A stretch of 64,000 bases of DNA from Actinomycetospora cinnamomea (GTDB lineage: Bacteria > Actinomycetota > Actinomycetes > Mycobacteriales > Pseudonocardiaceae). Made by a program: the position numbers and the translations under genes. The stretch lies in assembly GCF_003096675.1 (NCBI RefSeq), contig NZ_QEKW01000001.1, positions 372,001 through 436,000 of the forward strand, written 5' to 3'. Under the pieces are notes generated by a model, which saw only the letters and a program-made list of their open reading frames with translations, made no database searches and was not told the DNA's origin. Below, piece after piece: positions 1 through 64,000 of this stretch. Positions within the stretch are counted from its first letter, which is position 1. Each line of letters begins with the position of its first letter.

Positions 1-224
1 GCCGTGACCTCGTCGAGGGCAGCACCCCACACCGGCGCGGTCATGAGCATCCCCGGCCCGCCGCCGTAGGGGGCGTCGTCGACGGCCTGGTGCACGCCGG
101 TGGCCCAGCGGCGCAGGTCGTGCACCCGCAGGTCGAGCCGTCCCGCCCGCCGCGCCCGGCCGACGAGCGCGTCGTCGAGCGGGGCGAGGTAGCCCGGGAA
201 GATCGTGACGACGTCGATGCGCAT
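1..224 (-). CDS. trmD: tRNA (guanine37-N1)-methyltransferase TrmD, N-terminal part
   Basis: Only the first 74 codons are in the window; the gene runs off the left edge. The protein starts MRIDVVTIFPGYLAPLDDAL and continues through the PYGGGPGMLM segment typical of the SPOUT enzyme TrmD, which methylates N1 of G37 in tRNAs that read CNN and similar codons and so prevents frameshifting. The ATG at 224-222 is the only sensible start because MRIDVVTIFP is the standard TrmD N-terminus. It follows rimM, khpA and rpsP on the same strand, the usual bacterial order. An MgtC-like gene on the other strand begins at 271 and separates trmD from rimM, so trmD probably has its own promoter here. Confidence 0.93.
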   Translation of the reverse strand, partial: MRIDVVTIFPGYLAPLDDALVGRARRAGRLDLRVHDLRRWATGVHQAVDDAPYGGGPGMLMTAPVWGAALDEVT

Positions 225-270
225 CGGGCACGATCCTGCCCCCGGCCGCGCACGGAGGGAGGCACCAGGG

Positions 271-990
271 GTGGAGCAGTTCCTCTCGTACCCGCAGCAG
301 TGGCGCCTGCTCGCGCCGCTGGGGCTGGCCCTGGTGCTGTGCACGCTCATCGGGCTCGAGCGCGAGCTGGCGGCCAAGAGCGCGGGGCTGCGCACGCACA
401 CGCTCGTCGGGGTGGGGTCGGCCGGCTTCATGCTGATCTCGAAGTACGGCTTCGACGACCTGCTCGCCTCCCCCGACATCACCCTCGACCCGTCCCGGCT
501 CGCCGCCCAGATCGTGTCGGGGATCGGCTTCATCGGCGCGGGGCTGATCTTCGTGCGCCGCGACGCGGTGCGCGGACTCACCACGGCGGCGACGGTCTGG
601 ACGGCCGCCGCGGTCGGTACGGCGTGCGGCGCCGGGCTCCCGCTGCTGGCGGTGGCCGGCACCGCGGTCCACTACCTGGTCACGCGCGGGTACCGCCCGC
701 TCGCCCGCTTCGTGACGCGTTCGTCGACCGTGCCGCGTGACGTGCACCTCTCCTACGCCGACGGGCGCGGGGTGCTGCGCGAGGTGCTGACGGTGTGCAC
801 CGCGCGCGGGTTCGCCGTGGCCGGCATGCACGTCGACCGCGAGGACGCGGTCGCCGACGACCCCGCCGGGCCACGGACGGCGTCGGTCACGCTGTCGCTG
901 ACCGGGCGCGGCGCGCTGGAGACGCTGTCGGGGGAGCTCTCCGAGCTCCCCGGGGTGCTGGCCGTGGGGGTTCCGGCCGAGGAGGAGTAG
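271..990 (+). CDS. MgtC/SapB family membrane protein
   Basis: A 239-residue protein. The N-terminal two thirds is hydrophobic with four to five likely membrane helices and carries the family signature LIGLERELAAKSAGLRTHTLVG (about residues 22-43) and GIGFIGAGLIF (about 84-94). The C-terminal third is soluble and looks like the ACT-like cytoplasmic domain of long MgtC proteins. MgtC proteins are linked to magnesium stress and, in pathogens, to inhibition of the F-type ATPase; the role here is unknown. GTG 271 is chosen because GGAGGGA sits at 255-261; an upstream ATG at 205 would overlap trmD. It lies on the opposite strand between trmD and rimM, breaking an otherwise conserved operon. Confidence 0.85.
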   Translation: MEQFLSYPQQWRLLAPLGLALVLCTLIGLERELAAKSAGLRTHTLVGVGSAGFMLISKYGFDDLLASPDITLDPSRLAAQIVSGIGFIGAGLIFVRRDAVRGLTTAATVWTAAAVGTACGAGLPLLAVAGTAVHYLVTRGYRPLARFVTRSSTVPRDVHLSYADGRGVLREVLTVCTARGFAVAGMHVDREDAVADDPAGPRTASVTLSLTGRGALETLSGELSELPGVLAVGVPAEEE

Positions 991-995
991 GCCCC

Positions 996-1520
996 TCAGA
1001 CGTCGAGGAGGCCCTCGGGCGGGTCGAGGAGAACGCGTCCGCCGTCGAGGTCGACCTCGGGGACGATCGCGGTGACGAACGGGACGAGCGCCTCGTCGCC
1101 GCCGGGCCGGGCGACGGCGAGCAGCTCGCCCCCCACGCCGTGGACGACCGCGGTCACGGTGCCGACGGGGGTGCCGTCGAGGAGCACCGCGGCGAGGCCC
1201 TCGAGCTGGTGGTCGTGGAACTCGTCGGGGTCCTCGGGCTCCTCGGACAGGGCCGGGGCCGTGAGCTCGGCGGCGCGCAGGGCCTCCGCGCCGTCGCGGT
1301 CGGCGACCTCCTCGACCGCGACGAGCAGCCGGTCGCCGTGACGGCGCGCGGCGGTCACCGTCACCGTCGCGGGCGTGCGGCCCCGCACCGAGAGCACGGC
1401 ACCCGGCGCGAACCGGGCGTCGACGTGGTCGGTGCGGGGCTCGACGACGAGCTCGCCGCGTAGGCCGTGCGCCTTGACGACGCGTCCGACGACACGGTCG
1501 TCCGCGGCGGGCGACGACAC
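996..1520 (-). CDS. rimM: ribosome maturation factor RimM
   Basis: 174 residues, normal length. RimM binds ribosomal protein S19 and helps assemble the head of the 30S subunit. The N-terminal RimM domain opens with VVGRVVKAHGLRGELVV (about residues 9-25), the most diagnostic stretch, and a C-terminal PRC-barrel domain follows after an acidic linker (EEPEDPDEF, about 93-101). The gene starts 5 bp after the khpA stop and is co-oriented with khpA and rpsP, so it is translated from the same ribosome-biogenesis mRNA. Its 3' end converges on the MgtC-like gene, with stops only 5 bp apart and no obvious hairpin between them. Confidence 0.95.
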   Translation of the reverse strand: MSSPAADDRVVGRVVKAHGLRGELVVEPRTDHVDARFAPGAVLSVRGRTPATVTVTAARRHGDRLLVAVEEVADRDGAEALRAAELTAPALSEEPEDPDEFHDHQLEGLAAVLLDGTPVGTVTAVVHGVGGELLAVARPGGDEALVPFVTAIVPEVDLDGGRVLLDPPEGLLDV

Positions 1521-1525
1521 GGCGC

Positions 1526-1765
1526 TCAGCGGTCGGTGTCGACCACGTCGACGCGCACACCCCGCCCGCCGATGCCGCCCACGACGGTGCGCAGGGCGGT
1601 GGCGGTGCGCCCGTTGCGACCGATCACCTTGCCGAGGTCGTCGGGGTGGACCCGGACCTCGAGGGTGCGGCCGCGACGGTTGGTCACGAGGTCGACCGCG
1701 ACGTCGTCGGGGTGGGCGACGATCCCCCGCACGAGGTGCTCGAGCGCCTCGGCGAGCTCGCTCAC
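1526..1765 (-). CDS. khpA: KH-domain RNA-binding protein KhpA
   Basis: A 79-residue single KH-domain protein (YlqC/KhpA family, Rv2908c-like). The nucleic-acid-binding GXXG loop is visible as [13 protein letters not shown] at about residues 47-59, and the Arg-rich strand before it is typical. In Gram-positive bacteria KhpA pairs with KhpB (Jag) to bind small RNAs and mRNAs and affects cell elongation. The GTG start overlaps the rpsP stop (GTGA at 1765-1762), which indicates translational coupling to S16, as in most actinobacteria. Confidence 0.92.
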
Positions 1766-2118
1766 TCCGCGGAGCCGGTGACCTTGGCCAGCTCCTCGTT
1801 GAAGCGGGCCTGCTTGTCGACCTTCTCGGGCTGCGGCTGGAGCTTGCCCTCGGCGCCCGGGAGGCCCTTGAACTTCTGCCAGTCGCCGGTGACCTTCAGC
1901 AGGCCGTGCACCGGCTCGGTCGGGATCGCCCCGACGCCCAGCCAGTACTGCGCGCGCTCCGAGTCGATCTTGATGACGCTCGGCTGGTTCTTCGGGTGGT
2001 ACTCGCCGATCGTCTCGATGACGCGCCCGTCACGACGGGTGCGCGCGTCGGCGACGACCACGCGGTAGTGGGGCTCGCGGATCTTGCCCATGCGGGCGAG
2101 CTTGATCTTGACGGCCAC
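1762..2118 (-). CDS. rpsP: 30S ribosomal protein S16
   Basis: 118 residues. The N-terminus [20 protein letters not shown] and the segment [13 protein letters not shown] are unmistakable S16. The C-terminal 35 residues form a charged actinobacterial extension beyond the bacterial core of about 80 residues. It is the first gene of the leftward cluster with khpA and rimM. AGGAG lies about ten bases upstream of the ATG at 2118. The operon promoter must lie in the 225-bp gap up to pxpA. Confidence 0.97.
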
Positions 2119-2343
2119 TGCTCTGTACTGCTCCTCGTCTCGGCATCGCGGGCCCCGGCGCCGGCCGCGGGGTGAGGCACCCGCGCCGTGCGCCGCTCGT
2201 GTTCAGGTCGCGACCTGGAGAGAGGGTGGCCACGACAACTTCCCGATTGTGCCAGACGTCGTTCGCGCTCCGCGCATGTGCGCCCTTGTCCGTCCTGGTG
2301 CACGGACAAGCGCTCACATCCGGATGAGCACACCGACAGGTCG
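2119..2343. other. intergenic region upstream of rpsP
   Basis: No gene is visible. It must hold the leader and promoter of the leftward rpsP operon; a candidate leftward -10 hexamer (CACAAT on the minus strand) lies near 2249-2254, roughly 130 bp before the rpsP start, with no convincing -35. The right end holds the hairpin at 2285-2310 that follows pxpA. I found no recognisable S16 leader structure by eye. Confidence 0.4.
2285..2310 (-). terminator. hairpin downstream of pxpA
   Basis: Perfect 9-bp arms, CTTGTCCGT at 2285-2293 and ACGGACAAG at 2302-2310, with an 8-base loop, 34 bp beyond the pxpA stop in the direction of pxpA transcription. There is no T-run, so it is either an actinobacterial U-less terminator or an operator for the rpsP promoter. 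Confidence 0.5.
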
Positions 2344-3099
2344 TCAGGCAAAGGCCGCGAGGGTGACGCCGGCGTCCCGGAGGACCTCGGCGACGCGGCG
2401 GGCGGTGGCCACGGCGTCGGGGCTGTCCCCGTGGAGGCAGAGTGACGCGGCCTCGACGCGGATCGCGGTGCCGTCGACGGCCTCGATCACCCGCTCGGCG
2501 GCCAGGCGGCGGGCGCGCTCGACCACGGCGTCGGCGTCGGCCAGCAGCGCGCCGGGCTCGCGGCGCGGGACCAGCGTCCCCTCGGGGGTGTACCCGCGGT
2601 CGCCGAACGCCTCGGCGTGCGTCGCCACGCCGGCCTCGGCCGCCAGCGCCAGCAGTCGCGAGCCGGGCAGACCCAGGATCGGCAGCCCGGCCTGCTGCGC
2701 GGCGGCGACGACGGCGCCGGCGTGGTCGTCGTGGTGGACCACGGCGTTGTAGAGGGCCCCGTGCGGCTTGAGGTAGGCGACCTCGCCGCCGGCCGCGCGG
2801 GCGAACTCCCGCAGGGCCCCGACCTGGTAGAGCAGGTCGGCGGCGAGCTCGTCGGGGTCGGCGTCGACGAAGCGGCGTCCGAACCCGGCGAGGTCGCGGT
2901 AGGACACCTGCGCGCCGATCCGCACGCCGCGCTCGACGGCCAGGGTGCACACCCGGCGCATCGTGGCCGGGTCGCCCGCGTGGAACCCGCAGGCCACGTT
3001 GGCGGAGGTCACCACCTCGAGCAGGGCGTCGTCGTCGGTCAGCGACCAGGTGCCGAAGCCCTCGGCGAGGTCGGCGTTGAGGTCCAGCGTCGCGTCCAC
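2344..3099 (-). CDS. pxpA: 5-oxoprolinase subunit A (LamB/YcsF family)
   Basis: 251 residues, the usual length. It begins VDATLDLNADLAEGFG and contains SANVACGFHAGDP (about residues 32-44) and KPHGALYN (about 106-113), the signature motifs of the LamB/YcsF family. PxpA works with PxpB and PxpC to hydrolyse 5-oxoproline (pyroglutamate) to glutamate with ATP. No pxpB or pxpC lies next to it, unlike the usual pxpABC arrangement. GTG 3099 is chosen because the conserved N-terminus starts there; a TAGGCT hexamer lies 7 bases upstream, so the mRNA may be leaderless. It is divergent from the MFS exporter with a shared promoter region. Confidence 0.9.
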   Translation of the reverse strand: MDATLDLNADLAEGFGTWSLTDDDALLEVVTSANVACGFHAGDPATMRRVCTLAVERGVRIGAQVSYRDLAGFGRRFVDADPDELAADLLYQVGALREFARAAGGEVAYLKPHGALYNAVVHHDDHAGAVVAAAQQAGLPILGLPGSRLLALAAEAGVATHAEAFGDRGYTPEGTLVPRREPGALLADADAVVERARRLAAERVIEAVDGTAIRVEAASLCLHGDSPDAVATARRVAEVLRDAGVTLAAFA

Positions 3100-3106
3100 G
3101 ATCCCG

Positions 3107-3165
3107 AGCCTAGGGCCGGCGCTACCACCCTCGGTTGACCTCGAGCGCACTCGAGGGCGCAGGCT
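3107..3165. promoter_or_regulatory. divergent pxpA / MFS promoter region with palindrome
   Basis: On the minus strand TAGGCT (3112-3107) is a plausible -10 for pxpA. On the plus strand TTGACC (3135-3140) and CAGGCT (3160-3165) are a plausible -35/-10 pair for the MFS gene with a 19-bp spacer. A perfect 18-bp palindrome, CCTCGAGCGCACTCGAGG (3139-3156), fills that spacer, where a repressor would block RNA polymerase. No regulator gene is adjacent. The element calls are by eye. Confidence 0.5.
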
Positions 3166-3171
3166 GGTGGC

Positions 3172-4611
3172 ATGACCGACCCCCGGCCGTCGACGGTCGA
3201 GCCCTCCCCGACCGTCGGTTCCCCGGAGGCCGCGCCGGTGCGCACCGGCCTGCTGCTCGGCGTGCTGCTGGTCGCGGTGGCCGTGGCCGTGCTCGCCAAC
3301 AGCATGGTGCTCGTCCTCGTGCCGGAGATCGGACGGGACTACGCGGCCTCGCCGTCCGGTCTCGCCTGGGTGGTGACGGCGTTCTCCTTGTCCTTCGCCG
3401 TCGCCACACCCCTCTACGGGCGTATCGCCGACGTGTTCGGCGTCCGCCGCGTGTTCGCCGTGGGGCTCGCGATCTTCATCGTCGGCTCGCTCGTCGCCGG
3501 ACTGGCGCCGGGGATCGGCGTGCACCTCGTCGGGCGCGTGCTGCAGGGTCTGGGCAGCGCCGCGGTCCCGGCGCTCGGGTCCGTCGCGGTGGCGCGCTCG
3601 CTCCCGCCGGGACGCCGCGGCTTCGGCTTCGGCGTGGTCGGCACCGGCGTCGGCGCCGGTCAGGCGCTCGGCCCGCCGCTCGCGGGGCTGGTCGCCGAGG
3701 TCGCCGGCTGGCGGTGGCCGTTCCTCGGCGCCGCGCTCCTCGTCGCCCCGCTACTGGTCGTCGCGCCGCGGGTGCTGCCCGACGGGCGCCCGGACGGCGG
3801 CGGGTCGTGGCGCCGGATCGACCTCGTGGGCGGGGTGCTGCTGGGCGGGGCCGTCGGTCTCGGCCTCTTCGGGCTCACGCGCGCCCAGCAGGTGGGCCTC
3901 GCGCCGTCGTCGTGGGGCGCGGTGGTCGCGGCGCTGGTGCTCGCCGCCGGGTTCGTCGTCCGTATCCGCACGACGCCGCGGCCGTTCGTGCCGCCGGCCC
4001 TGCTCACCCACGGCCCGTTCGTCGTCACCGTGGCCGTGGGGTTCCTGGCGATGTTCTGCTACCTCGGCACGATCCTGCTGGTGCCGCTGCTGGTGGCCAC
4101 CGTGAACGGGCTCGGGGTCGGCCACGTGGGTCTCGTGCTGCTGCCGGGGGCGCTCGCCGTCGCGGTGCTCTCCTCGGTCGCCGGGCGCCTGTCCGACCGT
4201 CTCGGCCCGCGCACGCTCGTCGGCGTCGGGCTGGGCGTGCTGGGCCTGGCCGTCACGGCGCTGTCGACCCTGGCCGGCGGATCCGCGGTCGTCCTCGGGG
4301 CGATCACGCTGGCCGTCGGCGTCGGCCTGGCGACGATCACCTCGCCGCTGATCAACGCTGTGGCCGCGGCGGTGCCCGAGGAGCACGCGGGGGTGGGCCT
4401 GGGGCTCTACCAGGGCGCGTTCTTCCTCGGTGGCGGCACGGGCGCGGCGGTGCTCGGTACCGTCCTGGCCGCGCGCTCGGGCGCCGGCGGCGGGTCGTGG
4501 AACCCGCTGCACGACGGCGCCGGGGCCGCGTTCGCCGACGCGCTGCTGGTCATCGCCGCGGTGCTGGTCGTCGCGCTGCTGCTCTCGCGGCGGTTGCCCA
4601 CGCGGACGTGA
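3172..4611 (+). CDS. MFS transporter, drug/H+ antiporter type
   Basis: 479 residues with about 14 hydrophobic helices, suggesting the DHA2 (14-TMS) branch of the major facilitator superfamily. After a 25-residue hydrophilic start come TM1 (LLLGVLLVAVAVAVLANSM) and the loop motif YGRIADVFGVRRVF (motif A-like, G-x-x-x-D-x-x-G-x-R, about residues 82-95), then LQGLGSAA. A second motif A-like sequence, GRLSDRLGPRTL, follows TM8. Such proteins export small hydrophobic compounds; the substrate cannot be told. The ATG is 7 bases after a -10-like hexamer and has no ribosome binding site, so the message is probably leaderless. The gene is monocistronic. Confidence 0.88.
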   Translation: MTDPRPSTVEPSPTVGSPEAAPVRTGLLLGVLLVAVAVAVLANSMVLVLVPEIGRDYAASPSGLAWVVTAFSLSFAVATPLYGRIADVFGVRRVFAVGLAIFIVGSLVAGLAPGIGVHLVGRVLQGLGSAAVPALGSVAVARSLPPGRRGFGFGVVGTGVGAGQALGPPLAGLVAEVAGWRWPFLGAALLVAPLLVVAPRVLPDGRPDGGGSWRRIDLVGGVLLGGAVGLGLFGLTRAQQVGLAPSSWGAVVAALVLAAGFVVRIRTTPRPFVPPALLTHGPFVVTVAVGFLAMFCYLGTILLVPLLVATVNGLGVGHVGLVLLPGALAVAVLSSVAGRLSDRLGPRTLVGVGLGVLGLAVTALSTLAGGSAVVLGAITLAVGVGLATITSPLINAVAAAVPEEHAGVGLGLYQGAFFLGGGTGAAVLGTVLAARSGAGGGSWNPLHDGAGAAFADALLVIAAVLVVALLLSRRLPTRT

Positions 4612-4662
4612 CCCGCGTGCCGGCCTCCTCGAGTGGGCCGAGGGGACCTGCACGGCCACCGC

Positions 4663-5751
4663 TCACGGCAGCAGCCGCGTGCCCGCGCGCAGCACCAGCG
4701 CCGGCGCCCGCAGGGTGTCCGGGTCGACGCGGGGGTCGTCGGCGACGGCGATGAGGTCGGCGGGCGCGCCGTCGACGAGCCCGGGGCGTCGCAGCCACGC
4801 CCGCGCGTCGCCGCACGCCGCGGCGAGCGCCCGGGCCGACCCGAGCCCGACCCGCGCGAGCGCGGCGATCTCGTCGACGATCCGGCCGTGGACGATGCCG
4901 CCGCCGGCGTCGGTGCCGGCGAAGACGGGGACGCCGGCCTCGATCGCCGCCGCGATCGTCGCGGGTGCGCGGGCGTACAGCTCGCGCATGTGCGTGCCGT
5001 AGCGGGGGAACTTGTCGCCCGCCGCGTCGGCGAACTCCGGGAAGTTCTCGACGTTGATCAACGTCGGGACGAGGACCGTGCCGCGCTCGGCCATCATCGC
5101 GATGGTCGTGTCGGTCAGGCCCGTGCCGTGCTCGATGCCGTCGATCCCCGCCCCGATCAGGCCCGGCAGCGCGTCCTCGCCGAACACGTGGGCGGTGACC
5201 CGCGCGCCCTCGGCGTGCGCCGCGTCGATCGCGGCGCGCAGGACGTCGTCGGGCCACAGCGGGGCGAGGTCGCCCTCGCCGCGGTCGATCCAGTCGCCGA
5301 CGAGCTTCACCCAGGGGTTCGCCCGCGCCTGCTCGGCCACGGCGGCGGGCAGCTCGTCGGGCTCGAGGTCGATCGGCAGGCCCCGGATGTAGCGCTTGGG
5401 ACGCGCGAGGTGCCGCCCGGCCCGCACGATCTCGGGCATCCGCGGGTCGTCGTCGAGCGGGCGGGTGTCGACGGGGCTGCCGCAGTCGCGCACCAGCAGG
5501 GCGCCGGCGGCGGCGTCGGTGTGCCCCTGCTCGCGGGCGGTCTCGAGGTCGACCGCGCCCTCGGGTCCGATGCCGACGTGACAGTGCGCGTCGACCAGGC
5601 CGGGCAGGATCCAGGAGCCGTCGGCGACGGTCCGGGCGTCGGGCACCGGGTCGAGGCTGATGCGCCCGTCGGAGGTGACCCACAGCTCCCCGGTCCGCTC
5701 GCCCTCGGCGGTGCCGTCGAGCAGCACCCCGCGCAGGTGCAGCGCGCTCAC
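4663..5751 (-). CDS. metal-dependent amidohydrolase
   Basis: 362 residues. It shows the amidohydrolase superfamily metal ligands in order: H-x-H in VDAHCHVG (about residue 54), a Lys in WVKLVGDW that may be the carboxylated bridging residue, His in TAHVFGED, His in GIEHGTG and Asp in AGTDAGG. This layout resembles the imidazolonepropionase/prolidase-like branch (dipeptidases, aryldialkylphosphatases). The natural substrate is unknown. It converges with the MFS gene (51-bp gap) and its start is about 100 bp from the divergent MmcQ-like gene. Confidence 0.85.
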   Translation of the reverse strand: MSALHLRGVLLDGTAEGERTGELWVTSDGRISLDPVPDARTVADGSWILPGLVDAHCHVGIGPEGAVDLETAREQGHTDAAAGALLVRDCGSPVDTRPLDDDPRMPEIVRAGRHLARPKRYIRGLPIDLEPDELPAAVAEQARANPWVKLVGDWIDRGEGDLAPLWPDDVLRAAIDAAHAEGARVTAHVFGEDALPGLIGAGIDGIEHGTGLTDTTIAMMAERGTVLVPTLINVENFPEFADAAGDKFPRYGTHMRELYARAPATIAAAIEAGVPVFAGTDAGGGIVHGRIVDEIAALARVGLGSARALAAACGDARAWLRRPGLVDGAPADLIAVADDPRVDPDTLRAPALVLRAGTRLLP

Positions 5752-5849
5752 CGGGCGGTCCCCGGGGCCGTCGGGGCGGGAGCGGGGTGCGTCGGCGGCA
5801 TGCCGCGCAGGGTAGCCACGGGGTCGCCACCGGTGTCTACGCTCCGCCC

Positions 5850-6263
5850 GTGAGCGAGCCTGCGAGCGTCGCCGACGTCCACGCCCTGGCCCTGGCGATG
5901 CCCCACGTGACGCTCGTCCACGGGCCGAAGGGCAACGCGGTCTACCAGGTGGGCGGCAAGTCGTTCGTCTTCTTCCGGACCCCGCAGCCCGACGCCGCCG
6001 ACCCCGTGACCGGCGAGCGCTACACCGACGTGATCATGTTCTGGGTGGAGTCCGAGGAGGACAAGGACGCCCTCGTGCGCGACCCGTCCACGCCGTTCTT
6101 CACCACGCCGCGCTTCGACGGGCACCTCTCGGTGCTGCTGCGGGGCGCGGACCTGGGACGTCTCTCCCGCGACGAGCTCGCCGAGATCGTCCAGGACGCC
6201 TGGCTCTCGCGGGCCTCGCACCGCCGCCGCGACCGGTGGCTGGCCGAGCACCCGGTGCGTTAG
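5850..6263 (+). CDS. MmcQ/YjbR family protein
   Basis: 137 residues. The sequence matches the MmcQ/YjbR-like fold (cyclic-AMP-repressor-like DNA-binding fold): an early helix (VADVHALALAMPHVTLVHGP), a central GKSFVFFRTP strand pair and a C-terminal helix ending DAWLSRASHRRRDRWL. The biochemical role of the family is not established. GTG 5850 is chosen because TACGCT lies at 5838-5843, giving a leaderless start. The 3' end overlaps the convergent MarR gene by 4 bp. Confidence 0.75.
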   Translation: MSEPASVADVHALALAMPHVTLVHGPKGNAVYQVGGKSFVFFRTPQPDAADPVTGERYTDVIMFWVESEEDKDALVRDPSTPFFTTPRFDGHLSVLLRGADLGRLSRDELAEIVQDAWLSRASHRRRDRWLAEHPVR

Positions 6264-6727
6264 GCGCCGGGCGGGGTCAGGTTCGCCTCCAGCCGGTCGA
6301 GCACCCGCAGCACCGTCGCGCGTTCCTGCTCGTCCAGCCCGGCGACGGTGCGCTCCTCCAGCTCGGTCCACACCGCCTCCACGTCGTCGCGCAGGCCCCG
6401 GCTCGCGGGCGTCGCCGCGACCATCGTCACCCGGCCGTCGGTGGGGCTCGGGGTGCGGCGCACGAAGCCGGCGCGCTCGAGGCGCTGGATCGTCCGCGTG
6501 ATCGTCGCCGAGTCCGCGTCCATCGCGGCGGCGAGGTCGGCCTGGCGCTGGGGCCCGGCCTCCCAGAGCCGCATCATCACCAGTTCCTGGTTCGGGTGCA
6601 GGCCCGTGCGGCGCAGCAGTTGCGCGGCGGTGAGCTTGTGCAGGCGCGCGAGCCGGAAGATCGCGTGGCTGACCGGTCCGCCGTGGGCCGCGGCGGGGGC
6701 GGGGACCGACGGCTCGCCCGGGTCCAC
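6260..6727 (-). CDS. MarR family transcriptional regulator
   Basis: 155 residues. A winged helix-turn-helix of MarR type is clear: LLRRTGLHPNQELVMMRLW (helices 2-3), QADLAAAMDADSATITRTIQRLERAGFVRR (recognition helix, about residues 68-98), then the wing SPTDGRVTMVAATP. GTG 6727 is preferred over GTG 6742 because AGAGGAG lies 5 bases upstream of it. It is divergent from an NmrA-type NAD(P)-binding gene, and three copies of a 12-bp palindrome lie between them, so it very likely represses both genes and responds to a ligand linked to that protein. Confidence 0.9.
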   Translation of the reverse strand: MDPGEPSVPAPAAAHGGPVSHAIFRLARLHKLTAAQLLRRTGLHPNQELVMMRLWEAGPQRQADLAAAMDADSATITRTIQRLERAGFVRRTPSPTDGRVTMVAATPASRGLRDDVEAVWTELEERTVAGLDEQERATVLRVLDRLEANLTPPGA

Positions 6728-6741
6728 GAGCACTCCTCTCA

Positions 6742-6872
6742 CTGTTCGAGCAGTGTTCCCACCATCCTACTCATGACCAGCTATCTCGCACCCATGGAAC
6801 ACTCTTTGCTGTCCGGACAGTCACACCGGGGTCGACGCACTCGTCACGGCCGACGTATCACTGTTCGGACAG
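6742..6872. promoter_or_regulatory. three MarR-type operator palindromes
   Basis: Three related 12-mers lie in the 177-bp MarR/NmrA spacer: CTGTTCGAGCAG at 6742-6753, CTGTCCGGACAG (perfect palindrome) at 6809-6820 and CTGTTCGGACAG at 6861-6872. The outer two are flanked by A and T, giving ACTGTTCG-N2-CAGT. The first is 15 bp upstream of the MarR start and the third 32 bp upstream of the NmrA start, so each promoter has its own site. Assignment to this MarR protein is an inference from position. Confidence 0.75.
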
Positions 6873-6904
6873 TAGATCGCCCCCGATCCCGGGAGGACCT
6901 CCCC

Positions 6905-7759
6905 GTGACCACCACCCTCGCCGTCCTCGGCGCCACCGGCCAGCAGGGCGGCGCCACCGCCCGCGCGCTGCTCGCCGCCGACCCCGCGGGCCCCGCCGAC
7001 CTGACCGTTCGCGCCCTCGTCCGCGACCCCGCCTCGGGCGCCGCCCGCGCGCTCGCCGACGCCGGGGCCGAGCTCGGCCGGGCCGACCTCACCGACCAGG
7101 AGTCGCTGCGTGCCGCGTTCGCCGGCGTCGACGGCGTCTTCGCGATGACGACGTCGTTCACCCCCCGCGGGACCGACGGCGAGACCGCCGACGGCATCCG
7201 GATCGCGGACGCGGCGCTCGCCGCGGGCGTCCCGCACCTCGTCTACAGCCCCGTCGGCGGCGCCGAGCGGCACACGGGCATCCCGCACTTCGAGAGCAAG
7301 CGCCGGGTCGAGGAGCACATCGAGGGCCTCGACCTACCGGCCACGTTCGTGCGACCGGTGTTCTTCATGGAGAACCTCTCCCCGAGCAGCGAGGACGGCA
7401 CGACGGTGCTGCGGCTGCCGCTGCCGGCCGGGGTGCCGGTGCAGATGGTCGCGGTGGAGGACATCGGGCGGGTGGCGGCCGCGGCGCTACGCGATCCCTC
7501 CCGCGTCCCGGAGGGTGCGATCGAGATCGGCGGCGACGAGGTGACCGGGGAGCAGGCCGCCGAGATCCTCGGGGGCCGCTACGAGGCCCTGCCGGTCACC
7601 GTGCTCGACGACCCGGACCTGAGGGCCATGTTCACGTGGTTCGCCGACGCCCGTCCGGCCTACCGGGCCGACTTCGCCCGCACCCGCGAGCTGGATCCGC
7701 AGGTGCTGGACCTGGCCGCCTGGGCGGCGACCAGACCGGCGACCGGGCCATCGACCTGA
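6905..7759 (+). CDS. NmrA/HSCARG-like NAD(P)-binding protein
   Basis: 284 residues. It starts with a Rossmann nucleotide-binding motif, LAVLGATGQQGGATARAL (GxxGxxG, about residues 5-22), followed by strand/helix units to YSPVGGAERHTGIPHFESKRRVEEHI (about 120-145), typical of NmrA/HSCARG atypical short-chain dehydrogenases. There is no YxxxK catalytic pair at the expected place, so it may be a redox-sensing or quinone-handling protein. GTG 6905 is chosen from GGGAGG at 6891-6896. It is divergent from the MarR gene and probably controlled by it. Confidence 0.85.
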   Translation: MTTTLAVLGATGQQGGATARALLAADPAGPADLTVRALVRDPASGAARALADAGAELGRADLTDQESLRAAFAGVDGVFAMTTSFTPRGTDGETADGIRIADAALAAGVPHLVYSPVGGAERHTGIPHFESKRRVEEHIEGLDLPATFVRPVFFMENLSPSSEDGTTVLRLPLPAGVPVQMVAVEDIGRVAAAALRDPSRVPEGAIEIGGDEVTGEQAAEILGGRYEALPVTVLDDPDLRAMFTWFADARPAYRADFARTRELDPQVLDLAAWAATRPATGPST

Positions 7760-7763
7760 GCGA

Positions 7764-9419
<1,656 letters not shown>

Positions 9420-9564
9420 TCCCGGAATGGCGCGCGCCGGGGCCCGATGTGCTCTGCATGTGCTCTGCCCGGCGTCCTCACCCAACCCTAACCGCCGGCC
9501 GATGGCGCTCCGCTCGCCGCCGAGCCGTGTCCGATCCGTGCCTTGCCGCACGGCGCCGCGGGAA

Positions 9565-9598
9565 GTGATAGTAACTCACACATGAGAGCCACTATCAC
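9565..9598. promoter_or_regulatory. inverted repeat upstream of FAD monooxygenase (candidate TetR operator)
   Basis: GTGATAGT at 9565-9572 and ACTATCAC at 9591-9598 are exact 8-bp inverted arms. The inner bases continue the symmetry with CTC (9575-9577) and GAG (9584-9586). The site ends just before the GGAGG ribosome binding site at 9601-9605. It is AT-richer than its surroundings, as a promoter would be. The downstream TetR gene is the obvious candidate to bind it. Confidence 0.65.
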
Positions 9599-9610
9599 GA
9601 GGAGGTCGTC

Positions 9611-11215
9611 GTGGAGAGCACGGACGTCGCGATCGTCGGAGCCGGGCCGACGGGGCTGGCGCTCGCCGCCGGCCTACGCGCGGCCGGGGCCGGCGTGCGG
9701 GTGCTGGACCGGGCGTCCGCCCCGGCGACGACCTCGCGCGCCCTCGGCCTGCAACCGCGCGGCGTGGAGGTGCTCGACCGGCTCGGCGCCCTCGGCGACC
9801 TGCCCGCGCGGTCCCTGCCCGTCGAGGAGGTCGCGGTCGCGGTGGACGGCGTGCCGCTCGCGCGGCTGGACCTGCGTCGCCCGACGCGGCTGGTCGACCG
9901 CCCGGGGATCCTCCTGTCGCAGGCCGAGGTGGAGGCCGCGCTGCGCGAGCGGCTCGAGGCCCTGGGCGGCGCGGTCACGTGGGGCTGGGAGCTGGCCACC
10001 CTGGCGCCGGACCCCGGGGGCGTGGTGCTCGGCGGGCCCGCGGGCCGGCTCCGCGCCGCCTTCGTGGTCGGCGCGGACGGGGCCCACAGCCGCGTGCGCG
10101 AGCTCGCCGGGATCGCCTTCCCCGGCGTGCCGCTGACCGAGCGCTTCGTGCTCGCCGACGTCCACGCCGACCTGCCGGTGCCCCGCACGGCGGTGAGCAC
10201 GTTCCTGGACGGCGAGGAGATGCTCGCGCTCTTCCCGCTGCCCGGCGACGGACTCTGGCGCCTGCTCGCCGCCCGTCCCGGGACCGACACCCCGCCGTCC
10301 CACCCGGTCCCGGACCCCGACCGGGACGCGATCGTGGCCGCGCTGTCGGACGCCCTCGAGCGCACCGCCGGCCTGTCCGCCGCCGCGGTCCGCGACGTCG
10401 CGTGGGCCTCGTCGTTCCGCATCCACCGCCGGCTCGCCTCGTCCTACCGCGTCGGGCGGGTCCTGCTCGCCGGGGACGCCGCGCACGTGCACAGCCCCTT
10501 CGGCGGCCAGGGCATGAACACCGGGCTCGGCGACGCGGAGAACCTGGCCTGGAAGCTCGCGGCGGTGGTACACGGGCGGGCACGGCCCGCGCTGCTCGAC
10601 ACCTACGCCGCGGAACGCCGGCCCGTCGCCGCCGAGGTGCTGAGCTCGACCAGCGGGATGACCCGCCTGATGCTCGGCGGGACGCGCCCGTCGCGGCTGC
10701 TGCGCGACCACCTCGTCGTCCCGCTGATGGCCCGGCCGTTCGTGCAGCGACGGATCAAGGACGCCTCCTCCCAGCTCCGGGTGAGCTACCGGCGCGGGCC
10801 GCTCGGCGCCCGTCGGGTCCGGCCGGGACGCGCGCCGCAGCCGGGCGACCGGGTGCCCGACCGCCCGTGCCACCGCGAGGACGGCACCCCGACCCGTCTG
10901 TACGCCGAGCTCGGGGGCCGGTGGGCCCTGCTCGACGGGGACCTCGACGGGGACCTCGACGGGGACCTCGACGGGGACCTCGACGGGGACACTGCCGCCC
11001 TGCGCGCCGCCCGCCGGCGCCTCGGCGAGGAGGCCGTGGTCGCGCTCGCGACCGTTCGCGGCGGGTCCCCGTCGCCCGGGCTCGTGCGGCCCGACGGTCA
11101 CCTGGCCTGCCGCCCGGACGCGGTCGACGCGTGGCTGGACCGCGCCCTCGGTGCGGCCGGCGCGGCCCCGGCGGACGCGCCTCCGCCGGCCCCGCGGGCG
11201 ACACTGACCGGGTGA
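9611..11215 (+). CDS. FAD-dependent aromatic hydroxylase-type monooxygenase
   Basis: 534 residues. The N-terminal FAD motif VAIVGAGPTGLALAAGLRAAG (GxGxxG, about residues 6-26), the middle motif VVGADGAHSRVRELAG (DG motif, about 152-167) and the second FAD motif VLLAGDAAHVHSPFGGQGMNTGLGDAENLAWKL (GD motif, about 285-317) define a group A flavoprotein monooxygenase (PheA/TetX/rifampicin monooxygenase type). Such enzymes hydroxylate phenolic or polyketide substrates with NAD(P)H and O2. A C-terminal thioredoxin-like tail begins after about residue 440 and is interrupted by five tandem LDGD repeats. It forms an operon with the overlapping TetR gene. The start is set by GGAGG 6-10 bases before GTG. 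Confidence 0.9.
   Translation: MESTDVAIVGAGPTGLALAAGLRAAGAGVRVLDRASAPATTSRALGLQPRGVEVLDRLGALGDLPARSLPVEEVAVAVDGVPLARLDLRRPTRLVDRPGILLSQAEVEAALRERLEALGGAVTWGWELATLAPDPGGVVLGGPAGRLRAAFVVGADGAHSRVRELAGIAFPGVPLTERFVLADVHADLPVPRTAVSTFLDGEEMLALFPLPGDGLWRLLAARPGTDTPPSHPVPDPDRDAIVAALSDALERTAGLSAAAVRDVAWASSFRIHRRLASSYRVGRVLLAGDAAHVHSPFGGQGMNTGLGDAENLAWKLAAVVHGRARPALLDTYAAERRPVAAEVLSSTSGMTRLMLGGTRPSRLLRDHLVVPLMARPFVQRRIKDASSQLRVSYRRGPLGARRVRPGRAPQPGDRVPDRPCHREDGTPTRLYAELGGRWALLDGDLDGDLDGDLDGDLDGDTAALRAARRRLGEEAVVALATVRGGSPSPGLVRPDGHLACRPDAVDAWLDRALGAAGAAPADAPPPAPRATLTG
10931..10990 (+). repeat. 12-bp tandem repeat, five copies, in coding sequence
   Basis: The unit CTCGACGGGGAC occurs five times head to tail with no mismatch (10931-10990) and encodes LDGD each time. 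It lies in the monooxygenase between the FAD-binding core and the C-terminal thioredoxin-like tail. Exact copies and a unit of four codons imply recent slippage that keeps the frame. Confidence 0.95.
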
Positions 11216-11808
11216 CCGGGCTGCGGGAGCGGAAGAAGGCCGCGACACGCCGGGCGATCCAGGACCACGCCCTGCGCCTGTTCCTCGACCGCGGCTACGA
11301 CCGCACCACCGTCGCCGACATCGCCGAGGCGGCCGGCGTGTCGCCGATGACGTTCTTCCGGTACTTCCCGACCAAGGAGGACGTCGTCGAGTACGACGAG
11401 TACGACCCGGTGCTCGCCGAGCTCGTGGTCGCCCGACCGGCCGAGGAGCACGCCCTCGCCGCGGTCGGGGCCGCCGTGGCCGCCGCCCTGGCCACCCTCG
11501 GTGAGGGCGAGCTGGCCACCGTCCTGGTCCGGACGCGCCTCGTCCTGCGCACCCCGGCGCTGCGCGCGCGCCGCAGTGCGGGCGAGGGGGCGACACGCGA
11601 CCTCCTCGCCGGCGCCCTCGCCCGGCGCGAGGGGCGGGAGGACGCCACCCACGCGCACCGGGTCGCGGCCGCCGCCGCGGTCGCCGCCCTCACCACGGCC
11701 CTCGAGATCTGGGTCGACGAGGACGGGCGCCGGCACCTCGCCGCCGTCGTCGACGAGGCGTTCGGCGCGCTGCTCGACGGCGTCGGCCACCGGGCCCCCG
11801 GCGGCTGA
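11212..11808 (+). CDS. TetR family transcriptional regulator
   Basis: 198 residues. The N-terminal TetR helix-turn-helix is plain: AIQDHALRLFLDRGYDRTTVADIAEAAGVSPMTFFRYFPTKEDVV (about residues 13-57). The C-terminal ligand domain is not recognisable beyond its helical, Ala-rich nature. The GTG start overlaps the monooxygenase stop (GTGA, 11212-11215), so the two genes are co-transcribed and the regulator likely autoregulates through the inverted repeat at 9565-9598. Its stop lies 2 bp from the glnD stop on the other strand. Confidence 0.92.
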   Translation: MTGLRERKKAATRRAIQDHALRLFLDRGYDRTTVADIAEAAGVSPMTFFRYFPTKEDVVEYDEYDPVLAELVVARPAEEHALAAVGAAVAAALATLGEGELATVLVRTRLVLRTPALRARRSAGEGATRDLLAGALARREGREDATHAHRVAAAAAVAALTTALEIWVDEDGRRHLAAVVDEAFGALLDGVGHRAPGG

Positions 11809-11810
11809 CC

Positions 11811-14297
11811 TCAGGGACCGGCGGCCGGGTCAGCGGGCGCCCCGGGCGGGGTGGTGGAGCCCGTGGCCGCGACGAGGACGGCCTCCTCGACGGCCCGTCG
11901 CCGCTCCGGCGGGAGGGCGGAGTGCTCGGCGGTCTCCAGGCAGAAGGCGTCGAGCACCGAGCTGCCCAGCGTCGACACCCGCGCCCAGCGCACGTCGAGC
12001 CCCTGGCCCTCCAGCGCGGCCGCGACCCGGTGGAGCAGGCCGATGCGGTTGCTCGTGCGCAGCTCGAGCACGACCGCACCGGTGGCCTCGTCGTCGAACC
12101 ACACCACCCGGCTCGGCGCGGGGGCGGGGCCGGGACGGTCGTAGTCGCGCTCCTTGGCCGCGAGCCGGGCGGGCAGGTCGATCGAGCCGCGCAGCACGCG
12201 CACCAGGTCCTCGCGCAGCAGCGACGCCTCGGGCAGGCGCCCGAAGCGGGGCGACACCGAGAACGCGTCGACCGCGACGCCCTCGTGCTCGGAGAGGTCG
12301 GCGGTGTGCACCTGCAGCGAGTGCAGCGCGAGCACGCCCGCCGCCCGCGAGAGCAGCCCGGGCCGGTCGGGCGCGGCGACCGTCATCGTGATCTTGGTCA
12401 GGTCGCCCTCACCGGTGATCGCCACCTCGGGCTGCCCGTTCTCGGCCACCCGGCGGGCGAGGTCCACCGCCTCGTCCGACAGCGGCGACGGCCCGGGCGC
12501 CGGCCCGCCGGACATCACCACGCGGCAGCGGCGCACGAGGTCGCCCATGAGCGTCGCCCGCCACGGCGTCCACACCCCGGGCCCGGTGCCCAGCGAGTCC
12601 GCCTCGGCCAGCGCGTGCAGCAGCTCGAGCAGCACGGGGTCGGCGCCGAGGGTCTCGACGACGCGCTCGACGGTCGCGGGGTCCTCCGGGTCGCGCCGCG
12701 ACGCGGTGTGGGGCAGCAGCAGGTGGTGGCGCACCATCGCCGCGAGCACCTCCACGTCGGCCGGCCACAGCCCCAGGCGCCGCCCGATGTGCCGGGCCAG
12801 GCGCTCGCCGACCTCCGAGTGGTCCTCGTCGCGGCCCTTGCCGATGTCGTGCACCAGCGCCCCGAGCAGCAGGAGGTCCGGGCGGGCCACCCGCGTCGTC
12901 AACGCCGCGGCGCGGCTCGTGACCTCGACGAGGTGGCGGTCGACGGTCCACACGTGCTGGCGGTCGCGCGGGGGCAGGTCGCGCACCGCGCCCCACTCGG
13001 GGAACAGCCGGCCCCACAGGCCCGTGCGGTCGAGCGCCTCGACGACGCCGACCATCCCCTCCCCCGTCCCGAGCAGGGCGAGCAGCTCGCTCAGGGCGGC
13101 GCGGGGCCACGGCTCGCGCAGCTCCGGAGCTGCTTCGGCGAGCCGGTGGAGGGTGCCCGCGGCGATCGGCAACCGTGTGCGCGCCGCGGTGGCGGCCAGG
13201 CGCAGCACCAGCGCCGGGTCCCGCGCCGGATGCGCGTCGCGGGCGAGCACCACCTCGCCGGCGTGCTCGACCACGCCGTCGTCGAGCGGCCGGCGCGCCG
13301 GGGCGCGGCGCAGCGCGGCGAGGCCCCGGCGCGGCAGGGCGTTGCGGGCCGAGCGCAGCGCGGTGTCGGTGGCGAAGACGACCGTGCGCGCGGCGCCGGA
13401 GACGGCCCGCGCGAGGTCGAACCGGTCGGTGACCCCCAGATCGGCGGCCGCCGCCGCGACGACCTCGTGGGCGTCCTCGGCCTGCAGCACGTCGCGGGCC
13501 CGCCCCGCGCGGCGGTGCAGCTCCACGCGCAGGTCGAGCATGAGCCGGCGGGCGTCCTGGACGTCGACGGTCGGGCGGTCCACCAGCTGCGCGGCGGCCA
13601 GCGCGTCGAGCAGCTGGATGTCGCGCAGCCCGCCGTGCCCGTTCTTGAGGTCGGGCTCGATGCGGTGGGCGACCTCGCCCGAGCGCTCCCAGCGCTCCCG
13701 GGTTGCGGCGACGAGGTCGTCGAACCGGCCGCGGATGCCGGCACGCCACGCCTGCCGCGCGGTCGCGGCCAGCCGTTCGCTGAGCTCCGGGTCGCCCGCG
13801 AGGTGGCGCACCTCCAGCAGGCCCAGGGCCACCCGCAGGTCGGTGGTGGCGACCTCGATGGCCTCCCCGACCGTGCGCACCGAGTGGTCGAGCCCGATCC
13901 CGGCGTTCCAGAGGGGGTACCAGAGGGCGTCCGCGACCTGGCCGATCTGCTCGCGGTCCCCGCGGCGCCCCTCGTGGACGAGCACGAGGTCGAGGTCGGA
14001 GTAGGGCGCCAGCTCCCGGCGGCCCAACGCCCCCACCGCGACCAGCGCCGAGCCCTCGCCCACCCCGACCGCCGCCGCCCGTGTCGAGAGCCAGAAGTCG
14101 TGCAGCTCCACCAGGGCCTCGCGCAGGGCCGCCGGCCCCAGGCGTCGGGCGCCCGGCGGAGGGTCCAGCAGCGCGGCGCGGGCCCGGACGAGGTCCACCG
14201 CGTCACCGTTGGTGGTTCCCCGCTCGTCGTCCAGGCTCGACGACACCGCGTCCCCGTCCCGAGGTCCGGCTCCGCTGCGCTGCGCGTCCGTGGCCAT
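11811..14297 (-). CDS. glnD: [protein-PII] uridylyl/adenylyltransferase GlnD
   Basis: 828 residues. GlnD modifies the PII protein at Tyr51 in response to nitrogen status; in actinobacteria it is known to adenylylate rather than uridylylate. Domains in order: nucleotidyltransferase with VGALGRRELAPYSDLDLVLVHEG (about residues 88-110), a GlnE-like helical region, an HD phosphohydrolase domain with LVHDIGKGRDEDHSE, and two C-terminal ACT domains (APDRPGLLSRAAGVL and TSNRIGLLHRVAAAL). It is the last gene of amtB-glnB-glnD. A hairpin lies between glnB and glnD, so expression may fall across the operon. Confidence 0.95.
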   Translation of the reverse strand: MATDAQRSGAGPRDGDAVSSSLDDERGTTNGDAVDLVRARAALLDPPPGARRLGPAALREALVELHDFWLSTRAAAVGVGEGSALVAVGALGRRELAPYSDLDLVLVHEGRRGDREQIGQVADALWYPLWNAGIGLDHSVRTVGEAIEVATTDLRVALGLLEVRHLAGDPELSERLAATARQAWRAGIRGRFDDLVAATRERWERSGEVAHRIEPDLKNGHGGLRDIQLLDALAAAQLVDRPTVDVQDARRLMLDLRVELHRRAGRARDVLQAEDAHEVVAAAAADLGVTDRFDLARAVSGAARTVVFATDTALRSARNALPRRGLAALRRAPARRPLDDGVVEHAGEVVLARDAHPARDPALVLRLAATAARTRLPIAAGTLHRLAEAAPELREPWPRAALSELLALLGTGEGMVGVVEALDRTGLWGRLFPEWGAVRDLPPRDRQHVWTVDRHLVEVTSRAAALTTRVARPDLLLLGALVHDIGKGRDEDHSEVGERLARHIGRRLGLWPADVEVLAAMVRHHLLLPHTASRRDPEDPATVERVVETLGADPVLLELLHALAEADSLGTGPGVWTPWRATLMGDLVRRCRVVMSGGPAPGPSPLSDEAVDLARRVAENGQPEVAITGEGDLTKITMTVAAPDRPGLLSRAAGVLALHSLQVHTADLSEHEGVAVDAFSVSPRFGRLPEASLLREDLVRVLRGSIDLPARLAAKERDYDRPGPAPAPSRVVWFDDEATGAVVLELRTSNRIGLLHRVAAALEGQGLDVRWARVSTLGSSVLDAFCLETAEHSALPPERRRAVEEAVLVAATGSTTPPGAPADPAAGP

Positions 14298-14336
14298 CCA
14301 CCCGTCCTCTCGAGGCCTCGTCCCGACTGCTCGCGA

Positions 14337-14380
14337 GACGACGACGCCGGGCCCCGCGAGTGGAGCCCGGCGCCGTCGTC
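14337..14380 (-). terminator. hairpin between glnB and glnD
   Basis: 15-base arms, GACGACGACGCCGGG (14337-14351) and CCCGGCGCCGTCGTC (14366-14380), pair with one mismatch around a 14-base loop. It starts 12 bp after the glnB stop and precedes the glnD start by 40 bp. It could end most amtB-glnB transcripts, making glnD expression lower, or act as an mRNA-stabilising stem. Confidence 0.7.
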
Positions 14381-14392
14381 ATCCGGTGGTGG

Positions 14393-16068
<1,676 letters not shown>

Positions 16069-16124
16069 GAGTTCCCTCCATCGCGGGTTCGACCGGAATC
16101 GGTGAGTGAGAATGGAGAGATCGT

Positions 16125-16162
16125 GTTTCGGTCGACGTCCTGCTCTGTTTCGCAGCAGTTAA
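16125..16162 (-). promoter_or_regulatory. GlnR-type box upstream of amtB
   Basis: On the minus strand the sequence reads TTAAC-N6-GAAAC-N6-GGACG-N6-GAAAC (16162 to 16125). The published actinobacterial GlnR box is gTnAC-n6-GaAAC repeated, with 11-bp periodicity. Both b-sites (GAAAC) are exact, the first a-site matches at three of its four defined positions and the second a-site is weak. Spacing is exactly 11 bp throughout. Position just upstream of the ammonium transporter fits nitrogen-limited activation by GlnR. Confidence 0.75.
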
Positions 16163-16308
16163 CAGGCCGCCCGGTGGTGTCACCATCATGTTGCGCGAGC
16201 GGACATCACGGTCTGCGGTGGCCGGCGTCACGCGCGGGCGGTGACGCTGCGCGGTGGCGCGGACCCCGCCCGTGGCGGTGGGTGTCACCCGGTTGCGGCC
16301 GGCCGCGC
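16163..16308. other. intergenic region between ftsY and amtB
   Basis: The 240-bp gap between the amtB start and the ftsY stop holds the GlnR-type box and amtB leader at its left end. The right half shows no gene. A GTGACACCACCGGG / CCCGGTGGTGTCAC-type symmetry near 16169-16187 is short and not clearly a terminator for ftsY. Confidence 0.4.
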
Positions 16309-18120
16309 TCAGCGCAGCAGCGCGTCCACGAACGCCTCGGGCTCGAACGGCGCGAGGTCGTCGGGTCCCTCCCCGAGGCCGACGAGCTTGACCGGAACCC
16401 CCAGCTCGCGCTGGACCTGGAACACGATGCCGCCCTTGGCGGTGCCGTCGAGCTTGGTGAGCACGACGCCCGTGACGTCCACGACCTCGCGGAAGACGCG
16501 GGCCTGGGTCAGCCCGTTCTGCCCCGTGGTCGCGTCGAGCACGAGCAGCACCTCGTCCACGTCCGCCTGGCGCTCGACCACGCGCTTGACCTTGCCGAGC
16601 TCGTCCATGAGACCGGTCTTGGTGTGCAGGCGCCCGGCCGTGTCGAGCAGGACGGCGTCGACGCCCGACTCGGTGCCGCGGCGCACGGCGTCGAACGCGA
16701 CGCTGGCGGGGTCAGCGCCCTCCTTGCCGCGCACGGTCTCCGCGCCGGCGCGCTCGCCCCACGTCGCGAGCTGCTCGGCGGCCGCGGCGCGGAACGTGTC
16801 GGCGGCGCCCAGGAGCACGACGTACCCCCCGGCGACGAGCACCCGGGCGAGCTTGCCGGTGGTCGTGGTCTTGCCGGTGCCGTTGACCCCCGCGATGAGC
16901 ACGACCGCGGGGCGTCCGTCGTGGGCGAGCGCCCGCACCGAACGCTCCATGTCCGGGCCCAGGGACTCGACGAGCACCTCGCGCAGCAGCTCGCGCGCCT
17001 GCTCCGGGGTGCGGACACCGCGGGAGGCGATGCGCTCGCGGAGCTTGGCGACGATCTCCTGAGTGGTCGAGGAGCCGAGGTCGGCCATGAGCAGCGTGTC
17101 CTCGACCTCCTCCCACGAGTCCTCGTCGAGGTCGCCGGCGCCGAGCAGGCCGAGCAGGCCCTGGCCGAGCGTCGAGCGCGACCGACCGAGCCGTCCGCGC
17201 AGGCGCTCGAGCCGGCCCTCGGCGGGCGCGATCTCCTCCGTCGGCGCCGCGGGCGGGACGGGCGTGCCCGTGGAGGGCGCGATCGTCTCGGTGGTGCTCT
17301 CGGTGGTCGGGCCCGGCGGCGCTTCGGCCGGGGCCTCCGGCTCGGCGGTCGGGGCCTCCGGCTCGAGGGTCGGGGCCTCCGGCTCGGCGGCCGGGGCCTC
17401 CGGCTCGGCGGCCGGCGCCTCCGGCTCGACGGGCGCTTCCGGCTCGACGGGCGCTTCCGGCTCGACGGGCGCTTCCGGCTCGACGGGCGCTTCCGGCTCG
17501 ACGGGCGCTTCCGGCTCGACCGTCGGCGCGGGCGGGGCCTCGGCGGCGGCCGGCGGAGCGGTGGCCTGCGGGCCGGCGACCTCGGGTTCCTCGAGGACCC
17601 CGGGGCCGGTGGTCCCGTCGCCGTCCGCACGTCCGGGGGCGGTCGGCGTCGTGGGCGGGCTGAGGTCCGGGGGCGCGGCGTCGGTCGTGGGCGCCGAGTC
17701 GGTCGCGGGGGCCGGTGGCGCCTCGGCGGCTCCGGGCGGGGCGGTGCCCTGCGGCCCGCCGGCCTCGGGGCGCTCCGCAGGCTCGGCGGGCGGCTCCTCG
17801 GGGGGCAGGGGCGCCGGGCCGCGGCGGGGTGGGGTGAGCGTCGAGCCACCGGTGCCGGCGGTGAAGTCGAAGCCGCCGCCGGCCTTGTAGGTGCCCTTGG
17901 TGGGCCTGCGCTCCTCCTCTTCCTCCTCGGCCAGGGACACCTGGCGGCTTCGGCGCAGGTAGAGGCCGATACCGAGGACGACGAGCAGGATGACGATGAT
18001 CGCCGCGGCGACGATCGCGGCAACGACACCGGGCGCCAACCCGGTCCCGACCTGCGCGGCGAGCGCGACGTCGGTCGGGGCGGGGTCGAGCGGCGCGGTC
18101 AGCGAGGTCGGGGACGACAC
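16309..18120 (-). CDS. ftsY: signal recognition particle receptor FtsY
   Basis: 603 residues, long because of an actinobacterial N-terminal part. A single membrane helix lies at about residues 31-55 (GVVAAIVAAAIIVILLVVLG), then a basic patch, then about 220 residues of Pro/Ala/Glu low complexity containing exact EAPVEP repeats. The NG domain follows: GVNGTGKTTTTGKLARVL (Walker A), DTAGRLHTKTGLMDEL, TKLDGTAKGG and GLGEGPDDLAPFEPEAFVDALL at the end. FtsY receives ribosome-SRP complexes at the membrane; the linker probably tethers the GTPase. It is separated from smc by a small membrane-protein gene. Confidence 0.96.
   Translation of the reverse strand: MSSPTSLTAPLDPAPTDVALAAQVGTGLAPGVVAAIVAAAIIVILLVVLGIGLYLRRSRQVSLAEEEEEERRPTKGTYKAGGGFDFTAGTGGSTLTPPRRGPAPLPPEEPPAEPAERPEAGGPQGTAPPGAAEAPPAPATDSAPTTDAAPPDLSPPTTPTAPGRADGDGTTGPGVLEEPEVAGPQATAPPAAAEAPPAPTVEPEAPVEPEAPVEPEAPVEPEAPVEPEAPVEPEAPAAEPEAPAAEPEAPTLEPEAPTAEPEAPAEAPPGPTTESTTETIAPSTGTPVPPAAPTEEIAPAEGRLERLRGRLGRSRSTLGQGLLGLLGAGDLDEDSWEEVEDTLLMADLGSSTTQEIVAKLRERIASRGVRTPEQARELLREVLVESLGPDMERSVRALAHDGRPAVVLIAGVNGTGKTTTTGKLARVLVAGGYVVLLGAADTFRAAAAEQLATWGERAGAETVRGKEGADPASVAFDAVRRGTESGVDAVLLDTAGRLHTKTGLMDELGKVKRVVERQADVDEVLLVLDATTGQNGLTQARVFREVVDVTGVVLTKLDGTAKGGIVFQVQRELGVPVKLVGLGEGPDDLAPFEPEAFVDALLR
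17423..17512 (-). repeat. 18-bp tandem repeat, five copies, in ftsY
   Basis: The plus-strand unit GGCTCGACGGGCGCTTCC occurs five times without a mismatch and encodes a six-residue Glu-Pro-Glu-Ala-Pro-Val unit. Degenerate 15- to 18-bp relatives with Ala for Val lie just to its left (17330-17422). The repeats fall in the disordered linker between the membrane helix and the NG domain. Confidence 0.95.
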
Positions 18121-18196
18121 CGCGCCAGTCTCGCAGCCGCGCCGCGCGGGGGCGCGCGGTCGGGGCGGCGGGGCGGTCGGTCACGGGGCCCCGAGG

Positions 18197-18250
18197 CGCA
18201 GCGAACGCGCTGTTCGCTGCGTCTAAGCGTACGAACGGCGCGTTCGCTGC
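18197..18250. repeat. palindromic repeat element, family B copy 1
   Basis: A 10-bp perfect stem, CGCAGCGAAC (18197-18206) and GTTCGCTGCG (18212-18221), is followed by a second stem, GAACG-GCG-CGTTC (18233-18245). The whole 54 bp is an imperfect palindrome with GCAGCGAACGCGC at one end and GCGCGTTCGCTGC at the other. A diverged copy lies at 37021. It sits 76 bp upstream of the ftsY start and 26 bp beyond the stop of the next gene, where it could act as a terminator. Confidence 0.75.
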
Positions 18251-18275
18251 ATCCGGGAGCGGCGCCTCCTCGCTG

Positions 18276-18824
18276 TCAGGCGACGAGCAGGACGACCGCG
18301 ACGACGAGCAGGGCGATCAGGGCCGCGCCGGCCGCGGCGAGCAGCGCGACGCACAGGGCGAGGCCGGCGGTGCGCTGCCGTGCCGGCCCGAGCGAGCCGT
18401 CGAGGCGGGGCAGGGCGGGCGCGCGGTAGTAGACCTCCACGGTGTGGCCCGCGGCGACGGGTACCGCGTCGGCGACGTGCCCCCAGGAGCGCCGTCCGGC
18501 GATCCGGTGCTCGACCTCGATCTCGACGAGGTGGCGACCGGCCGGCAGGTCGATCGGCGTGCGGCCCCAGGCGAAGCGCAGCGGCAGGCCGTCGACGCTG
18601 ACCGCGACCTTCCGGGCCCCGAGATGCGGGGTCAGGCGGCAGTACGAGGTGTCGACGACCAGGCGCCCGCCGGCGGGCTTCGGCGCGGGGGCGAGGGCCC
18701 GCAGCGGGACGAGCGGACCGGACGGGACGCCGGTCTCACGGCGGGCGTGGCGGCCGGTGGGGGCGGTCGAGCCGGTCGGGGCGGGCGCCGCGCGGTGGGT
18801 CGGTTCGGGTCGCACCGCCGTCAT
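18276..18824 (-). CDS. hypothetical membrane-anchored protein
   Basis: 182 residues, not recognised. The first 55 residues are Pro/Thr/Arg-rich and probably disordered. A soluble beta-rich domain follows (VVDTSYCRLTPHLGARKVAVSVDGLP through IDLPAGRHLVEIEVEHRIAGRRSWGHVADAVPVAAGHTVEVYYRAPA, about 60-145), a layout seen in PEGA-like or carboxypeptidase-regulatory-like beta sandwiches. One or two hydrophobic helices close the protein (LALCVALLAAAGAALIALLVVAVVLLVA). It lies between ftsY and smc on their strand. Confidence 0.65.
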   Translation of the reverse strand: MTAVRPEPTHRAAPAPTGSTAPTGRHARRETGVPSGPLVPLRALAPAPKPAGGRLVVDTSYCRLTPHLGARKVAVSVDGLPLRFAWGRTPIDLPAGRHLVEIEVEHRIAGRRSWGHVADAVPVAAGHTVEVYYRAPALPRLDGSLGPARQRTAGLALCVALLAAAGAALIALLVVAVVLLVA

Positions 18825-18963
18825 GTCCGCTCCCCCCGTCTCGCCCGCGTACGGGCACCGTAGAGGCGCCGGGCGCGCGCCGGGAGGCCACGACAGCGTC
18901 GACCTCGCCCCCCGATCCGGGACCCCCTGGATACTCAGAGCAACGTAGCAGCACTCTGGGTGA

Positions 18964-21900
18964 TCACGACGGGGTGGTCCCCGCGAAGGGGCCGGGCGCC
19001 TCGGCGCCGCGCAGACGCTGGGAGATGACCGCCGTGATGCCGTCGCCCCGCATGCTGACCCCGTAGAGCGCATCGGCGATCTCCATGGTCGGCTTCTGGT
19101 GCGTGATGATCACCAGCTGCGAGCTGCGGCGGAGGTCGGAGAGCAGACCGATGAGCCGGCGCAGGTTGGCGTCGTCGAGCGCGGCCTCGACCTCGTCCAT
19201 CACGTAGAACGGCGACGGGCGGGCCCGGAAGATGGCCACGAGCATCGCCACCGCCGTCAGCGACTTCTCCCCGCCCGAGAGCAGCGAGAGGCGCTTGACC
19301 TTCTTCCCCGGCGGGCGGGCCTCGACCTCGACGCCGGTGGCCAGCAGGTCATCGGGGTCGGTGAGCACCAGGCGCCCCTCGCCGCCCGGGAAGAGCACCG
19401 GGAAGACGGCCTCGAACTCGCGGGCGACATCCGCGAACGCGGACGCGAAGACCTCGAGGATGGTGGCGTCGACCTGCGAGACCACCTCGAGGAGGTCCTT
19501 GCGGCTGTTCTTGACGTCCTCGAGCTGGGTGGACAGGAACCGGTAGCGCTCCTCGAGCGCGGCGTACTCCTCCAGCGCCAGCGGGTTGACCTTGCCGAGC
19601 GTGCCCAGCTCCTTCTCCGCCCGGGCGGCGCGGCGTTGCTGGGCGGCGCGGTCGAAGGGCTCGGGCGGCGGCATGACGACCTGCTCGCCGCGCTCGCGGG
19701 CGGCCTCCACCTCGGCCACCTCACCGGCCGGGGGCGGGATCGGGACGTCGGGTCCGTACTCGGCGACGAGGTCGGACAGCCCGATCCCGAAGCGCTCGCC
19801 GATCCCGGCCTCCATCTGCTGCAGCCGCGTGCGCTGCTCGGCGCGCACGACCTCGTCGCGGTGCACAGCGTCGGTGAGCCGCTCGAGCGTCGCCTGCAAC
19901 TCGCGCTGCCGCTCCCGCGCGGTGTCGAGCTCGCCCGCCCGCGCCGTGCGCACCGCGGCGGCGGCGTCGCGGGCCTCCTCGGCCCGGGCCAGCGAGTGCT
20001 CGAGGCGCGCCAGCGCGTCGCGGCCGTGGCGCACGGCCTCCTCGGCGACGGCCGCCGCCCGCGCGCGGACCCGCGCCCGCTCCTGGACGCGGGCCCGCTG
20101 CTCACGCTCCGCGGCGGCCCGGCGGCGCAGCCCCTCGGCGCGCCCGGTGACCGCGCGCAGGCGCTCCTCGGCGGTGCGCAGCGCCAGGCGGGCGTCGACC
20201 TCCGCGGCGCGGGCGGCGGTGAGCGCGGACGCCGCGGCGTCCCGGGCGGCGGCGTGCTCGTCGGCCATGTCGCCCGCGCCGTCGTCGGCCGCCTCGTCCT
20301 GGGCCATCGCCAGGCGCTCGGTGAGGTCGTCGAGCTCGGCGCGGCGCTCGTCGCGGGTGGCCTCCACCGCGGCCCGGCGCTCGGTGAGCCGCTGCGCCTC
20401 GGCCTCCGCGGCGCGCACGGTCTCCCCGAGCCGCCCCAGCCGGCGGGCGGACTCCGCACGCGCCTTGTCGTCCGCGGCCCGGCGGGCGTCGGCGGCCCGC
20501 CGCGCCTCGGCGTCGGCGCGACGGCGGTCGTCACGGACCTGGCGGGCGACGCCGACCTCCGCCCGTGCCGCGGACTCGGCCTCGCGTGCCGACGCGAGCG
20601 TCGCGTCGACCTCGCGCAGGTGGCGCTCCGCGGCCGCCAGCCGGTCGCCGGCCTCGTCCGCCGCGGCCTGCATCTCGAGCAGGCTCTGGCCCGAGGGCCC
20701 GCCGACGGCCCACTCGGCCCCCAGCAGGTCGCCGGCGCGGGTGACGGCGCGCAGGTGCGGGTGGTCGCGGACCACGGCGCGGGCGGCCGCGAGGTCGTCG
20801 ACGACGACCGTTCCGGCCAGCACGCGATCCACCGCGCCGGCGAGCTCGTCGGGCGCCGTCACGAGGTCGGCGGCCCAGCGGGTGCCCGCGGGCGCCTCGC
20901 CCGGCCCCGCCTCGCTGCGTGTCCCGCCCACGAGCAGCCCCGCCCGCCCGCCCTCGGTGGCGTGCAGCGTCTCCAGGGCGTCGGCGGCGGCGTCCGGGCT
21001 CGCCACGGCCACGGCGTCGGCGGCCGGCCCGAGAGCCGCGGTGACGGCGTCCTCGTGGCCCGCCTCGACCCGCAGCAGCGCCGCGACCGACCCCAGCACG
21101 CCCGGCACGCGGTCGGTCGCGCCCAGCAGTGCCCCGGCCCCGTCCCGGCGCGTCAGCCCGAGGGCGAGCGCGTCGGTGCGGGCCTGCCAGTGCGCACGAT
21201 CACGCTCGGCGTCGCGGTGCGCCGCGCCGGCGGCGTCGACCGCGGCGCGCGCCGCCTCGTGGCGCTCGACGGCGGCGTCGAGCGCGGCCTCGGGGTCGGG
21301 TGCCTCGGCGGCGTCGTCGACGGCGTCCTGCGGCGCCTCCTCGGGCGCCGACGCGGGCGGCGGCTCCGCCTCCTCCAGCGCCGCCAGCTCCTCGCGGGCC
21401 ACGGCCGCGCGCTCGCCGGCCTGGAGGAGCGAGGCGGCGATCTGCTCGAGCTCCTCGGTGGAGGACGCCAGGCGCCCGCGGAGCGTCTCGACCTGCCCGG
21501 CCAGGCGCGCCACGCCCTCGCGGCGGTCTGCTGCCGCCCGCGTGGCGGCGGCGAGCCGACGCTCGGCGGTGGTCAGCGCGTCCTCGGCGGCCTCGCGCGT
21601 CTCGCCGTGCCCCTCGAGGGTGGCCCGGGCCTCGGCGACCTCGGACTCCAGCGCCGCCTCCTGGTCCGCGGCCTCCTCGGCGCGGCGCTCGAGGTCGTCG
21701 GGGTCGGGCCCGGCGGGCACGTCCTCCACGCCCGTCACGTGACGGTGGCGCTCGACGGCCAGCGCGACCGTGCCGCGCAGGCGCTCCTGCAGCGCCGAGA
21801 GGCGGTACCAGCCCTCCTGGGCGCGTGTGTGGGCCGGCGTCGCCGCCTCGAGAGCGGCCTCGAGCGCGGTGACCTGCTCGCCGACCTCGGCCAGGGCCCG

Positions 21901-22677
21901 CTCGGTCTCGTCGCGGCGGCGGCGGGCGGCGTCCTCGTCCGCCTGGTCCCGGGCGATCGTGCCGCGCAGCGTCACCAGCTCGTCTGCGGCCAGGCGCAGC
22001 CGCGCGTCGCGCAGGTCGGCCTGGATGGTCTGGGCGCGGCGCGCGATCTCGGCCTGGCGGCCCAGCGGCTTGAGCTGGCGGCGCAGCTCGGTGGTGAGGT
22101 CGGACAGGCGCGTGAGGTTGGCCTGCATCGCCTCGAGCTTGCGCAGCGCCTTCTCCTTGCGCTTGCGGTGCTTGAGGACCCCGGCGGCCTCCTCGACGAA
22201 CGCCCGCCGCTCCTCGGGACGCGACTGCAGGATCGCGTCGAGCTGGCCCTGGCCGACGAGGACGTGCAGCTCCCGGCCGATGCCGGAGTCGCTGAGCAGT
22301 TCCTGGACGTCGAGCAGGCGGCAGCTGCTGCCGTTGATCTCGTACTCGCCCGCGCCGGACCGGAACACGCGCCGGGTGATCGACACCTCGGCGTACTCGA
22401 CGGGCAGCGCGCCGTCGGCGTTGTCGATGGTCAGCGTGACCTCGGCGCGGCCCAACGGGGCGCGGCCGGCCGTGCCGGCGAAGATGACGTCCTCCATCTT
22501 GCCGCCGCGCAGCGCCTTGGCCCCCTGCTCGCCGAGCACCCAGCTGATGGCGTCGACGACGTTGGACTTGCCCGACCCGTTGGGCCCGACCACGCACGTG
22601 ATGCCCGGCTCGAAGCGCAGCGTGGTGGACGAGGCGAAGGACTTGAAGCCCTTGAGCGTCAGACTCTTGAGATGCAC
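18964..22677 (-). CDS. smc: chromosome segregation protein SMC
   Basis: 1237 residues, full length. SMC dimers load on DNA with ScpAB and organise the chromosome. N-terminal Walker A VVGPNGSGKSNVVDAISWVLGEQG (about residues 28-51) is followed by long coiled coils rich in Ala, Glu and Arg. The hinge domain lies at about 515-670 (VPGVLGSVAALLRVEAGHEDAVTAALG onward). The C-terminal head has the ABC signature LSGGEKSLTAVAMLVA and Walker B YVMDEVEAALDDAN. GTG 22677 gives VHLKSLTLKGFKSFA, the canonical start. The acylphosphatase gene often found next to smc is absent. Confidence 0.97.
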   Translation of the reverse strand: MHLKSLTLKGFKSFASSTTLRFEPGITCVVGPNGSGKSNVVDAISWVLGEQGAKALRGGKMEDVIFAGTAGRAPLGRAEVTLTIDNADGALPVEYAEVSITRRVFRSGAGEYEINGSSCRLLDVQELLSDSGIGRELHVLVGQGQLDAILQSRPEERRAFVEEAAGVLKHRKRKEKALRKLEAMQANLTRLSDLTTELRRQLKPLGRQAEIARRAQTIQADLRDARLRLAADELVTLRGTIARDQADEDAARRRRDETERALAEVGEQVTALEAALEAATPAHTRAQEGWYRLSALQERLRGTVALAVERHRHVTGVEDVPAGPDPDDLERRAEEAADQEAALESEVAEARATLEGHGETREAAEDALTTAERRLAAATRAAADRREGVARLAGQVETLRGRLASSTEELEQIAASLLQAGERAAVAREELAALEEAEPPPASAPEEAPQDAVDDAAEAPDPEAALDAAVERHEAARAAVDAAGAAHRDAERDRAHWQARTDALALGLTRRDGAGALLGATDRVPGVLGSVAALLRVEAGHEDAVTAALGPAADAVAVASPDAAADALETLHATEGGRAGLLVGGTRSEAGPGEAPAGTRWAADLVTAPDELAGAVDRVLAGTVVVDDLAAARAVVRDHPHLRAVTRAGDLLGAEWAVGGPSGQSLLEMQAAADEAGDRLAAAERHLREVDATLASAREAESAARAEVGVARQVRDDRRRADAEARRAADARRAADDKARAESARRLGRLGETVRAAEAEAQRLTERRAAVEATRDERRAELDDLTERLAMAQDEAADDGAGDMADEHAAARDAAASALTAARAAEVDARLALRTAEERLRAVTGRAEGLRRRAAAEREQRARVQERARVRARAAAVAEEAVRHGRDALARLEHSLARAEEARDAAAAVRTARAGELDTARERQRELQATLERLTDAVHRDEVVRAEQRTRLQQMEAGIGERFGIGLSDLVAEYGPDVPIPPPAGEVAEVEAARERGEQVVMPPPEPFDRAAQQRRAARAEKELGTLGKVNPLALEEYAALEERYRFLSTQLEDVKNSRKDLLEVVSQVDATILEVFASAFADVAREFEAVFPVLFPGGEGRLVLTDPDDLLATGVEVEARPPGKKVKRLSLLSGGEKSLTAVAMLVAIFRARPSPFYVMDEVEAALDDANLRRLIGLLSDLRRSSQLVIITHQKPTMEIADALYGVSMRGDGITAVISQRLRGAEAPGPFAGTTPS

Positions 22678-22824
22678 GCCCGCGTCCCTCCCCCGCCGGT
22701 CGGGTCCGGACGCTACGCGAGGTCGGAGACACCGCGGTCGAAACCCCGTCCGGATCGGTCCGGACCGTGGTCCGTGTCGCGATCGTGGCCGTTTCCGGAG
22801 TGAGGGGCGCGTCAACCCGGCCGC

Positions 22825-23277
22825 ATGGCTACCGCAACGCACTACCTCGAGGTCAACGCCCCGGCCACCCAGTGCTACCAGTGGTGGCGGCCGCTGACCC
22901 ACCTGCCCCAGATCATGGACGACGTGCGCTCGGTCGAGCCCAAGGACGGGTCGGCGGACGTGACGCACTGGGTGGTCGACGGCCCGCTGGGCAAGTCGAT
23001 CGAGTGGGACGCGAAGATCATCGACGAGGAGACCGACCGCAAGATCGCGTGGAAGTCGCTCGAGGAGAGCAACAACCACGTGGAGACCGGTGGTGCCGTG
23101 CGCTTCGACAACCACGGTGACAGCACCGGCGTCGAGGTCAGCCTGCACGTGAACACCCCGGGCGGGGCGATCGGCGACCTGGGCGCCAAGCTCTTCGCCG
23201 ACCCGCAGAAGAAGGTCGAGAAGGCGCTCGAGGAGTTCAAGCAGCTCATGGAGTCCTCCGGGCAGACGCGCGCCTGA
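22825..23277 (+). CDS. SRPBCC-family (polyketide cyclase/dehydrase-like) protein
   Basis: 150 residues. It starts MATATHYLEVNAPATQCYQWWRPLTHLPQIMDDVRSVEPKD, the typical first strand and helices of a START/SRPBCC helix-grip fold, then GPLGKSIEWDAKIIDEETDRKIAWKS, and ends with the long C-terminal helix KKVEKALEEFKQLMESS. These proteins bind hydrophobic ligands in a deep pocket; no catalytic role can be assigned. It is divergent from smc and is followed by a terminator-like hairpin. Confidence 0.8.
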   Translation: MATATHYLEVNAPATQCYQWWRPLTHLPQIMDDVRSVEPKDGSADVTHWVVDGPLGKSIEWDAKIIDEETDRKIAWKSLEESNNHVETGGAVRFDNHGDSTGVEVSLHVNTPGGAIGDLGAKLFADPQKKVEKALEEFKQLMESSGQTRA

Positions 23278-23295
23278 CGCGCACCCGCACGTCCC

Positions 23296-23327
23296 GGGCC
23301 CCGGACCGCCGTCGCGGTACGGGGCCC
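23296..23327 (+). terminator. hairpin after SRPBCC gene
   Basis: GGGCCCCG (23296-23303) and CGGGGCCC (23320-23327) pair perfectly around a 16-base loop, starting 19 bp after the stop. There is no T-run. Confidence 0.55.
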
Positions 23328-23356
23328 GACGTGTCGGTGCGGGCTACGCTGGACAC

Positions 23357-23569
23357 GTGACCGAGCCGGGATACACCGAGGACGGCGTGCCCACGTTCGA
23401 GCACGTCCGCGAGACGATCGAGCAGCGCTCCGCGACCGCCGCGGGCTACGAGGAGCTGGTCTCCGAGAGCCCCGAGGGGCGGGAGCGGGCCGAGCGCGAG
23501 GCCGACCACGCCGCGGCCGCCCGCGAGAAGCTCGACGCGATCCGCCGCTCGGTGCGCGGCGAGCAGTGA
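23357..23569 (+). CDS. small hypothetical protein, 70 aa
   Basis: 70 residues, acidic and almost fully helical (HVRETIEQRSATAAGYEELVSESPEGRERAEREADHAAAAREKLDAIRR), with no Cys and no membrane segment. I do not recognise it. A TACGCT hexamer at 23345-23350 lies exactly 6 bases before the GTG and there is no ribosome binding site, so it is probably translated from a leaderless mRNA. A strong hairpin follows. Codon use matches its neighbours, which supports it as a real gene. Confidence 0.6.
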   Translation: MTEPGYTEDGVPTFEHVRETIEQRSATAAGYEELVSESPEGRERAEREADHAAAAREKLDAIRRSVRGEQ

Positions 23570-23575
23570 CCATCG

Positions 23576-23602
23576 GCGGCCCACGGTGACGCCGTGGGCC
23601 GC
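23576..23602. terminator. strong hairpin after the 70-aa gene
   Basis: GCGGCCCACGG (23576-23586) and CCGTGGGCCGC (23592-23602) form a perfect 11-bp stem with a 5-base loop, 7 bp after the stop codon. It can also serve the convergent LuxR gene, which ends at 23651. Confidence 0.75.
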
Positions 23603-23650
23603 GCCCGGGACGCTCGCCGGCCCCTCCGTCCGAGCTGAGGGGCGCTGAGC

Positions 23651-24195
23651 TCAGTCGGCGTTCGCGTCCACCAGCAGGGCCGCGGAGGTGCGGTCGTGCA
23701 CACCGGGACGGCGTAGGCGTTCTCCAGGTGCTTGCCGACGGTCCGCCGGCTGATCCCCAGCTCGTGAGCGATCGCGCGGTCCGTGGCGCCGCGCGCGACC
23801 AGGGCCATGACCCGGAGCTGGCGGGGCGTCAGGGGGGACGGGCCGGCGCCGTGGGCGGCCCGCCACAGCGCGCCGCGCAGGTGAGGTCGGACGAGGTGCA
23901 GGAGCGCGAGGTCCTCCTCGTCGAAGGGGTCGCCGCGGTGCAGCGTCAGCCGCGCCCGCGTCCCCGCGTGCTCGAGGACGACGCGCGCGCGATACCCCGG
24001 GTGGTCCGGCGCCGTCGCGGACCCGCCCGGCCAGGACGTCCGCACCCCGTCGAACCCGACGACGACCACCCGGTCGCACCGCACGAGCTCGGCGAGGCGG
24101 GGCCACACGACGACGGCGAGGTCGCCGGCGCTGCGCACGCACGCCGTGGCGGCGGTGACGGCGAGGGCGTCGGCGAGGGTCGCTCCTGGTCTCAT
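23651..24195 (-). pseudogene. LuxR-type regulator with a frameshift in the HTH
   Basis: From ATG 24195 the frame gives about 110 residues of a GAF-like or LuxR N-terminal region (LADALAVTAATACVRSAGDLAVVVWPRLAELV), then a LuxR/GerE helix-turn-helix: PLTPRQLRVMALVARGATDRAIAHELGISRRTVGKHLENAYA. The expected last helix (A-K-L-G-V-H-D-R-T-S-A-A-L-L-V) is broken. The bases at 23706-23710 supply five nucleotides where six are expected, and GVHDRTSAALLVDANAD continues in another frame to a stop at 23651. Without correction the frame reads on into nonsense past the hairpin and over the 70-aa gene. It is either a recent inactivation or a one-base sequencing error. Confidence 0.75.
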
Positions 24196-24373
24196 CGTGC
24201 ACGCTCGCTCGGGAGGTGGGCCGGCCAGTGTGCTCCCATCCGCATCCGCGCGGTCACCCCCGTTCGGCCGTCGCCACCCGGACGGCCTACGGAGGCTTCC
24301 GTATCGCTCACGCTCGCGGTCTGCGGCTCCATGGACGCACCGCCGTCCGTGGTCCGGGTGAAGGAGGACCGTC
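24196..24373. promoter_or_regulatory. divergent spacer LuxR / DUF1059 fusion
   Basis: 178 bp without a gene. The plus-strand gene has a very strong ribosome binding site, AAGGAGGACC at 24361-24370. I see no clear -35/-10 pair or long palindrome. Confidence 0.35.
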
Positions 24374-24865
24374 ATGTCACGCCAGATGCTCGACTGTCGC
24401 CAGGTACCCAGCGAGGTCGGGTGCTCGCTCACCCTCGTCGGCGAGGTCGACGAGGTCCTCGAGGCCGGCGTCGCCCACGCCGTGGCCGTGCACGGCCACA
24501 CCGACGGCGAGGAGCTGCGCCGGACGCTGCGCGGCGCCCTGCGCGACGCCCCGCAGGCGACGGCCCCGGGCGCGTTCATGCAGGTCATCGAGTTCCGGAC
24601 CCAGCAGTACGACCAGATCACCGCCCTGATGGACGGCTGGATGGCCGACATCGGGGCCGACCGCCCCACCGGGTGGATGGTCCTGGGCCGCGACCGGGAC
24701 CGGGCCGACACCTACCTCCAGGTCGTCGCCTTCCCGAGCGCCGAAGCAGCACAGCGGAACTCCGACCACCCGGTGACCACGGCCTTCGCGGGCAAGATGC
24801 ACGCGCTCTGCGACGGGCCCCCGACCTTCCACGACCTCGACGTCGTGCGCGCGGAGACCACCTGA
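24374..24865 (+). CDS. DUF1059 domain fused to an ABM-like dimeric alpha-beta barrel
   Basis: 163 residues in two parts. Residues 1-58 match the short DUF1059 family: MSRQMLDCRQVP, then CSLTLVGEVDEVLEAGVAHAVAVHGH, with Cys8, Cys17 and His residues that could bind a metal. Residues 66-163 look like an antibiotic-biosynthesis-monooxygenase-type barrel: FMQVIEFRTQQYDQITALMDGWMADIGADRPTGWMVLGRDRDRADTYLQVVAFPSAEAAQRNSDHP. DUF1059 is usually a stand-alone protein of 50-60 residues, so the fusion is notable. No function is assigned. The ribosome binding site is strong, and the stop overlaps the convergent mutM stop region with no gap. Confidence 0.7.
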   Translation: MSRQMLDCRQVPSEVGCSLTLVGEVDEVLEAGVAHAVAVHGHTDGEELRRTLRGALRDAPQATAPGAFMQVIEFRTQQYDQITALMDGWMADIGADRPTGWMVLGRDRDRADTYLQVVAFPSAEAAQRNSDHPVTTAFAGKMHALCDGPPTFHDLDVVRAETT

Positions 24866-25744
24866 TCAGGCGTGTCGGCGCCGCGGGCGCGGCTGGCACG
24901 TCGGGCACCAGTACGACGACCGGTTCATGAATGGCGCCCGTCGCACCGGCGTCCCGCACCGGGGGCAGGGCCGGTCCTCCTGGCCGTAGACGGCCAGGGC
25001 GCGGTCGAAGTAGCCGGAGTCGCCGTGGACGTCGACGTAGAGGGCGTCGAACGACGTGCCGCCGGCCGCCAGCGCCTCGTCCATCACCTCGCGCGCCGCG
25101 ACGAGCAGGCGGCGGCCCTCGGGGCGGGTCAGGGTCGCGGTGGGGCGCTCGTAGTGCAGCTTCGCGCGCCACAGCGACTCGTCGGCGTAGATGTTGCCGA
25201 TGCCCGAGACCAGCGTCTGGTCGAGCAGCGCACGCTTGACGCCGGTGCGCCGTCGCCGCAGGCCGCCGACCGCGGCCTCCGCGTCGAACGCGGGGTCCAT
25301 CGGGTCACGCCCGATGTGGGCCACCGGCACCGGTAGCGCGTCCGGCCCGGTGACGTCGGTGACCGTGAGCCCACCGAAGGTGCGCTGGTCGACGAAGCGC
25401 AGCTCGGGGCCGGCGTCGTCGAAGCGCAGGCGGATGCGCAGGTGCTTCTCGTCGTCGCGCTCGGCGGGCTGGACGAGCAGCTGGCCGCTCATGCCGAGGT
25501 GGGCGAGCAGCGCGGCCTCGGGGGCCTCGGCGTCGACGGAGGCCAGCTCCACCCACAGGAACTTGCCGCGCCGCTTCACGGCGCGCAGGACCTGCCCGGT
25601 CAGGCGCTCGACCAGCTCGGGGGCCCCGCCGGCCTGGCGCCGCACGGAGCGGGGGTGGAAGACCTCGACGGCGCGGACCCGGCGGCCGGTGACGTGCGCG
25701 GCGAGACCCCGCCGGACGACCTCGACCTCGGGCAGCTCAGGCAT
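24866..25744 (-). CDS. mutM: formamidopyrimidine-DNA glycosylase
   Basis: 292 residues. MutM (Fpg) excises 8-oxoguanine and cleaves the backbone. The catalytic start [13 protein letters not shown] (Pro after Met removal, Glu next) is intact. Other marks are the Lys in GKFLWVEL, the helix-two-turn-helix [24 protein letters not shown] and the C-terminal zinc finger [24 protein letters not shown]. Its ATG at 25744 overlaps the rnc stop (25737-25739) by 8 bp, so it is translationally coupled to rnc, as in mycobacteria. Confidence 0.96.
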
Positions 25745-26465
25745 CCGTGGTGCCCGAGTCACCCTCCAGGTACTGGTAGGCGGCGCGCGCGGCCTTCTGC
25801 TCGGCTTCCTTCTTCGTCCGCCCGACCCCGGTCCCGCGCTCCTCACCGGCGACGACGACGGTCGCGGTGAAGACCTTGAGGTGATCGGGGCCCTCCTCGG
25901 CCATCCGGTACTCGGGCACGCCGAGGTCGGAGGCGGCGGTGAGCTCCTGGAGGCTGGTCTTCCAGTCGAGGCCGGCGCCCAGCAGGGGCGCGGTGCGCAG
26001 GAGCTCGCCGAAGAGCCGCTCGACGAGCGAGCGGGAGGTCTCGATGCCGTGCTGGAGGTGCACCGCGCCGAGCACGGCCTCCACGGCGTCGCCGAGGATG
26101 CTCGGCTTGTCGCGGCCGCCGGTGAGCTCCTCGCCGCGCCCGAGGTGCAGGCGCTGGCCGAGCCCGAGCTCGCGGGCGACGCCGGCGAGCGCGTGCATGT
26201 TCACCACGCTCGCGCGCAGCTTGGCCAGCTGCCCCTCGGGCAGGTCGGGGTGCTCGCGGTACAGCCGCTCGGTGACGACCACGCCCAGCACCGCGTCCCC
26301 GAGGAACTCGAGCCGCTCGTTGGTGGGCAGCCCGCCGTGCTCGTAGGCGTAGGAGCGGTGCGTCAGCGCGAGCTCGACCAGCTGGGGGTCGAGGTCGACC
26401 TGCAGGACCTCACCGAGCGTCGGCTCGATCGGGGGCTCCGCCGGCTCGGTGCTGGTCGCCGTCAT
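25737..26465 (-). CDS. rnc: ribonuclease III
   Basis: 242 residues. The nuclease signature [16 protein letters not shown] (about residues 48-63) and the second catalytic patch [10 protein letters not shown] (about 123-132) are intact. A double-stranded-RNA-binding domain occupies about 165-235 ([22 protein letters not shown] through [21 protein letters not shown]). RNase III processes rRNA precursors and cleaves structured mRNAs. It sits 25 bp after rpmF in the operon. Confidence 0.96.
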
Positions 26466-26490
26466 GCCGCAGGGTCCTCCGCGCGGGGCC

Positions 26491-26673
26491 TCAGGCCGGG
26501 GTGACGGCGCGGCGGCCGTGGTACTGGCCGCAGTTGGGGCACGCCACGTGCGGCGGCTTCGGCTTGCCGCAGGCCTTGTTCGGGCACGCCATCAGCTGCG
26601 GCACCGACGCCTTCCACTGCGAGCGGCGGGCGTGGGTGTTGGCGCGGGACATCCGACGCTTCGGGACGGCCAC
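26491..26673 (-). CDS. rpmF: 50S ribosomal protein L32
   Basis: 60 residues. It begins [20 protein letters not shown], typical L32, and keeps the zinc-ribbon cysteines (CPNKAC and CPNC), so this is the zinc-binding C+ form. It is co-oriented with the DUF177 gene upstream (30-bp gap) and rnc downstream, the standard bacterial order DUF177-rpmF-rnc. Confidence 0.97.
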
Positions 26674-26703
26674 GGTTGTCAGTCTCCCTATCGGCGTACT
26701 GTA

Positions 26704-27333
26704 CTAGTTGATCTCGGTGCGGCCGGTGCCGCCGTACTTCTCCTGCAGCGCGGCCCAGCGAGGATCGATTGTCTCACGGACCTCTCCGGCCGGGACGAAG
26801 GCCCACGCCTCGGGGTCCGACGACGCCACGCCCGGGCAGTCCTCCCGGCACAACGGCGTCACCGGCAGCTCGAGCAGCACCGCGTCGCGCACGGCCGGCT
26901 CCAGGTCGATCCGCTCGTCGACGATGCGGCTGACCTCGTCCTCGTCGGCCGTGTCGTCGGTGACCGAATCCGGGTAGGCGTAGAGCTCGGTCAGCGTGAC
27001 GTCCACGTGGTCGGTGAACGGCTCGAGACAGCGCGAGCACTCCCCCGCGACGTCGGCGCTCACCGACCCGGACGCCAGCACGCCCTCCATCACGGACTCG
27101 AGGCGCAGGTCGAGGTGGATCGGTGCGCCGACGGGCACCCCGACCATGTCGAGCCCGAAACCCTCGGGCGCCGGCACGTCGCGGCGCAGCTCCTTCATCT
27201 GGCCGGGACGGCGCAGGAGCTCGCGCGCGACGTCGACGACCCACGGGCTGGCCGCGTCCACGGCGTGCGCTGTGCGCGCTGAGGGCACTGCGGGTTCGGT
27301 GTGCTTGTCGGCGCCAGTCATTCGGCCTGTCAT
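26704..27333 (-). CDS. DUF177 (YceD) family protein
   Basis: 209 residues from ATG 27333; a second ATG at 27321 and a GTG at 27360 are possible. The family core is the segment VSADVAGECSRCLEPFTDHVDVTLTELY with the CxxC pair, followed by an acidic stretch (DDTADEDEV) and ERIDLEPAVRDAVLLELPVTPLCREDCPG with a second Cys pair. YceD proteins are linked to ribosomal RNA metabolism (23S accumulation) and nearly always precede rpmF, as here. The four Cys may bind zinc. Confidence 0.88.
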   Translation of the reverse strand: MTGRMTGADKHTEPAVPSARTAHAVDAASPWVVDVARELLRRPGQMKELRRDVPAPEGFGLDMVGVPVGAPIHLDLRLESVMEGVLASGSVSADVAGECSRCLEPFTDHVDVTLTELYAYPDSVTDDTADEDEVSRIVDERIDLEPAVRDAVLLELPVTPLCREDCPGVASSDPEAWAFVPAGEVRETIDPRWAALQEKYGGTGRTEIN

Positions 27334-27395
27334 CTCGCTGATCGGGGAGGGGAGCCGCACGACGCGACCCGACCGACCAGTCTACGCGAGGAGGA

Positions 27396-28166
27396 TCAGG
27401 CCCCCAGGCGCTCGCCCAGGCGCTCGCCCCACCGGCGCCAGCCCTCGCGCGGCTCGTCGCGGGGCGCGGGCTCGTCGTCCTCGCCGCCGCGCGGCGGGCC
27501 GGCCGCCACCGGGCCCGCGGGGGCGCTCATGCGCAGCTGGTGGCGGTGACGGCCGACGGTGTCGAGCACCGACTCCAGCGTCTCGGAGAAGTCGGCGAGC
27601 GTGCCGTCGACGTAGTGGTCGCACTCGGCGCGCCGGCGGTCGGCCTCGTCGGTGGCCGCGTCGACGATGCGCTCGCCCTCGGCGTGCGCCGCGCGGGTGA
27701 CCTCATGGGCGTCGACGAGGCGGGCCTGCTCGGCGCGCCCCTCGGCCACCGATCGCTCGTAGTCCTGCCGCCCGGCCTCGGCCATCCGCTCGGCCTCGGC
27801 CTCGGCGCGCTCGGTGAGCTCGGCGTACTCGCGGCGCCCGCGGGCCACGGTCCGCTCGGCCTCGTGCTCGGCCTCGGCGATCATCTGCTGGGCCTGCTCG
27901 CGGGCCTCGGCCAGCACCCGGTCGGCCTCCTCCCGGGCGTCGGCCCGGGCGCGCTCGGCCTCCTCGGTGGCCTCCGCGATCAGCTTGTCGCGGTGGTCCA
28001 GGACGTCCTGCGCGTCGTCGAGCTCGCCCGGCAGCGCCTCGCGGACGTCGTCGAGCAGCTCGAGCACGTCGCCGCGCGGCACCACGCAGCTGGTGGTCAT
28101 CGGCAGGCCGCGCGCCTCTTCGCAGAGGGTCACCAGCTCGTCGAGCGCCTCGAACACGCGGTACAC
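27396..28166 (-). CDS. sepIVA: DivIVA-domain coiled-coil protein, SepIVA-like
   Basis: 256 residues. The N-terminus VYRVFEALDELVTLCEEARGLPMTTSCVVPRGDVLELLDDVREALP matches the region I know from mycobacterial SepIVA (Rv2927c). A long uninterrupted coiled coil of Ala/Glu/Arg heptads follows from about 55 to 200, and a disordered charged tail ends WRRWGERLGERLGA. SepIVA helps septum formation and cell-wall precursor supply. Position next to DUF177-rpmF-rnc-mutM agrees with that identity. The symbol rests on synteny and on the N-terminal match, which is an inference. Confidence 0.75.
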   Translation of the reverse strand: MYRVFEALDELVTLCEEARGLPMTTSCVVPRGDVLELLDDVREALPGELDDAQDVLDHRDKLIAEATEEAERARADAREEADRVLAEAREQAQQMIAEAEHEAERTVARGRREYAELTERAEAEAERMAEAGRQDYERSVAEGRAEQARLVDAHEVTRAAHAEGERIVDAATDEADRRRAECDHYVDGTLADFSETLESVLDTVGRHRHQLRMSAPAGPVAAGPPRGGEDDEPAPRDEPREGWRRWGERLGERLGA

Positions 28167-28195
28167 GCGGGGAAGTGTGCCGCCGCACGGGGCGA

Positions 28196-28219
28196 GGGCC
28201 CGGGATTCGGACCGGGCCC
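28196..28219 (-). terminator. hairpin after coaD
   Basis: GGGCCCGG and CCGGGCCC (28196-28204 and 28212-28219) form an 8-bp GC stem with a short loop, starting 18 bp past the coaD stop and ending 30 bp before the sepIVA start. Confidence 0.6.
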
Positions 28220-28236
28220 CGGCGTGTCGCGATTGC

Positions 28237-28710
28237 TCAGCCCAGCCGCTCGCGCAGCCGTCGGTGCACCTCGGGGTGCAGGAACGCGCCCACGTCCCCG
28301 CCGCCGCGCGCCACCTCCTTGACCAGCGAGCTGGACACGAACGAGTGGGCCGGGTCGGTGATGAGGAAGACCGAGTCGACGCCGGTCTGGTGGCGGTTCA
28401 TCTGCGCCATCGGCTCCTCGAACCCGAAGTCCGTGGACGACCGCAGGCCCTTGACCAGGGTGGCCGCGCCGATCGCGCGGCAGTAGTCCACGACGAGGCC
28501 CTCGAAGGCGTCGGTGCGCACGTTGTCCACACCTTCGAGGGCCGCGGCGAGCAGCTCGCGGCGCTCGTCGACGGTGAACAGGCCCTGCTTGGCGGGGTTG
28601 ACGGCCACGGCCACGACGACCTCGTCGAACAGCGCCGCCGCCCGCGTGATCACGTCGGCGTGCCCGAGCGTGACCGGGTCGAACGAGCCGGGGCACACGG
28701 CGATGGTCAC
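28237..28710 (-). CDS. coaD: phosphopantetheine adenylyltransferase
   Basis: 157 residues, standard length. CoaD transfers AMP to 4'-phosphopantetheine in the penultimate step of coenzyme A synthesis. The nucleotidyltransferase motif CPGSFDPVTLGHADVI (about residues 6-21), the segment YCRAIGAATLVKGLRSSTDFGFEEPMAQMN and the ISSS-type motif HSFVSSSLVKEVA are all present. GTG 28710 is chosen because TIAVCPGSFDP is the usual N-terminus. Its leader, including GGAGG, is one arm of a 30-bp inverted repeat shared with the divergent GNAT gene. rsmD, its usual upstream partner, is 3.5 kb away here. Confidence 0.96.
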   Translation of the reverse strand: MTIAVCPGSFDPVTLGHADVITRAAALFDEVVVAVAVNPAKQGLFTVDERRELLAAALEGVDNVRTDAFEGLVVDYCRAIGAATLVKGLRSSTDFGFEEPMAQMNRHQTGVDSVFLITDPAHSFVSSSLVKEVARGGGDVGAFLHPEVHRRLRERLG

Positions 28711-28712
28711 TG

Positions 28713-28782
28713 ATGGCCTCCGGCCTCGTGAGTGGTATGGGTCGTCATGGCAACCCATATCACTCACGAGGCCGGAGGCCAT
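28713..28782. repeat. 30-bp inverted repeat between coaD and GNAT gene
   Basis: The arms at 28713-28742 and 28753-28782 are complementary at 29 of 30 positions around a 10-base loop. Each arm carries CCGGAGGCCAT on its outer end, so the same ribosome-binding-site context stands before coaD (leftward) and before the GNAT gene (rightward, whose ATG begins at 28781). It looks like one duplicated and inverted 5' region. Confidence 0.9.
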
Positions 28783-29443
28783 GGACGCCGCTCTCCTGCG
28801 CGCCGACCTCGCCGCCCTCTACCCGCAGTACGGGCTGCGGGTGGCCCACGCCGGGACGGTGCTGATCGGGCCGACCGACGAGGAACTGCTCGAGCTGGCG
28901 GCGATCGTCGCTGAGCCCGGTGGCGTCGTGGAGCCGGGCCGCGAGGGCGAGCTCCTCGGATGGCCCCCGGATGCGGGGGACGACGCGGCCCGCCGGTTCC
29001 TGGAGTGGGCGTGGCGGCTGCGCGAGGCGCCGAGCCCCGTGCGATGGCGGGCGCCGCTCGCCGTGATCGACGGCGGGCGGGCCCTCGGTCTCGCGGTCCT
29101 GGCGCACGAGCACGACGACCCGGCCGGCACGGTCCGCACCTCGTCGTGGCTCGCGCGCGCCGAGCAGGGGCGCGGGCTGGGGCGCCGGGTGCGGCTGATG
29201 CTGCTGGAGCTGGCGTTCGCCCACCTCGGGGCGACGCGGGCGACGACCGGCGCCGCCGAGGGCAACGCCGCCTCCCTGCGTGTGTCCCAGCGCTGCGGCT
29301 ACCGCGAGACCCACCGGGCGCCGGGCCCCGACGGCGTCGTCGAGGTGCACCTCGCCGTCACGCCCGCGGCCTGGCGGCGCCGCCGCCTGCCCGACGTCGA
29401 CGTGGACGGGGTGGACGCGTTCCGGGACGCGATCGCGGCCTGA
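28781..29443 (+). CDS. GNAT family N-acetyltransferase
   Basis: 220 residues. After a 100-residue N-terminal part comes a GNAT core: GLAVLAHEHDDPAGTVRTSSWLARAEQGRGLGRRVRLMLLELAFAHLGATRATTGAAEGNAASLRVSQRCGYRE. The acetyl-CoA-binding motif A is EQGRGLGRRVRL (Q/RxxGxG/A) at about residues 127-138. The substrate is unknown. ATG 28781 lies at the end of the inverted repeat arm, with GGAGG only two bases away and a second AGG 8 bases upstream, so translation initiation may depend on that structure. Confidence 0.8.
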   Translation: MDAALLRADLAALYPQYGLRVAHAGTVLIGPTDEELLELAAIVAEPGGVVEPGREGELLGWPPDAGDDAARRFLEWAWRLREAPSPVRWRAPLAVIDGGRALGLAVLAHEHDDPAGTVRTSSWLARAEQGRGLGRRVRLMLLELAFAHLGATRATTGAAEGNAASLRVSQRCGYRETHRAPGPDGVVEVHLAVTPAAWRRRRLPDVDVDGVDAFRDAIAA

Positions 29444-29635
29444 TCGAGCGCCGAGTGTGCGTCAACGATGGTCGGCTCGCCCTGTCGAGCAGCATGTGCG
29501 CACATTCGCTGCGGGGCTGACCCGGCAGCCTGTGCCCCTGCGGTGATCAGGGGCCCTGGCTGCGCCGACCGGCCCCGTTTCCGCAGGTCGCCCCATGGTC
29601 GACCCTCGCGGGATCACCCGAGGAGGAGGCACACC
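29444..29635 (+). other. intergenic region before the helical-repeat protein gene
   Basis: 192 bp without a gene. It ends in an unusually strong ribosome binding site, AGGAGGAGG at 29621-29629. Promoter elements are not clear by eye. Confidence 0.35.
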
Positions 29636-30595
29636 ATGGCCGCAGGAGGACCCGAGCGCCGCCGTCGGCGCGAGACCAGCACGTCGTCGGGGGACGGCGC
29701 CCAGCAGTCGCGCGAGGAGGGGCCCGACGCCACCCAGGCACGTCGCGGAGCGCGCACGGACGCGGCGTCGCGGCCCGACGTCTACCTCGACGTACCGAAG
29801 CTCGAGGTCGACCACATCGGGCTGGAGGTCGAGAACCTGCGCGCCCGGGTGTCCCTGCAGGCCGAGGTGCTCGACCTGCTCAAGCTCAACGTCGGTGTCG
29901 ACGCGGAGCTGGGGCGCGTCGCGCTGGAGATCGACGGGGTGCAGGCCGAGGCGACGCTGAAGGTCCGCCTCGACGAGGTCGCGGGGATCATCGACCGCGT
30001 CCTGGACACCGTCGACCGGAATCCCCAGATCCTCGAGACGGTGGCCCGGACCGCGCAGAGCGCGGTGCAGGAGGTCGGCTCCGGCGTGGGCGAGGCGGCG
30101 GGCCAGGTCGGGCGCGCCGCGGGCGACGCGGTCGGCGAGGTCGCCGGCCAGGCCGGGGGTGCGGTCGGGCAGCTGACCGACCAGGCCGGCGAAGCCGTCG
30201 GGCAGGTCACCGACCAGGCCGGCGAGGCCGTCGGGCAGGTCACCGACCAGGCCGGCGAGGCCGTCGGCGACGCGACCGGCGCCGTGGAGGAGGTCGCGGG
30301 CGAGGCCGGGGAGGCGGCGGGCGACACGGCAGGAGATGCGGCCGGCACGGCCGCCGACACCACCGAGGACTCCGCGGGCACGGACGAGGACACGGCACCG
30401 GACGCGGACCGGGAGACGACCGACGAGGCCCGGGACGACGGGGACGCCCCGGACCCCGGCGAGACGCCGGGTCGCTCCGGCGACGACTCCGCGGAGTCCG
30501 ACGACGCGACGCCGGCCCGGGCGCGTGGCTCGTCCGGGCGGTCACGCCGGTCGTCGTCGACGCGCTCGCGTCCCGCCCGCCGGACGACCGGGTGA
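29636..30595 (+). CDS. hypothetical protein with amphipathic repeat segment and basic tail
   Basis: 319 residues in three zones. Residues 1-45 are Arg/Ser/Gly-rich. Residues 47-135 form a well-ordered block with alternating strands and helices (VYLDVPKLEVDHIGLEVENLRARVSLQAEVLDLLKLNVGVDAELGRVALEIDGVQAEATLKVRLDEVAGIIDRVLDTVDRNPQIL) that I associate with uncharacterised actinobacterial proteins. Residues 140-225 are 11-residue-type repeats (GQVTDQAGEAV and relatives), like apolipoprotein or LEA helices. A highly acidic stretch follows, then a basic SRRSSSTRSRPARR tail. Function unknown. The next gene overlaps its stop by 4 bp. Confidence 0.75.
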   Translation: MAAGGPERRRRRETSTSSGDGAQQSREEGPDATQARRGARTDAASRPDVYLDVPKLEVDHIGLEVENLRARVSLQAEVLDLLKLNVGVDAELGRVALEIDGVQAEATLKVRLDEVAGIIDRVLDTVDRNPQILETVARTAQSAVQEVGSGVGEAAGQVGRAAGDAVGEVAGQAGGAVGQLTDQAGEAVGQVTDQAGEAVGQVTDQAGEAVGDATGAVEEVAGEAGEAAGDTAGDAAGTAADTTEDSAGTDEDTAPDADRETTDEARDDGDAPDPGETPGRSGDDSAESDDATPARARGSSGRSRRSSSTRSRPARRTTG

Positions 30596-30825
30596 GCGAG
30601 GAGCGCGAGCCGGACATCGAGTTCCGGAGCACGGTCAGAGGCCGGCGGCTGCGGTTCGAGGCGGTGCCCGACGTCCGCGTCGACCTCACCGGGGACCAGG
30701 ACGACGCCTCGCGCTCCGGGAGCGAGCGGGAGAACCTCCCCGATCGCGTCCGGCGCCACGTCACCTACACCGACGTGCGCGTCGACCACGCGACGCTGTC
30801 CTGGCTCGACCCGCCCGACGCGTGA
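30592..30825 (+). CDS. small hypothetical protein, 77 aa
   Basis: 77 residues. Two beta-like stretches, DIEFRSTVRGRRLRFEAVPDVRVDLTG and VTYTDVRVDHATLSWLDPPDA, flank a charged loop. I do not recognise it. The GTG start overlaps the upstream stop (GTGA), so it is coupled to the helical-repeat protein and probably works with it. A 13-bp stem terminator follows 5 bp after the stop. Confidence 0.65.
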   Translation: MSEEREPDIEFRSTVRGRRLRFEAVPDVRVDLTGDQDDASRSGSERENLPDRVRRHVTYTDVRVDHATLSWLDPPDA

Positions 30826-30830
30826 CCGCC

Positions 30831-30861
30831 CCGGGCGGCCGGCGCACGGCCGGCCGCCCGG
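30831..30861. terminator. bidirectional hairpin terminator
   Basis: CCGGGCGGCCGGC (30831-30843) and GCCGGCCGCCCGG (30849-30861) form a perfect 13-bp stem with a 5-base loop. It lies between convergent genes ending at 30825 and 30869 and can serve both. Confidence 0.85.
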
Positions 30862-30868
30862 CGGCGGG

Positions 30869-31834
<966 letters not shown>

Positions 31835-32165
31835 GGGTGGTGGTCCTTCCCGGGAGCCGGACACCGCTGTCCGGTCGAGTGGGCGGGCCGCGGGGGTCGA
31901 CCCACATGTGGAGGCCGGTGTTCCCGGGGGTCCGGCGACCGACGCCGGGCCGACGGCGCGTCGGGCGAAGTGGCTCCGTGCGGCCCAGCCGGTACGCCTC
32001 GCGGCCGTCGCGCGATCGTCCGGGGTGCGGCGGCGGGGCACCGCCGGTCGCCGTCAGGTGGTGAACGCGGTCACCGTGACGTCCGCCAGGCAGATGGGCG
32101 CGCGACGGCGGCCTCGCGGTACAGGATCGCCCCGTCGTGCACGACCAGCGCCCGGAGCACCGACC
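31835..32165. other. 331-bp intergenic region between rsmD and the acidic-protein gene
   Basis: No credible gene. It holds the leftward leader of the acidic-protein gene with an 18-bp inverted repeat, CCGGACA-N4-TGTCCGG (31857-31874), just upstream of its ribosome binding site, and a CCACATGTGG palindrome at 31902-31911. The rest is GC-rich with no clear structure. A 32-codon frame starting GTG 32168 and overlapping the rsmD stop is too short to call. Confidence 0.4.
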
Positions 32166-32711
32166 TCACGCCGCCGTCGCCAGGTGCAGCGTCGTCTCGC
32201 CGTACGTGCGCGGCTCCTCCGGCTCGAGGCCCTCGGGCCAGGCCGGCGCCGGGGAGCGGGCGTCGCGCTCGAGGACGACGAGCCCGCCGGAGCGCGTCCA
32301 CCGCGGCAGCAGGGCGAGCACCGCGTCGAGGGAGTCGGCCGGTTCGCGGTACGGCGGGTCGAGGAGCACGAGGTCGACGGGCGCCGGCGTGCGCCGCAGG
32401 AAGGCCAGCACGGCGGAGCGGCGCACCGTGGCACCCCGCACGCCCGCCACCCGGGCGTTGGCCTGGATGACCGCGCACGCCCGCGGGTCGCGCTCGACGA
32501 GGACCGCGGTGGACGCCCCGCGCGAGAGCGCCTCGATCCCCAGCGCGCCGGAGCCGGCGTAGAGGTCGAGGACCTCGGCGTCCTCGATCACCCCACGGGC
32601 CTCGAGCGCCGAGAACAGCGCCTCGCGCACCCGATCCGACGTCGGGCGCGTGCCCGTGGGCGGCACCGCGATCCGCCGCCCCCCGGCGACGCCGCCGATG
32701 ATCCTCGTCAT
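32166..32711 (-). CDS. rsmD: 16S rRNA (guanine966-N2)-methyltransferase RsmD
   Basis: 181 residues. It begins TRIIGGVAGGRRIAVPPTGTRPTSDRVREALFSAL, the family hallmark, then the SAM-binding loop VLDLYAGSGALGIEALSRGA and the catalytic N-P-P-Y-type motif LVLLDPPYREP. RsmD methylates G966 near the P site of the 30S subunit. Its ATG follows the pyc stop directly (TAGATG), so it is read from the pyc message. This order (recG-rsmD-coaD in many actinobacteria) is rearranged here. Confidence 0.95.
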   Translation of the reverse strand: MTRIIGGVAGGRRIAVPPTGTRPTSDRVREALFSALEARGVIEDAEVLDLYAGSGALGIEALSRGASTAVLVERDPRACAVIQANARVAGVRGATVRRSAVLAFLRRTPAPVDLVLLDPPYREPADSLDAVLALLPRWTRSGGLVVLERDARSPAPAWPEGLEPEEPRTYGETTLHLATAA

Positions 32712-35700
32712 CTACGCGAGCACGACCACCAGGTCGCCGCCCTCCACCTGCTGCACCGGGGCGAGGGCCAGCCGCTCGACGGTCCCGGCGCGCGGGGCGG
32801 TGATCGAGGCCTCCATCTTCATCGCCTCGATCGTCGCGACGGTGTCCCCGGCCTCGACCCGGTCGCCCTCGGCCACCTGCAGCGTGACGACGCCGGCGAA
32901 CGGCGCCGGCACCTGGCCGGGGTCGCTGCGGTCGGCCTTCTCCGCGACCTTGACGTCGGTGGCGATCGCCCGGTCGCGCACCTGCAGGGGCCGCAGCTGC
33001 CCGTTGAGCGACATCAGCACGGTGCGCATGCCGCGCTCGTCGGGCTCGGAGATGGCCTGCAGCTCGATGAGCAGCTGGACGCCGGTGTCGATGTCGACCG
33101 CGCACTCGCGCTCGGGCTCCAGCCCGTAGAAGAACTCCTGGCTGCGCAGCACCGAGGTGTCGCCGTAGGCGTGGCGGTGCTCGCGGAACTCCTTCGTCGG
33201 CCCGGGGAAGAGCAGCTCGTTGAGCGTCGCGGCGCGGTCGGCCTCGAGGCCCTTGCGGTCGTCGTCGGTGAGCTCGGTGATCCCCGGGCGCCCAGAGCTC
33301 GACCCCGCGGCTCGGCCCTCCAGCGCCTTCGACCGCAGCGGCTCCGGCCAGCCCGCGGGCGGGTCGCCCAGCTCGCCGCGCAGGAACCCGATCACCGAGT
33401 CCGGGATGTCGTAGCGGCGCGGGTCGGCCTCGAACGCCGCCGGGTCGACGCCGGCGCCGACGAAGTGCAGCGCGAGGTCGCCGACGACCTTCGACGACGG
33501 GGTGACCTTCACCAGGTGGCCGAGCATCCGGTCGGCGGCGGCGTAGGCGTCCTCGATCTGCTCGAACCGGTCGCCCAGGCCCAACGCCACCGCCTGCGTG
33601 CGCAGGTTCGACAGCTGACCGCCGGGGATCTCGTGGTGGTAGACGCGCCCGGTCGGCGAGGTCAGGCCGGCCTCGAACGGCGCGTAGACCTTGCGCACGA
33701 CCTCCCAGTACGGCTCCAGGGCGTTGACGGCGTCGAGCGACAGGCCCGTCTCGCGCGCGGAGTGGTCGGTGGCCGCCACCAGCGCCGAGAGCGAGGGCTG
33801 CGAGGTGGTGCCCGCCATCGACGCGACGGCCGCGTCGACGGCGTCCACCCCGGCGTCGATCGCCGCGGTCAGCGTCGCGAGCTGCCCGCCGGCCGTGTCG
33901 TGGGTGTGCAGGTGCACGGGCAGGTCGAAGCGCTCGCGCAGCGCGGTCACCAGCGTCCGCGCCGCCGGCGGGCGCAGCAGTCCCGCCATGTCCTTGATCG
34001 CCAGGATGTGCGCGCCGGCGGAGACGATCTGCTCGGCGAGGCGCAGGTAGTAGTCGAGGGTGTAGAGCCGCTCGCCGGGGTCGGACAGGTCGCCGGTGTA
34101 GCAGAGCGCGACCTCGGCCACCGCTCCGCCCGAGGCGCGCACCGCGTCGATCGCCGGGCGCATCTGGCTCACGTCGTTGAGCGCGTCGAAGATGCGGAAG
34201 ATGTCGATGCCGACCCGGGCCGCCTCCGCGACGAAGGCGTCGGTGACCTCGGTCGGGTACGGCGTGTAGCCGACGGTGTTGCGCCCGCGTAGCAGCATCT
34301 GCAGGCAGAGGTTGGGGACGGCCTCGCGCAGGCGGGCGAGGCGCTCCCACGGGTCCTCGGCGAGGAAGCGCAGCGCCACGTCGTAGGTCGCGCCGCCCCA
34401 GCACTCGAGCGAGAGCAGCTCGGGGACGGTGCGCGCGACGTGCGGGGCGATCCCGAGCAGGTCGCGGGTGCGCACGCGGGTGGCGAGCAACGACTGGTGG
34501 GCGTCGCGGAAGGTCGTGTCGGTGACCGGGACGCCGGCCTGCTCGCGCAGCCACGACGCGAAGCCCTCGGGACCGAGCTCGGCGAGCCGCTGGCGGGACC
34601 CGTCGGGCGGGGCGACCGAGAGGTCGGCGTCCGGCAGCTTCTCGCGCGGGTCGGCGAGCTGCGGGGGCTCGCCGTAGGGCTTGTTGACGGTGACGTCGGC
34701 GAGGTAGCTCATCAGCCGGGTCCCGCGGTCGGCGGGCGCCCGCGCCGCCAACAGCTCGGGATGCTCGGCGATGAAGCTCGTCGTCACCCGCCCCTCGCGG
34801 AAGTCCGGCTCGTCGAGCAGCGCCATGAGGAACGGGATGTTCGTGGCCACCCCGCGCACGCGGAACTCGGCGAGGGCGCGACGGGCCCGGCGCACCGCGG
34901 TGGTGAAGTCGCGCCCCCGGCACGTGACCTTGACCAGCAGCGAATCGAAGTGCGCGCTGATCTCCGCGCCCGCGTAGGCCGTGCCGCCGTCGAGGCGCAC
35001 GCCCGAGCCCGACGCCGAGCGGTAGGCCGAGATCATCCCGATGTCGGGGCGGAACTCGTTGGCCGGGTCCTCGGTGGTGATCCGGCACTGGACGGCGAAC
35101 CCGTGCAGGGCGACGGTCTCCTGCGAGAGCTCGAGGTCGGCCAGGGTCTCCCCCGACGCGATGCGCATCTGGGCCGCCACGAGGTCGACGTCGGCAACCT
35201 CCTCGGTGACCGTGTGCTCCACCTGGATGCGCGGGTTCATCTCGATGAAGTGGTGGTTGCCGTCCGCGTCGAGCAGGAACTCGACGGTGCCGGCGTTCAC
35301 GTAGCCGATCCTCTCGGCGAACCGGACGGCGTCCGCGCAGATCCGCTCCCGCAGCTCCGGCGACAGGTGCGGCGCCGGGGCGATCTCGACGACCTTCTGG
35401 TGTCGCCGCTGCACCGAGCAGTCGCGCTCGAACAGGTGCATCACGTGGCCCTCGCCGTCGGCGAGGATCTGCACCTCGATGTGCCGCGGGTCGATCACGG
35501 CCTGCTCGAGGATCACGGTGGCGTCGCCGAACGCGCTCGAGGCCTCGTTCATCGCCGCCTGCAGCGCGTCGCGCAGCGCGCGGGGCTCGCGGACCAGCCG
35601 CATCCCCCGCCCGCCACCGCCGGCGACGGCCTTGACGAACAGCGGGAAGGTCATCGACCCCGACGCGGCCAGCAGCGTCTCGAGGTCATCGGAGGGATCG

Positions 35701-36104
35701 CTGGAGTCGAGGACGGGCACGCCGGCCTCGCGCGCCGCGGCCACCGCGCGGTGCTTGTTGCCGGCCATCGCCAGCACCCGCGGGGGCGGGCCGATGAACG
35801 TGATGCCCGCGTTCTTGCAGGCGGTGGCCAGGCCCGGGTTCTCGGAGAGGAAGCCGTAGCCGGGGTAGATCGCGTCGGCGCCGGAGCGCCGGGCGGCGTC
35901 GATGATCGCGTCGATCGACAGGTAGGCGCGGACGGGGTGGCCGACCTCGCCGATCTGGTACGCCTCGTCGGCCTTGAGCCGGTGCTCGGAGTTGCGGTCC
36001 TCGTGCGGGAACACCGCCACCGTGGACGCGCCGAGCTCGTAGGCGGCCCGGAAGGCCCGGATCGCGATCTCGCCGCGGTTGGCGACGAGCACCTTGCGGA
36101 ACAT
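32712..36104 (-). CDS. pyc: pyruvate carboxylase
   Basis: 1130 residues, full-length single-chain enzyme that makes oxaloacetate from pyruvate, bicarbonate and ATP. Domains: biotin carboxylase about 1-450 (MFRKVLVANRGEIAIRAFRAAYELG; ATP-grasp GGGGRGMRLV; EMNPRIQVEHTVTEEV), carboxyltransferase about 530-830 (DTTFRDAHQSLLATRVRTRDL, metal ligands in HLHTHDTAG), PYC-OADA domain, and C-terminal biotinyl domain with EAMKMEAS carrying the biotin Lys. It is anaplerotic and complements the malate synthase made from the glycolate cluster at 44-52 kb. rsmD follows without a gap. Confidence 0.97.
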   Translation of the reverse strand: MFRKVLVANRGEIAIRAFRAAYELGASTVAVFPHEDRNSEHRLKADEAYQIGEVGHPVRAYLSIDAIIDAARRSGADAIYPGYGFLSENPGLATACKNAGITFIGPPPRVLAMAGNKHRAVAAAREAGVPVLDSSDPSDDLETLLAASGSMTFPLFVKAVAGGGGRGMRLVREPRALRDALQAAMNEASSAFGDATVILEQAVIDPRHIEVQILADGEGHVMHLFERDCSVQRRHQKVVEIAPAPHLSPELRERICADAVRFAERIGYVNAGTVEFLLDADGNHHFIEMNPRIQVEHTVTEEVADVDLVAAQMRIASGETLADLELSQETVALHGFAVQCRITTEDPANEFRPDIGMISAYRSASGSGVRLDGGTAYAGAEISAHFDSLLVKVTCRGRDFTTAVRRARRALAEFRVRGVATNIPFLMALLDEPDFREGRVTTSFIAEHPELLAARAPADRGTRLMSYLADVTVNKPYGEPPQLADPREKLPDADLSVAPPDGSRQRLAELGPEGFASWLREQAGVPVTDTTFRDAHQSLLATRVRTRDLLGIAPHVARTVPELLSLECWGGATYDVALRFLAEDPWERLARLREAVPNLCLQMLLRGRNTVGYTPYPTEVTDAFVAEAARVGIDIFRIFDALNDVSQMRPAIDAVRASGGAVAEVALCYTGDLSDPGERLYTLDYYLRLAEQIVSAGAHILAIKDMAGLLRPPAARTLVTALRERFDLPVHLHTHDTAGGQLATLTAAIDAGVDAVDAAVASMAGTTSQPSLSALVAATDHSARETGLSLDAVNALEPYWEVVRKVYAPFEAGLTSPTGRVYHHEIPGGQLSNLRTQAVALGLGDRFEQIEDAYAAADRMLGHLVKVTPSSKVVGDLALHFVGAGVDPAAFEADPRRYDIPDSVIGFLRGELGDPPAGWPEPLRSKALEGRAAGSSSGRPGITELTDDDRKGLEADRAATLNELLFPGPTKEFREHRHAYGDTSVLRSQEFFYGLEPERECAVDIDTGVQLLIELQAISEPDERGMRTVLMSLNGQLRPLQVRDRAIATDVKVAEKADRSDPGQVPAPFAGVVTLQVAEGDRVEAGDTVATIEAMKMEASITAPRAGTVERLALAPVQQVEGGDLVVVLA

Positions 36105-36249
36105 CGTCCGACATCCTCCTGGGGGTACGCCGCGACCGGACGGAGCACGCTACCGCGCACATCGTTCCCGGCGGCAGCGTCGCGAGGGCGACCTGCACCA
36201 TGGTGGTGCGGTATCAAGGAGGGGTAGGACACACGCCGGGGAGGACATC
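36105..36249. promoter_or_regulatory. divergent spacer pyc / membrane-protein gene
   Basis: 145 bp. The rightward gene has GGGGAGGAC immediately upstream of GTG 36250. For leftward pyc the ribosome binding site is AGGAGG-like near 36115-36120. A GCACCATGGTGG palindrome lies at 36195-36206. No clear promoter hexamers by eye. Confidence 0.35.
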
Positions 36250-37011
36250 GTGGACCGACCGAAGCGCTCCGCCGCCCCCTGGCTGTTCGGCATCGCGGTC
36301 CTGCTCACCCTGCTCGCCCCGGTGATCTTCCTTGGCGTGTGGGTCGGCGCCGGCACGGTCGAGGGCTTCGGCGTCGCGCTGCTCGCCGCCATCGCCGACC
36401 TCGTCGCCGCCGCCATCGCTGCGATCACCGCCACGGTCCTCGCCGTCCGCCGGGGCGTCACCCGCATCCGCACGGTGGTCCACGGCCACCCGCAGGGCCG
36501 GGTCGGGCGCATGGCCGAGCACGAGGCCGCGCGCTGGCGCCTCGCCCGCCGGCGCTTCAGCGAGCTGCAGGCCGAGTACGCCGCGTTCGAGGCCGACCGG
36601 CACGCCGTGGCCGCTCGCCCGGCGCTCGCCGACGTCACCGTGCCCGCCACCGCCCGCTTCGTGCAGGCGCTGGGCGACGCCGAGTTCCTCGTCACCGACG
36701 AGGAACCGGCGGGCCCCCGCCGCGCCGAGTTCGCCGCCGCGGTCGACCGGGCCGTCGAGGCGTGGGAGAACGCCCAGCGCGTGGCCGAGGGCCTCGCGCA
36801 GGCGCGTCGCGAGCACGCCGGCGTCCGCGACGACACCCGCGCCGTCGACCCCGCTCCGCCGCGTGTCCACCACACCGTCGCCCCCGGCGCGCCGGCCACC
36901 GGCGAACGCCCGGCCGCGCCGTCCGGGTCGGAGTACGCCCAGGCCGCCGACGCCGTGCGCCGCGCCGCCGCCCGCGGGGCCCGCGACCTGCGCGACCGCC
37001 TGCGCGCCTAG
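36250..37011 (+). CDS. hypothetical protein with two N-terminal membrane helices
   Basis: 253 residues. Two hydrophobic helices, WLFGIAVLLTLLAPVIFLGVWVG and FGVALLAAIADLVAAAIAAITATVLAV, are joined by a short loop (about residues 10-65). The rest is cytoplasmic, charged and helical (RWRLARRRFSELQAEYAAFEADRHAVAARP), likely a coiled coil, ending in a disordered Pro-rich part and a basic helix. Not recognised. The GTG start is set by GGGGAGG at 36238-36244. It converges on the lipoprotein hydrolase, with a hairpin repeat between them. Confidence 0.7.
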   Translation: MDRPKRSAAPWLFGIAVLLTLLAPVIFLGVWVGAGTVEGFGVALLAAIADLVAAAIAAITATVLAVRRGVTRIRTVVHGHPQGRVGRMAEHEAARWRLARRRFSELQAEYAAFEADRHAVAARPALADVTVPATARFVQALGDAEFLVTDEEPAGPRRAEFAAAVDRAVEAWENAQRVAEGLAQARREHAGVRDDTRAVDPAPPRVHHTVAPGAPATGERPAAPSGSEYAQAADAVRRAAARGARDLRDRLRA

Positions 37012-37020
37012 TCCCCCGAC

Positions 37021-37059
37021 GCAGCGAACGGGCGGTTCGCTGCCTCTACGCGCGCGAAC
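37021..37059. repeat. palindromic repeat element, family B copy 2
   Basis: GCAGCGAAC (37021-37029) and GTTCGCTGC (37035-37043) form a perfect 9-bp stem with a 5-base loop. The following TCTA-N-GCG-N3-CGAAC matches the copy at 18199-18236 base for base at most positions, but the second stem is lost. It lies 10 bp after one stop and before the convergent stop at 37070, where it can act as a bidirectional terminator. Confidence 0.7.
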
Positions 37060-37069
37060 TCCCCGTTGA

Positions 37070-37993
37070 TCACCGCGCGACGCGGCGCACGGCGTCGGCG
37101 AACGCCGTCGGTCGCTCGACCTGCACGTAGTGCCCCGCGCCGGGCACGACGACGACGCGCCGGTCCGGGCGCAACGGGGTGAGCGTGTCGGCGCCGAGGT
37201 CGGGCGCGCCGCCGGAGACGACGAGCACCGGCATCGCCAGCGGACGGGGGTCGGCGCGGTTCGCCGCGGCGTCGCGGTGCAGCGCCCGGTAGCGACCCAT
37301 CGCCGCGTCCAGGCGCCCCGGCGGCGCGTAGGCGGCGACGGTGTCGTCGAGCGGGAAGGCCTGCGTCCCGGTGAAGCCGGCGAGGAACGCCTGCAGCCGG
37401 GGGCGTTCCGCGGCCTCGATCGCCCCGGGGGGCGCGTCGCCGAAGGTCCGCAGGTGCGGCGGGCCGCGCTCGGCGAGGCCGTAGCCGGGCACCCCGCCCC
37501 CGGAGATCACCAGGTGCGCCACCTGCGCGGGGCGCGCCCGGGCCCACGCCACGGCCGCCATCGCACCCAGGTCGTGGCCCACGACCGTCGCGGGCGGCAG
37601 GCGCAGGGCGCCGGCGAGCACGGCGAGGTCGGCGGCGAGGTCGCGCGTCGCGTAGGCGTCGGTGCCCGGCGGGGCGAGGCCGGAGCACCCGGCACCGCGG
37701 AGGTCGGGCACGACGACGCGGTGGTCGGCGGCCAGGTCGGTGGCCACCGCGCGCCACGTGGCGGCGGTCTCGGGGAAGCCGTGCAGGAGCACGACGACCG
37801 GCGCGCCGACCGGTCCCGCGGTGGTGACGTGCAGCCGCGTCCCGCTCGTGTCAACCGTCTGCACCGATCCACCGGGCACGGCGGGGGCGCACGGATCGGG
37901 CGCCGATCCGGGCGACCCGCAGCCGCTCACCACGACCAGGATGAGGGCTCCGACCAGCGCGAACAGGCTCGCGACGGGCCGTGGAGCGGTCAC
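37070..37993 (-). CDS. alpha/beta hydrolase lipoprotein (epoxide hydrolase / dehalogenase-like)
   Basis: 307 residues. A signal peptide with a lipobox (LILVVVSGCGS, Cys at about residue 25) implies export and lipid anchoring. The alpha/beta-hydrolase fold has the oxyanion motif LLHGFPETAATW (HGxP), an Asp nucleophile in VVGHDLGAMAAVAWA, and the catalytic His in GAGHYVQVERP. An Asp nucleophile with HGFPE is typical of epoxide hydrolases and haloacid-type dehalogenases. The substrate is unknown. GTG 37993 has no strong ribosome binding site and could be leaderless. Confidence 0.82.
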   Translation of the reverse strand: MTAPRPVASLFALVGALILVVVSGCGSPGSAPDPCAPAVPGGSVQTVDTSGTRLHVTTAGPVGAPVVVLLHGFPETAATWRAVATDLAADHRVVVPDLRGAGCSGLAPPGTDAYATRDLAADLAVLAGALRLPPATVVGHDLGAMAAVAWARARPAQVAHLVISGGGVPGYGLAERGPPHLRTFGDAPPGAIEAAERPRLQAFLAGFTGTQAFPLDDTVAAYAPPGRLDAAMGRYRALHRDAAANRADPRPLAMPVLVVSGGAPDLGADTLTPLRPDRRVVVVPGAGHYVQVERPTAFADAVRRVAR

Positions 37994-38125
37994 ACGTCCC
38001 AGGATGGCCCAGGGCGCGGGAACCGACCGGGCGCCCCGGTCCGCGTGTTTGCGGTCACCGTCGGCGGGTCACCCGAGGGGTGTCGACCTGGTGAGTGGGA
38101 GCTGGGGAGCCTCCGCACACCGCAT

Positions 38126-38162
38126 GGTCCGGGCCCGCCGTTCGGGGCGGCGGGCCCGGACC
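38126..38162 (-). terminator. terminator after NlpC/P60 gene
   Basis: GGTCCGGGCCCGCCG (38126-38140) and CGGCGGGCCCGGACC (38148-38162) form a perfect 15-bp stem with a 7-base loop, 15 bp past the stop at 38177. Confidence 0.85.
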
Positions 38163-38176
38163 CCTTCACCTCGCGC

Positions 38177-39085
38177 TCAGGCGAAGCGGCGCGCGCCGAC
38201 GGCGTCGTCCATCCGGCGGGCCACCGACGCGACCCGGACGTCCTTGCCGGACTGCGGCGCCTCGATCATCTGGCCGTCACCGATGTACATGCCGACGTGG
38301 CTGACCGGGCTGTTGAAGAAGATGAGGTCGCCGGGCTGCAGGTTGTCGAGGTCGACGTCCTCGCCGGCCTGTGCCTGCGCCCGCGAGGTGCGCGGCAGCT
38401 CGACGCCGGCCTTCTCGAAGGCCCACTGCGTCAGGCCGGAGCAGTCGAACCCGCTCGGGCTGGTGCCGCCCCACACGTAGGGCACGCCCAGCTGGCTGCG
38501 CGCAGCCGCGATGGCCTGCTGCGCGACGGACGAGCCGGCCGAGGACACCTCCTCGCCGTCCGACCCGCTCGACGAGGCCTCGCTGCTGCGCTCCTGGTCC
38601 TGCTGGGTGGTCCGGGCGGCCGCCCGCGAGTCGGGCGAGTCGTGCTTGATCGACGAGACGCCGGAGGCCGGGCTCGACGCCACGACCGGCAGCACCGAGG
38701 TCGTGGCGGCGTCGAGGGCCGGGGCGGCCGGGGCCAGCGCGAGGTTCGCCGAGGCGAGCTCCGGGGAGATCGCGGTCTCGCCGGTGACGGGCGCCGCCTC
38801 GTCGCCGAGGAGCCCGTGCGTCGCCATTCCGCCGGCGGTCGCGACCGCGCCGAGCGCGGCCAGCGACAGGCCCGCGGTGCGCGCGGCGCGGCCCCACGGG
38901 TGGGGCGGCTCGCCGTGGCCGGCCGGACGCCCGTGCCGCCCGTGCGCCGAGCGCGAGCGGCGGTCGACGGGGACGACGCCCATCGAGCCGGCCGTCGCGG
39001 CCTCGGGGGCGCGGTGGCGTCCCCCGGGGCGCGGGGCCGGGGCCTGCTTCGACACCGGGTCGGTCTCGGGCAGCACAGCCGTCAT
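38177..39085 (-). CDS. secreted NlpC/P60 peptidoglycan endopeptidase
   Basis: 302 residues. After a 70-residue Arg/Pro-rich cytoplasmic start comes a membrane segment (TAGLSLAALGAVATAGGMATHGLLG), a disordered Ser/Ala spacer, and a C-terminal NlpC/P60 (C40) domain from about residue 190. The catalytic Cys is in SGFDCSGLTQWAF, the His in SHVGMYIGDG, and the polar third residue follows in MIEAPQ. It cleaves D-Glu to diamino-acid bonds in peptidoglycan stems, like RipA/RpfC-associated enzymes. ATG 39085 has GGAGATC upstream. A candidate MtrA-type site lies about 220 bp upstream. Confidence 0.9.
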   Translation of the reverse strand: MTAVLPETDPVSKQAPAPRPGGRHRAPEAATAGSMGVVPVDRRSRSAHGRHGRPAGHGEPPHPWGRAARTAGLSLAALGAVATAGGMATHGLLGDEAAPVTGETAISPELASANLALAPAAPALDAATTSVLPVVASSPASGVSSIKHDSPDSRAAARTTQQDQERSSEASSSGSDGEEVSSAGSSVAQQAIAAARSQLGVPYVWGGTSPSGFDCSGLTQWAFEKAGVELPRTSRAQAQAGEDVDLDNLQPGDLIFFNSPVSHVGMYIGDGQMIEAPQSGKDVRVASVARRMDDAVGARRFA

Positions 39086-39495
39086 GCGCGATCTCCACGC
39101 CCGCCGGGCGGCACGCGACGGACCGGGGGCCGTGGGGACGACCCCGGGTCCGCGGACTCCCGCGCCGCTGGGGAGCTGCGGCGCGAGGTCGGTCACCCGC
39201 CCCGTCCTGGGAGGTCGTGCGCTCCGGGGAGGCCGCCGGACGGGGAACCGGACGGAGCGGCCGAGCGCGTCACCGGGCTGATGCTCGGCGACGACCAGAA
39301 CGTAACCGATCCGTGACCACCCGGGACCACGCCACACCGTCCCAGCGCGCTCGCCGGTCGTCGCACCGCGCTCATCGGCGACCGTCGGAGCCACGGACCG
39401 CTCACCGCGCCACTGGCCCGTTCCGGTGACGACGAGCGGCCCCCCTCACCCCCGGTCGTGGTCTCGCGGCGGATCGGGGACGGCGCTCCGGGCTC
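39086..39495. other. 410-bp intergenic region between NlpC/P60 gene and recG
   Basis: No gene I can support. It must hold the long leftward leader and promoter of the NlpC/P60 gene and the 3' end of recG. The clearest element is GTAAC-N6-GTGAC at 39302-39317. I searched by eye for a c-di-AMP (ydaO) riboswitch, which often precedes such hydrolases in actinobacteria, and did not find its conserved segments on the correct strand. Confidence 0.4.
39302..39317. promoter_or_regulatory. candidate MtrA-type binding site
   Basis: GTAAC-CGATCC-GTGAC is a direct repeat of GTNAC units with an 11-bp period, the form reported for the actinobacterial response regulator MtrA, which controls NlpC/P60 and Rpf genes. 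Assignment is an inference from the motif and the downstream gene. Confidence 0.4.
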
Positions 39496-41706
39496 CTACA
39501 GACGGTCGAGGAACGCCGCCTCGTCCTCGCCGACCACGGAGCGGACGAGCCCGGCGAGACCCGGGTGGTCGGCGAGCGAGGGGTCGACGGCCAGCACCGC
39601 GCGGGCCTCCTCGCGGGCCTCGGCGATGACGTCGCCGTGGCGCAGCACCGAGAGCATGTGCAGCCCCGAGTGGCGGCCGGACTGCTGGGCGCCGAGGACG
39701 TCGCCCTCGTCGCGCACCTGGAGGTCGAGGCGGGCCACCTCGAACCCGTCGGGCGTGGCGGCCAGCCGCTCGAGCCGCTCGAGCGCGGGCGAGCCCGGCA
39801 GGGCGTCGGTGACGAGCAGGCACGACGAGGGCGCCGAGCCGCGCCCGACCCGTCCTCGCAGCTGGTGGAGCTGGGAGACCCCGAAGCGGTCGGCGTCCAT
39901 GATGATCATCATCGTGGCGTTGGGGACGTCGACGCCGACCTCGACGACGGTGGTGGCCACCAGCACGTCCACCCGGCCCTCGCCGAAGGCCCGCATGACC
40001 GCGTCCTTCTCGTCGGTGGGCAGCCGCCCGTGCAGGATCTCCAGCCGCAGCCCGGCGAGCGGGCCCTCGGCGAGCATCGGCCCGACCTCGCTGACCGCCA
40101 GCGGCGGGCGCGCGACCGGCGCCTCGGTCTCCTCGTCGCGCTCGGGGTCGAGCAGGTCGTCGGCCGCGGTCGGGGGCTGCTCCTCGCCCGGTTCGCCGCC
40201 CTCGTCGCCGATGCGCGGGCACACCACGTAGACCTGGTGGCCCGCACCGACCTCCTCGTGCACCCGCTCCCACGCCCGGTCGAGCCAGCGGGGCTTCACG
40301 CCCGCCGGCACCGCCGTGGTGGCGATCGGCCGGCGTCCCGCGGGCAGCTCGGTGAGCTCGGAGGTGTCGAGGTCGCCGTACAGCGTCAGCGCCACCGTGC
40401 GCGGGATCGGCGTGGCGGTCATGACGAGCACGTGCGGCGTCGTCTCCCCCGGCCGCGAGCGCAGCTCGTCGCGCTGGTGCACCCCGAAGCGGTGCTGCTC
40501 GTCGACCACGACGAGCCCGAGGTCGGCGAAGCCCACGCCCTGCTGGATCACGGCGTGGGTGCCGACGACGATGCCCGCGGCGCCCGACTGCGCGTCGAGC
40601 AGCGCCTCGCGGCGGGCCCTGGCACCCAGCGACCCGGTGAGGAGCGTGACCCGCGTCGCTCCCTCGGGGTCGGCGTCGAGCTCGCCCGCGCGTCCCAGCG
40701 GCCCGAGCATCGCCCGTAGCGAGCGCGCGTGCTGGGCGGCCAGGACCTCCGTGGGTGCCAGCAGCACCGCCTGCCGGCCGGCGTCGACGACCTGCAGCAT
40801 CGCCCGCAACGCCACGATCGTCTTGCCCGAGCCGACGTCGCCCTGCAGCAGGCGGTTGAGCGGCTCCGTGCCCGCCAGGGCGGCGCTCAGCGACTCACCC
40901 ACATCCCGCTGCGAGCCGGTGAGGGCGAACGGCAGCCGCGCGTCGAACGCGGCCGCGAGCCCGTCCTCCCGGCGCGGGCACGCGGGCGCGGGGCGGGTGG
41001 TGGCGCTGGCCCGTCGCCCGACCATCGCGAGCTGGAGCCCGAACGCCTCGTCCCACACGAGGCGCCGCCGCGCCGCCCGCTGCTCCTCGTAGGTGTCGGG
41101 CAGGTGCACCCGGCGCAGCGCGTCGCCCAGCGACGCGAGGCCGTGCGCGGCGCGCAGCGTGTCGGGCAGCGGGTCCTCGGGCTCGTCGAGCAGGTCGAGC
41201 ACCTGGCGCACGGCCATCATCACCTGCCACGACCGCAGCCTGCGGGTGGCCGGGTAGACGGGGATGAGGCCGGGCAGGTGGGCACTCGCCCCCGCGTTGA
41301 GCACGATGAAGTCCGGCGCCGCCAGCTGCCACCCGCCCTTGTAGCGGCTCAGGTCGCCCGAGAACAGCGCCTTCGTGCCCGGCTTGAGATCGCGCTCGCG
41401 GTAGGGCTGGTTGAAGAACGTGCACGTGAACCACTGGGCGCCGACCGACACCCGTGCCTCGAGGACGTGGCCGCGGCGGTGGCGCATCCGCCGGCCCGTG
41501 ACGCCCTCGACCGTCCCGAGCAGCGTGACGTGCTCGCCGGGGCGGAAACGCTGGTCCTCCCGGTCGGTGGCGCGGGTGACCGTCGCGTGCTCGATGTACT
41601 TGCGGGGGTAGTGCCGCAGGAGGTCGCCCACCGTGCGCAGCTCGAGCTGGCGGGCGAGCGGCCGCGCGGTCTTGTCGCCCAGGGCCGTGAGCAGCGACGT
41701 CTCCAT
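39496..41706 (-). CDS. recG: ATP-dependent DNA helicase RecG
   Basis: 736 residues. RecG remodels stalled replication forks and Holliday junctions. The wedge (OB-fold) domain lies at about 60-160 and the helicase core has Walker A LLQGDVGSGKTIVAL, DEQH box VVVDEQHRFGVHQR, motif III VMTATPIPRT, motif V VATTVVEVGVDVPNAT and motif VI QLRGRVGRGSAPS. An insertion of about 25 acidic residues (EPGEEQPPTAADDLLDPERDEETE) lies between motifs III and IV. ATG 41706 aligns with RecG N-termini; longer frames reach into the rpmB spacer. It is divergent from rpmB, and the DAK-type gene usually between them is missing. Confidence 0.96.
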   Translation of the reverse strand: METSLLTALGDKTARPLARQLELRTVGDLLRHYPRKYIEHATVTRATDREDQRFRPGEHVTLLGTVEGVTGRRMRHRRGHVLEARVSVGAQWFTCTFFNQPYRERDLKPGTKALFSGDLSRYKGGWQLAAPDFIVLNAGASAHLPGLIPVYPATRRLRSWQVMMAVRQVLDLLDEPEDPLPDTLRAAHGLASLGDALRRVHLPDTYEEQRAARRRLVWDEAFGLQLAMVGRRASATTRPAPACPRREDGLAAAFDARLPFALTGSQRDVGESLSAALAGTEPLNRLLQGDVGSGKTIVALRAMLQVVDAGRQAVLLAPTEVLAAQHARSLRAMLGPLGRAGELDADPEGATRVTLLTGSLGARARREALLDAQSGAAGIVVGTHAVIQQGVGFADLGLVVVDEQHRFGVHQRDELRSRPGETTPHVLVMTATPIPRTVALTLYGDLDTSELTELPAGRRPIATTAVPAGVKPRWLDRAWERVHEEVGAGHQVYVVCPRIGDEGGEPGEEQPPTAADDLLDPERDEETEAPVARPPLAVSEVGPMLAEGPLAGLRLEILHGRLPTDEKDAVMRAFGEGRVDVLVATTVVEVGVDVPNATMMIIMDADRFGVSQLHQLRGRVGRGSAPSSCLLVTDALPGSPALERLERLAATPDGFEVARLDLQVRDEGDVLGAQQSGRHSGLHMLSVLRHGDVIAEAREEARAVLAVDPSLADHPGLAGLVRSVVGEDEAAFLDRL

Positions 41707-41893
41707 GCCGACCACGCGGGAGAGGATGTCACCCCGCACCGACAGCGCCCGGGGTCGACCCGCGCCCGTCCCGCCCCGGCGACCCCGGCGCCCGGGGCCG
41801 CGCGCGTCCTCGGTTACGCTGGAGAGGAGTGCGCACCGCCGGTGACGGCGTGGGTGCGCGAGCGGAATCGTCAGCGTGTCGAGGAGTTCAGCC
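41707..41893. promoter_or_regulatory. divergent recG / rpmB promoter region
   Basis: 187 bp. For rpmB, a TACGCT hexamer at 41815-41820 is a likely -10 about 74 bp upstream of its GTG, and GAGGAG at 41881-41886 is the ribosome binding site. No gene is present. Confidence 0.5.
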
Positions 41894-42082
41894 GTGAGTG
41901 CCGTCTGTGACGTGTGCGCGAAGGGCCCGGGGTTCGGGAAGTCGGTGTCGCACTCGCACGTGCGCACGAACCGCCGCTGGAACCCGAACGTGCAGGTCGT
42001 GCACACCCGTCTGGCCAACGGCAACCGGAAGCGGATGAACGTCTGCACGTCCTGCCTGAAGGCCGGCAAGGTCGCTCGCTGA
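41894..42082 (+). CDS. rpmB: 50S ribosomal protein L28
   Basis: 62 residues. [34 protein letters not shown] is clearly L28, with CxxC and a second C-x2-C ([11 protein letters not shown]) that together form a zinc site, so this is the zinc-binding form, as for L32 in this window. GTG 41894 is preferred because GAGGAG precedes it by 7 bases and it matches the family N-terminus. It is monocistronic and divergent from recG. Confidence 0.95.
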
Positions 42083-42240
42083 CCCAGCGACCCTCGTCCC
42101 ACGGCGCCACCGGCGCACCGCGGGTCTCCGTCGGCGACGGCGCCGGGACGCACCGCGGGTCCGCGGTCGCCCGGTGATGGTCGCCGTCGACGCGCTCGTC
42201 GAGGTCGACCGAACCCGGCGCCGACCGCAGCGGCGGCCCC

Positions 42241-42462
42241 TCAGGCCGGTTCGAGCAGGTCGTCGAAGTCGCCGTCCTTGGCGCCGAGGAGGAACGCCGT
42301 GATCTCGGCGCGCGTGTAGACGAGGACCGGACCGTCGCGGTGGCGCGCGTTGCGCACGGCCGCCCCGCCGTCGGGCAACGGCGCGACCTCGACGCAGCTC
42401 CCCCGCGGTGTGGTGCGGCGGCTCTTGCGCCACGCCAGGCCGGCGGTGTCGGATTCGGTCAT
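42241..42462 (-). CDS. DUF397 domain protein
   Basis: 73 residues. The DUF397 core is recognisable: LAWRKSRRTTPRGSCVEVAPLPDGGAAVRNARHRDGPVLVYTRAEITAFLLGAKDGDFDDL, covering the whole protein. In streptomycetes and relatives these small proteins are usually encoded beside an XRE-type (DUF5753) regulator, and some act as its partner (BldB/WhiJ-like systems). No such regulator is next to it, so it is an orphan. GGAGGG lies 13 bases upstream of ATG 42462; a GTG at 42472 is an alternative start. Confidence 0.85.
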   Translation of the reverse strand: MTESDTAGLAWRKSRRTTPRGSCVEVAPLPDGGAAVRNARHRDGPVLVYTRAEITAFLLGAKDGDFDDLLEPA

Positions 42463-42593
42463 CTCGGGCACGGGCCCTCCCCCAGAACGTGCACCAGCTC
42501 TCGCCGGGTGCAGGTGTTCTTGCATCTGCAATCTACGTGGGTGAGACTCGGTCACGTCGCGAACGTCGGGTGGAGCGACGAACGGAGGTCCGC

Positions 42594-42986
42594 GTGAGCC
42601 AGCCGGGACGCCCACGGGCCGCGGGCCGCACGTCCGCACCGCTGCGTGTGTCGTCCGAACGGCTCACCGACGAGGAGGCCCGCGCCGCCGCGGCCACCCC
42701 TCCGGCACCCGCCGAGCCCACCGGTCCCGTCCGGACGGTCCCGCCGCCACACCCGGCGGCCTCACCACCCGCGGCCACGGCCGTCGCCGCGCCCGTCGTC
42801 GCCCGGCCGTCGCTGCCCGTGGTCGCCCCACGGCCCCGGCGACGCCTCGCCGACCTGTGGCGCCTGCTGTTCTCGCGCCGCCGCGCCGGGCGCCACCGTC
42901 CGGAGACGACGCCCCCGCAGGGCTGGAGCATGTTCGCCCCCCAGCGCCGGCGCCCGCCGGGGCGGCGCTGGGGCCGCCGGATCTAG
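42594..42986 (+). CDS. hypothetical basic Pro/Ala-rich protein
   Basis: 130 residues, not recognised. It has many Pro, Ala and Arg, one short amphipathic or hydrophobic segment ([18 protein letters not shown], about 80-97) that could touch the membrane, and a strongly basic end. GGAGG at 42584-42588 supports GTG 42594. Its stop TAG and the ung stop on the other strand share the four bases CTAG (42983-42986). Low complexity makes the call modest. Confidence 0.5.
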
Positions 42987-43663
42987 GGCAGGCGCCAGTC
43001 GACCGGCTCGTCGCCGAGCTCGAGGAGGAACTCGTCGACCCGGCTGAACGGGTGCGAGCCGAAGAACCCGCGGTCCGCCGACATCGGGCTCGGGTGCGCC
43101 GACTCCACGGTCGGTACGTCCTCGCCCAGCAGCGGCTTGACCGTCTGCGCGTCGCGGCCCCACAGCACCGCCACGAGCGGCTGGTCGGGCCGCGCGACGA
43201 GCGCCGACACCGCGGCCTCGGTGATCTTCTCCCAGCCCTTGTTGCGGTGCGACCCCGGCGACCCGGGCTCCACGGTGAGGACCCTGTTGAGCAGCAGCAC
43301 GCCGCGGGCCGCCCAGGGCGAGAGGTCACCGCTGGTGGGCGGCGGGTGCCCGAGGTCGCTCGTGTACTCGCGGAAGATGTTCTGCAGGCTCTTCGGCAGC
43401 GGGCGCACCTCGGGCGCGACCGAGAACGACAGCCCGACCGCGTGCCCGGGGGTCGGGTACGGGTCCTGGCCCATGACCAGCACACGCACCTCGTCGAACG
43501 GCTGCGCGAAGGCACGCAGCACGTTCGGCCCCGCGGGCAGGTACTTCCGCCCGGCGGCCACCTCGGAGCGCAGGAAGTCACCCATCGCCGCGACGGTGTC
43601 CGCGACCGGCTCGAGCGCCTCCGCCCAGCCGGCCTCGACGCTCTCGGAGAGTGGACGGGCCAC
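42983..43663 (-). CDS. ung: uracil-DNA glycosylase
   Basis: 226 residues from GTG 43663. Family 1 UDG removes uracil from DNA after cytosine deamination. The water-activating motif [22 protein letters not shown] (about residues 58-79) and the C-terminal motif [21 protein letters not shown] (minor-groove loop) are intact, as is [10 protein letters not shown] prefer GTG 43663 to the longer frame starting 43690 because GGAGG precedes it by 8 bases and [13 protein letters not shown] aligns with the start of mycobacterial Ung. Confidence 0.95.
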
Positions 43664-43779
43664 GGTGGGAGCCTCCGCAAGGACGGGCACGGGTCATTCC
43701 GGTCGGCGAGCCGACCCGGGTTCGACGCTAGCGCCCGCCGCACGACGGTCCGCACCCACCCGTAGCCCCGCTGATCCCT

Positions 43780-43826
43780 CCCGGTGCTCCGCCGACCCGA
43801 TCAGATCGGGTCGGCGGAGCACCGGG
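43780..43826. repeat. 47-bp near-perfect palindrome at the GNAT stop codon
   Basis: 23-bp arms (43780-43802 and 43804-43826) pair completely around one central base. The palindrome includes the last eight codons and the stop of the GNAT gene at 43801-44334. It lies 117 bp upstream of the ung start. It can form a very stable hairpin in either transcript. Confidence 0.9.
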
Positions 43827-44334
43827 GGCGATCATGGTCGGGAGCGAGCCCGCGGGCGAAGCAGATGCTGCCCGGGGCGTCCCGGTAGACGCCGAACCCC
43901 GGCATCTCGTGATAGCCCCGCGCCCGGTAGAACGCGATCGCCTCGGGCTGGGCGCTGCCGCTCTCGAGCACCGTGCGCCCGCACCCCGCCGCCGCGGCGG
44001 TGCGCTCGAGCTCGGCGAGCACGGCCGTCGCCAGCCCGCGCCGACGGTGCGCCGGGTCGACCCACATGCGCTTGATCTCCGCGTCGCCCGGGCGCAGCAC
44101 GTCGCGGTCCCTGGCCTCGATCGTCGCGGGCTCGTGGCGCCGCCAGCCCCCGCAGCACACCGGTCCGGTGCCGGGAAGGCTCCCGAGGAGGAAGATCCCG
44201 CGCGGCGGGCTGAACTCGGCCGGGTCGACGGGCGTGCGGTCGGCGCCGCCATAGCGCTCCACGTAGAACGCCTGCACGGCGTCGACGAACCGCACGCTCT
44301 CCGGGTCGTCGTACGCCGCGACCCGGAAGGTCAC
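43801..44334 (-). CDS. GNAT family N-acetyltransferase
   Basis: 177 residues from GTG 44334. The GNAT core is clear: AEIKRMWVDPAHRRRGLATAVLAELERTAAAAGCGRTVLESGSAQPEAIAFYRARGYHEMPGFG, with acetyl-CoA motif A HRRRGLATAVL at about residues 101-111. The substrate is unknown. A longer frame could start at GTG 44415 but would be encoded by a 16-bp stem-loop (44345-44397), so the shorter start is preferred. The last residues are encoded by a palindrome. Confidence 0.82.
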   Translation of the reverse strand: MTFRVAAYDDPESVRFVDAVQAFYVERYGGADRTPVDPAEFSPPRGIFLLGSLPGTGPVCCGGWRRHEPATIEARDRDVLRPGDAEIKRMWVDPAHRRRGLATAVLAELERTAAAAGCGRTVLESGSAQPEAIAFYRARGYHEMPGFGVYRDAPGSICFARGLAPDHDRPRCSADPI

Positions 44335-44344
44335 CGATACGGAC

Positions 44345-44397
44345 GGGGCGAGGGACGCCCCCGGTGCGTCGCAGGCAGCCAGGGCGTCCCTCGCCCC
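44345..44397 (-). terminator. stem-loop between aceB and GNAT gene
   Basis: GGGGCGAGGGACGCCC (44345-44360) and GGGCGTCCCTCGCCCC (44382-44397) pair perfectly over 16 bp around a 21-base loop, starting 24 bp beyond the aceB stop. It is the likely aceB terminator. Confidence 0.8.
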
Positions 44398-44420
44398 CTC
44401 GCGGGGAGCCGTCACGCGTC

Positions 44421-46025
44421 CTAGTCGATCAGCTCGTAGGCCGGCAGCGTGAGGAACTCGACGTAGTCGTCGGCGAGCGCGACGGACTCGAAGACGTCGC
44501 GGGCGTCCTGCCAGCGGCCCTTCTCGAACACGTCCTCGCCCACCGTCTCCTTGATCTTCTGCAGCTCCTCGTCGATCACCCGGCGGACGAGGTCGGGCGT
44601 CACCTTCTGTCCGTCGTCCAGCGCGATGTCGTTGTGGATCCACTGCCACACCTGCGAGCGGGAGATCTCCGCGGTGGCGGCGTCCTCCATCATGTTGAAG
44701 ATGCCGGCCGCGCCGGTGCCCGACAGCCAGGACTGGATGTACTGCAGGCCCACCGACACGTCGTTGCGCAGGCCCGCCTCCGTGATGTCCCCGGGCGTCG
44801 AGCGGACGTCGAGCAGCTCGGCGGCCCCCACACGGACGTCCTCGCGGGTCCTGTCGAGCTGGTTGGGCCGGTCGCCGAGGACCTTGGTGAACTCCTCGCG
44901 GCAGATCTCGACGAGGTCCGGGTGGGCGACCCAGGAGCCGTCGTAGCCGTCGCCGGCCTCGCGGGCCTTGTCCTCGTGGACCTTGGCCATGGCCTTCTCG
45001 TTGGCCTCGGGGTCCTTGCGCGACGGGATGAACGCCGCCATGCCGCCGATCGCGAAAGCGCCGCGCTTGTGGCAGGTGCGCACGAGCAGCTCGGAGTAGG
45101 CGCGCATGAACGGCACGGTCATACCCACCGAGTTGCGGTCGGGCAGCACGAAGTCGCGGCCCTGCTCGCGGAAGTTCTTGATCACCGAGAACAGGTAGTC
45201 CCAGCGCCCGGCGTTGAGGCCCGAGGCGTGGTCGCGCAGCTCGTAGAGGATCTCCTCCATCTCGAACGCCGCGGTGATCGTCTCGATGAGCACGGTGGCG
45301 CGGACGGTGCCCTGCGGGATGCCCAGCAGGTCCTGCGCCTTGACGAACACGTCGTTCCACAGCCGCGCCTCGAGGTGCGACTCCATCTTCGGCAGGTAGA
45401 AGTACGGCCCGCTGCCGCGGTCGACCAGCCCGCGGGCGTTGTGGAAGAAGTACAGCCCGAAGTCGACGAGCCCGCCGGCGATCTTCTCGCCGTCGACGGT
45501 GATGTGCTTCTCGTCCAGGTGCCACCCCCGGGGGCGCAGCACGACGGTCGGCTGCTCGTCCGCGGTGACCTCGTAGTGCTTGCCCTCGGGACTGTCGTAG
45601 GTCAGCTTGCCGTCGCCGGACTGCGCGTCGATGAGGTTGACCTGGCCGGAGATGACCAGCTCCCAGGTGGGCGCGTGCGAGTCCTCGAAGTCGGCCAGCC
45701 AGACCTTCGCGCCGGAGTTCAGCGCGTTGATCGTCATCTTGCGGTCGGTGGGACCCGTCATCTCGACCCGGCGATCGCGCAGGTCGGCGGGCGCCTCGGC
45801 GACCTTCCAGTCCCCGTCGCGGACGTCCTGCGTCTCGGGGAGGAAGTCGAGAGTGCCGGTGCGCGCGATCTCCGCGCGACGCTCCTTGCGGCGCTCGAGG
45901 AGCTGCCGGCGCGTCGGCTGCGCGTGCCGGTGCAGCTCGGCCAGGAACGCGAGCGCGTCGTCGGTGAGCACCTCCTCCTGCCGCTCGACGGTGTACCCGG
46001 ACACCTCGACACCGGTGGTCGACAT
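44421..46025 (-). CDS. aceB: malate synthase A
   Basis: 534 residues, the length of malate synthase A (not the 720-residue G form usual in mycobacteria). It condenses glyoxylate and acetyl-CoA to malate. Signature segments include [30 protein letters not shown] and [20 protein letters not shown] (about residues 207-226). The catalytic Asp lies in the C-terminal plug region near WQWIHND. It is divergent from an IclR regulator, with a palindromic operator between them, and faces the glycolate oxidase genes, so its job here is to use glyoxylate made from glycolate. Confidence 0.97.
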
Positions 46026-46077
46026 TGGCCAGCACTCCTCACGACGGGACCTGGTGCTGTTCGCTTTTCTACATCAT

Positions 46078-46102
46078 GGAAGTTGACTTCCGCAATGCGG
46101 AA
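46078..46102. promoter_or_regulatory. IclR-type operator in the aceB / IclR spacer
   Basis: TTCCGCAATGCGGAA (46088-46102) is a perfect 15-bp palindrome of the form TTCCG-N5-CGGAA. A second, overlapping inverted repeat, GGAAG-TTGA-CTTCC, covers 46078-46091. Both lie between the aceB start (46025) and the IclR start (46162). The assignment to the adjacent IclR protein is an inference. Confidence 0.75.
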
Positions 46103-46161
46103 TGATGGGGTGACCGCGTCGGTGATCCCCCTCATGGGCGTACCCGGGAAGGAGAACCCCG

Positions 46162-46938
46162 ATGCCGTCGGTGCAGTCCCTGACCCGGGCCCTCGACCTG
46201 CTCGACCACCTCGCCGACGCCGGCGGGCGGGCCACGCTCTCCGAGCTCGCGGCCGCCTCCGGGCTGCCCGCGGCGAGCGTCCACCGGCTGCTCGCGACGC
46301 TGGTCGCGCAGGGCCACGTGCGCCGCGAGGCGGGCCGGCGCTACGCGCTGGGGCCGCGCCTCGTGCGTCTCGGCGACGTCGCGGGGCATGTGCTCGGGGA
46401 GGGCGTCGGCCCCGCCCTGCGCGAGCTGGTCACGGCCACCGGGGAGTCGGCCAACCTCGCGGGCCTCGACGGCGACACCGCGGTCTACCTCGCCCAGGCC
46501 CCGTCGCCGCACCCCATGCGCATGTTCACCGAGGTCGGGCGCCGCGTCCCGCTGCACGCCACGGGCGTGGGCAAGGCGCTGCTCGCGGCCATGACGCCCG
46601 AGGAGGTCGACGTGCTCGTGGCCCGCACGGGCATGCCTGCGCGCACCCCCGCCACGCTCACCGACCCCGCCGCGCTGCACGACGAGCTCGCCGCCGCCCG
46701 GGCCCGCGGATGGGTGCTCGACGAGGGCGAGCAGGAGGTCGGCGTGCGCTGCGTCGCCGCGCCCGTGCCGCGCGCGCCGACGCCGTGCGCGGTGTCGGTG
46801 TCCGGGCCCGCGGCGCGCTTCTCCCCCGCGGAGGCCGAGCGCGCGGGGCCCACCGTGGTCGCCGCGGCCGCGCGGCTGGGCGAGGAGCTCGCGGGGCTGC
46901 CCGACGACGACGCGGACGCCTCGGGAGGTGCGCGGTGA
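46162..46938 (+). CDS. IclR family transcriptional regulator
   Basis: 258 residues. N-terminal winged helix: LTRALDLLDHLADAGGRATLSELAAASGLPAASVHRLLATLVAQGHVRRE (about residues 7-56), then the IclR effector domain with GDTAVYLAQAPSPHPMRMFTEVGRRVPLHATGVGKALLAAM and GVRCVAAPVPRAP. IclR proteins near malate synthase or glyoxylate genes sense glyoxylate or allantoate-type acids. It heads an operon with a HAD phosphatase and glcDEF, and is divergent from aceB, so it likely controls both sides. ATG 46162 has AAGGAG upstream. Confidence 0.9.
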   Translation: MPSVQSLTRALDLLDHLADAGGRATLSELAAASGLPAASVHRLLATLVAQGHVRREAGRRYALGPRLVRLGDVAGHVLGEGVGPALRELVTATGESANLAGLDGDTAVYLAQAPSPHPMRMFTEVGRRVPLHATGVGKALLAAMTPEEVDVLVARTGMPARTPATLTDPAALHDELAAARARGWVLDEGEQEVGVRCVAAPVPRAPTPCAVSVSGPAARFSPAEAERAGPTVVAAAARLGEELAGLPDDDADASGGAR

Positions 46939-47687
46939 CCCCGCGGGTCGCGGTCTGCTGGGACGTCGACGGCACGCTGCTGCACGGCGGGACGGTCGGT
47001 CGCGAGGTGCTCGCCGCCGCGTTCACCGAGGTCACGGGCCACCCCGCGCCGATCGACCGGATCGCGATGGGCGGGCGCACCGACTGGCTCATCGGCGAGG
47101 CGCTGCGCGACGCGCTGGCCGCCGAGCACGCGGCCGCCATCACCGCCCGCGGCGACGATTTCGGCCACGCCATGGTGGCCGCCGTCACCGCGACGTGGGA
47201 GCGGCGGGCGGACGACCTCGTCGCCGTCGCCCGCACCCTGCCCGGCGTGCGCGAGACCGTCGCCGCACTCGCCGCCGAGCCCGGCGTCGTGCAGACCCTG
47301 ACCACCGGCAACGTGCCCGCCGGCGCCCGTGCCAAGCTGACCGCGGTCGGGCTCGCCGACTCCCCCATCGACCTCGACCTCGGCGGCTACGGCGTCGGCC
47401 CGGGCGCGCGCGTCCGCGTCGTCACCGCCGCCCGGGACGCCCTCGCGGCCCGGTACGGCACCGCGCCGGCCCTGGTCGTCGTCGGCGACACCCCGCTCGA
47501 CGTCGAGGCCGCGCACCGGGCCGGCGCGGTCGCGGTGGGGGTCGCGACGGGCCGGTCGAGCACCGACGAGCTGCACGCCGCGGGCGCCGAGCACGTGTTC
47601 GCCGACCTCGCCGACCCCGCCCGTCTGGTGGCGGTGGTGCGGTCGGCGCGCGAGGATTCGTGGCACACCACCCGAGGAGGCTCGTGA
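46935..47687 (+). CDS. HAD-superfamily phosphatase (phosphoglycolate phosphatase-like)
   Basis: 250 residues. HAD motif I is VAVCWDVDGTLLHGG (nucleophile Asp and acid Asp at about residues 9 and 11), motif II TLTTGN, motif III Lys in ARAKLTAV, motif IV VVVGDTPLDVEAAHRAG. A helical C1 cap lies between. In this cluster the likely substrate is 2-phosphoglycolate, which would feed glycolate to GlcDEF; this is an inference from neighbours. The GTG start overlaps the IclR stop (GTGA) and its own stop overlaps the glcD ATG (TGATG). Confidence 0.85.
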   Translation: MTPRVAVCWDVDGTLLHGGTVGREVLAAAFTEVTGHPAPIDRIAMGGRTDWLIGEALRDALAAEHAAAITARGDDFGHAMVAAVTATWERRADDLVAVARTLPGVRETVAALAAEPGVVQTLTTGNVPAGARAKLTAVGLADSPIDLDLGGYGVGPGARVRVVTAARDALAARYGTAPALVVVGDTPLDVEAAHRAGAVAVGVATGRSSTDELHAAGAEHVFADLADPARLVAVVRSAREDSWHTTRGGS

Positions 47688-49213
47688 TGCCGGAGCGGAC
47701 GATGGAGGCCCCCCACGGCGGCACCGGGAACGACGCCCCCGGAGCGGCGACTCCGCCCGTGGCCGTCGGGCCGGAGCTGGCCCGGGCGTTCCGCGACGTC
47801 CTGCCCGCGGACCTGGTGATCACCGACGAGGTGGGCCGGCGCAGCTACGAGTGCGACGGGCTCACCGGCTTCCGCCAGATCCCGGCCCTGGTGGTCCTGC
47901 CGCGCGACGCCGACGAGGTGGCCGCCTGCGTGCGGGTCTGCGCCCGCCACGGCGTCCCCTTCGTGGCGCGCGGTGCCGGGACGGGGCTGTCGGGCGGCGC
48001 GATGCCCGTCGCCGACGGCGTCGTGATCTCGCTGCAGAAGCTGCGCCGCATCCTCGAGATCGACGTCGAGAACCGGCGGGCCGTGCTGGAACCGGGCGTC
48101 TACAACCTCGAGATCTCCAAGGCCGCCGCCCCGTACGGCCTCTACTACGCGCCCGACCCGTCGAGCCAGCAGGTCTGCACGATCGGCGGCAACGTCGCGG
48201 AGAACTCCGGCGGCGCGCACTGCCTGAAGTACGGCTTCACCACCAACCACGTCCTCGAGATGGAGGTCGTGCTCGCCGACGGGTCGGTGGTCACGCTCGG
48301 CGGGCCGACGGGCGAGCAGGCCGGGCCGGACCTGCGGGGGCTGTTCATCGGCTCCGAGGGCACGCTCGGCATCTGCACCAAGGTCACCGTGCGGCTGCTG
48401 CAGACCCCCGAGACGGTGCGCACGGTGCTCGCGGACTTCCCGTCGATCGAGGCCGCGGGCGACACCGTCGGCGACATCGTCGACGCGGCGATCATCCCGG
48501 CCGCGGTGGAGATGATGGACTCGCTGTCGATGGAGGCCTCGGAGGCCGCCACCGGGGCCGGGCTGACCGTCGACGCGCCCGCAGCGCTGATCATCGAGCT
48601 GGACGGGCCGGCCGACGAGGTCGAGGCCGAGTTCTCCCACCTGACGGCCATCTGCGAGCGCCACGGCGCCACCCGGATGCACGTGCCGGCCGAGGCCGAG
48701 GAGCGCCAGAAGGTGTGGAAGGGCCGCAAGGCCGCGTTCGCCGCGGTCGGGCGGATCAGTCCCGACTACATCGTCCAGGACGGCGTGGTCCCGCGGACGC
48801 GGCTGGCGGAGGTGCTCACGCGGATCGCCGAGATGGGCCGCGACGCCGGTCTGCGCGTCGCCAACGTCTTCCACGCCGGCGACGGCAACCTGCACCCGCT
48901 GGTGCTCTACTCGGAGGCCGCGGGCGAGCACGACGCCGCCGAGAAGCTCTCCACGGACATCGCCGAGCTGTGCGTCGAGCTGGGCGGATCGCTCTCCGGC
49001 GAGCACGGCATCGGCACCGACAAGGCGTGCTCGATGCCGCGGATGTTCTCCTCCGACGATCTCGCCGTGATGCACCGGGTGCGGCACGCCTTCGACCCGG
49101 ACGACCGCTGCAACCCGGGCAAGGTCTTCCCGACGCCGCGCCTGTGCGGCGAGCGCCCCGGGCCCTACCGCCCCCATCCCCTCGAGGAAGCCGGAGTGAT
49201 CGAGCGCCTCTGA
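47687..49213 (+). CDS. glcD: glycolate oxidase subunit GlcD (FAD-linked)
   Basis: 508 residues. PCMH-type FAD-binding domain: PALVVLPRDADEVAACVRVC, VARGAGTGLSGGAMPVADGVVISL, and DPSSQQVCTIGGNVAENSGGAHCLKYGFTTNHVL (about residues 60-195); then GLFIGSEGTLGI. The FAD-oxidase C-terminal domain holds VFHAGDGNLHPLVLY and SGEHGIGTDK. It oxidises glycolate (or D-lactate-type 2-hydroxy acids) to glyoxylate and passes electrons to GlcF. GAGGAGG precedes the ATG by 7 bases. It is tightly coupled with the HAD gene upstream and glcE downstream. Confidence 0.93.
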   Translation: MPERTMEAPHGGTGNDAPGAATPPVAVGPELARAFRDVLPADLVITDEVGRRSYECDGLTGFRQIPALVVLPRDADEVAACVRVCARHGVPFVARGAGTGLSGGAMPVADGVVISLQKLRRILEIDVENRRAVLEPGVYNLEISKAAAPYGLYYAPDPSSQQVCTIGGNVAENSGGAHCLKYGFTTNHVLEMEVVLADGSVVTLGGPTGEQAGPDLRGLFIGSEGTLGICTKVTVRLLQTPETVRTVLADFPSIEAAGDTVGDIVDAAIIPAAVEMMDSLSMEASEAATGAGLTVDAPAALIIELDGPADEVEAEFSHLTAICERHGATRMHVPAEAEERQKVWKGRKAAFAAVGRISPDYIVQDGVVPRTRLAEVLTRIAEMGRDAGLRVANVFHAGDGNLHPLVLYSEAAGEHDAAEKLSTDIAELCVELGGSLSGEHGIGTDKACSMPRMFSSDDLAVMHRVRHAFDPDDRCNPGKVFPTPRLCGERPGPYRPHPLEEAGVIERL

Positions 49214-50370
49214 TGACCGACACCATCACCCCGCGCTCGCTCGACGAGCTGCGCGACGCCGTCATCGACCGGCCGGGCACGATCCGCATCGCGGGCGCCG
49301 GCACCGCCCACGACTGGGCCGGGACCCCGGAGCCCGCCGACACGGTCCTCGACACCACCGGGCTGTCGGGCATCGTCACCCACAACCCCGGCGACATGAC
49401 CGTCGAGGTGTGGGCCGGGACGCCGTTCGGCGCCCTGCAGACCGACCTCGGCGAGCACCACCAGCGCGTCGCGGTCGACCCCGCACGGGCCGCCGAGGGC
49501 GCCACGCTCGGCGGGCTGTTCGCCACCGCCGACGCCGGTCCCCGCTCGCTGCAGTACGGCTCGCTGCGCGACCTCGTCATCGGCGCGACCATCGTGCTCG
49601 CCGACGGCACCGTCGCGCGCTCGGGCGGGCACGTCATCAAGAACGTCGCGGGCTACGACCTGACCAAGCTGCTGCACGGCGCGCAGGGCACGCTCGGGGT
49701 GCTCGCCCGGCTGGTGCTGCGCCTGCACCCCACGCCGCAGGTCACCGCCACCGTCGCCGCGTCCTGCGAGCGCTCGGCGATGGCCGGCCTCGCGCGCCGC
49801 GTCGCCGACAGCCCGGTGGAGCCGACCGCGGTGGAGTGGCATGCCGGGCGGCTCCTGAGCCTGCTCGAGGGCTCGGAGAGCGGCGCCGAGGCCCGCGCGC
49901 GCCGGCTCGCCGAGATCCTCGGCTCCGACGCCGCCGTGCTCGCGCCCGACGACGCCACGCAGGCCTGGGAGGCCCACGCCGCGGCGGTGCGGGCCCGTAG
50001 CGACGACCGGGCGGTGTTCCGGTTCGGGGTGACGCCCTCCGAGCTCCCGCGGGTCCTCGACGCGCTGGAGTCGGCGACCGGGGTCACCGCCTCGCCGCGC
50101 ACCGGCGTCGCGACCGTGGCACTGCCCGCCGACGCCGACGTCGTGGCCACCGCCCACCGGCGCGTGGCCGAGGCCGGTGGCACGTCGACCCTGCGGCAGC
50201 GGCCCGCCGGCGCCGCGCTACCCGCGTTCGGCCCGGCACCCGCGTCCGCGACGGTGCTGCGGGCCGTCGCCGCCTCCCTCGATCCCGACCAGCGCTTCGG
50301 GCGCGGGCGCCTCGCGCCGTGGCTCCCGCTGCCAGACCAGACCGGACAGCCGACCGGAGTGAGCGCATGA
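49213..50370 (+). CDS. glcE: glycolate oxidase subunit GlcE (FAD-binding)
   Basis: 385 residues, a shorter FAD-binding PCMH protein. Features are IRIAGAGTAHDWAG, DMTVEVWAGTPFGALQTDLGEHHQRVAVDP, ATLGGLFATADAGPRSLQYGSLRDLVIGATIVLADGTVARSGGHVIKNVAGYDLTKLLHGAQGTLGVLARLVLRLHP (about residues 95-175). The C-terminus lacks the catalytic VFHAGDGNLHP segment of GlcD, as expected for GlcE. The ATG overlaps the glcD stop and the TGA overlaps the glcF start. Confidence 0.92.
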   Translation: MTDTITPRSLDELRDAVIDRPGTIRIAGAGTAHDWAGTPEPADTVLDTTGLSGIVTHNPGDMTVEVWAGTPFGALQTDLGEHHQRVAVDPARAAEGATLGGLFATADAGPRSLQYGSLRDLVIGATIVLADGTVARSGGHVIKNVAGYDLTKLLHGAQGTLGVLARLVLRLHPTPQVTATVAASCERSAMAGLARRVADSPVEPTAVEWHAGRLLSLLEGSESGAEARARRLAEILGSDAAVLAPDDATQAWEAHAAAVRARSDDRAVFRFGVTPSELPRVLDALESATGVTASPRTGVATVALPADADVVATAHRRVAEAGGTSTLRQRPAGAALPAFGPAPASATVLRAVAASLDPDQRFGRGRLAPWLPLPDQTGQPTGVSA

Positions 50371-51776
50371 CCACCCACCCCACGCCCGGCCCCACCCTCG
50401 ACTTCTCCTCCGAGCGCGGCGAGAAGCCGGCCCCGGAGCGGGCCGACCTACTCGGCGGTGCCGGACCGTCGGAGTTCGGCTCGTTCGACGCGCACCACCC
50501 GCCGGCGCAGGAACTGCTCGACGACTGCGTGCACTGCGGGTTCTGCCTGCCCACGTGCCCCACGTACGCGCTGTGGGGCGAGGAGATGGACTCCCCGCGC
50601 GGGCGCATCTACCTCATGGAGATGGCGGAGAAGGGCGAGATCCCGCTCGAGGGCTCGTTCACCACCCACATCGACCGCTGCCTGGGTTGCATGGCGTGCG
50701 TGACGGCGTGCCCGTCGGGCGTGCAGTACGACCGCCTGCTCGAGGCCACGCGCCCCCAGATCGAGCGCAACGTGCCGCGTTCGCGGTCGGATCGCTGGTT
50801 CCGCGAGGCGATCTTCGCGCTGTTCCCCTACAAGCGGCGGCTGCGCGCGGCGTCGCTGGGCGGGGCGCTGTACCAGCGGTTGCGCCCGAAGAGCATGGAC
50901 AAGCTGCTGGCCAGGGTGCCCGAGCGGTTCGGGCGGCTCGTCGCGATGGAGTCGCTGCTGCCGCCGGTGAGCGTGCGCGACGCGTTCCGCCGGATGCCAG
51001 AGCGCACGCCGGGGATCGGGCCGCGCCGTGGCCGTGTCGGGCTGCTCACCGGTTGCGTGCAGGACGTGTTCTTCCACCCGGTCAACGAGGCCACCGCCCG
51101 GGTGCTCGCCGCCGAGGGCTGGGACGTCATCGCGCCGCGGGAGCAGGCGTGCTGCGGCGCCCTGGGCCTGCACGCGGGCCGGGAGGCCGAGGCGATCGAG
51201 CGGGCGAAGAAGCTGATCGCGGTGTTCGAGCGCGCGCAGGTCGACACGATCGCCACGAACGTCGCCGGCTGCGGGTCGTCGATGAAGGAGTACGGCGAGC
51301 TGCTCGCCGACGACCCCGAGTGGGCGGAGCGGGCGGCCGCGTTCGCGGCGAAGGTGCGCGACATCTCCGAGGTGGTCGACGAGACACTCGCCGACGCCCG
51401 GGCCCGGCGGCACCCGATCGAGGCGCGCGTGGTCTACCACGACGCGTGCCACCTCGGGCACGCGCAGAAGATCCGTAGCGAGCCGCGGCGGGTGCTGCGG
51501 GCGATCCCGGGTGTCGAGCTCCTCGAGCTGCCCGAGGCGGAGATCTGCTGCGGGTCGGCGGGGATCTACAACATGCTCCAGCCGCAGGCGGCGAGCGACC
51601 TCGGCCACCGCAAGGCCGGCAACATCCGCGGCACCGGCGCCGACCTGCTCGTCACCGCCAACCCGGGGTGTCTGCTGCAGATCCGCAAGTACCTCGGCGC
51701 CGACCTGCCGATGCTCCACCCGATCCAGCTCGTCGACGCCTCCATCCGCGGCGTCCGGCCGCCGGAGATGGGCTGA
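50367..51776 (+). CDS. glcF: glycolate oxidase iron-sulfur subunit GlcF
   Basis: 469 residues. Two 4Fe-4S ferredoxin motifs, CVHCGFCLPTCPTY (about residues 54-67) and CLGCMACVTACPSG (about 105-118), are followed by two CCG (cysteine-rich) domains: GVRLLTGC-type GLLTGCVQDVFF with EQACCGALGLHAG, and YHDACHLGHAQ with EAEICCGSAGIYN. It passes electrons from GlcDE to the quinone pool. Four-bp overlap with glcE (ATGA). No permease gene follows; the operon ends at a 46-bp palindrome. Confidence 0.94.
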   Translation: MTTHPTPGPTLDFSSERGEKPAPERADLLGGAGPSEFGSFDAHHPPAQELLDDCVHCGFCLPTCPTYALWGEEMDSPRGRIYLMEMAEKGEIPLEGSFTTHIDRCLGCMACVTACPSGVQYDRLLEATRPQIERNVPRSRSDRWFREAIFALFPYKRRLRAASLGGALYQRLRPKSMDKLLARVPERFGRLVAMESLLPPVSVRDAFRRMPERTPGIGPRRGRVGLLTGCVQDVFFHPVNEATARVLAAEGWDVIAPREQACCGALGLHAGREAEAIERAKKLIAVFERAQVDTIATNVAGCGSSMKEYGELLADDPEWAERAAAFAAKVRDISEVVDETLADARARRHPIEARVVYHDACHLGHAQKIRSEPRRVLRAIPGVELLELPEAEICCGSAGIYNMLQPQAASDLGHRKAGNIRGTGADLLVTANPGCLLQIRKYLGADLPMLHPIQLVDASIRGVRPPEMG

Positions 51777-51782
51777 CCGTCC

Positions 51783-51828
51783 TACGTGCGTGATCTTCTG
51801 AGCTATAGCCCAGAAGATCACGCACGTA
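51783..51828. repeat. 46-bp palindromic element, family A copy 1
   Basis: The palindrome begins TACGTGCGTGATCTTCTGAG and ends with its complement; 22 of 23 base pairs match (51801 and 51810 do not). It starts 7 bp after the glcF stop and its last base is next to the thiL stop codon (51829-51831), so it can serve as a bidirectional terminator. A 48-bp perfect copy lies inside a coding region at 56833. Confidence 0.95.
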
Positions 51829-52857
51829 CTACCGCCAGTGCAGGTAGCCCGGGTCGCCGGAGCCGCCCCAGCGGTCGGCGTCGACGGTGACGCCCGTGCC
51901 GGCGCGCACCTCGCCGCACACCACCCAGTCGGCGGGCACGACGTCCTCGCTCGGGAACGTGGCCACGAGTGCGTGGTCCTCGCCGCCGGTGAGCGCCCAG
52001 CCCAGGGCGTCGCCGCCGAGGGCCGAGGCGACGTCGCGCAGCTTGTCGGCCACGGGCACCAGGCGCGAGGACAGGTCGACGTGCACGCGCGAGGCGGCGG
52101 CGACGTGGCCCAGGTCGGCGAGCAGCCCGTCCGAGGTGTCGATCATCGACGTGGCACCGGCGCGCGCCGCGACCGGGCCGGCGCGCCACGGCGGGCGGGG
52201 GGTGCGGTGCGCGGCCACCATGGCCACCGGGGAGCGGAAGCCGCGCCGCAGCACCGCCATCCCCGCCGCCGACCACCCCAGCTGCCCGCACACGGCCACC
52301 ACGTCGCCCGGGCGCGCCCCGGACCGCGTGACGGCCGCCCGGCCCTCCAGGTCGCCGAGCGCCGTGATGGACACCACCAGCGTGTCCGCCGACACGGTGT
52401 CGCCCCCGACCACGCCGATCCCGGCGTCCGCGGCGGCGTCCCACACCCCGGCGGCGAGCCCGTCGAGGACCTCCGTGCTCGTGTCGCCCGGGCAGGCGAG
52501 CGAGAGCAGCAGCGCGGTCGGCACCGCGCCCATGGCCCCGATGTCGGCGAGGTTCGCGGCCACCGCCTTGCGGCCGACCTGCTCGGGTGCCGACCAGTCC
52601 AGTCGGAAGTGCACGCCCTGGACCAGCGTGTCCACGGTCGCCACGACCCGCCCGTCGGGCGCCGCGACCACCGCGGCGTCGTCGCCCGGGCCCAGCAGCG
52701 TCTGCTCGGGCTGGAAGCGCTCCCCGGTCAGGCGGTCGATGACGCCGAACTCGCCGAGCTCCGCCGCGGTCTCGCCCGCCTCGGGCGCGCCGGTACCCCG
52801 GCGGGCGGTCCCCCCGGTTCGTCCGTGTCCCCCGCGCCCGTTCGCCGTCCGGCTCAC
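51829..52857 (-). CDS. thiL: thiamine-monophosphate kinase
   Basis: 342 residues. ThiL phosphorylates thiamine monophosphate to the active cofactor. Motifs of the PurM/ThiL ATPase family: LLGPGDDAAVV (about residues 55-65), TLVQGVHFRLDW, GRKAVAANLADIGAMGA, GVVGGDTVSA, IDTSDGLLADLGHVA and TGGEDHALVATF. The first 30 residues are a Gly/Arg-rich extension. GTG 52857 is the start used; the conserved fold begins about residue 33. It is divergent from the small Lrp-like gene with 83 bp between, as in many actinobacteria. Confidence 0.95.
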   Translation of the reverse strand: MSRTANGRGGHGRTGGTARRGTGAPEAGETAAELGEFGVIDRLTGERFQPEQTLLGPGDDAAVVAAPDGRVVATVDTLVQGVHFRLDWSAPEQVGRKAVAANLADIGAMGAVPTALLLSLACPGDTSTEVLDGLAAGVWDAAADAGIGVVGGDTVSADTLVVSITALGDLEGRAAVTRSGARPGDVVAVCGQLGWSAAGMAVLRRGFRSPVAMVAAHRTPRPPWRAGPVAARAGATSMIDTSDGLLADLGHVAAASRVHVDLSSRLVPVADKLRDVASALGGDALGWALTGGEDHALVATFPSEDVVPADWVVCGEVRAGTGVTVDADRWGGSGDPGYLHWR

Positions 52858-52940
52858 CCCTCAGCTCCCTGCGGTACCTTGCCTGCCACGCCGTGCCGGT
52901 GCACCCGTCCGCCGGCCCCCGTCCCCGAGGAGGCACGTCC

Positions 52941-53177
52941 GTGGTCCAGGCCTACATCCTGATCCAGACCGAGGTGGGTCGTGCCGCCGCGGTCGCCTCG
53001 GAGGTGGCCGGGATCGACGGGGTGAACACCGCGCGGGACGTCACCGGACCCTACGACGTCATCGTGTGCGCGGAGGCCCACGACGTGGAGTCGCTGGGTC
53101 GCACGGTCGTGAGCGCCGTCCAGAAGGTGCCGGGCATCACCCGGACGCTGACCTGCCCCGTCGTGTCCGCCGACTGA
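52941..53177 (+). CDS. Lrp/AsnC ligand-binding domain protein (no HTH)
   Basis: 78 residues, a stand-alone RAM (regulation of amino acid metabolism) domain: VVQAYILIQTEVGRAAAVASEVAGIDGVNTARDVTGPYDVIVCAEAHDVESLGRTVVSAVQKVPGITRTLTCPVV. The DNA-binding domain of Lrp/AsnC regulators is absent, so it may be a metabolite-binding partner or stand-alone sensor. GTG 52941 follows GAGGAGG by about 8 bases. It is four bases from the DUF3515 gene and probably co-transcribed with it. Confidence 0.88.
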   Translation: MVQAYILIQTEVGRAAAVASEVAGIDGVNTARDVTGPYDVIVCAEAHDVESLGRTVVSAVQKVPGITRTLTCPVVSAD

Positions 53178-53181
53178 CCCG

Positions 53182-53748
53182 GTGGCGCCCACGCGCGCAC
53201 CCGAGGTGGTGCGCCGGCTGCCCCGTGTCCTCGTCGGGATCGTCCTGACGCTGCCCGTGCTGGTCGTGGTCGGCGTCCTGGTGGCCTCGGTCGTGCTCGT
53301 CCGCGACCCCGTGCCCGACGTCGACACCGTGCGCCTGCCCGTCCCCGCGGTGCCCGTGCCCGCCGCGGCCAGCGCCGACTGCTCCCGGCTGCTCTCCGGG
53401 CTGCCCGGTGAGATCCCCACCGAGCGCGGCCTGATGCCCCGCCGGGTGCTCGCCGTCCCGGCGCCGGCGGCCACGGTCGCGTGGGGCGGGGAGGACGCCA
53501 CCCCGCCCATCGTGCTGCGCTGCGGCCTGCCGCAGCCCGCGGAGCTGCACGCCGGCGCGTCCGTGCTCGACGTCGAGGGCGTCGAGTGGATCGCGGTGGA
53601 CGACCCGGCGCCGGGCACGTCGACGTGGGTGACCGCCGACCGTGCCGTGTACATCGGGCTGACGATCCCCGCCGAGATGGGCACCGGCCCCATCGAGGAC
53701 GTCTCGCGCGGGGTGAAGATCGCGCTGGTCAGCCGTCCGGCGGGCTGA
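53182..53748 (+). CDS. DUF3515 family membrane-anchored protein
   Basis: 188 residues. One N-terminal membrane helix (VLVGIVLTLPVLVVVGVLVASVVLV) anchors an extracytoplasmic domain. Three Cys are present: CSRLLSGLPGEIP, then VLRCGLPQPAEL, the typical DUF3515 positions for a disulfide. The family (Rv2980-like) is conserved next to thiL and ddl in actinobacteria; its function is not known but synteny suggests a cell-envelope role. It starts 4 bp after the Lrp-like gene. Confidence 0.85.
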   Translation: MAPTRAPEVVRRLPRVLVGIVLTLPVLVVVGVLVASVVLVRDPVPDVDTVRLPVPAVPVPAAASADCSRLLSGLPGEIPTERGLMPRRVLAVPAPAATVAWGGEDATPPIVLRCGLPQPAELHAGASVLDVEGVEWIAVDDPAPGTSTWVTADRAVYIGLTIPAEMGTGPIEDVSRGVKIALVSRPAG

Positions 53749-53802
53749 CATCGACCCGGTGGTCCGGCTCCGCTGCGTGTCCGGCTCCGCAGCGTGTCCG
53801 GC

Positions 53803-54885
53803 TCAGCGCGGTCCGACGCCGCGGGCCCGCGCCGTCTCGACCAGGGTGGCGAGCAGCGTCGGGTAGTCGACGCCGGCCGTGGCCCACATGCGCGGGTAGA
53901 GCGACGTCGAGGTGAACCCGGGCATGGTGTTGAGCTCGTTGACGAGCAACCGCCCGTCGGGGGTGAGGAAGAAGTCGACGCGCGCCAGGCCCTCGGCGTC
54001 CATCGCCCGGAACACCGCGACCGCGGCCTCGCGCACGGCCTCGGTCACCTCGTCGTCGAGCTTCGCCGGCACGTCGAGCTCGCACGCGTCGTCGAGGTAC
54101 TTGGTGTCGAAGTCGTACCAGCCGGCGTCACCGCCGACGACGCGCACCTCGGCCGGCACGCTCGCCTCGACACGGCCGTCGGGGTGCTCGAGCACCCCGC
54201 ACTCGATCTCGCGCCCGACCACCGCGGCCTCGACGAGCACCTTGGGGTCCTCGCTGCGAGCGGTGGCCAGGGCGGCGTCGAGGTCGGCCCAGTCGGTGAC
54301 CCGGGTGATGCCCACCGACGACCCGGCGCGGGCGGGCTTGACGAACACGGGCAGCCCGAGGCGCTCGCGCTCGGCGTCGGTGAGCGTGTCGCGCTCGCGG
54401 CCCAGCACGACGACGTCACCGACCGCCAGGCCCGCGTCGCGCAGCAGACGCTTGGTGACGTCCTTGTCCATCGACGCGGCGCTCGCGCACACCCCGGCGC
54501 CGACGTAGGCCACGCCGGCCATCTCCAGCAGCCCCTGCACGGTGCCGTCCTCGCCGCCGGGACCGTGCAGGACGGGGACGACGACGTCGACGCGGCCCAG
54601 CGAGCTGCCGTCGTCGAGGGCGATGAGCTCGCGGCGCGTCGGGTCGGCGGGCAGCGCGACCGGGCGCCCGCCGGTCACCTCGGGCAGCTCGCGGCCGTGC
54701 AGGCGCAGGGCGTCGGGGTCGGTGGGACCGAGCACCCAGGCGCCCTCGGGCGTGATCGCCACGGGGAGCACGTCGTACCGCTGCGGGTCGAGGTGGGCGA
54801 GCACGCTGCCCGCGGACAGGCAGGAGATGCGGTGCTCGCTGCTGCGTCCCCCGAACAGGACGACGACGCGGGGACGGTTCGTCAT
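53803..54885 (-). CDS. ddl: D-alanine--D-alanine ligase
   Basis: 360 residues. Ddl makes the D-Ala-D-Ala dipeptide for peptidoglycan. N-terminal motif [23 protein letters not shown], the glycine-rich region [33 protein letters not shown]-grasp elements [16 protein letters not shown] and the C-terminal [31 protein letters not shown] are complete. ATG 54885 is used because [16 protein letters not shown] is the standard start. kynA precedes it by 22 bp on the same strand; the pairing with gpsA seen in mycobacteria is broken by the insert at 54.9-58.4 kb. Confidence 0.96.
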
Positions 54886-54907
54886 GGCGGCGGAGCCTAC
54901 GCACCCC

Positions 54908-55714
54908 TCACAGCGCCGTGCGGACGGCGTACAGCTCCGGGAAGAAGGAGAGGTCCAGGACGCGGCGCAGGAAGGACGCCCCCGTCGTCCCTCCGGTGCC
55001 GGTGCGGAAGCCGATGGTGCGCTCGACGGTCTTGAGGTGCCGGAAACGCCAGAGCTGCAGGTTGTCCTCGATGTCGACGAGCTCCTCGCAGGTCTCGTAG
55101 ACGTCCCAGTGCCGCTCCGGCGCGTCGTAGATCGTGCGGAACACCTCGACCAGGCGCGGGTCCTCGCGGTGGGCGGCGCGCACGTCACGGTGCGCCACGT
55201 CGTCGGGGACGGGGTGGCCGCGGCGCGCGAGCAGGCGGAGGAACTCGTCGTAGAGGCTCGGGCGCTCCAGGGCCGCGGTGAGCAGGGCGCGCGCCGCGGC
55301 GTCGTCGGCGTGCAGCTCGAGCATCGCCGGGTCCTTGGCGCCGAGCAGGAACTCGACCGCCCGGTACTGGTAGCTCTGGAACCCCGACGACGTCCCGAGG
55401 AAGCCGCGGAAGCGCTGGTACTCGCTGGGGGTGAGGGTCGCGAGCACCGACCACTGCTCGATCAGCTGCTTCTGCACGTGCTTCACCCGCGCGAGGCGCT
55501 TGAGGGCGAGCGCGAGGTCGTCGCGCGCGAGGTCGTCGCAGGCGCCGGTGAGCTCGTGGAGCGCCAGCTTGAGCCACAGCTCCGAGGTCTGGTGCTGGAT
55601 GATGAAGAGCAGCTCGTCGTGGGCCTCGGGGCGCGAGAGCGGGGCCTGCGCCGCGAGCAGCTCGTCGAGGTGCAGGTACCGCCCGTAGGTCAGGGGCTCG
55701 GTCGGATCTGCCAC
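54908..55714 (-). CDS. kynA: tryptophan 2,3-dioxygenase
   Basis: 268 residues. The haem enzyme opens the tryptophan indole ring to N-formylkynurenine. Family segments are [37 protein letters not shown] (His that contacts the substrate), [16 protein letters not shown], and the region [38 protein letters not shown] with the haem-ligand His in [10 protein letters not shown]. Kynureninase and formamidase genes are not adjacent. GTG 55714 has no good ribosome binding site. Confidence 0.95.
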
Positions 55715-55754
55715 GCGCCGATCCTCGCCGCCGGGCCCGCCCGGCGCGAGGGCG

Positions 55755-57140
55755 TCAGCCGCCGAGGACGGTGGTCAGCCGTCGCAGGGCGTCGTCGAGC
55801 TCGGCGGCGGTCGGTCCGGCCCAGCCGACGAGCACGCCGCACGCGCGGGGCACGGCCGGGTCGAGGTGGCAGGGGCCGAGCGCGGTGAGGTGCACGCCGT
55901 GGTGGGCCGCCTCGTCGACGACCGCGTCCTCGGCCGCCCCGTCGGGCAGCGGGACGACGAGGTGGGCGCCGGCCCGGTCGCCGCGCACCGCGTGACCGCC
56001 CGCGGCGACGGCGTCGACCACCCGGGCGCGGCGGGCGGCGAGCTCGCGGCGCAGCCGGGCGAGGTGGCGGGCCAGCGCGCCGTCGGCGTGCAGTGCGGCG
56101 ACGACCTGCTGGCCGGCCGGCGGGGGGCGCACGCCGGTCGCCCGGCGGCGGGCGAGCACGCGCTCGCGCCAGGCCGGGGGCGCGACCATCCAGCCGGCGC
56201 CGAGGGTCGGGGTCAGCACCTTGCTCGTCGTGCCCAGGTGCACGGTGACGTCGGGCCCCAGGCCGGCGAGCAGGGGCAGCGGGGCCACGTCGTAGCGCAG
56301 CTCGCCGTCGTAGTCGTCCTCGACCAGCAGCAGGCCCTCGTCGCGGGCGCGGGCGACGAGCGCGGCGCGCCGGGCCACGGGCAGGCGGGCACCGAGCGGG
56401 TACTGGTGCGCCGGCGTCACGTAGACGGCGTCGACGCCCCCGGGGACGTCGTCGACGCGCAGGCCCTCGTCGTCCACCCCGACGCCCACGACCTCCGCGC
56501 CGGCGTCACGCAACAGGGCCGTGGCGCGCAGGTAGCCGGGGTCCTCGACGGCGACGCGCGGCGGGCGCCCGCGATCCGCGGCCAGCAGCGCGATCACCTC
56601 GGCGCACCCGTCGGTGGTGCCCGAGGTCGCGAGGACGTCGTCGGGCGCGGCCGCGAGCCCGCGGTGGTGCAGGAGCAGGCGGGCGACGGCGTCGCGGTAG
56701 GCGGGGACGCCGGCGTGCTCGGGCCTGGTGGCAAGCTCGAGGTCCCCGGCCCGCCGCCAGGCCCGGCGCCACGCCCGCCGGTCGAGCACCTCCGTGCACG
56801 GCGCGCCGGGCCGTAGGTCGATCAGGGCTTCGCCACGTGCGTGATCTTCTGAGCTATAGCTCAGAAGATCACGCACGTGGGAGGTGGCCAGCACGTACGT
56901 GCCGGCGCCGCGGCGGGGGCCGAGCCAGCCCTCGGCGACGAGCTGGTCGTAGGCGGCGGCGGTCACCGTGCGGCTGACGCCCAGCTCCTCGGCCAGCGAC
57001 CGGGTCGACGGGACGCGGTGCCCGACCCGGAGGACACCCCGCGCCGCCGCGTCCCGTAGCCCGTCGGCCAGCTGCACCGCGAGCGGGGTCGGCACCGACC
57101 GGTCGAGCGGGAGCACGAGCTCCGGGGGCAGCCCGCGCAC
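55755..57140 (-). CDS. MocR/PdxR-type GntR-aminotransferase regulator
   Basis: 461 residues. An N-terminal GntR winged helix, LADGLRDAAARGVLRVGHRVPSTRSLAEELGVSRTVTAAAYDQLVAEGWL (about residues 22-70), is joined to a class I aminotransferase domain with LATSGTTDGCAEVIALL, YVTPAHQYPLGARLP, LLVEDDYDGELRYD and the PLP Lys in HLGTTSKVLTPTLGAGW. MocR proteins sense PLP or amino-acid adducts and usually control a divergent gene, here a PNPOx-like one. The interdomain linker (about residues 87-102) is encoded exactly by a 48-bp palindrome, apparently inserted in frame. Confidence 0.9.
   Translation of the reverse strand: MRGLPPELVLPLDRSVPTPLAVQLADGLRDAAARGVLRVGHRVPSTRSLAEELGVSRTVTAAAYDQLVAEGWLGPRRGAGTYVLATSHVRDLLSYSSEDHARGEALIDLRPGAPCTEVLDRRAWRRAWRRAGDLELATRPEHAGVPAYRDAVARLLLHHRGLAAAPDDVLATSGTTDGCAEVIALLAADRGRPPRVAVEDPGYLRATALLRDAGAEVVGVGVDDEGLRVDDVPGGVDAVYVTPAHQYPLGARLPVARRAALVARARDEGLLLVEDDYDGELRYDVAPLPLLAGLGPDVTVHLGTTSKVLTPTLGAGWMVAPPAWRERVLARRRATGVRPPPAGQQVVAALHADGALARHLARLRRELAARRARVVDAVAAGGHAVRGDRAGAHLVVPLPDGAAEDAVVDEAAHHGVHLTALGPCHLDPAVPRACGVLVGWAGPTAAELDDALRRLTTVLGG
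56833..56880. repeat. 48-bp perfect palindrome inside MocR gene, family A copy 2
   Basis: All 24 base pairs match. It begins CCACGTGCGTGATCTTCTGA on the plus strand. On the coding strand it supplies 16 whole codons plus flanks, reading through HVRDLLSYSSEDHARG between the winged helix and the aminotransferase domain. Forty-three of the central 44 bases equal those of the copy at 51784-51827. It is AT-richer than the gene around it. The size is a multiple of three, so the frame is kept. Confidence 0.97.
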
Positions 57141-57141
57141 G

Positions 57142-57188
57142 AGTGGCCTCCTCGGATCGCACGGAAGTGGCCGTTCGAGGATGCCACT
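57142..57188. promoter_or_regulatory. candidate MocR operator
   Basis: AGTGGCC occurs at 57142-57148 and 57166-57172 (24-bp period), and its partial inverse GCCACT at 57183-57188. They lie between the MocR start (57140) and the divergent start at 57209. MocR proteins are known to bind direct repeats in such spacers; the link here is an inference. Confidence 0.5.
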
Positions 57189-57208
57189 CCACCCACCACG
57201 CTGGGAGC

Positions 57209-57853
57209 GTGACCACCACCCCCCTGTCCCCCACCGACCGCTCGCGGGTCCGGCGCCACCGCGACCGCCAGCGCGAGGACCGCGCCGAGCTGCACGCGGT
57301 GCTCGACGAGGCGCTGGTCGCGCACCTCGGGCGCGTGGTCGACGGCGAGCCGGTGGTGCTGCCGACGCTGCACGCCCGGGTCGGCGAGGTCCTCTACCTG
57401 CACGGCTCGAGCGGCGCGGCGAGCCTGCGCGGCGACGAGCCGGTGTGCGTGACGGTCACGGTGCTCGACGGGCTCGTCTACGCACGGCGCTGGTTCACCC
57501 AGTCGGCGAACTACCGCAGCGCCGTCGTCCGCGGCCGCGCGCGACGGGTGACCGACACCGGCGAGGTCCTCGGAGCCCTGCGCGCCCTGGTGACGCGCGT
57601 CGCGCCCGGCCAGGAGGACCACGCCGAGCCGCCGAGCCGCAGGGAGCTGGCCGCGACCGCGGTGATCGCCGTCGACCTCGCCGAGGCCAGCGTCAAGGCA
57701 CGCAGCGGCCCGCCCGGCGACGCCGAGGCCGTCGCGGCGGGCGACCACCGGTGGGCGGGCGTGGTGGGGCTGGCCACCCGCGTCACCGGAGTGACCACCT
57801 GCCCGGCACTGCCGGCGGACACCCCGGTGCCCGCGCACGTGCCGACCGGGTAG
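57209..57853 (+). CDS. pyridoxamine 5'-phosphate oxidase family protein
   Basis: 214 residues. The split-barrel flavin-binding fold of the nitroreductase/PNPOx-like type is suggested by VLDEALVAHLGRVVDGEPVVLPTLHARVGEVLYLHGSSGAASLRGDEPVCVTVTVLDGLVYARRWFTQSANYRSAVVRGRARRV (about residues 30-115). It is not the classical PdxH sequence. The divergent MocR neighbour makes control by PLP level likely. GTG 57209 lacks a properly spaced ribosome binding site, so the start is uncertain. Confidence 0.75.
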   Translation: MTTTPLSPTDRSRVRRHRDRQREDRAELHAVLDEALVAHLGRVVDGEPVVLPTLHARVGEVLYLHGSSGAASLRGDEPVCVTVTVLDGLVYARRWFTQSANYRSAVVRGRARRVTDTGEVLGALRALVTRVAPGQEDHAEPPSRRELAATAVIAVDLAEASVKARSGPPGDAEAVAAGDHRWAGVVGLATRVTGVTTCPALPADTPVPAHVPTG

Positions 57854-57856
57854 CGG

Positions 57857-58348
57857 TCAGGCCATCGCCGCGGCCCGGCCGGCCTCGACCGGGGACGTCG
57901 CGGAGGCCGGCGCGATGCGGCGGCGCAGCTGCACCGTCGTGCCGCCCTCGTCGGCGAGCACGGCCGTGGAGTGCATGAGCTCGCGCATCAGCGGGAGCCC
58001 ACGCCCGCGCCAGCCCGGCCCGTTGCTCGGGCGCCACGCGCCCTCGTCGAGGACCGTGACCACGAGGTCGCGACCGGTGAGCAGCGGACACGACACGACC
58101 GCCCACAGCGTCATGAGCCCCGGCGTGCCGCGCCCGACGTAGGCGTGGTCGACGACGTTGGCGAGGGCCTCGTACACCGCGAGCGCGAGGTCGTCGGCGG
58201 TGTCGGTGTCGGTGAGTGCGCCGACCCAGCCGCGGAACCGCCGCCGCAGCATCGCCGCGTTCTCGGTGGTCGCGAGTGCGCAGAGCTCCAGCGGGGCCAC
58301 GGCGGTCCGTGGCGCCACCCTCGGGCCCATCCGCTGCAGCACGTCCAT
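57857..58348 (-). CDS. HATPase-type ATP-binding protein (anti-sigma kinase-like)
   Basis: 163 residues from ATG 58348. The Bergerat ATP-binding fold shows the N box (LALAVYEALANVVDHAY), a G1-like motif (VVTVLDEGAWRPSNGPGWRGRGLPLMRELM) and a final strand pair (GTTVQLRRRI). It resembles RsbW-type anti-sigma factor kinases (HATPase_c_2). No sigma factor or anti-sigma antagonist gene is adjacent. It converges with the PNPOx-like gene with 3 bp between the stops. Confidence 0.85.
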   Translation of the reverse strand: MDVLQRMGPRVAPRTAVAPLELCALATTENAAMLRRRFRGWVGALTDTDTADDLALAVYEALANVVDHAYVGRGTPGLMTLWAVVSCPLLTGRDLVVTVLDEGAWRPSNGPGWRGRGLPLMRELMHSTAVLADEGGTTVQLRRRIAPASATSPVEAGRAAAMA

Positions 58349-58387
58349 CGCGGCCAGTGTTCCCGGGGCCGGGGGCGGCAAACGTCG

Positions 58388-58417
58388 TCCCCACGGTCGG
58401 AGTCCCCACGGTCGGAG
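58388..58417. repeat. 15-bp tandem duplication
   Basis: TCCCCACGGTCGGAG occurs twice in direct tandem (58388-58402 and 58403-58417) in the 76-bp gap between gpsA stop and the HATPase start. Possibly part of the leader of the leftward HATPase gene. Confidence 0.7.
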
Positions 58418-58424
58418 CACGCCG

Positions 58425-59450
58425 TCACTCCACCTTGAGCTCCCGGTTGATCAGCTCCTCGCCGACCTCCTTCGCCGACACCTCGCCCGCGCACACGCGG
58501 CGCACGGCGTCGACGATCGGGGCGTCGACCCCGTGGCGGCGGGCCAGCTCACCGATGGCGTCGCACGACTTGACGCCCTCGGCCACCTGGCCGTGGTTGG
58601 CCTCCTCCGCCTCGGCCACCGACATCCCCCGGCCGAGGGCCTCGCCGAACCGCCGGTTGCGCGACAGCGGGGAGGAGCAGGTGGCCACGAGGTCGCCCAT
58701 GCCCGCCAGCCCCGCCAGCGTCAGGGGCTCGGCGCCGAGGGCCACGGCCAGCCGCGAGATCTCGGCCAGTCCCCGGGTGATCAGCGACGCCGCGGTGTTG
58801 TCGCCGTAGCCCAGGCCCGCGGCCGTGCCGCAGGCGAGCGCGATGACGTTCTTGCACGCCCCACCGAGCTCGCACCCGATGACGTCGGGGTTGGTGTAGG
58901 GCTTGAAGTAGCCGGTCGAGCACGCGTGCTGCACCGCGACCGCCCGTTCGTGGTCGGGGCAGGCGACGACGGTGGCGGTGGGCTGCTCCGCGGCGATCTC
59001 CCCGGCGAGGTTCGGCCCGGACACGACGGCCACCCGCCCGGCCTCGGCGCCGGTGACCTCGCGGATCACCTCGCTCATGCGCAGCAGCGTGCCCCGCTCG
59101 ACGCCCTTGGCCAGGCTGACCAGCGTCACCCCGTCGGGCAGGTGCCCGCGCCAGCGTTCGAGGTTCTCGCGCAGCCGCTGCGCCGGCAGCGCCAGCACCA
59201 CCGCCTCGGCGCCGTCGAGCGCCTCGTCGGCGTCGGCGGTGGCGGCGAGGTCGATCGGCAGGGTCACGTCGGGCAGGTACTCGGGGTTGCGGTGCTCGCG
59301 GTGCACGGCCTCGGCGACCTCGGCCCGGCGCGCCCACAGCGTCACCGGCGTCCCCGCGTCGGCGAGGACCTTCGCGAACGTCGTCCCCCACGAGCCCGCA
59401 CCCAGCACCGCGACCCGCTTCAGCGGCGGCACGTCCTCCCGCGCGGTCAC
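58425..59450 (-). CDS. gpsA: glycerol-3-phosphate dehydrogenase [NAD(P)+]
   Basis: 341 residues. GpsA makes sn-glycerol-3-phosphate for phospholipids. N-terminal Rossmann motif [21 protein letters not shown], the Lys-containing [12 protein letters not shown] region, the substrate/catalytic segment [40 protein letters not shown] and the C-terminal [24 protein letters not shown] are intact. The GTG start overlaps the plsC stop (GTGA), so the acyltransferase that uses its product is translationally coupled, a sensible functional pair. Confidence 0.96.
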
Positions 59451-60196
59451 CGGCCCGTCCCCCGCTCGCCGTGGGCGCGCACGGGAGCCGGCTCGCCGCG
59501 CACGTCGGCGAGCAGGTCGCGCACCGCGGTCATCATCCGGTCGGTCGCCTCCCGCAGCGCCGACACCTCGGCCGACCGCTCCCGCCCGGGCTCGGCCTGC
59601 GCCACGCGGGCCCGCAGGTCGTCCATGGGGATCGGCGCTCCCGCCCGCACGGTGATCGTCGTGCGCCACGAGGGCCGGAAGCGGCGGCGGTAGTGGTCGT
59701 AGACCGAGAGCGTGCCCCAGTGCACGAGCGGGACGACGGGGACGCCCTCGCGCTGGAGGGCGAGGCGCGCGGCCCCGGAGCGGGCGGCCATCGGCCACCC
59801 CGCCTCGTCGCGGGTGATCGTGCCCTCCGGGTAGATCACGACGACGCCGCCGTCGTCGAACGACGCGCGGGCCGCCTCGAGGCTGGCCCCGGCGTCGGCC
59901 GACCCGCGGGTGACCGGGATCTGGCGGCTGCCGCGCAGCACCCGGCCGAACAGCGGGACCTTCCACAGCGACGCCTTCGCCAGGAACCGCGGCACGCGCC
60001 GCGCGCGGTGCACGAAGACCGCGGTGTACACGGGGTCGAGGTAGGAGACGTGGTTGCACACGAGCAGGGCCGGCCCCTCGGCGGGGACGTGCTCGAGCCC
60101 CTCCATCCGGCGCTTGGCCAGCAACCATGTCAGCGGGTAGAAGACCGCGGCCGCCAGGGCCACCCACGGCCCGCCCTTCTCGCGCGCCCGTGCCAC
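59447..60196 (-). CDS. 1-acylglycerol-3-phosphate O-acyltransferase (PlsC family)
   Basis: 249 residues from GTG 60196 (GTG 60208 also possible). A hydrophobic start ([17 protein letters not shown]) anchors it at the membrane. Acyltransferase motif I is [18 protein letters not shown] (HxxxxD-type His-Asp), motif II around [18 protein letters not shown], motif [16 protein letters not shown] and motif [11 protein letters not shown]. It likely makes phosphatidic acid. Co-oriented with gpsA and overlapping it by 4 bp. The start is weakly supported: GGAGG lies 11 bases upstream. Confidence 0.85.
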
Positions 60197-60358
60197 CGGC
60201 TCGCCCACCTCCGCGGATCCGTGCGGGCACGGAGGGTCCGGCCCGATGCCGCGCAGTCTCTCCCGCGCCGCCGGGCCGGTCCAGCGAGACCCGTCACCCC
60301 GGTGGGTCCCCGCGCCCGGCCCCCTGCCCCGCCACGGCGCAGGGGGCAGACTGGTGCG

Positions 60359-61069
60359 GTGCACGAACGGGTCGACCTCGTGGTGCCGGTGAAGGAGCTG
60401 CGCCGCGCGAAGTCGCGCCTCGCCCCGGCCGTCGCCGGCCTGCCCGGCAGCGACACCGACCGCGAGCAGGCCCACCGCGCGCTGGCCCTCGCCATGACCC
60501 GGGACACGCTGCGCGCCGCGCGGGCCGCCGTGCGCACCGGCCGCCTGGTCGTGGTCACCGGCGAGCCCGGCATGCGGCTGGACGGGGTGGGCGAGACCGT
60601 GGCGGACACCGGCGCCGGCCTCAACGCCGCCGTGCGACGCGGCGCCGACCACCTCCGCCGCACCGGTGGCGCGCGCCGGGGGGTGGCGGTGCTCCAGGCC
60701 GACCTGCCCGCCCTGCGCCCCGACGAGCTCGACGACGCCCTGGCCCGGGCGGAGACCCTGTTCGCGACCGGCACCGGGGCGGCCTTCGTCGCCGACCACA
60801 CCGGCACCGGCACGACCCTGCTCGTCACGGCGCCGGGGCGGGTGCTGCGGCCGCGGTTCGGGCCCGGGTCCGCCGCGGCGCACGCCCACGCGGGCGCGGT
60901 CGCCCTCGACGGCGAGTGGCCCGGCCTGCGCGGCGACGTCGACACCGTCGACGACCTCGCGCGGGCGCGGACGCTCGGGACCGGTCCGGAGACGAGGGCC
61001 TGGCCGGGCGCGCCCCCGGACCCGGCGGCCCTCGGCAGGCGCATGGCCACCCCCTGCGGCCCGCGCTGA
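60359..61069 (+). CDS. cofC: 2-phospho-L-lactate / phosphoenolpyruvate guanylyltransferase (coenzyme F420)
   Basis: 236 residues. CofC (FbiD) activates phosphoenolpyruvate or phospholactate with GTP at the start of F420 synthesis. Segments typical of the family: [19 protein letters not shown] (about residues 4-22), [50 protein letters not shown] and [20 protein letters not shown] hexamer lies exactly 6 bases before GTG 60359 and there is no ribosome binding site, so the mRNA is probably leaderless. An 8-bp stem (60319-60326 and 60340-60347) lies just upstream. It precedes ppk1 as in mycobacteria (Rv2983-Rv2984). Confidence 0.92.
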
Positions 61070-61090
61070 GTGGCCGCCCGGCGAGCGACC

Positions 61091-61108
61091 GGTGTCCGGG
61101 CGGTGAAC
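61091..61108. promoter_or_regulatory. possible PHO-type direct repeat upstream of ppk1
   Basis: GGTGTCC (61091-61097) and GGTGAAC (61102-61108) repeat with an 11-bp period; on the minus strand they read GTTCACC and GGACACC. This resembles the GTTCACC units bound by PhoP/RegX3 in actinobacteria. Only two units are seen, one imperfect, 75-92 bp before ppk1. Confidence 0.3.
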
Positions 61109-61182
61109 GCCTCCGACGCGGACCGTGGGCCGGATCGTCGGTGCCTCGCGGCGCCGCCGGGCCTCGGGCACCATCGGAGGGC

Positions 61183-63552
61183 GTGAGCCGCTCTGTGTCC
61201 TCCCCCGCGTCCGGGCCGGCCGACGGGGCCGACGCGCCCGCCGTCGACGACTTCGTCGACGACTTCGCCGCCGAGACCGTCGAGGGTCCCTCCGAGGCCG
61301 GGACGGCGACCCGTCGCGCGGGCAGCGGGGGCGGACGTCGCGACGGGGCCGGGTTGGCCGGACCCCTTCCCCCCGCCGCCGCCGACGAGCCGTCCCGCGG
61401 CACCCGGGGCCGCACTCCCGGGGCCCCGGCCGCCCCGACCGCGAGCCCGGCGTCGGCCGCGGACCTGCCCGCGGACCGCTACGACAGCCGCGAGCTGTCG
61501 TGGCTGGAGTTCAACGCGCGCGTGCTGGCGCTGGCCGAGGACCCCAGCCAGCCGCTGCTCGAGCGGGCCAAGTTCCTGTCGATCTTCGCGTCGAACCTCG
61601 ACGAGTTCTACATGGTGCGGGTGGCGGGCCTGAAGCGCCGCGACCAGGCCGGTCTGGCCGTGCGCGGCGCCGACGGCCTGACCCCGCGCGAGCAGCTCGC
61701 CCGGATCTCCGCCCGCACCCAGGAGCTCGCGCACAAGCACGCGCGGGTGTTCCTCGACGAGGTCGCCCCGGCGCTCGAGGACGCGGGCATCCACCTCATC
61801 GACTGGTCGCAGGTCACCGAGGAGGCGCGGCCGCGCCTGTCCGAGTGGTTCGCCCGCCAGGTGTTCCCGGTGCTCACGCCGCTGGCCGTGGACCCGGCGC
61901 ACCCCTTCCCCTACATCTCCAACCAGTCGCTCAACCTCGCCGTGGCCGTGCACGACCCGCAGACGGGCACCGAGCACTTCGCGCGGGTCAAGGTGCCCAA
62001 CAACGTGCCCCGGCTGGTGCGCGTCGGGCGCGACCCGTCCAGCGAGGACGGCGCCGGCACCGACCGCGAGGCGTGGTTCCTGCCCATCGAGGACCTCATC
62101 GCCGAGAACCTCGACCAGCTCTTCGAGGGCATGGACGTCGTCGAGCACCACGTGTTCCGCGTGACGCGCAACGCCGACCTCGAGGTCGAGGAGGACCGCG
62201 ACGAGGACCTGCTGCAGGCCCTCGAGCGCGAGCTCGCCCGGCGGCGCTTCGGGCCACCGGTGCGCCTGGAGATCACCGACTCGATGAGCGAGCACATGCT
62301 CGAGCTGCTGCTGCGCGAGCTCGACGTGGACCCGCACGACGTCGTGCAGGTGCCGGGCCTGCTGGATCTCTCGGCGCTCATGGAGCTGCAGAGCCTGTCG
62401 CGCCCCGACCTCAAGGACCCGGTGTTCGTGCCGGCCACCCACCCCGCGTTCAGCGAGGGCGAGACGCCGAAGAGCGTGTTCGCCACCCTGCGCGAGGGCG
62501 ACGTGCTCGTGCACCACCCCTACGACTCGTTCTCCACCAGCGTCCACCGCTTCATCGAGCAGGCCGCGGCGGACCCCAAGGTGCTGGCGATCAAGCAGAC
62601 GCTCTACCGCACCTCGGGCGACTCCCCGATCGTCGAGTCCCTCATCGACGCGGCCGAGGCCGGCAAGCAGGTCGTGGCCGTCGTGGAGATCAAGGCCCGG
62701 TTCGACGAGCGCGCCAACATCGGCTGGGCGCGGGCGCTGGAACGCGCGGGCGTGCACGTCGTCTACGGCCTCGTCGGGCTCAAGACCCACTGCAAGGCCG
62801 TGCTCGTCGTGCGCCAGGAGGGGCAGACCATCAAGCGGTACTGCCACCTGGGCACCGGCAACTACAACCCCAAGACCGCGCGGCTCTACGAGGACATCGG
62901 CGTCTTCACCGCCGACGAGACCGTCGCCGCCGACCTCACCGACCTGTTCAACGTGCTCACCGGCTACGCGCGGCGCCGCGCGTACCGCAAGCTGCTGGTG
63001 GCGCCGTACGGCCTGCGTCGCGGCATCGTCGAGCGCATCGACGGCGAGCGCGAGCGGGCCGAGCGCGGCGAGACCTCGGGCATCCGCATCAAGGTCAACG
63101 GCCTGGTCGACGAGCAGGTGATCGACGCGCTCTACCGGGCCTCGGCGGCCGGGGTGCCCGTCGACCTCGTGGTGCGCGGGCTGTGCTCGCTGCGGGCGGG
63201 GGTGCCGGGCCTCTCGGAGAACATCCGGGTGCGCTCGATCCTCGGCCGGTTCCTCGAGCACTCGCGGATCTTCCACTTCGTGGGGGCCGACGAGCACTGG
63301 ATCGGCAGCGCCGACATGATGCACCGCAACCTCGACCGTCGGGTCGAGGCGCTCGTCCCCGTCACCGACCCGCGCCTGACCGCGCAACTGGACCGCATCA
63401 TGGACTCCTCGACGGCCCCGTCGACGCGCTGCTGGGTGCTGCAGCCCGACGGCTCCTGGGATCCCTGGCCGGTCGCCTCCGGCGAGGGCCACGACGGCAT
63501 GGCGGTGTGCGACCACCAGGTCCAGCTGCTGCGGCGCCGTGAGGCGGAGTGA
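61183..63552 (+). CDS. ppk1: polyphosphate kinase 1
   Basis: 789 residues. PPK1 reversibly makes polyphosphate from ATP. The first 97 residues are a disordered Asp/Ala/Gly-rich extension absent from most homologues. The N domain begins [56 protein letters not shown]. Catalytic segments: [49 protein letters not shown], the phosphorylated His in [13 protein letters not shown], and [25 protein letters not shown] at 61176-61180 fixes GTG 61183. A nudix hydrolase gene follows directly. Confidence 0.96.
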
Positions 63553-63562
63553 CGGGCGGCCG

Positions 63563-64000
63563 GTGAGCGCGCGAGACGCAGCGGAGCGGATTCCGAACGA
63601 GATGGCCACCGTCCACGCGGCCGGGGCCGTGCTGTGGCGCCCGGCGGGGGACGCGGCCGAGGTGGCCGTGGTGCACCGCCCGCACCACGGGGACTGGAGC
63701 CTGCCCAAGGGCAAGGTCGACCCCGGCGAGTCGCGGGTCGACGCCGCCGTACGCGAGCTGGCCGAGGAGACGGGGTTCGCCGCCGTGCTGGGCCGGCACC
63801 TGCACACGGTGCGCTACCCGGTGGGCGGCGACGAGAAGGTCGTCGACTTCTGGGCGGCGCGGGCCGGCGAGGGCCGCTTCACGCCGGGCGAGGAGACCGA
63901 CGAGCTGCGGTGGCTGGCGCCCGCGGACGCCGCCGCACTGCTGTCGTACGCGTCGGACCGCGCCGTGCTCGACGCGTTCACCGCCCACCCGCCGGACCTG
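63563..64000 (+). CDS. NUDIX hydrolase, MutT1-like, N-terminal part
   Basis: The gene runs off the right edge; 146 codons are present from GTG 63563 (ATG 63602 is in frame and also possible). After ATVHAAGAVLWRP comes the nudix box GKVDPGESRVDAAVRELAEETGF (G-x5-E-x7-REU-x-EE-x-GU), complete. VHRPHHGDWSLPKGK just before it matches the MutT1/Rv2985 group, which hydrolyses 8-oxo-dGDP/GTP and diadenosine polyphosphates and often carries a C-terminal histidine-phosphatase domain (not visible here). Position after ppk1 agrees with that. Confidence 0.9.
   Translation, partial: MSARDAAERIPNEMATVHAAGAVLWRPAGDAAEVAVVHRPHHGDWSLPKGKVDPGESRVDAAVRELAEETGFAAVLGRHLHTVRYPVGGDEKVVDFWAARAGEGRFTPGEETDELRWLAPADAAALLSYASDRAVLDAFTAHPPDL

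Follow-up and report, generated by a model that had tools for sequence, protein, structure and literature searches.

Palindromes of about 40 bp occupy the same sites in the genomes of a clade of Actinomycetospora species, which are soil bacteria, but the sequences found at these sites differ between species while the mirror symmetry is kept. Copies at different sites of one genome are alike, some copies combine two unlike arms, and copies within genes are read in a single frame. That the same sites hold different letters with their symmetry intact suggests that the copies overwrite one another. The analysis followed up an earlier note on a stretch of 64,000 nucleotides from Actinomycetospora cinnamomea, referred to here as the window; the genome of this species is the source genome.

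The palindrome in the window and its family

The palindrome, to which no strand is assigned, lies at 56833..56880 and is perfect over 48 bp. Its arms (56833-56856 and 56857-56880) are 24 nt each and 100% complementary with a spacer of 0, in agreement with the 24 of 24 base pairs reported earlier. It is in frame within a gene for a MocR-type regulator on the minus strand (55755..57140), and its 40-bp core spans 56837-56876. The regulator has a GntR domain (PF00392, residues 21-83) and an aminotransferase I/II domain (Aminotran_1_2, PF00155, residues 135-455); because the palindrome falls between the two, the insert is in the linker. The earlier note had it contribute exactly 16 codons to this linker. 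The linker site and the 16-codon length both hold, but the ends of the palindrome lie off the codon boundaries. It was also wrong in supposing that all frames can be open: frame 2 alone, one of three, is open, with the translation HVRDLLSYSSEDHAR, there are stops in frames 1 and 3, and coding copies elsewhere keep almost without exception to one phase, as described below. The strand of the palindrome folds far more strongly than its shuffles, with z scores of -10.4 as DNA and -10.2 as RNA.

A second copy (51784..51827), about 5 kb away, matches 56835-56878 at 43 of 44 bases, as first described, and the 40-bp core is found again there at 51786-51825 with 1 mismatch. The core had 0 matches in 100 shuffles of the window, which rules out a chance origin of its recurrence. 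The second copy lies between two convergent genes, which stop 7 bp and 1 bp short of the 44-bp element. One of these (50367..51776, plus strand, with the start placed by a custom gene caller) encodes a CCG/4Fe-4S protein that is probably GlcF-like; the other (51829..52857, minus strand) encodes an AIRS-family protein that is probably ThiL-like. A known Rfam family was rejected, with 0 matches at the gathering score in the window.

Other inverted repeats were seen in the window. An imperfect 40-bp element at 2278..2317, without an assigned strand, resembles the CCGTG-type family discussed below. At 28728..28767, again without a strand, is a 40-bp palindrome of a sister type, with GTGAGTG...CACTCAC ends and a GGGTCGTC interior. 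It forms the center of a 70-bp near-perfect inverted repeat between divergent genes (28713-28782), which reaches 15 bp past the element on each side; interiors similar to the GGGTCGTC type occur in relatives. A 63-bp inverted repeat at 43772-43834 (31-nt arms, 94%) overlaps the 3' end of a minus-strand gene called by the custom gene caller, and is possibly an ordinary terminator.

When the source genome (50 contigs, 5.97 Mb) was searched, the 40-bp core turned up 51 times at a limit of 3 mismatches; 24 of these copies are exact, and a reversed control of the core gave 0 copies. The earlier note had counted it against its own proposal if there were just two copies and no empty sites; two copies alone is a reading that was dropped on finding the 51. 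The proposal itself, of palindromes that are dispersed as a family and can be inserted in frame into genes, is borne out within Actinomycetospora. As for the description "mobile or spreading", the dispersal stands, but the sites that could be compared are mostly shared by the clade, and it is the sequence occupying them that changes. With laxer matching inside the fetched loci, 55 source-genome copies were examined. In addition, a catalogue of 192 elements was drawn from all loci on the basis of GTG and CAC ends and at least 15 of 20 pairs; its loci were mostly picked for carrying elements, and orthologous copies were counted separately. In nearly all elements listed, the core ends in GTGCG or GTGAG on both sides.

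The 40-bp core pattern was present in 6 of 61 genomes (the source and 60 relatives), all in the genus. One wider core pattern, run over a contig collection that may omit the source genome, matched 69 stretches, all of them in Actinomycetospora records. Because elements are also present in the assemblies of four named species and in one MAG, an assembly artifact is ruled out. A pattern based on the ends alone matched 10 of 18 genus genomes, with 11-77 copies each, and, in a sample of the family, 49 of 297 genomes and 17 of 46 genera; many of the matches in other genera are single and may be due to chance, and three genomes outside the genus have 58-83. Among the other-genus genomes, G226, G069, G061 and G145 were flagged; in G145 (genus g16) the interior is of the AAGTGTCGTT type. 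A sister family of 40-bp elements, the CCGTG type, is found in 10 of 18 genus genomes, with 45 copies in G014, 27 in G003 and 16 in the source genome. Since G014 and G003 are outside the clade, an origin of the superfamily in the clade alone is ruled out. Two elements of unlike type were seen 26 bp apart in G017 (contig C11, 239742-239847).

Genomic context and coding copies

Genes flanking the elements were called with a custom codon-usage gene caller. Of the 55 source-genome copies, 48 are extragenic (28 convergent, 15 tandem and 5 divergent) and 7 are coding. Convergent sites are over-represented: 28 of the 48 intergenic copies occupy one, whereas of the adjacent gene pairs in the window 11 of 58 are convergent (Fisher p 4e-5). 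For 26 of these 28 copies, each of the two stop codons falls either in the 44-bp element itself or no more than 10 bp from it, and at 20 of 71 gene 3' ends facing intergenic copies the stop codon has an identical position inside the element. The catalogue of 192 comprises 95 convergent, 48 tandem, 38 coding and 11 divergent copies; 79 of the 95 convergent copies are within 20 bp of both stops.

The excess of convergent sites, the closeness of the stops, the strong RNA fold and the many double changes described below would all be expected if the elements were selected as bidirectional RNA hairpins, serving as terminators or 3'-end stabilizers, and drifted by compensatory mutation. We consider this improbable. 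On the transcribed strand, G.U mismatches are not in excess of A.C mismatches (17 versus 27, one-sided p 0.95, beside 50 other mismatches), either for tandem copies (10 versus 16, others 26) or for coding copies (7 versus 11, others 24); since G.U does not exceed A.C, selection at the RNA level is unsupported, although the numbers are small. Moreover, the element is also preserved within coding genes, and independent drift can give neither 24 exact copies in one genome nor a likeness within genomes above that at orthologous sites.

The 7 coding copies of the source genome are found in the genes for the MocR regulator, an EgtC-like glutamine amidotransferase, a GT9 glycosyltransferase and a PfkB-cytidylyltransferase, and at 3 places in NRPS-like ORFs, the NRPS and EgtC labels being our own probable assignments from sequence. 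Of the 38 coding copies in the catalogue, 37 share one phase, and the one that departs from it has 15 of 20 pairs. Three copies are located within 9 kb of NRPS-like coding sequence (L129, near 4020 and 7158, and L002, near 1520), and two NRPS-like copies share one position, following the adenylation-domain motif YGPTET.

Shared sites and the sequences that fill them

The MocR site is filled by a palindrome-like insert at the same place in all 10 genomes of the clade (G004 is partial), and no insert was seen there by eye in the 8 other genus genomes, among which G001 is poorly aligned. The earlier note had held that MocR orthologs all carrying the same residues without DNA palindromy would tell against a mobile element; the clade genes do carry the insert, but with palindromy and with different residues. 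The EgtC-like site is filled in 8 of 18 genomes, that is, in 8 of the 10 clade members, with 17-20 of 20 pairs formed (G007 is cut short). In the other 10 of 18, two sisters within the clade (G010 and G011) among them, a short loop takes its place, with 9-11 pairs at best; related proteins that lack the insert, whose existence the earlier note had also made a point at issue, are thus at hand. The GT9 site is filled in 9 of the 16 genomes examined, all 9 of them clade members (9 of 9 examined), and the 7 others are without it; here G004 is partial and G015 gave no match.

In 20-kb syntenic stretches, the spacing of all four sites in one region is preserved in 5 of 9 genomes of the clade (A. cinnamomea, A. 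straminea, A. callitridis, A. succinea and G011). G012 and G008 have three sites each with at least 16 pairs, G008 has a fourth with 14, and A. chibensis and G007 have fewer sites within the stretch fetched. The palindrome is absent from A. straminea at one L105 site, from A. succinea at one L114 site, from A. chibensis at the second window site and from G012 at one site. A FastTree analysis of 3 concatenated proteins, with the insert masked and G004 dropped, joined A. cinnamomea with G007, A. straminea with G008, A. succinea with G011 and A. chibensis with A. callitridis at support of 0.98-1.0; within the clade, the deeper nodes have weak support. The sites are presumably ancestral and would not have been hit repeatedly.

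Element sequences were compared at seven sites, chosen for a copy present in the source genome, and 52 of 53 site-by-species cells were kept after a flank check in which one flank at 0.65 or above was enough. Mean identity was 0.820 within genomes (n=133), 0.704 at orthologous sites (n=172) and 0.698 between unrelated sites (n=1021); without A. cinnamomea and A. straminea, these means were 0.749, 0.699 and 0.687. When species were shuffled within sites, the within-genome mean was reached in 0 of 1000 shuffles, both with and without these two species. When sites were shuffled within species, the orthologous mean was reached in 75 of 1000 shuffles (84 of 1000 without the two species), which leaves room for a slight memory of the site.

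The same turnover is seen between sister species, where mean identity was 0.910 for the flanks and 0.703 for the elements, and the element was lower in 14 of 15 comparisons. These are the 15 of 20 in which both flanks could be aligned; in the 5 that were dropped, element identities were 21, 29, 28, 31 and 20 of 40. At the GT9 site, A. straminea and G008 agree at 18 of 40 positions of the element but have flanks at 0.93 and 0.94, and their elements form 20 and 18 of 20 pairs. The MocR site holds the GTGCGTGATCTTC (GTGCGTG) type in A. cinnamomea, A. straminea and A. succinea and other types in their sisters G007, G008 and G011. Homogenization is incomplete, because in A. succinea and in G011 the sites of one genome hold different types. 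Parallel change within genomes and dyad symmetry could also point to sites recognized by a DNA-binding protein that changed its specificity from species to species, all sites changing in parallel. To this we give very little credence: unlike interiors coexist in one genome, sites are found within unrelated genes, and neither double changes at 14 of 18 pairs nor hybrid arms, both described next, would be expected of it.

The pairing analysis covered 37 of the 41 distinct elements from shared sites, in which 95.3% of cells are paired. Double-changed cells numbered 132, compared with 42.3 in shuffles (reached in 0 of 500) and 5-31 in slid controls. Of 18 pairs, 14 showed double changes, compared with 11.0 in shuffles, of which 3 of 500 reached the observed number, and there were 29 further pair types (shuffles 24.8, 11 of 500). 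These figures express kept pairing and are no proof of selection, because sequences that are kin can exceed shuffles even if they have no structure, and the elements were found by their symmetry. Copies losing symmetry are likewise under-counted, since symmetry was the criterion by which elements were found (the catalogue required 15 or more of 20 pairs), and several absences were seen. Over the 192 elements, the least symmetric positions are the two central pairs (0.656 and 0.839, versus 0.865-1.0 in pairs 1-18), as expected of a hairpin loop. Four pairs (1, 2, 3 and 5) never varied among the 37 elements.

At least one exact GTGCGTGATCTTC arm is present in 59 of 60 source-genome elements examined, and in 13 of these 59 the second arm is unlike the first. 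At least five are hybrids that join one exact GTGCGTGATCTTC arm, the dominant type, to a GTGAG-type arm with 3-5 differences; in eight further elements the second arm has 1-2 differences from GTGCGTGATCTTC. In a strict test, 27 of 197 elements are asymmetric at a minimum of two outer positions, and for 4 of these 27 both 13-base arms are found in near-perfect elements elsewhere. We read the hybrids as half-overwritten copies.

The main rival to overwriting is enzymatic. A putative transposase or HUH-type nuclease would act on the GTGAG/GTGCG ends and the hairpin and would replace or re-insert whole palindromes, so that occupancy and sequence swaps would amount to transposition into pre-existing palindromes. 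The four invariant pairs are what such an enzyme might recognize, and the spacing of the half-sites was identical in all source-genome matches listed, with 12-20 allowed. The end pattern also extends to other genera, and the location pattern is like that of REPs as outlined in PMC3733652. Half-swapped elements, however, suit patch copying better than whole insertion. Among the matches listed, six GTGCGTGATCTTC arms had no recognized partner; five belong to hybrid palindromes and the sixth is within a gene. None terminated a longer element, of the kind that the autonomous partner of a MITE with matching ends would be, for the one arm sequence followed in one genome. The domain Y1_Tnp (PF01797, RAYT/IS200), which alone among transposase and HUH families was searched for, was found in 0 of 18 genus genomes at E 0.001, where 3 of the 18 are less than 90% complete and a control was positive in 5 of 14 named genomes. 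On this result RAYT mobilization was ruled out. An enzymatic origin of the swaps seems to us unlikely, if still a serious contender.

Possible mechanism and relation to known palindromic repeats

The account that we favor, with slightly more confidence than doubt, is that the elements are REP-like hairpins of about 40-50 bp which settled early in one clade, are overwritten from copies in the same genome and have their symmetry restored arm to arm. They would have taken up their fixed sites early within a single Actinomycetospora clade, with no RAYT detectable. At replication the hairpin would fold, and the nascent strand could switch to another copy by way of the shared outer bases. The sequence at a site would be overwritten repeatedly from copies in the same genome, often by one arm per event, and a second switch within the hairpin could copy arm onto arm and so bring the symmetry back, as in quasipalindrome template switching. 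Coding copies may persist because one frame is open and the polar peptide would be tolerated in linkers and loops.

We infer both the overwriting mechanism itself and the first seeding of new sites. The copying would be ectopic, by template switching or by gene conversion, with the invariant outer bases as primer; these bases equally suit recognition by some enzyme, a point against template switching, and about 40 bp is short for RecA ectopic conversion. No donor-recipient event was seen, with one genome per species. Since shared positions hold swapped contents, the question of gene conversion is directly testable with strains of one species. Loss of SbcD as a cause was rejected because matches to TIGR00619, all below the cut-off and found in 17 of 18 genomes, in both groups, fail to separate the clade from the outgroup.

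REPs are described as short palindromes in many copies, near stops between convergent genes, which supply stop codons and are sometimes found in ORFs (PMC3733652). The elements studied here are like REPs (GTAG/CGTC), which are 20-40-bp palindromes in many copies, mostly extragenic and next to the stops of convergent or unidirectional genes; compare the 51 copies, 48 of 55 extragenic, and the stops within 10 bp at 26 of 28 convergent source copies and within 20 bp at 79 of 95 in the catalogue. According to the same paper, two Xanthomonas species have different REPs at about the same recB site (PMC3733652), which is a precedent for site sharing. In contrast to REPs (for their classes and RAYT, PMC3686654) and REPINs (PMC3116915), the present elements are symmetric 40-bp units without a GTAG/CGTC tag, Y1_Tnp is found in 0 of 18 genomes, and sequence turnover at shared sites has been measured.

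Rickettsia palindromic elements (RPE) of about 150 bp are inserted in frame into many unrelated genes, according to part of PMC10969869, and in this respect resemble the 7 of 55 source copies, and the catalogue coding copies with their single phase. RPEs are said in a passage of PMC6649704 to lose repeat identity over time; compared by description, they are thus longer, at about 150 bp, and lose identity, whereas here the symmetry is kept while the sequence changes. The same source, in the portion cited, describes perfect coding palindromes in mitochondrial genes of Nematomorpha, with arms kept identical, and suggests a repeat-conversion mechanism (PMC6649704). These are likewise perfect palindromes inside genes, but that portion describes no dispersed repeat family, whereas here the copies at separate sites of a genome resemble each other. 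Through quasipalindrome template-switch mutation, an imperfect inverted repeat comes closer to perfection (PMC8604942), and homogenization of inverted-repeat arms by template switching has been reported (PMC8604942 and PMC7202029). This process acts within one repeat and, alone, cannot explain sequences shared between sites. In the open-access literature, searched by title and the start of the abstract, no palindromic repeats of Actinomycetospora or Pseudonocardiaceae were found, and nothing on the Actinomycetospora family was found there under convergent-gene palindromes in Actinobacteria, concerted evolution or REP turnover.

The spread of REPs is today usually put down to RAYTs. In the family described here, for which no RAYT was detected, a 40-bp unit has shared positions, near-identical flanks and swapped contents. 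Host proteins keep a loop of about 15 residues whose sequence is apparently set by the symmetry of the DNA and not by protein function. It is conceivable, though we would put it somewhat short of an even chance, that dispersed bacterial palindromes can be self-renewing, transposase-free selfish DNA which holds fixed sites, some of them within genes, by arm-by-arm overwriting, with the symmetry maintained by copying between the arms. The title of a 1988 review already asks whether REPs evolve by gene conversion (cited in the reference list of PMC3116915); if the overwriting proposed here is true, the Actinomycetospora family would provide direct comparative evidence for this old idea of evolution by gene conversion in such repeats.
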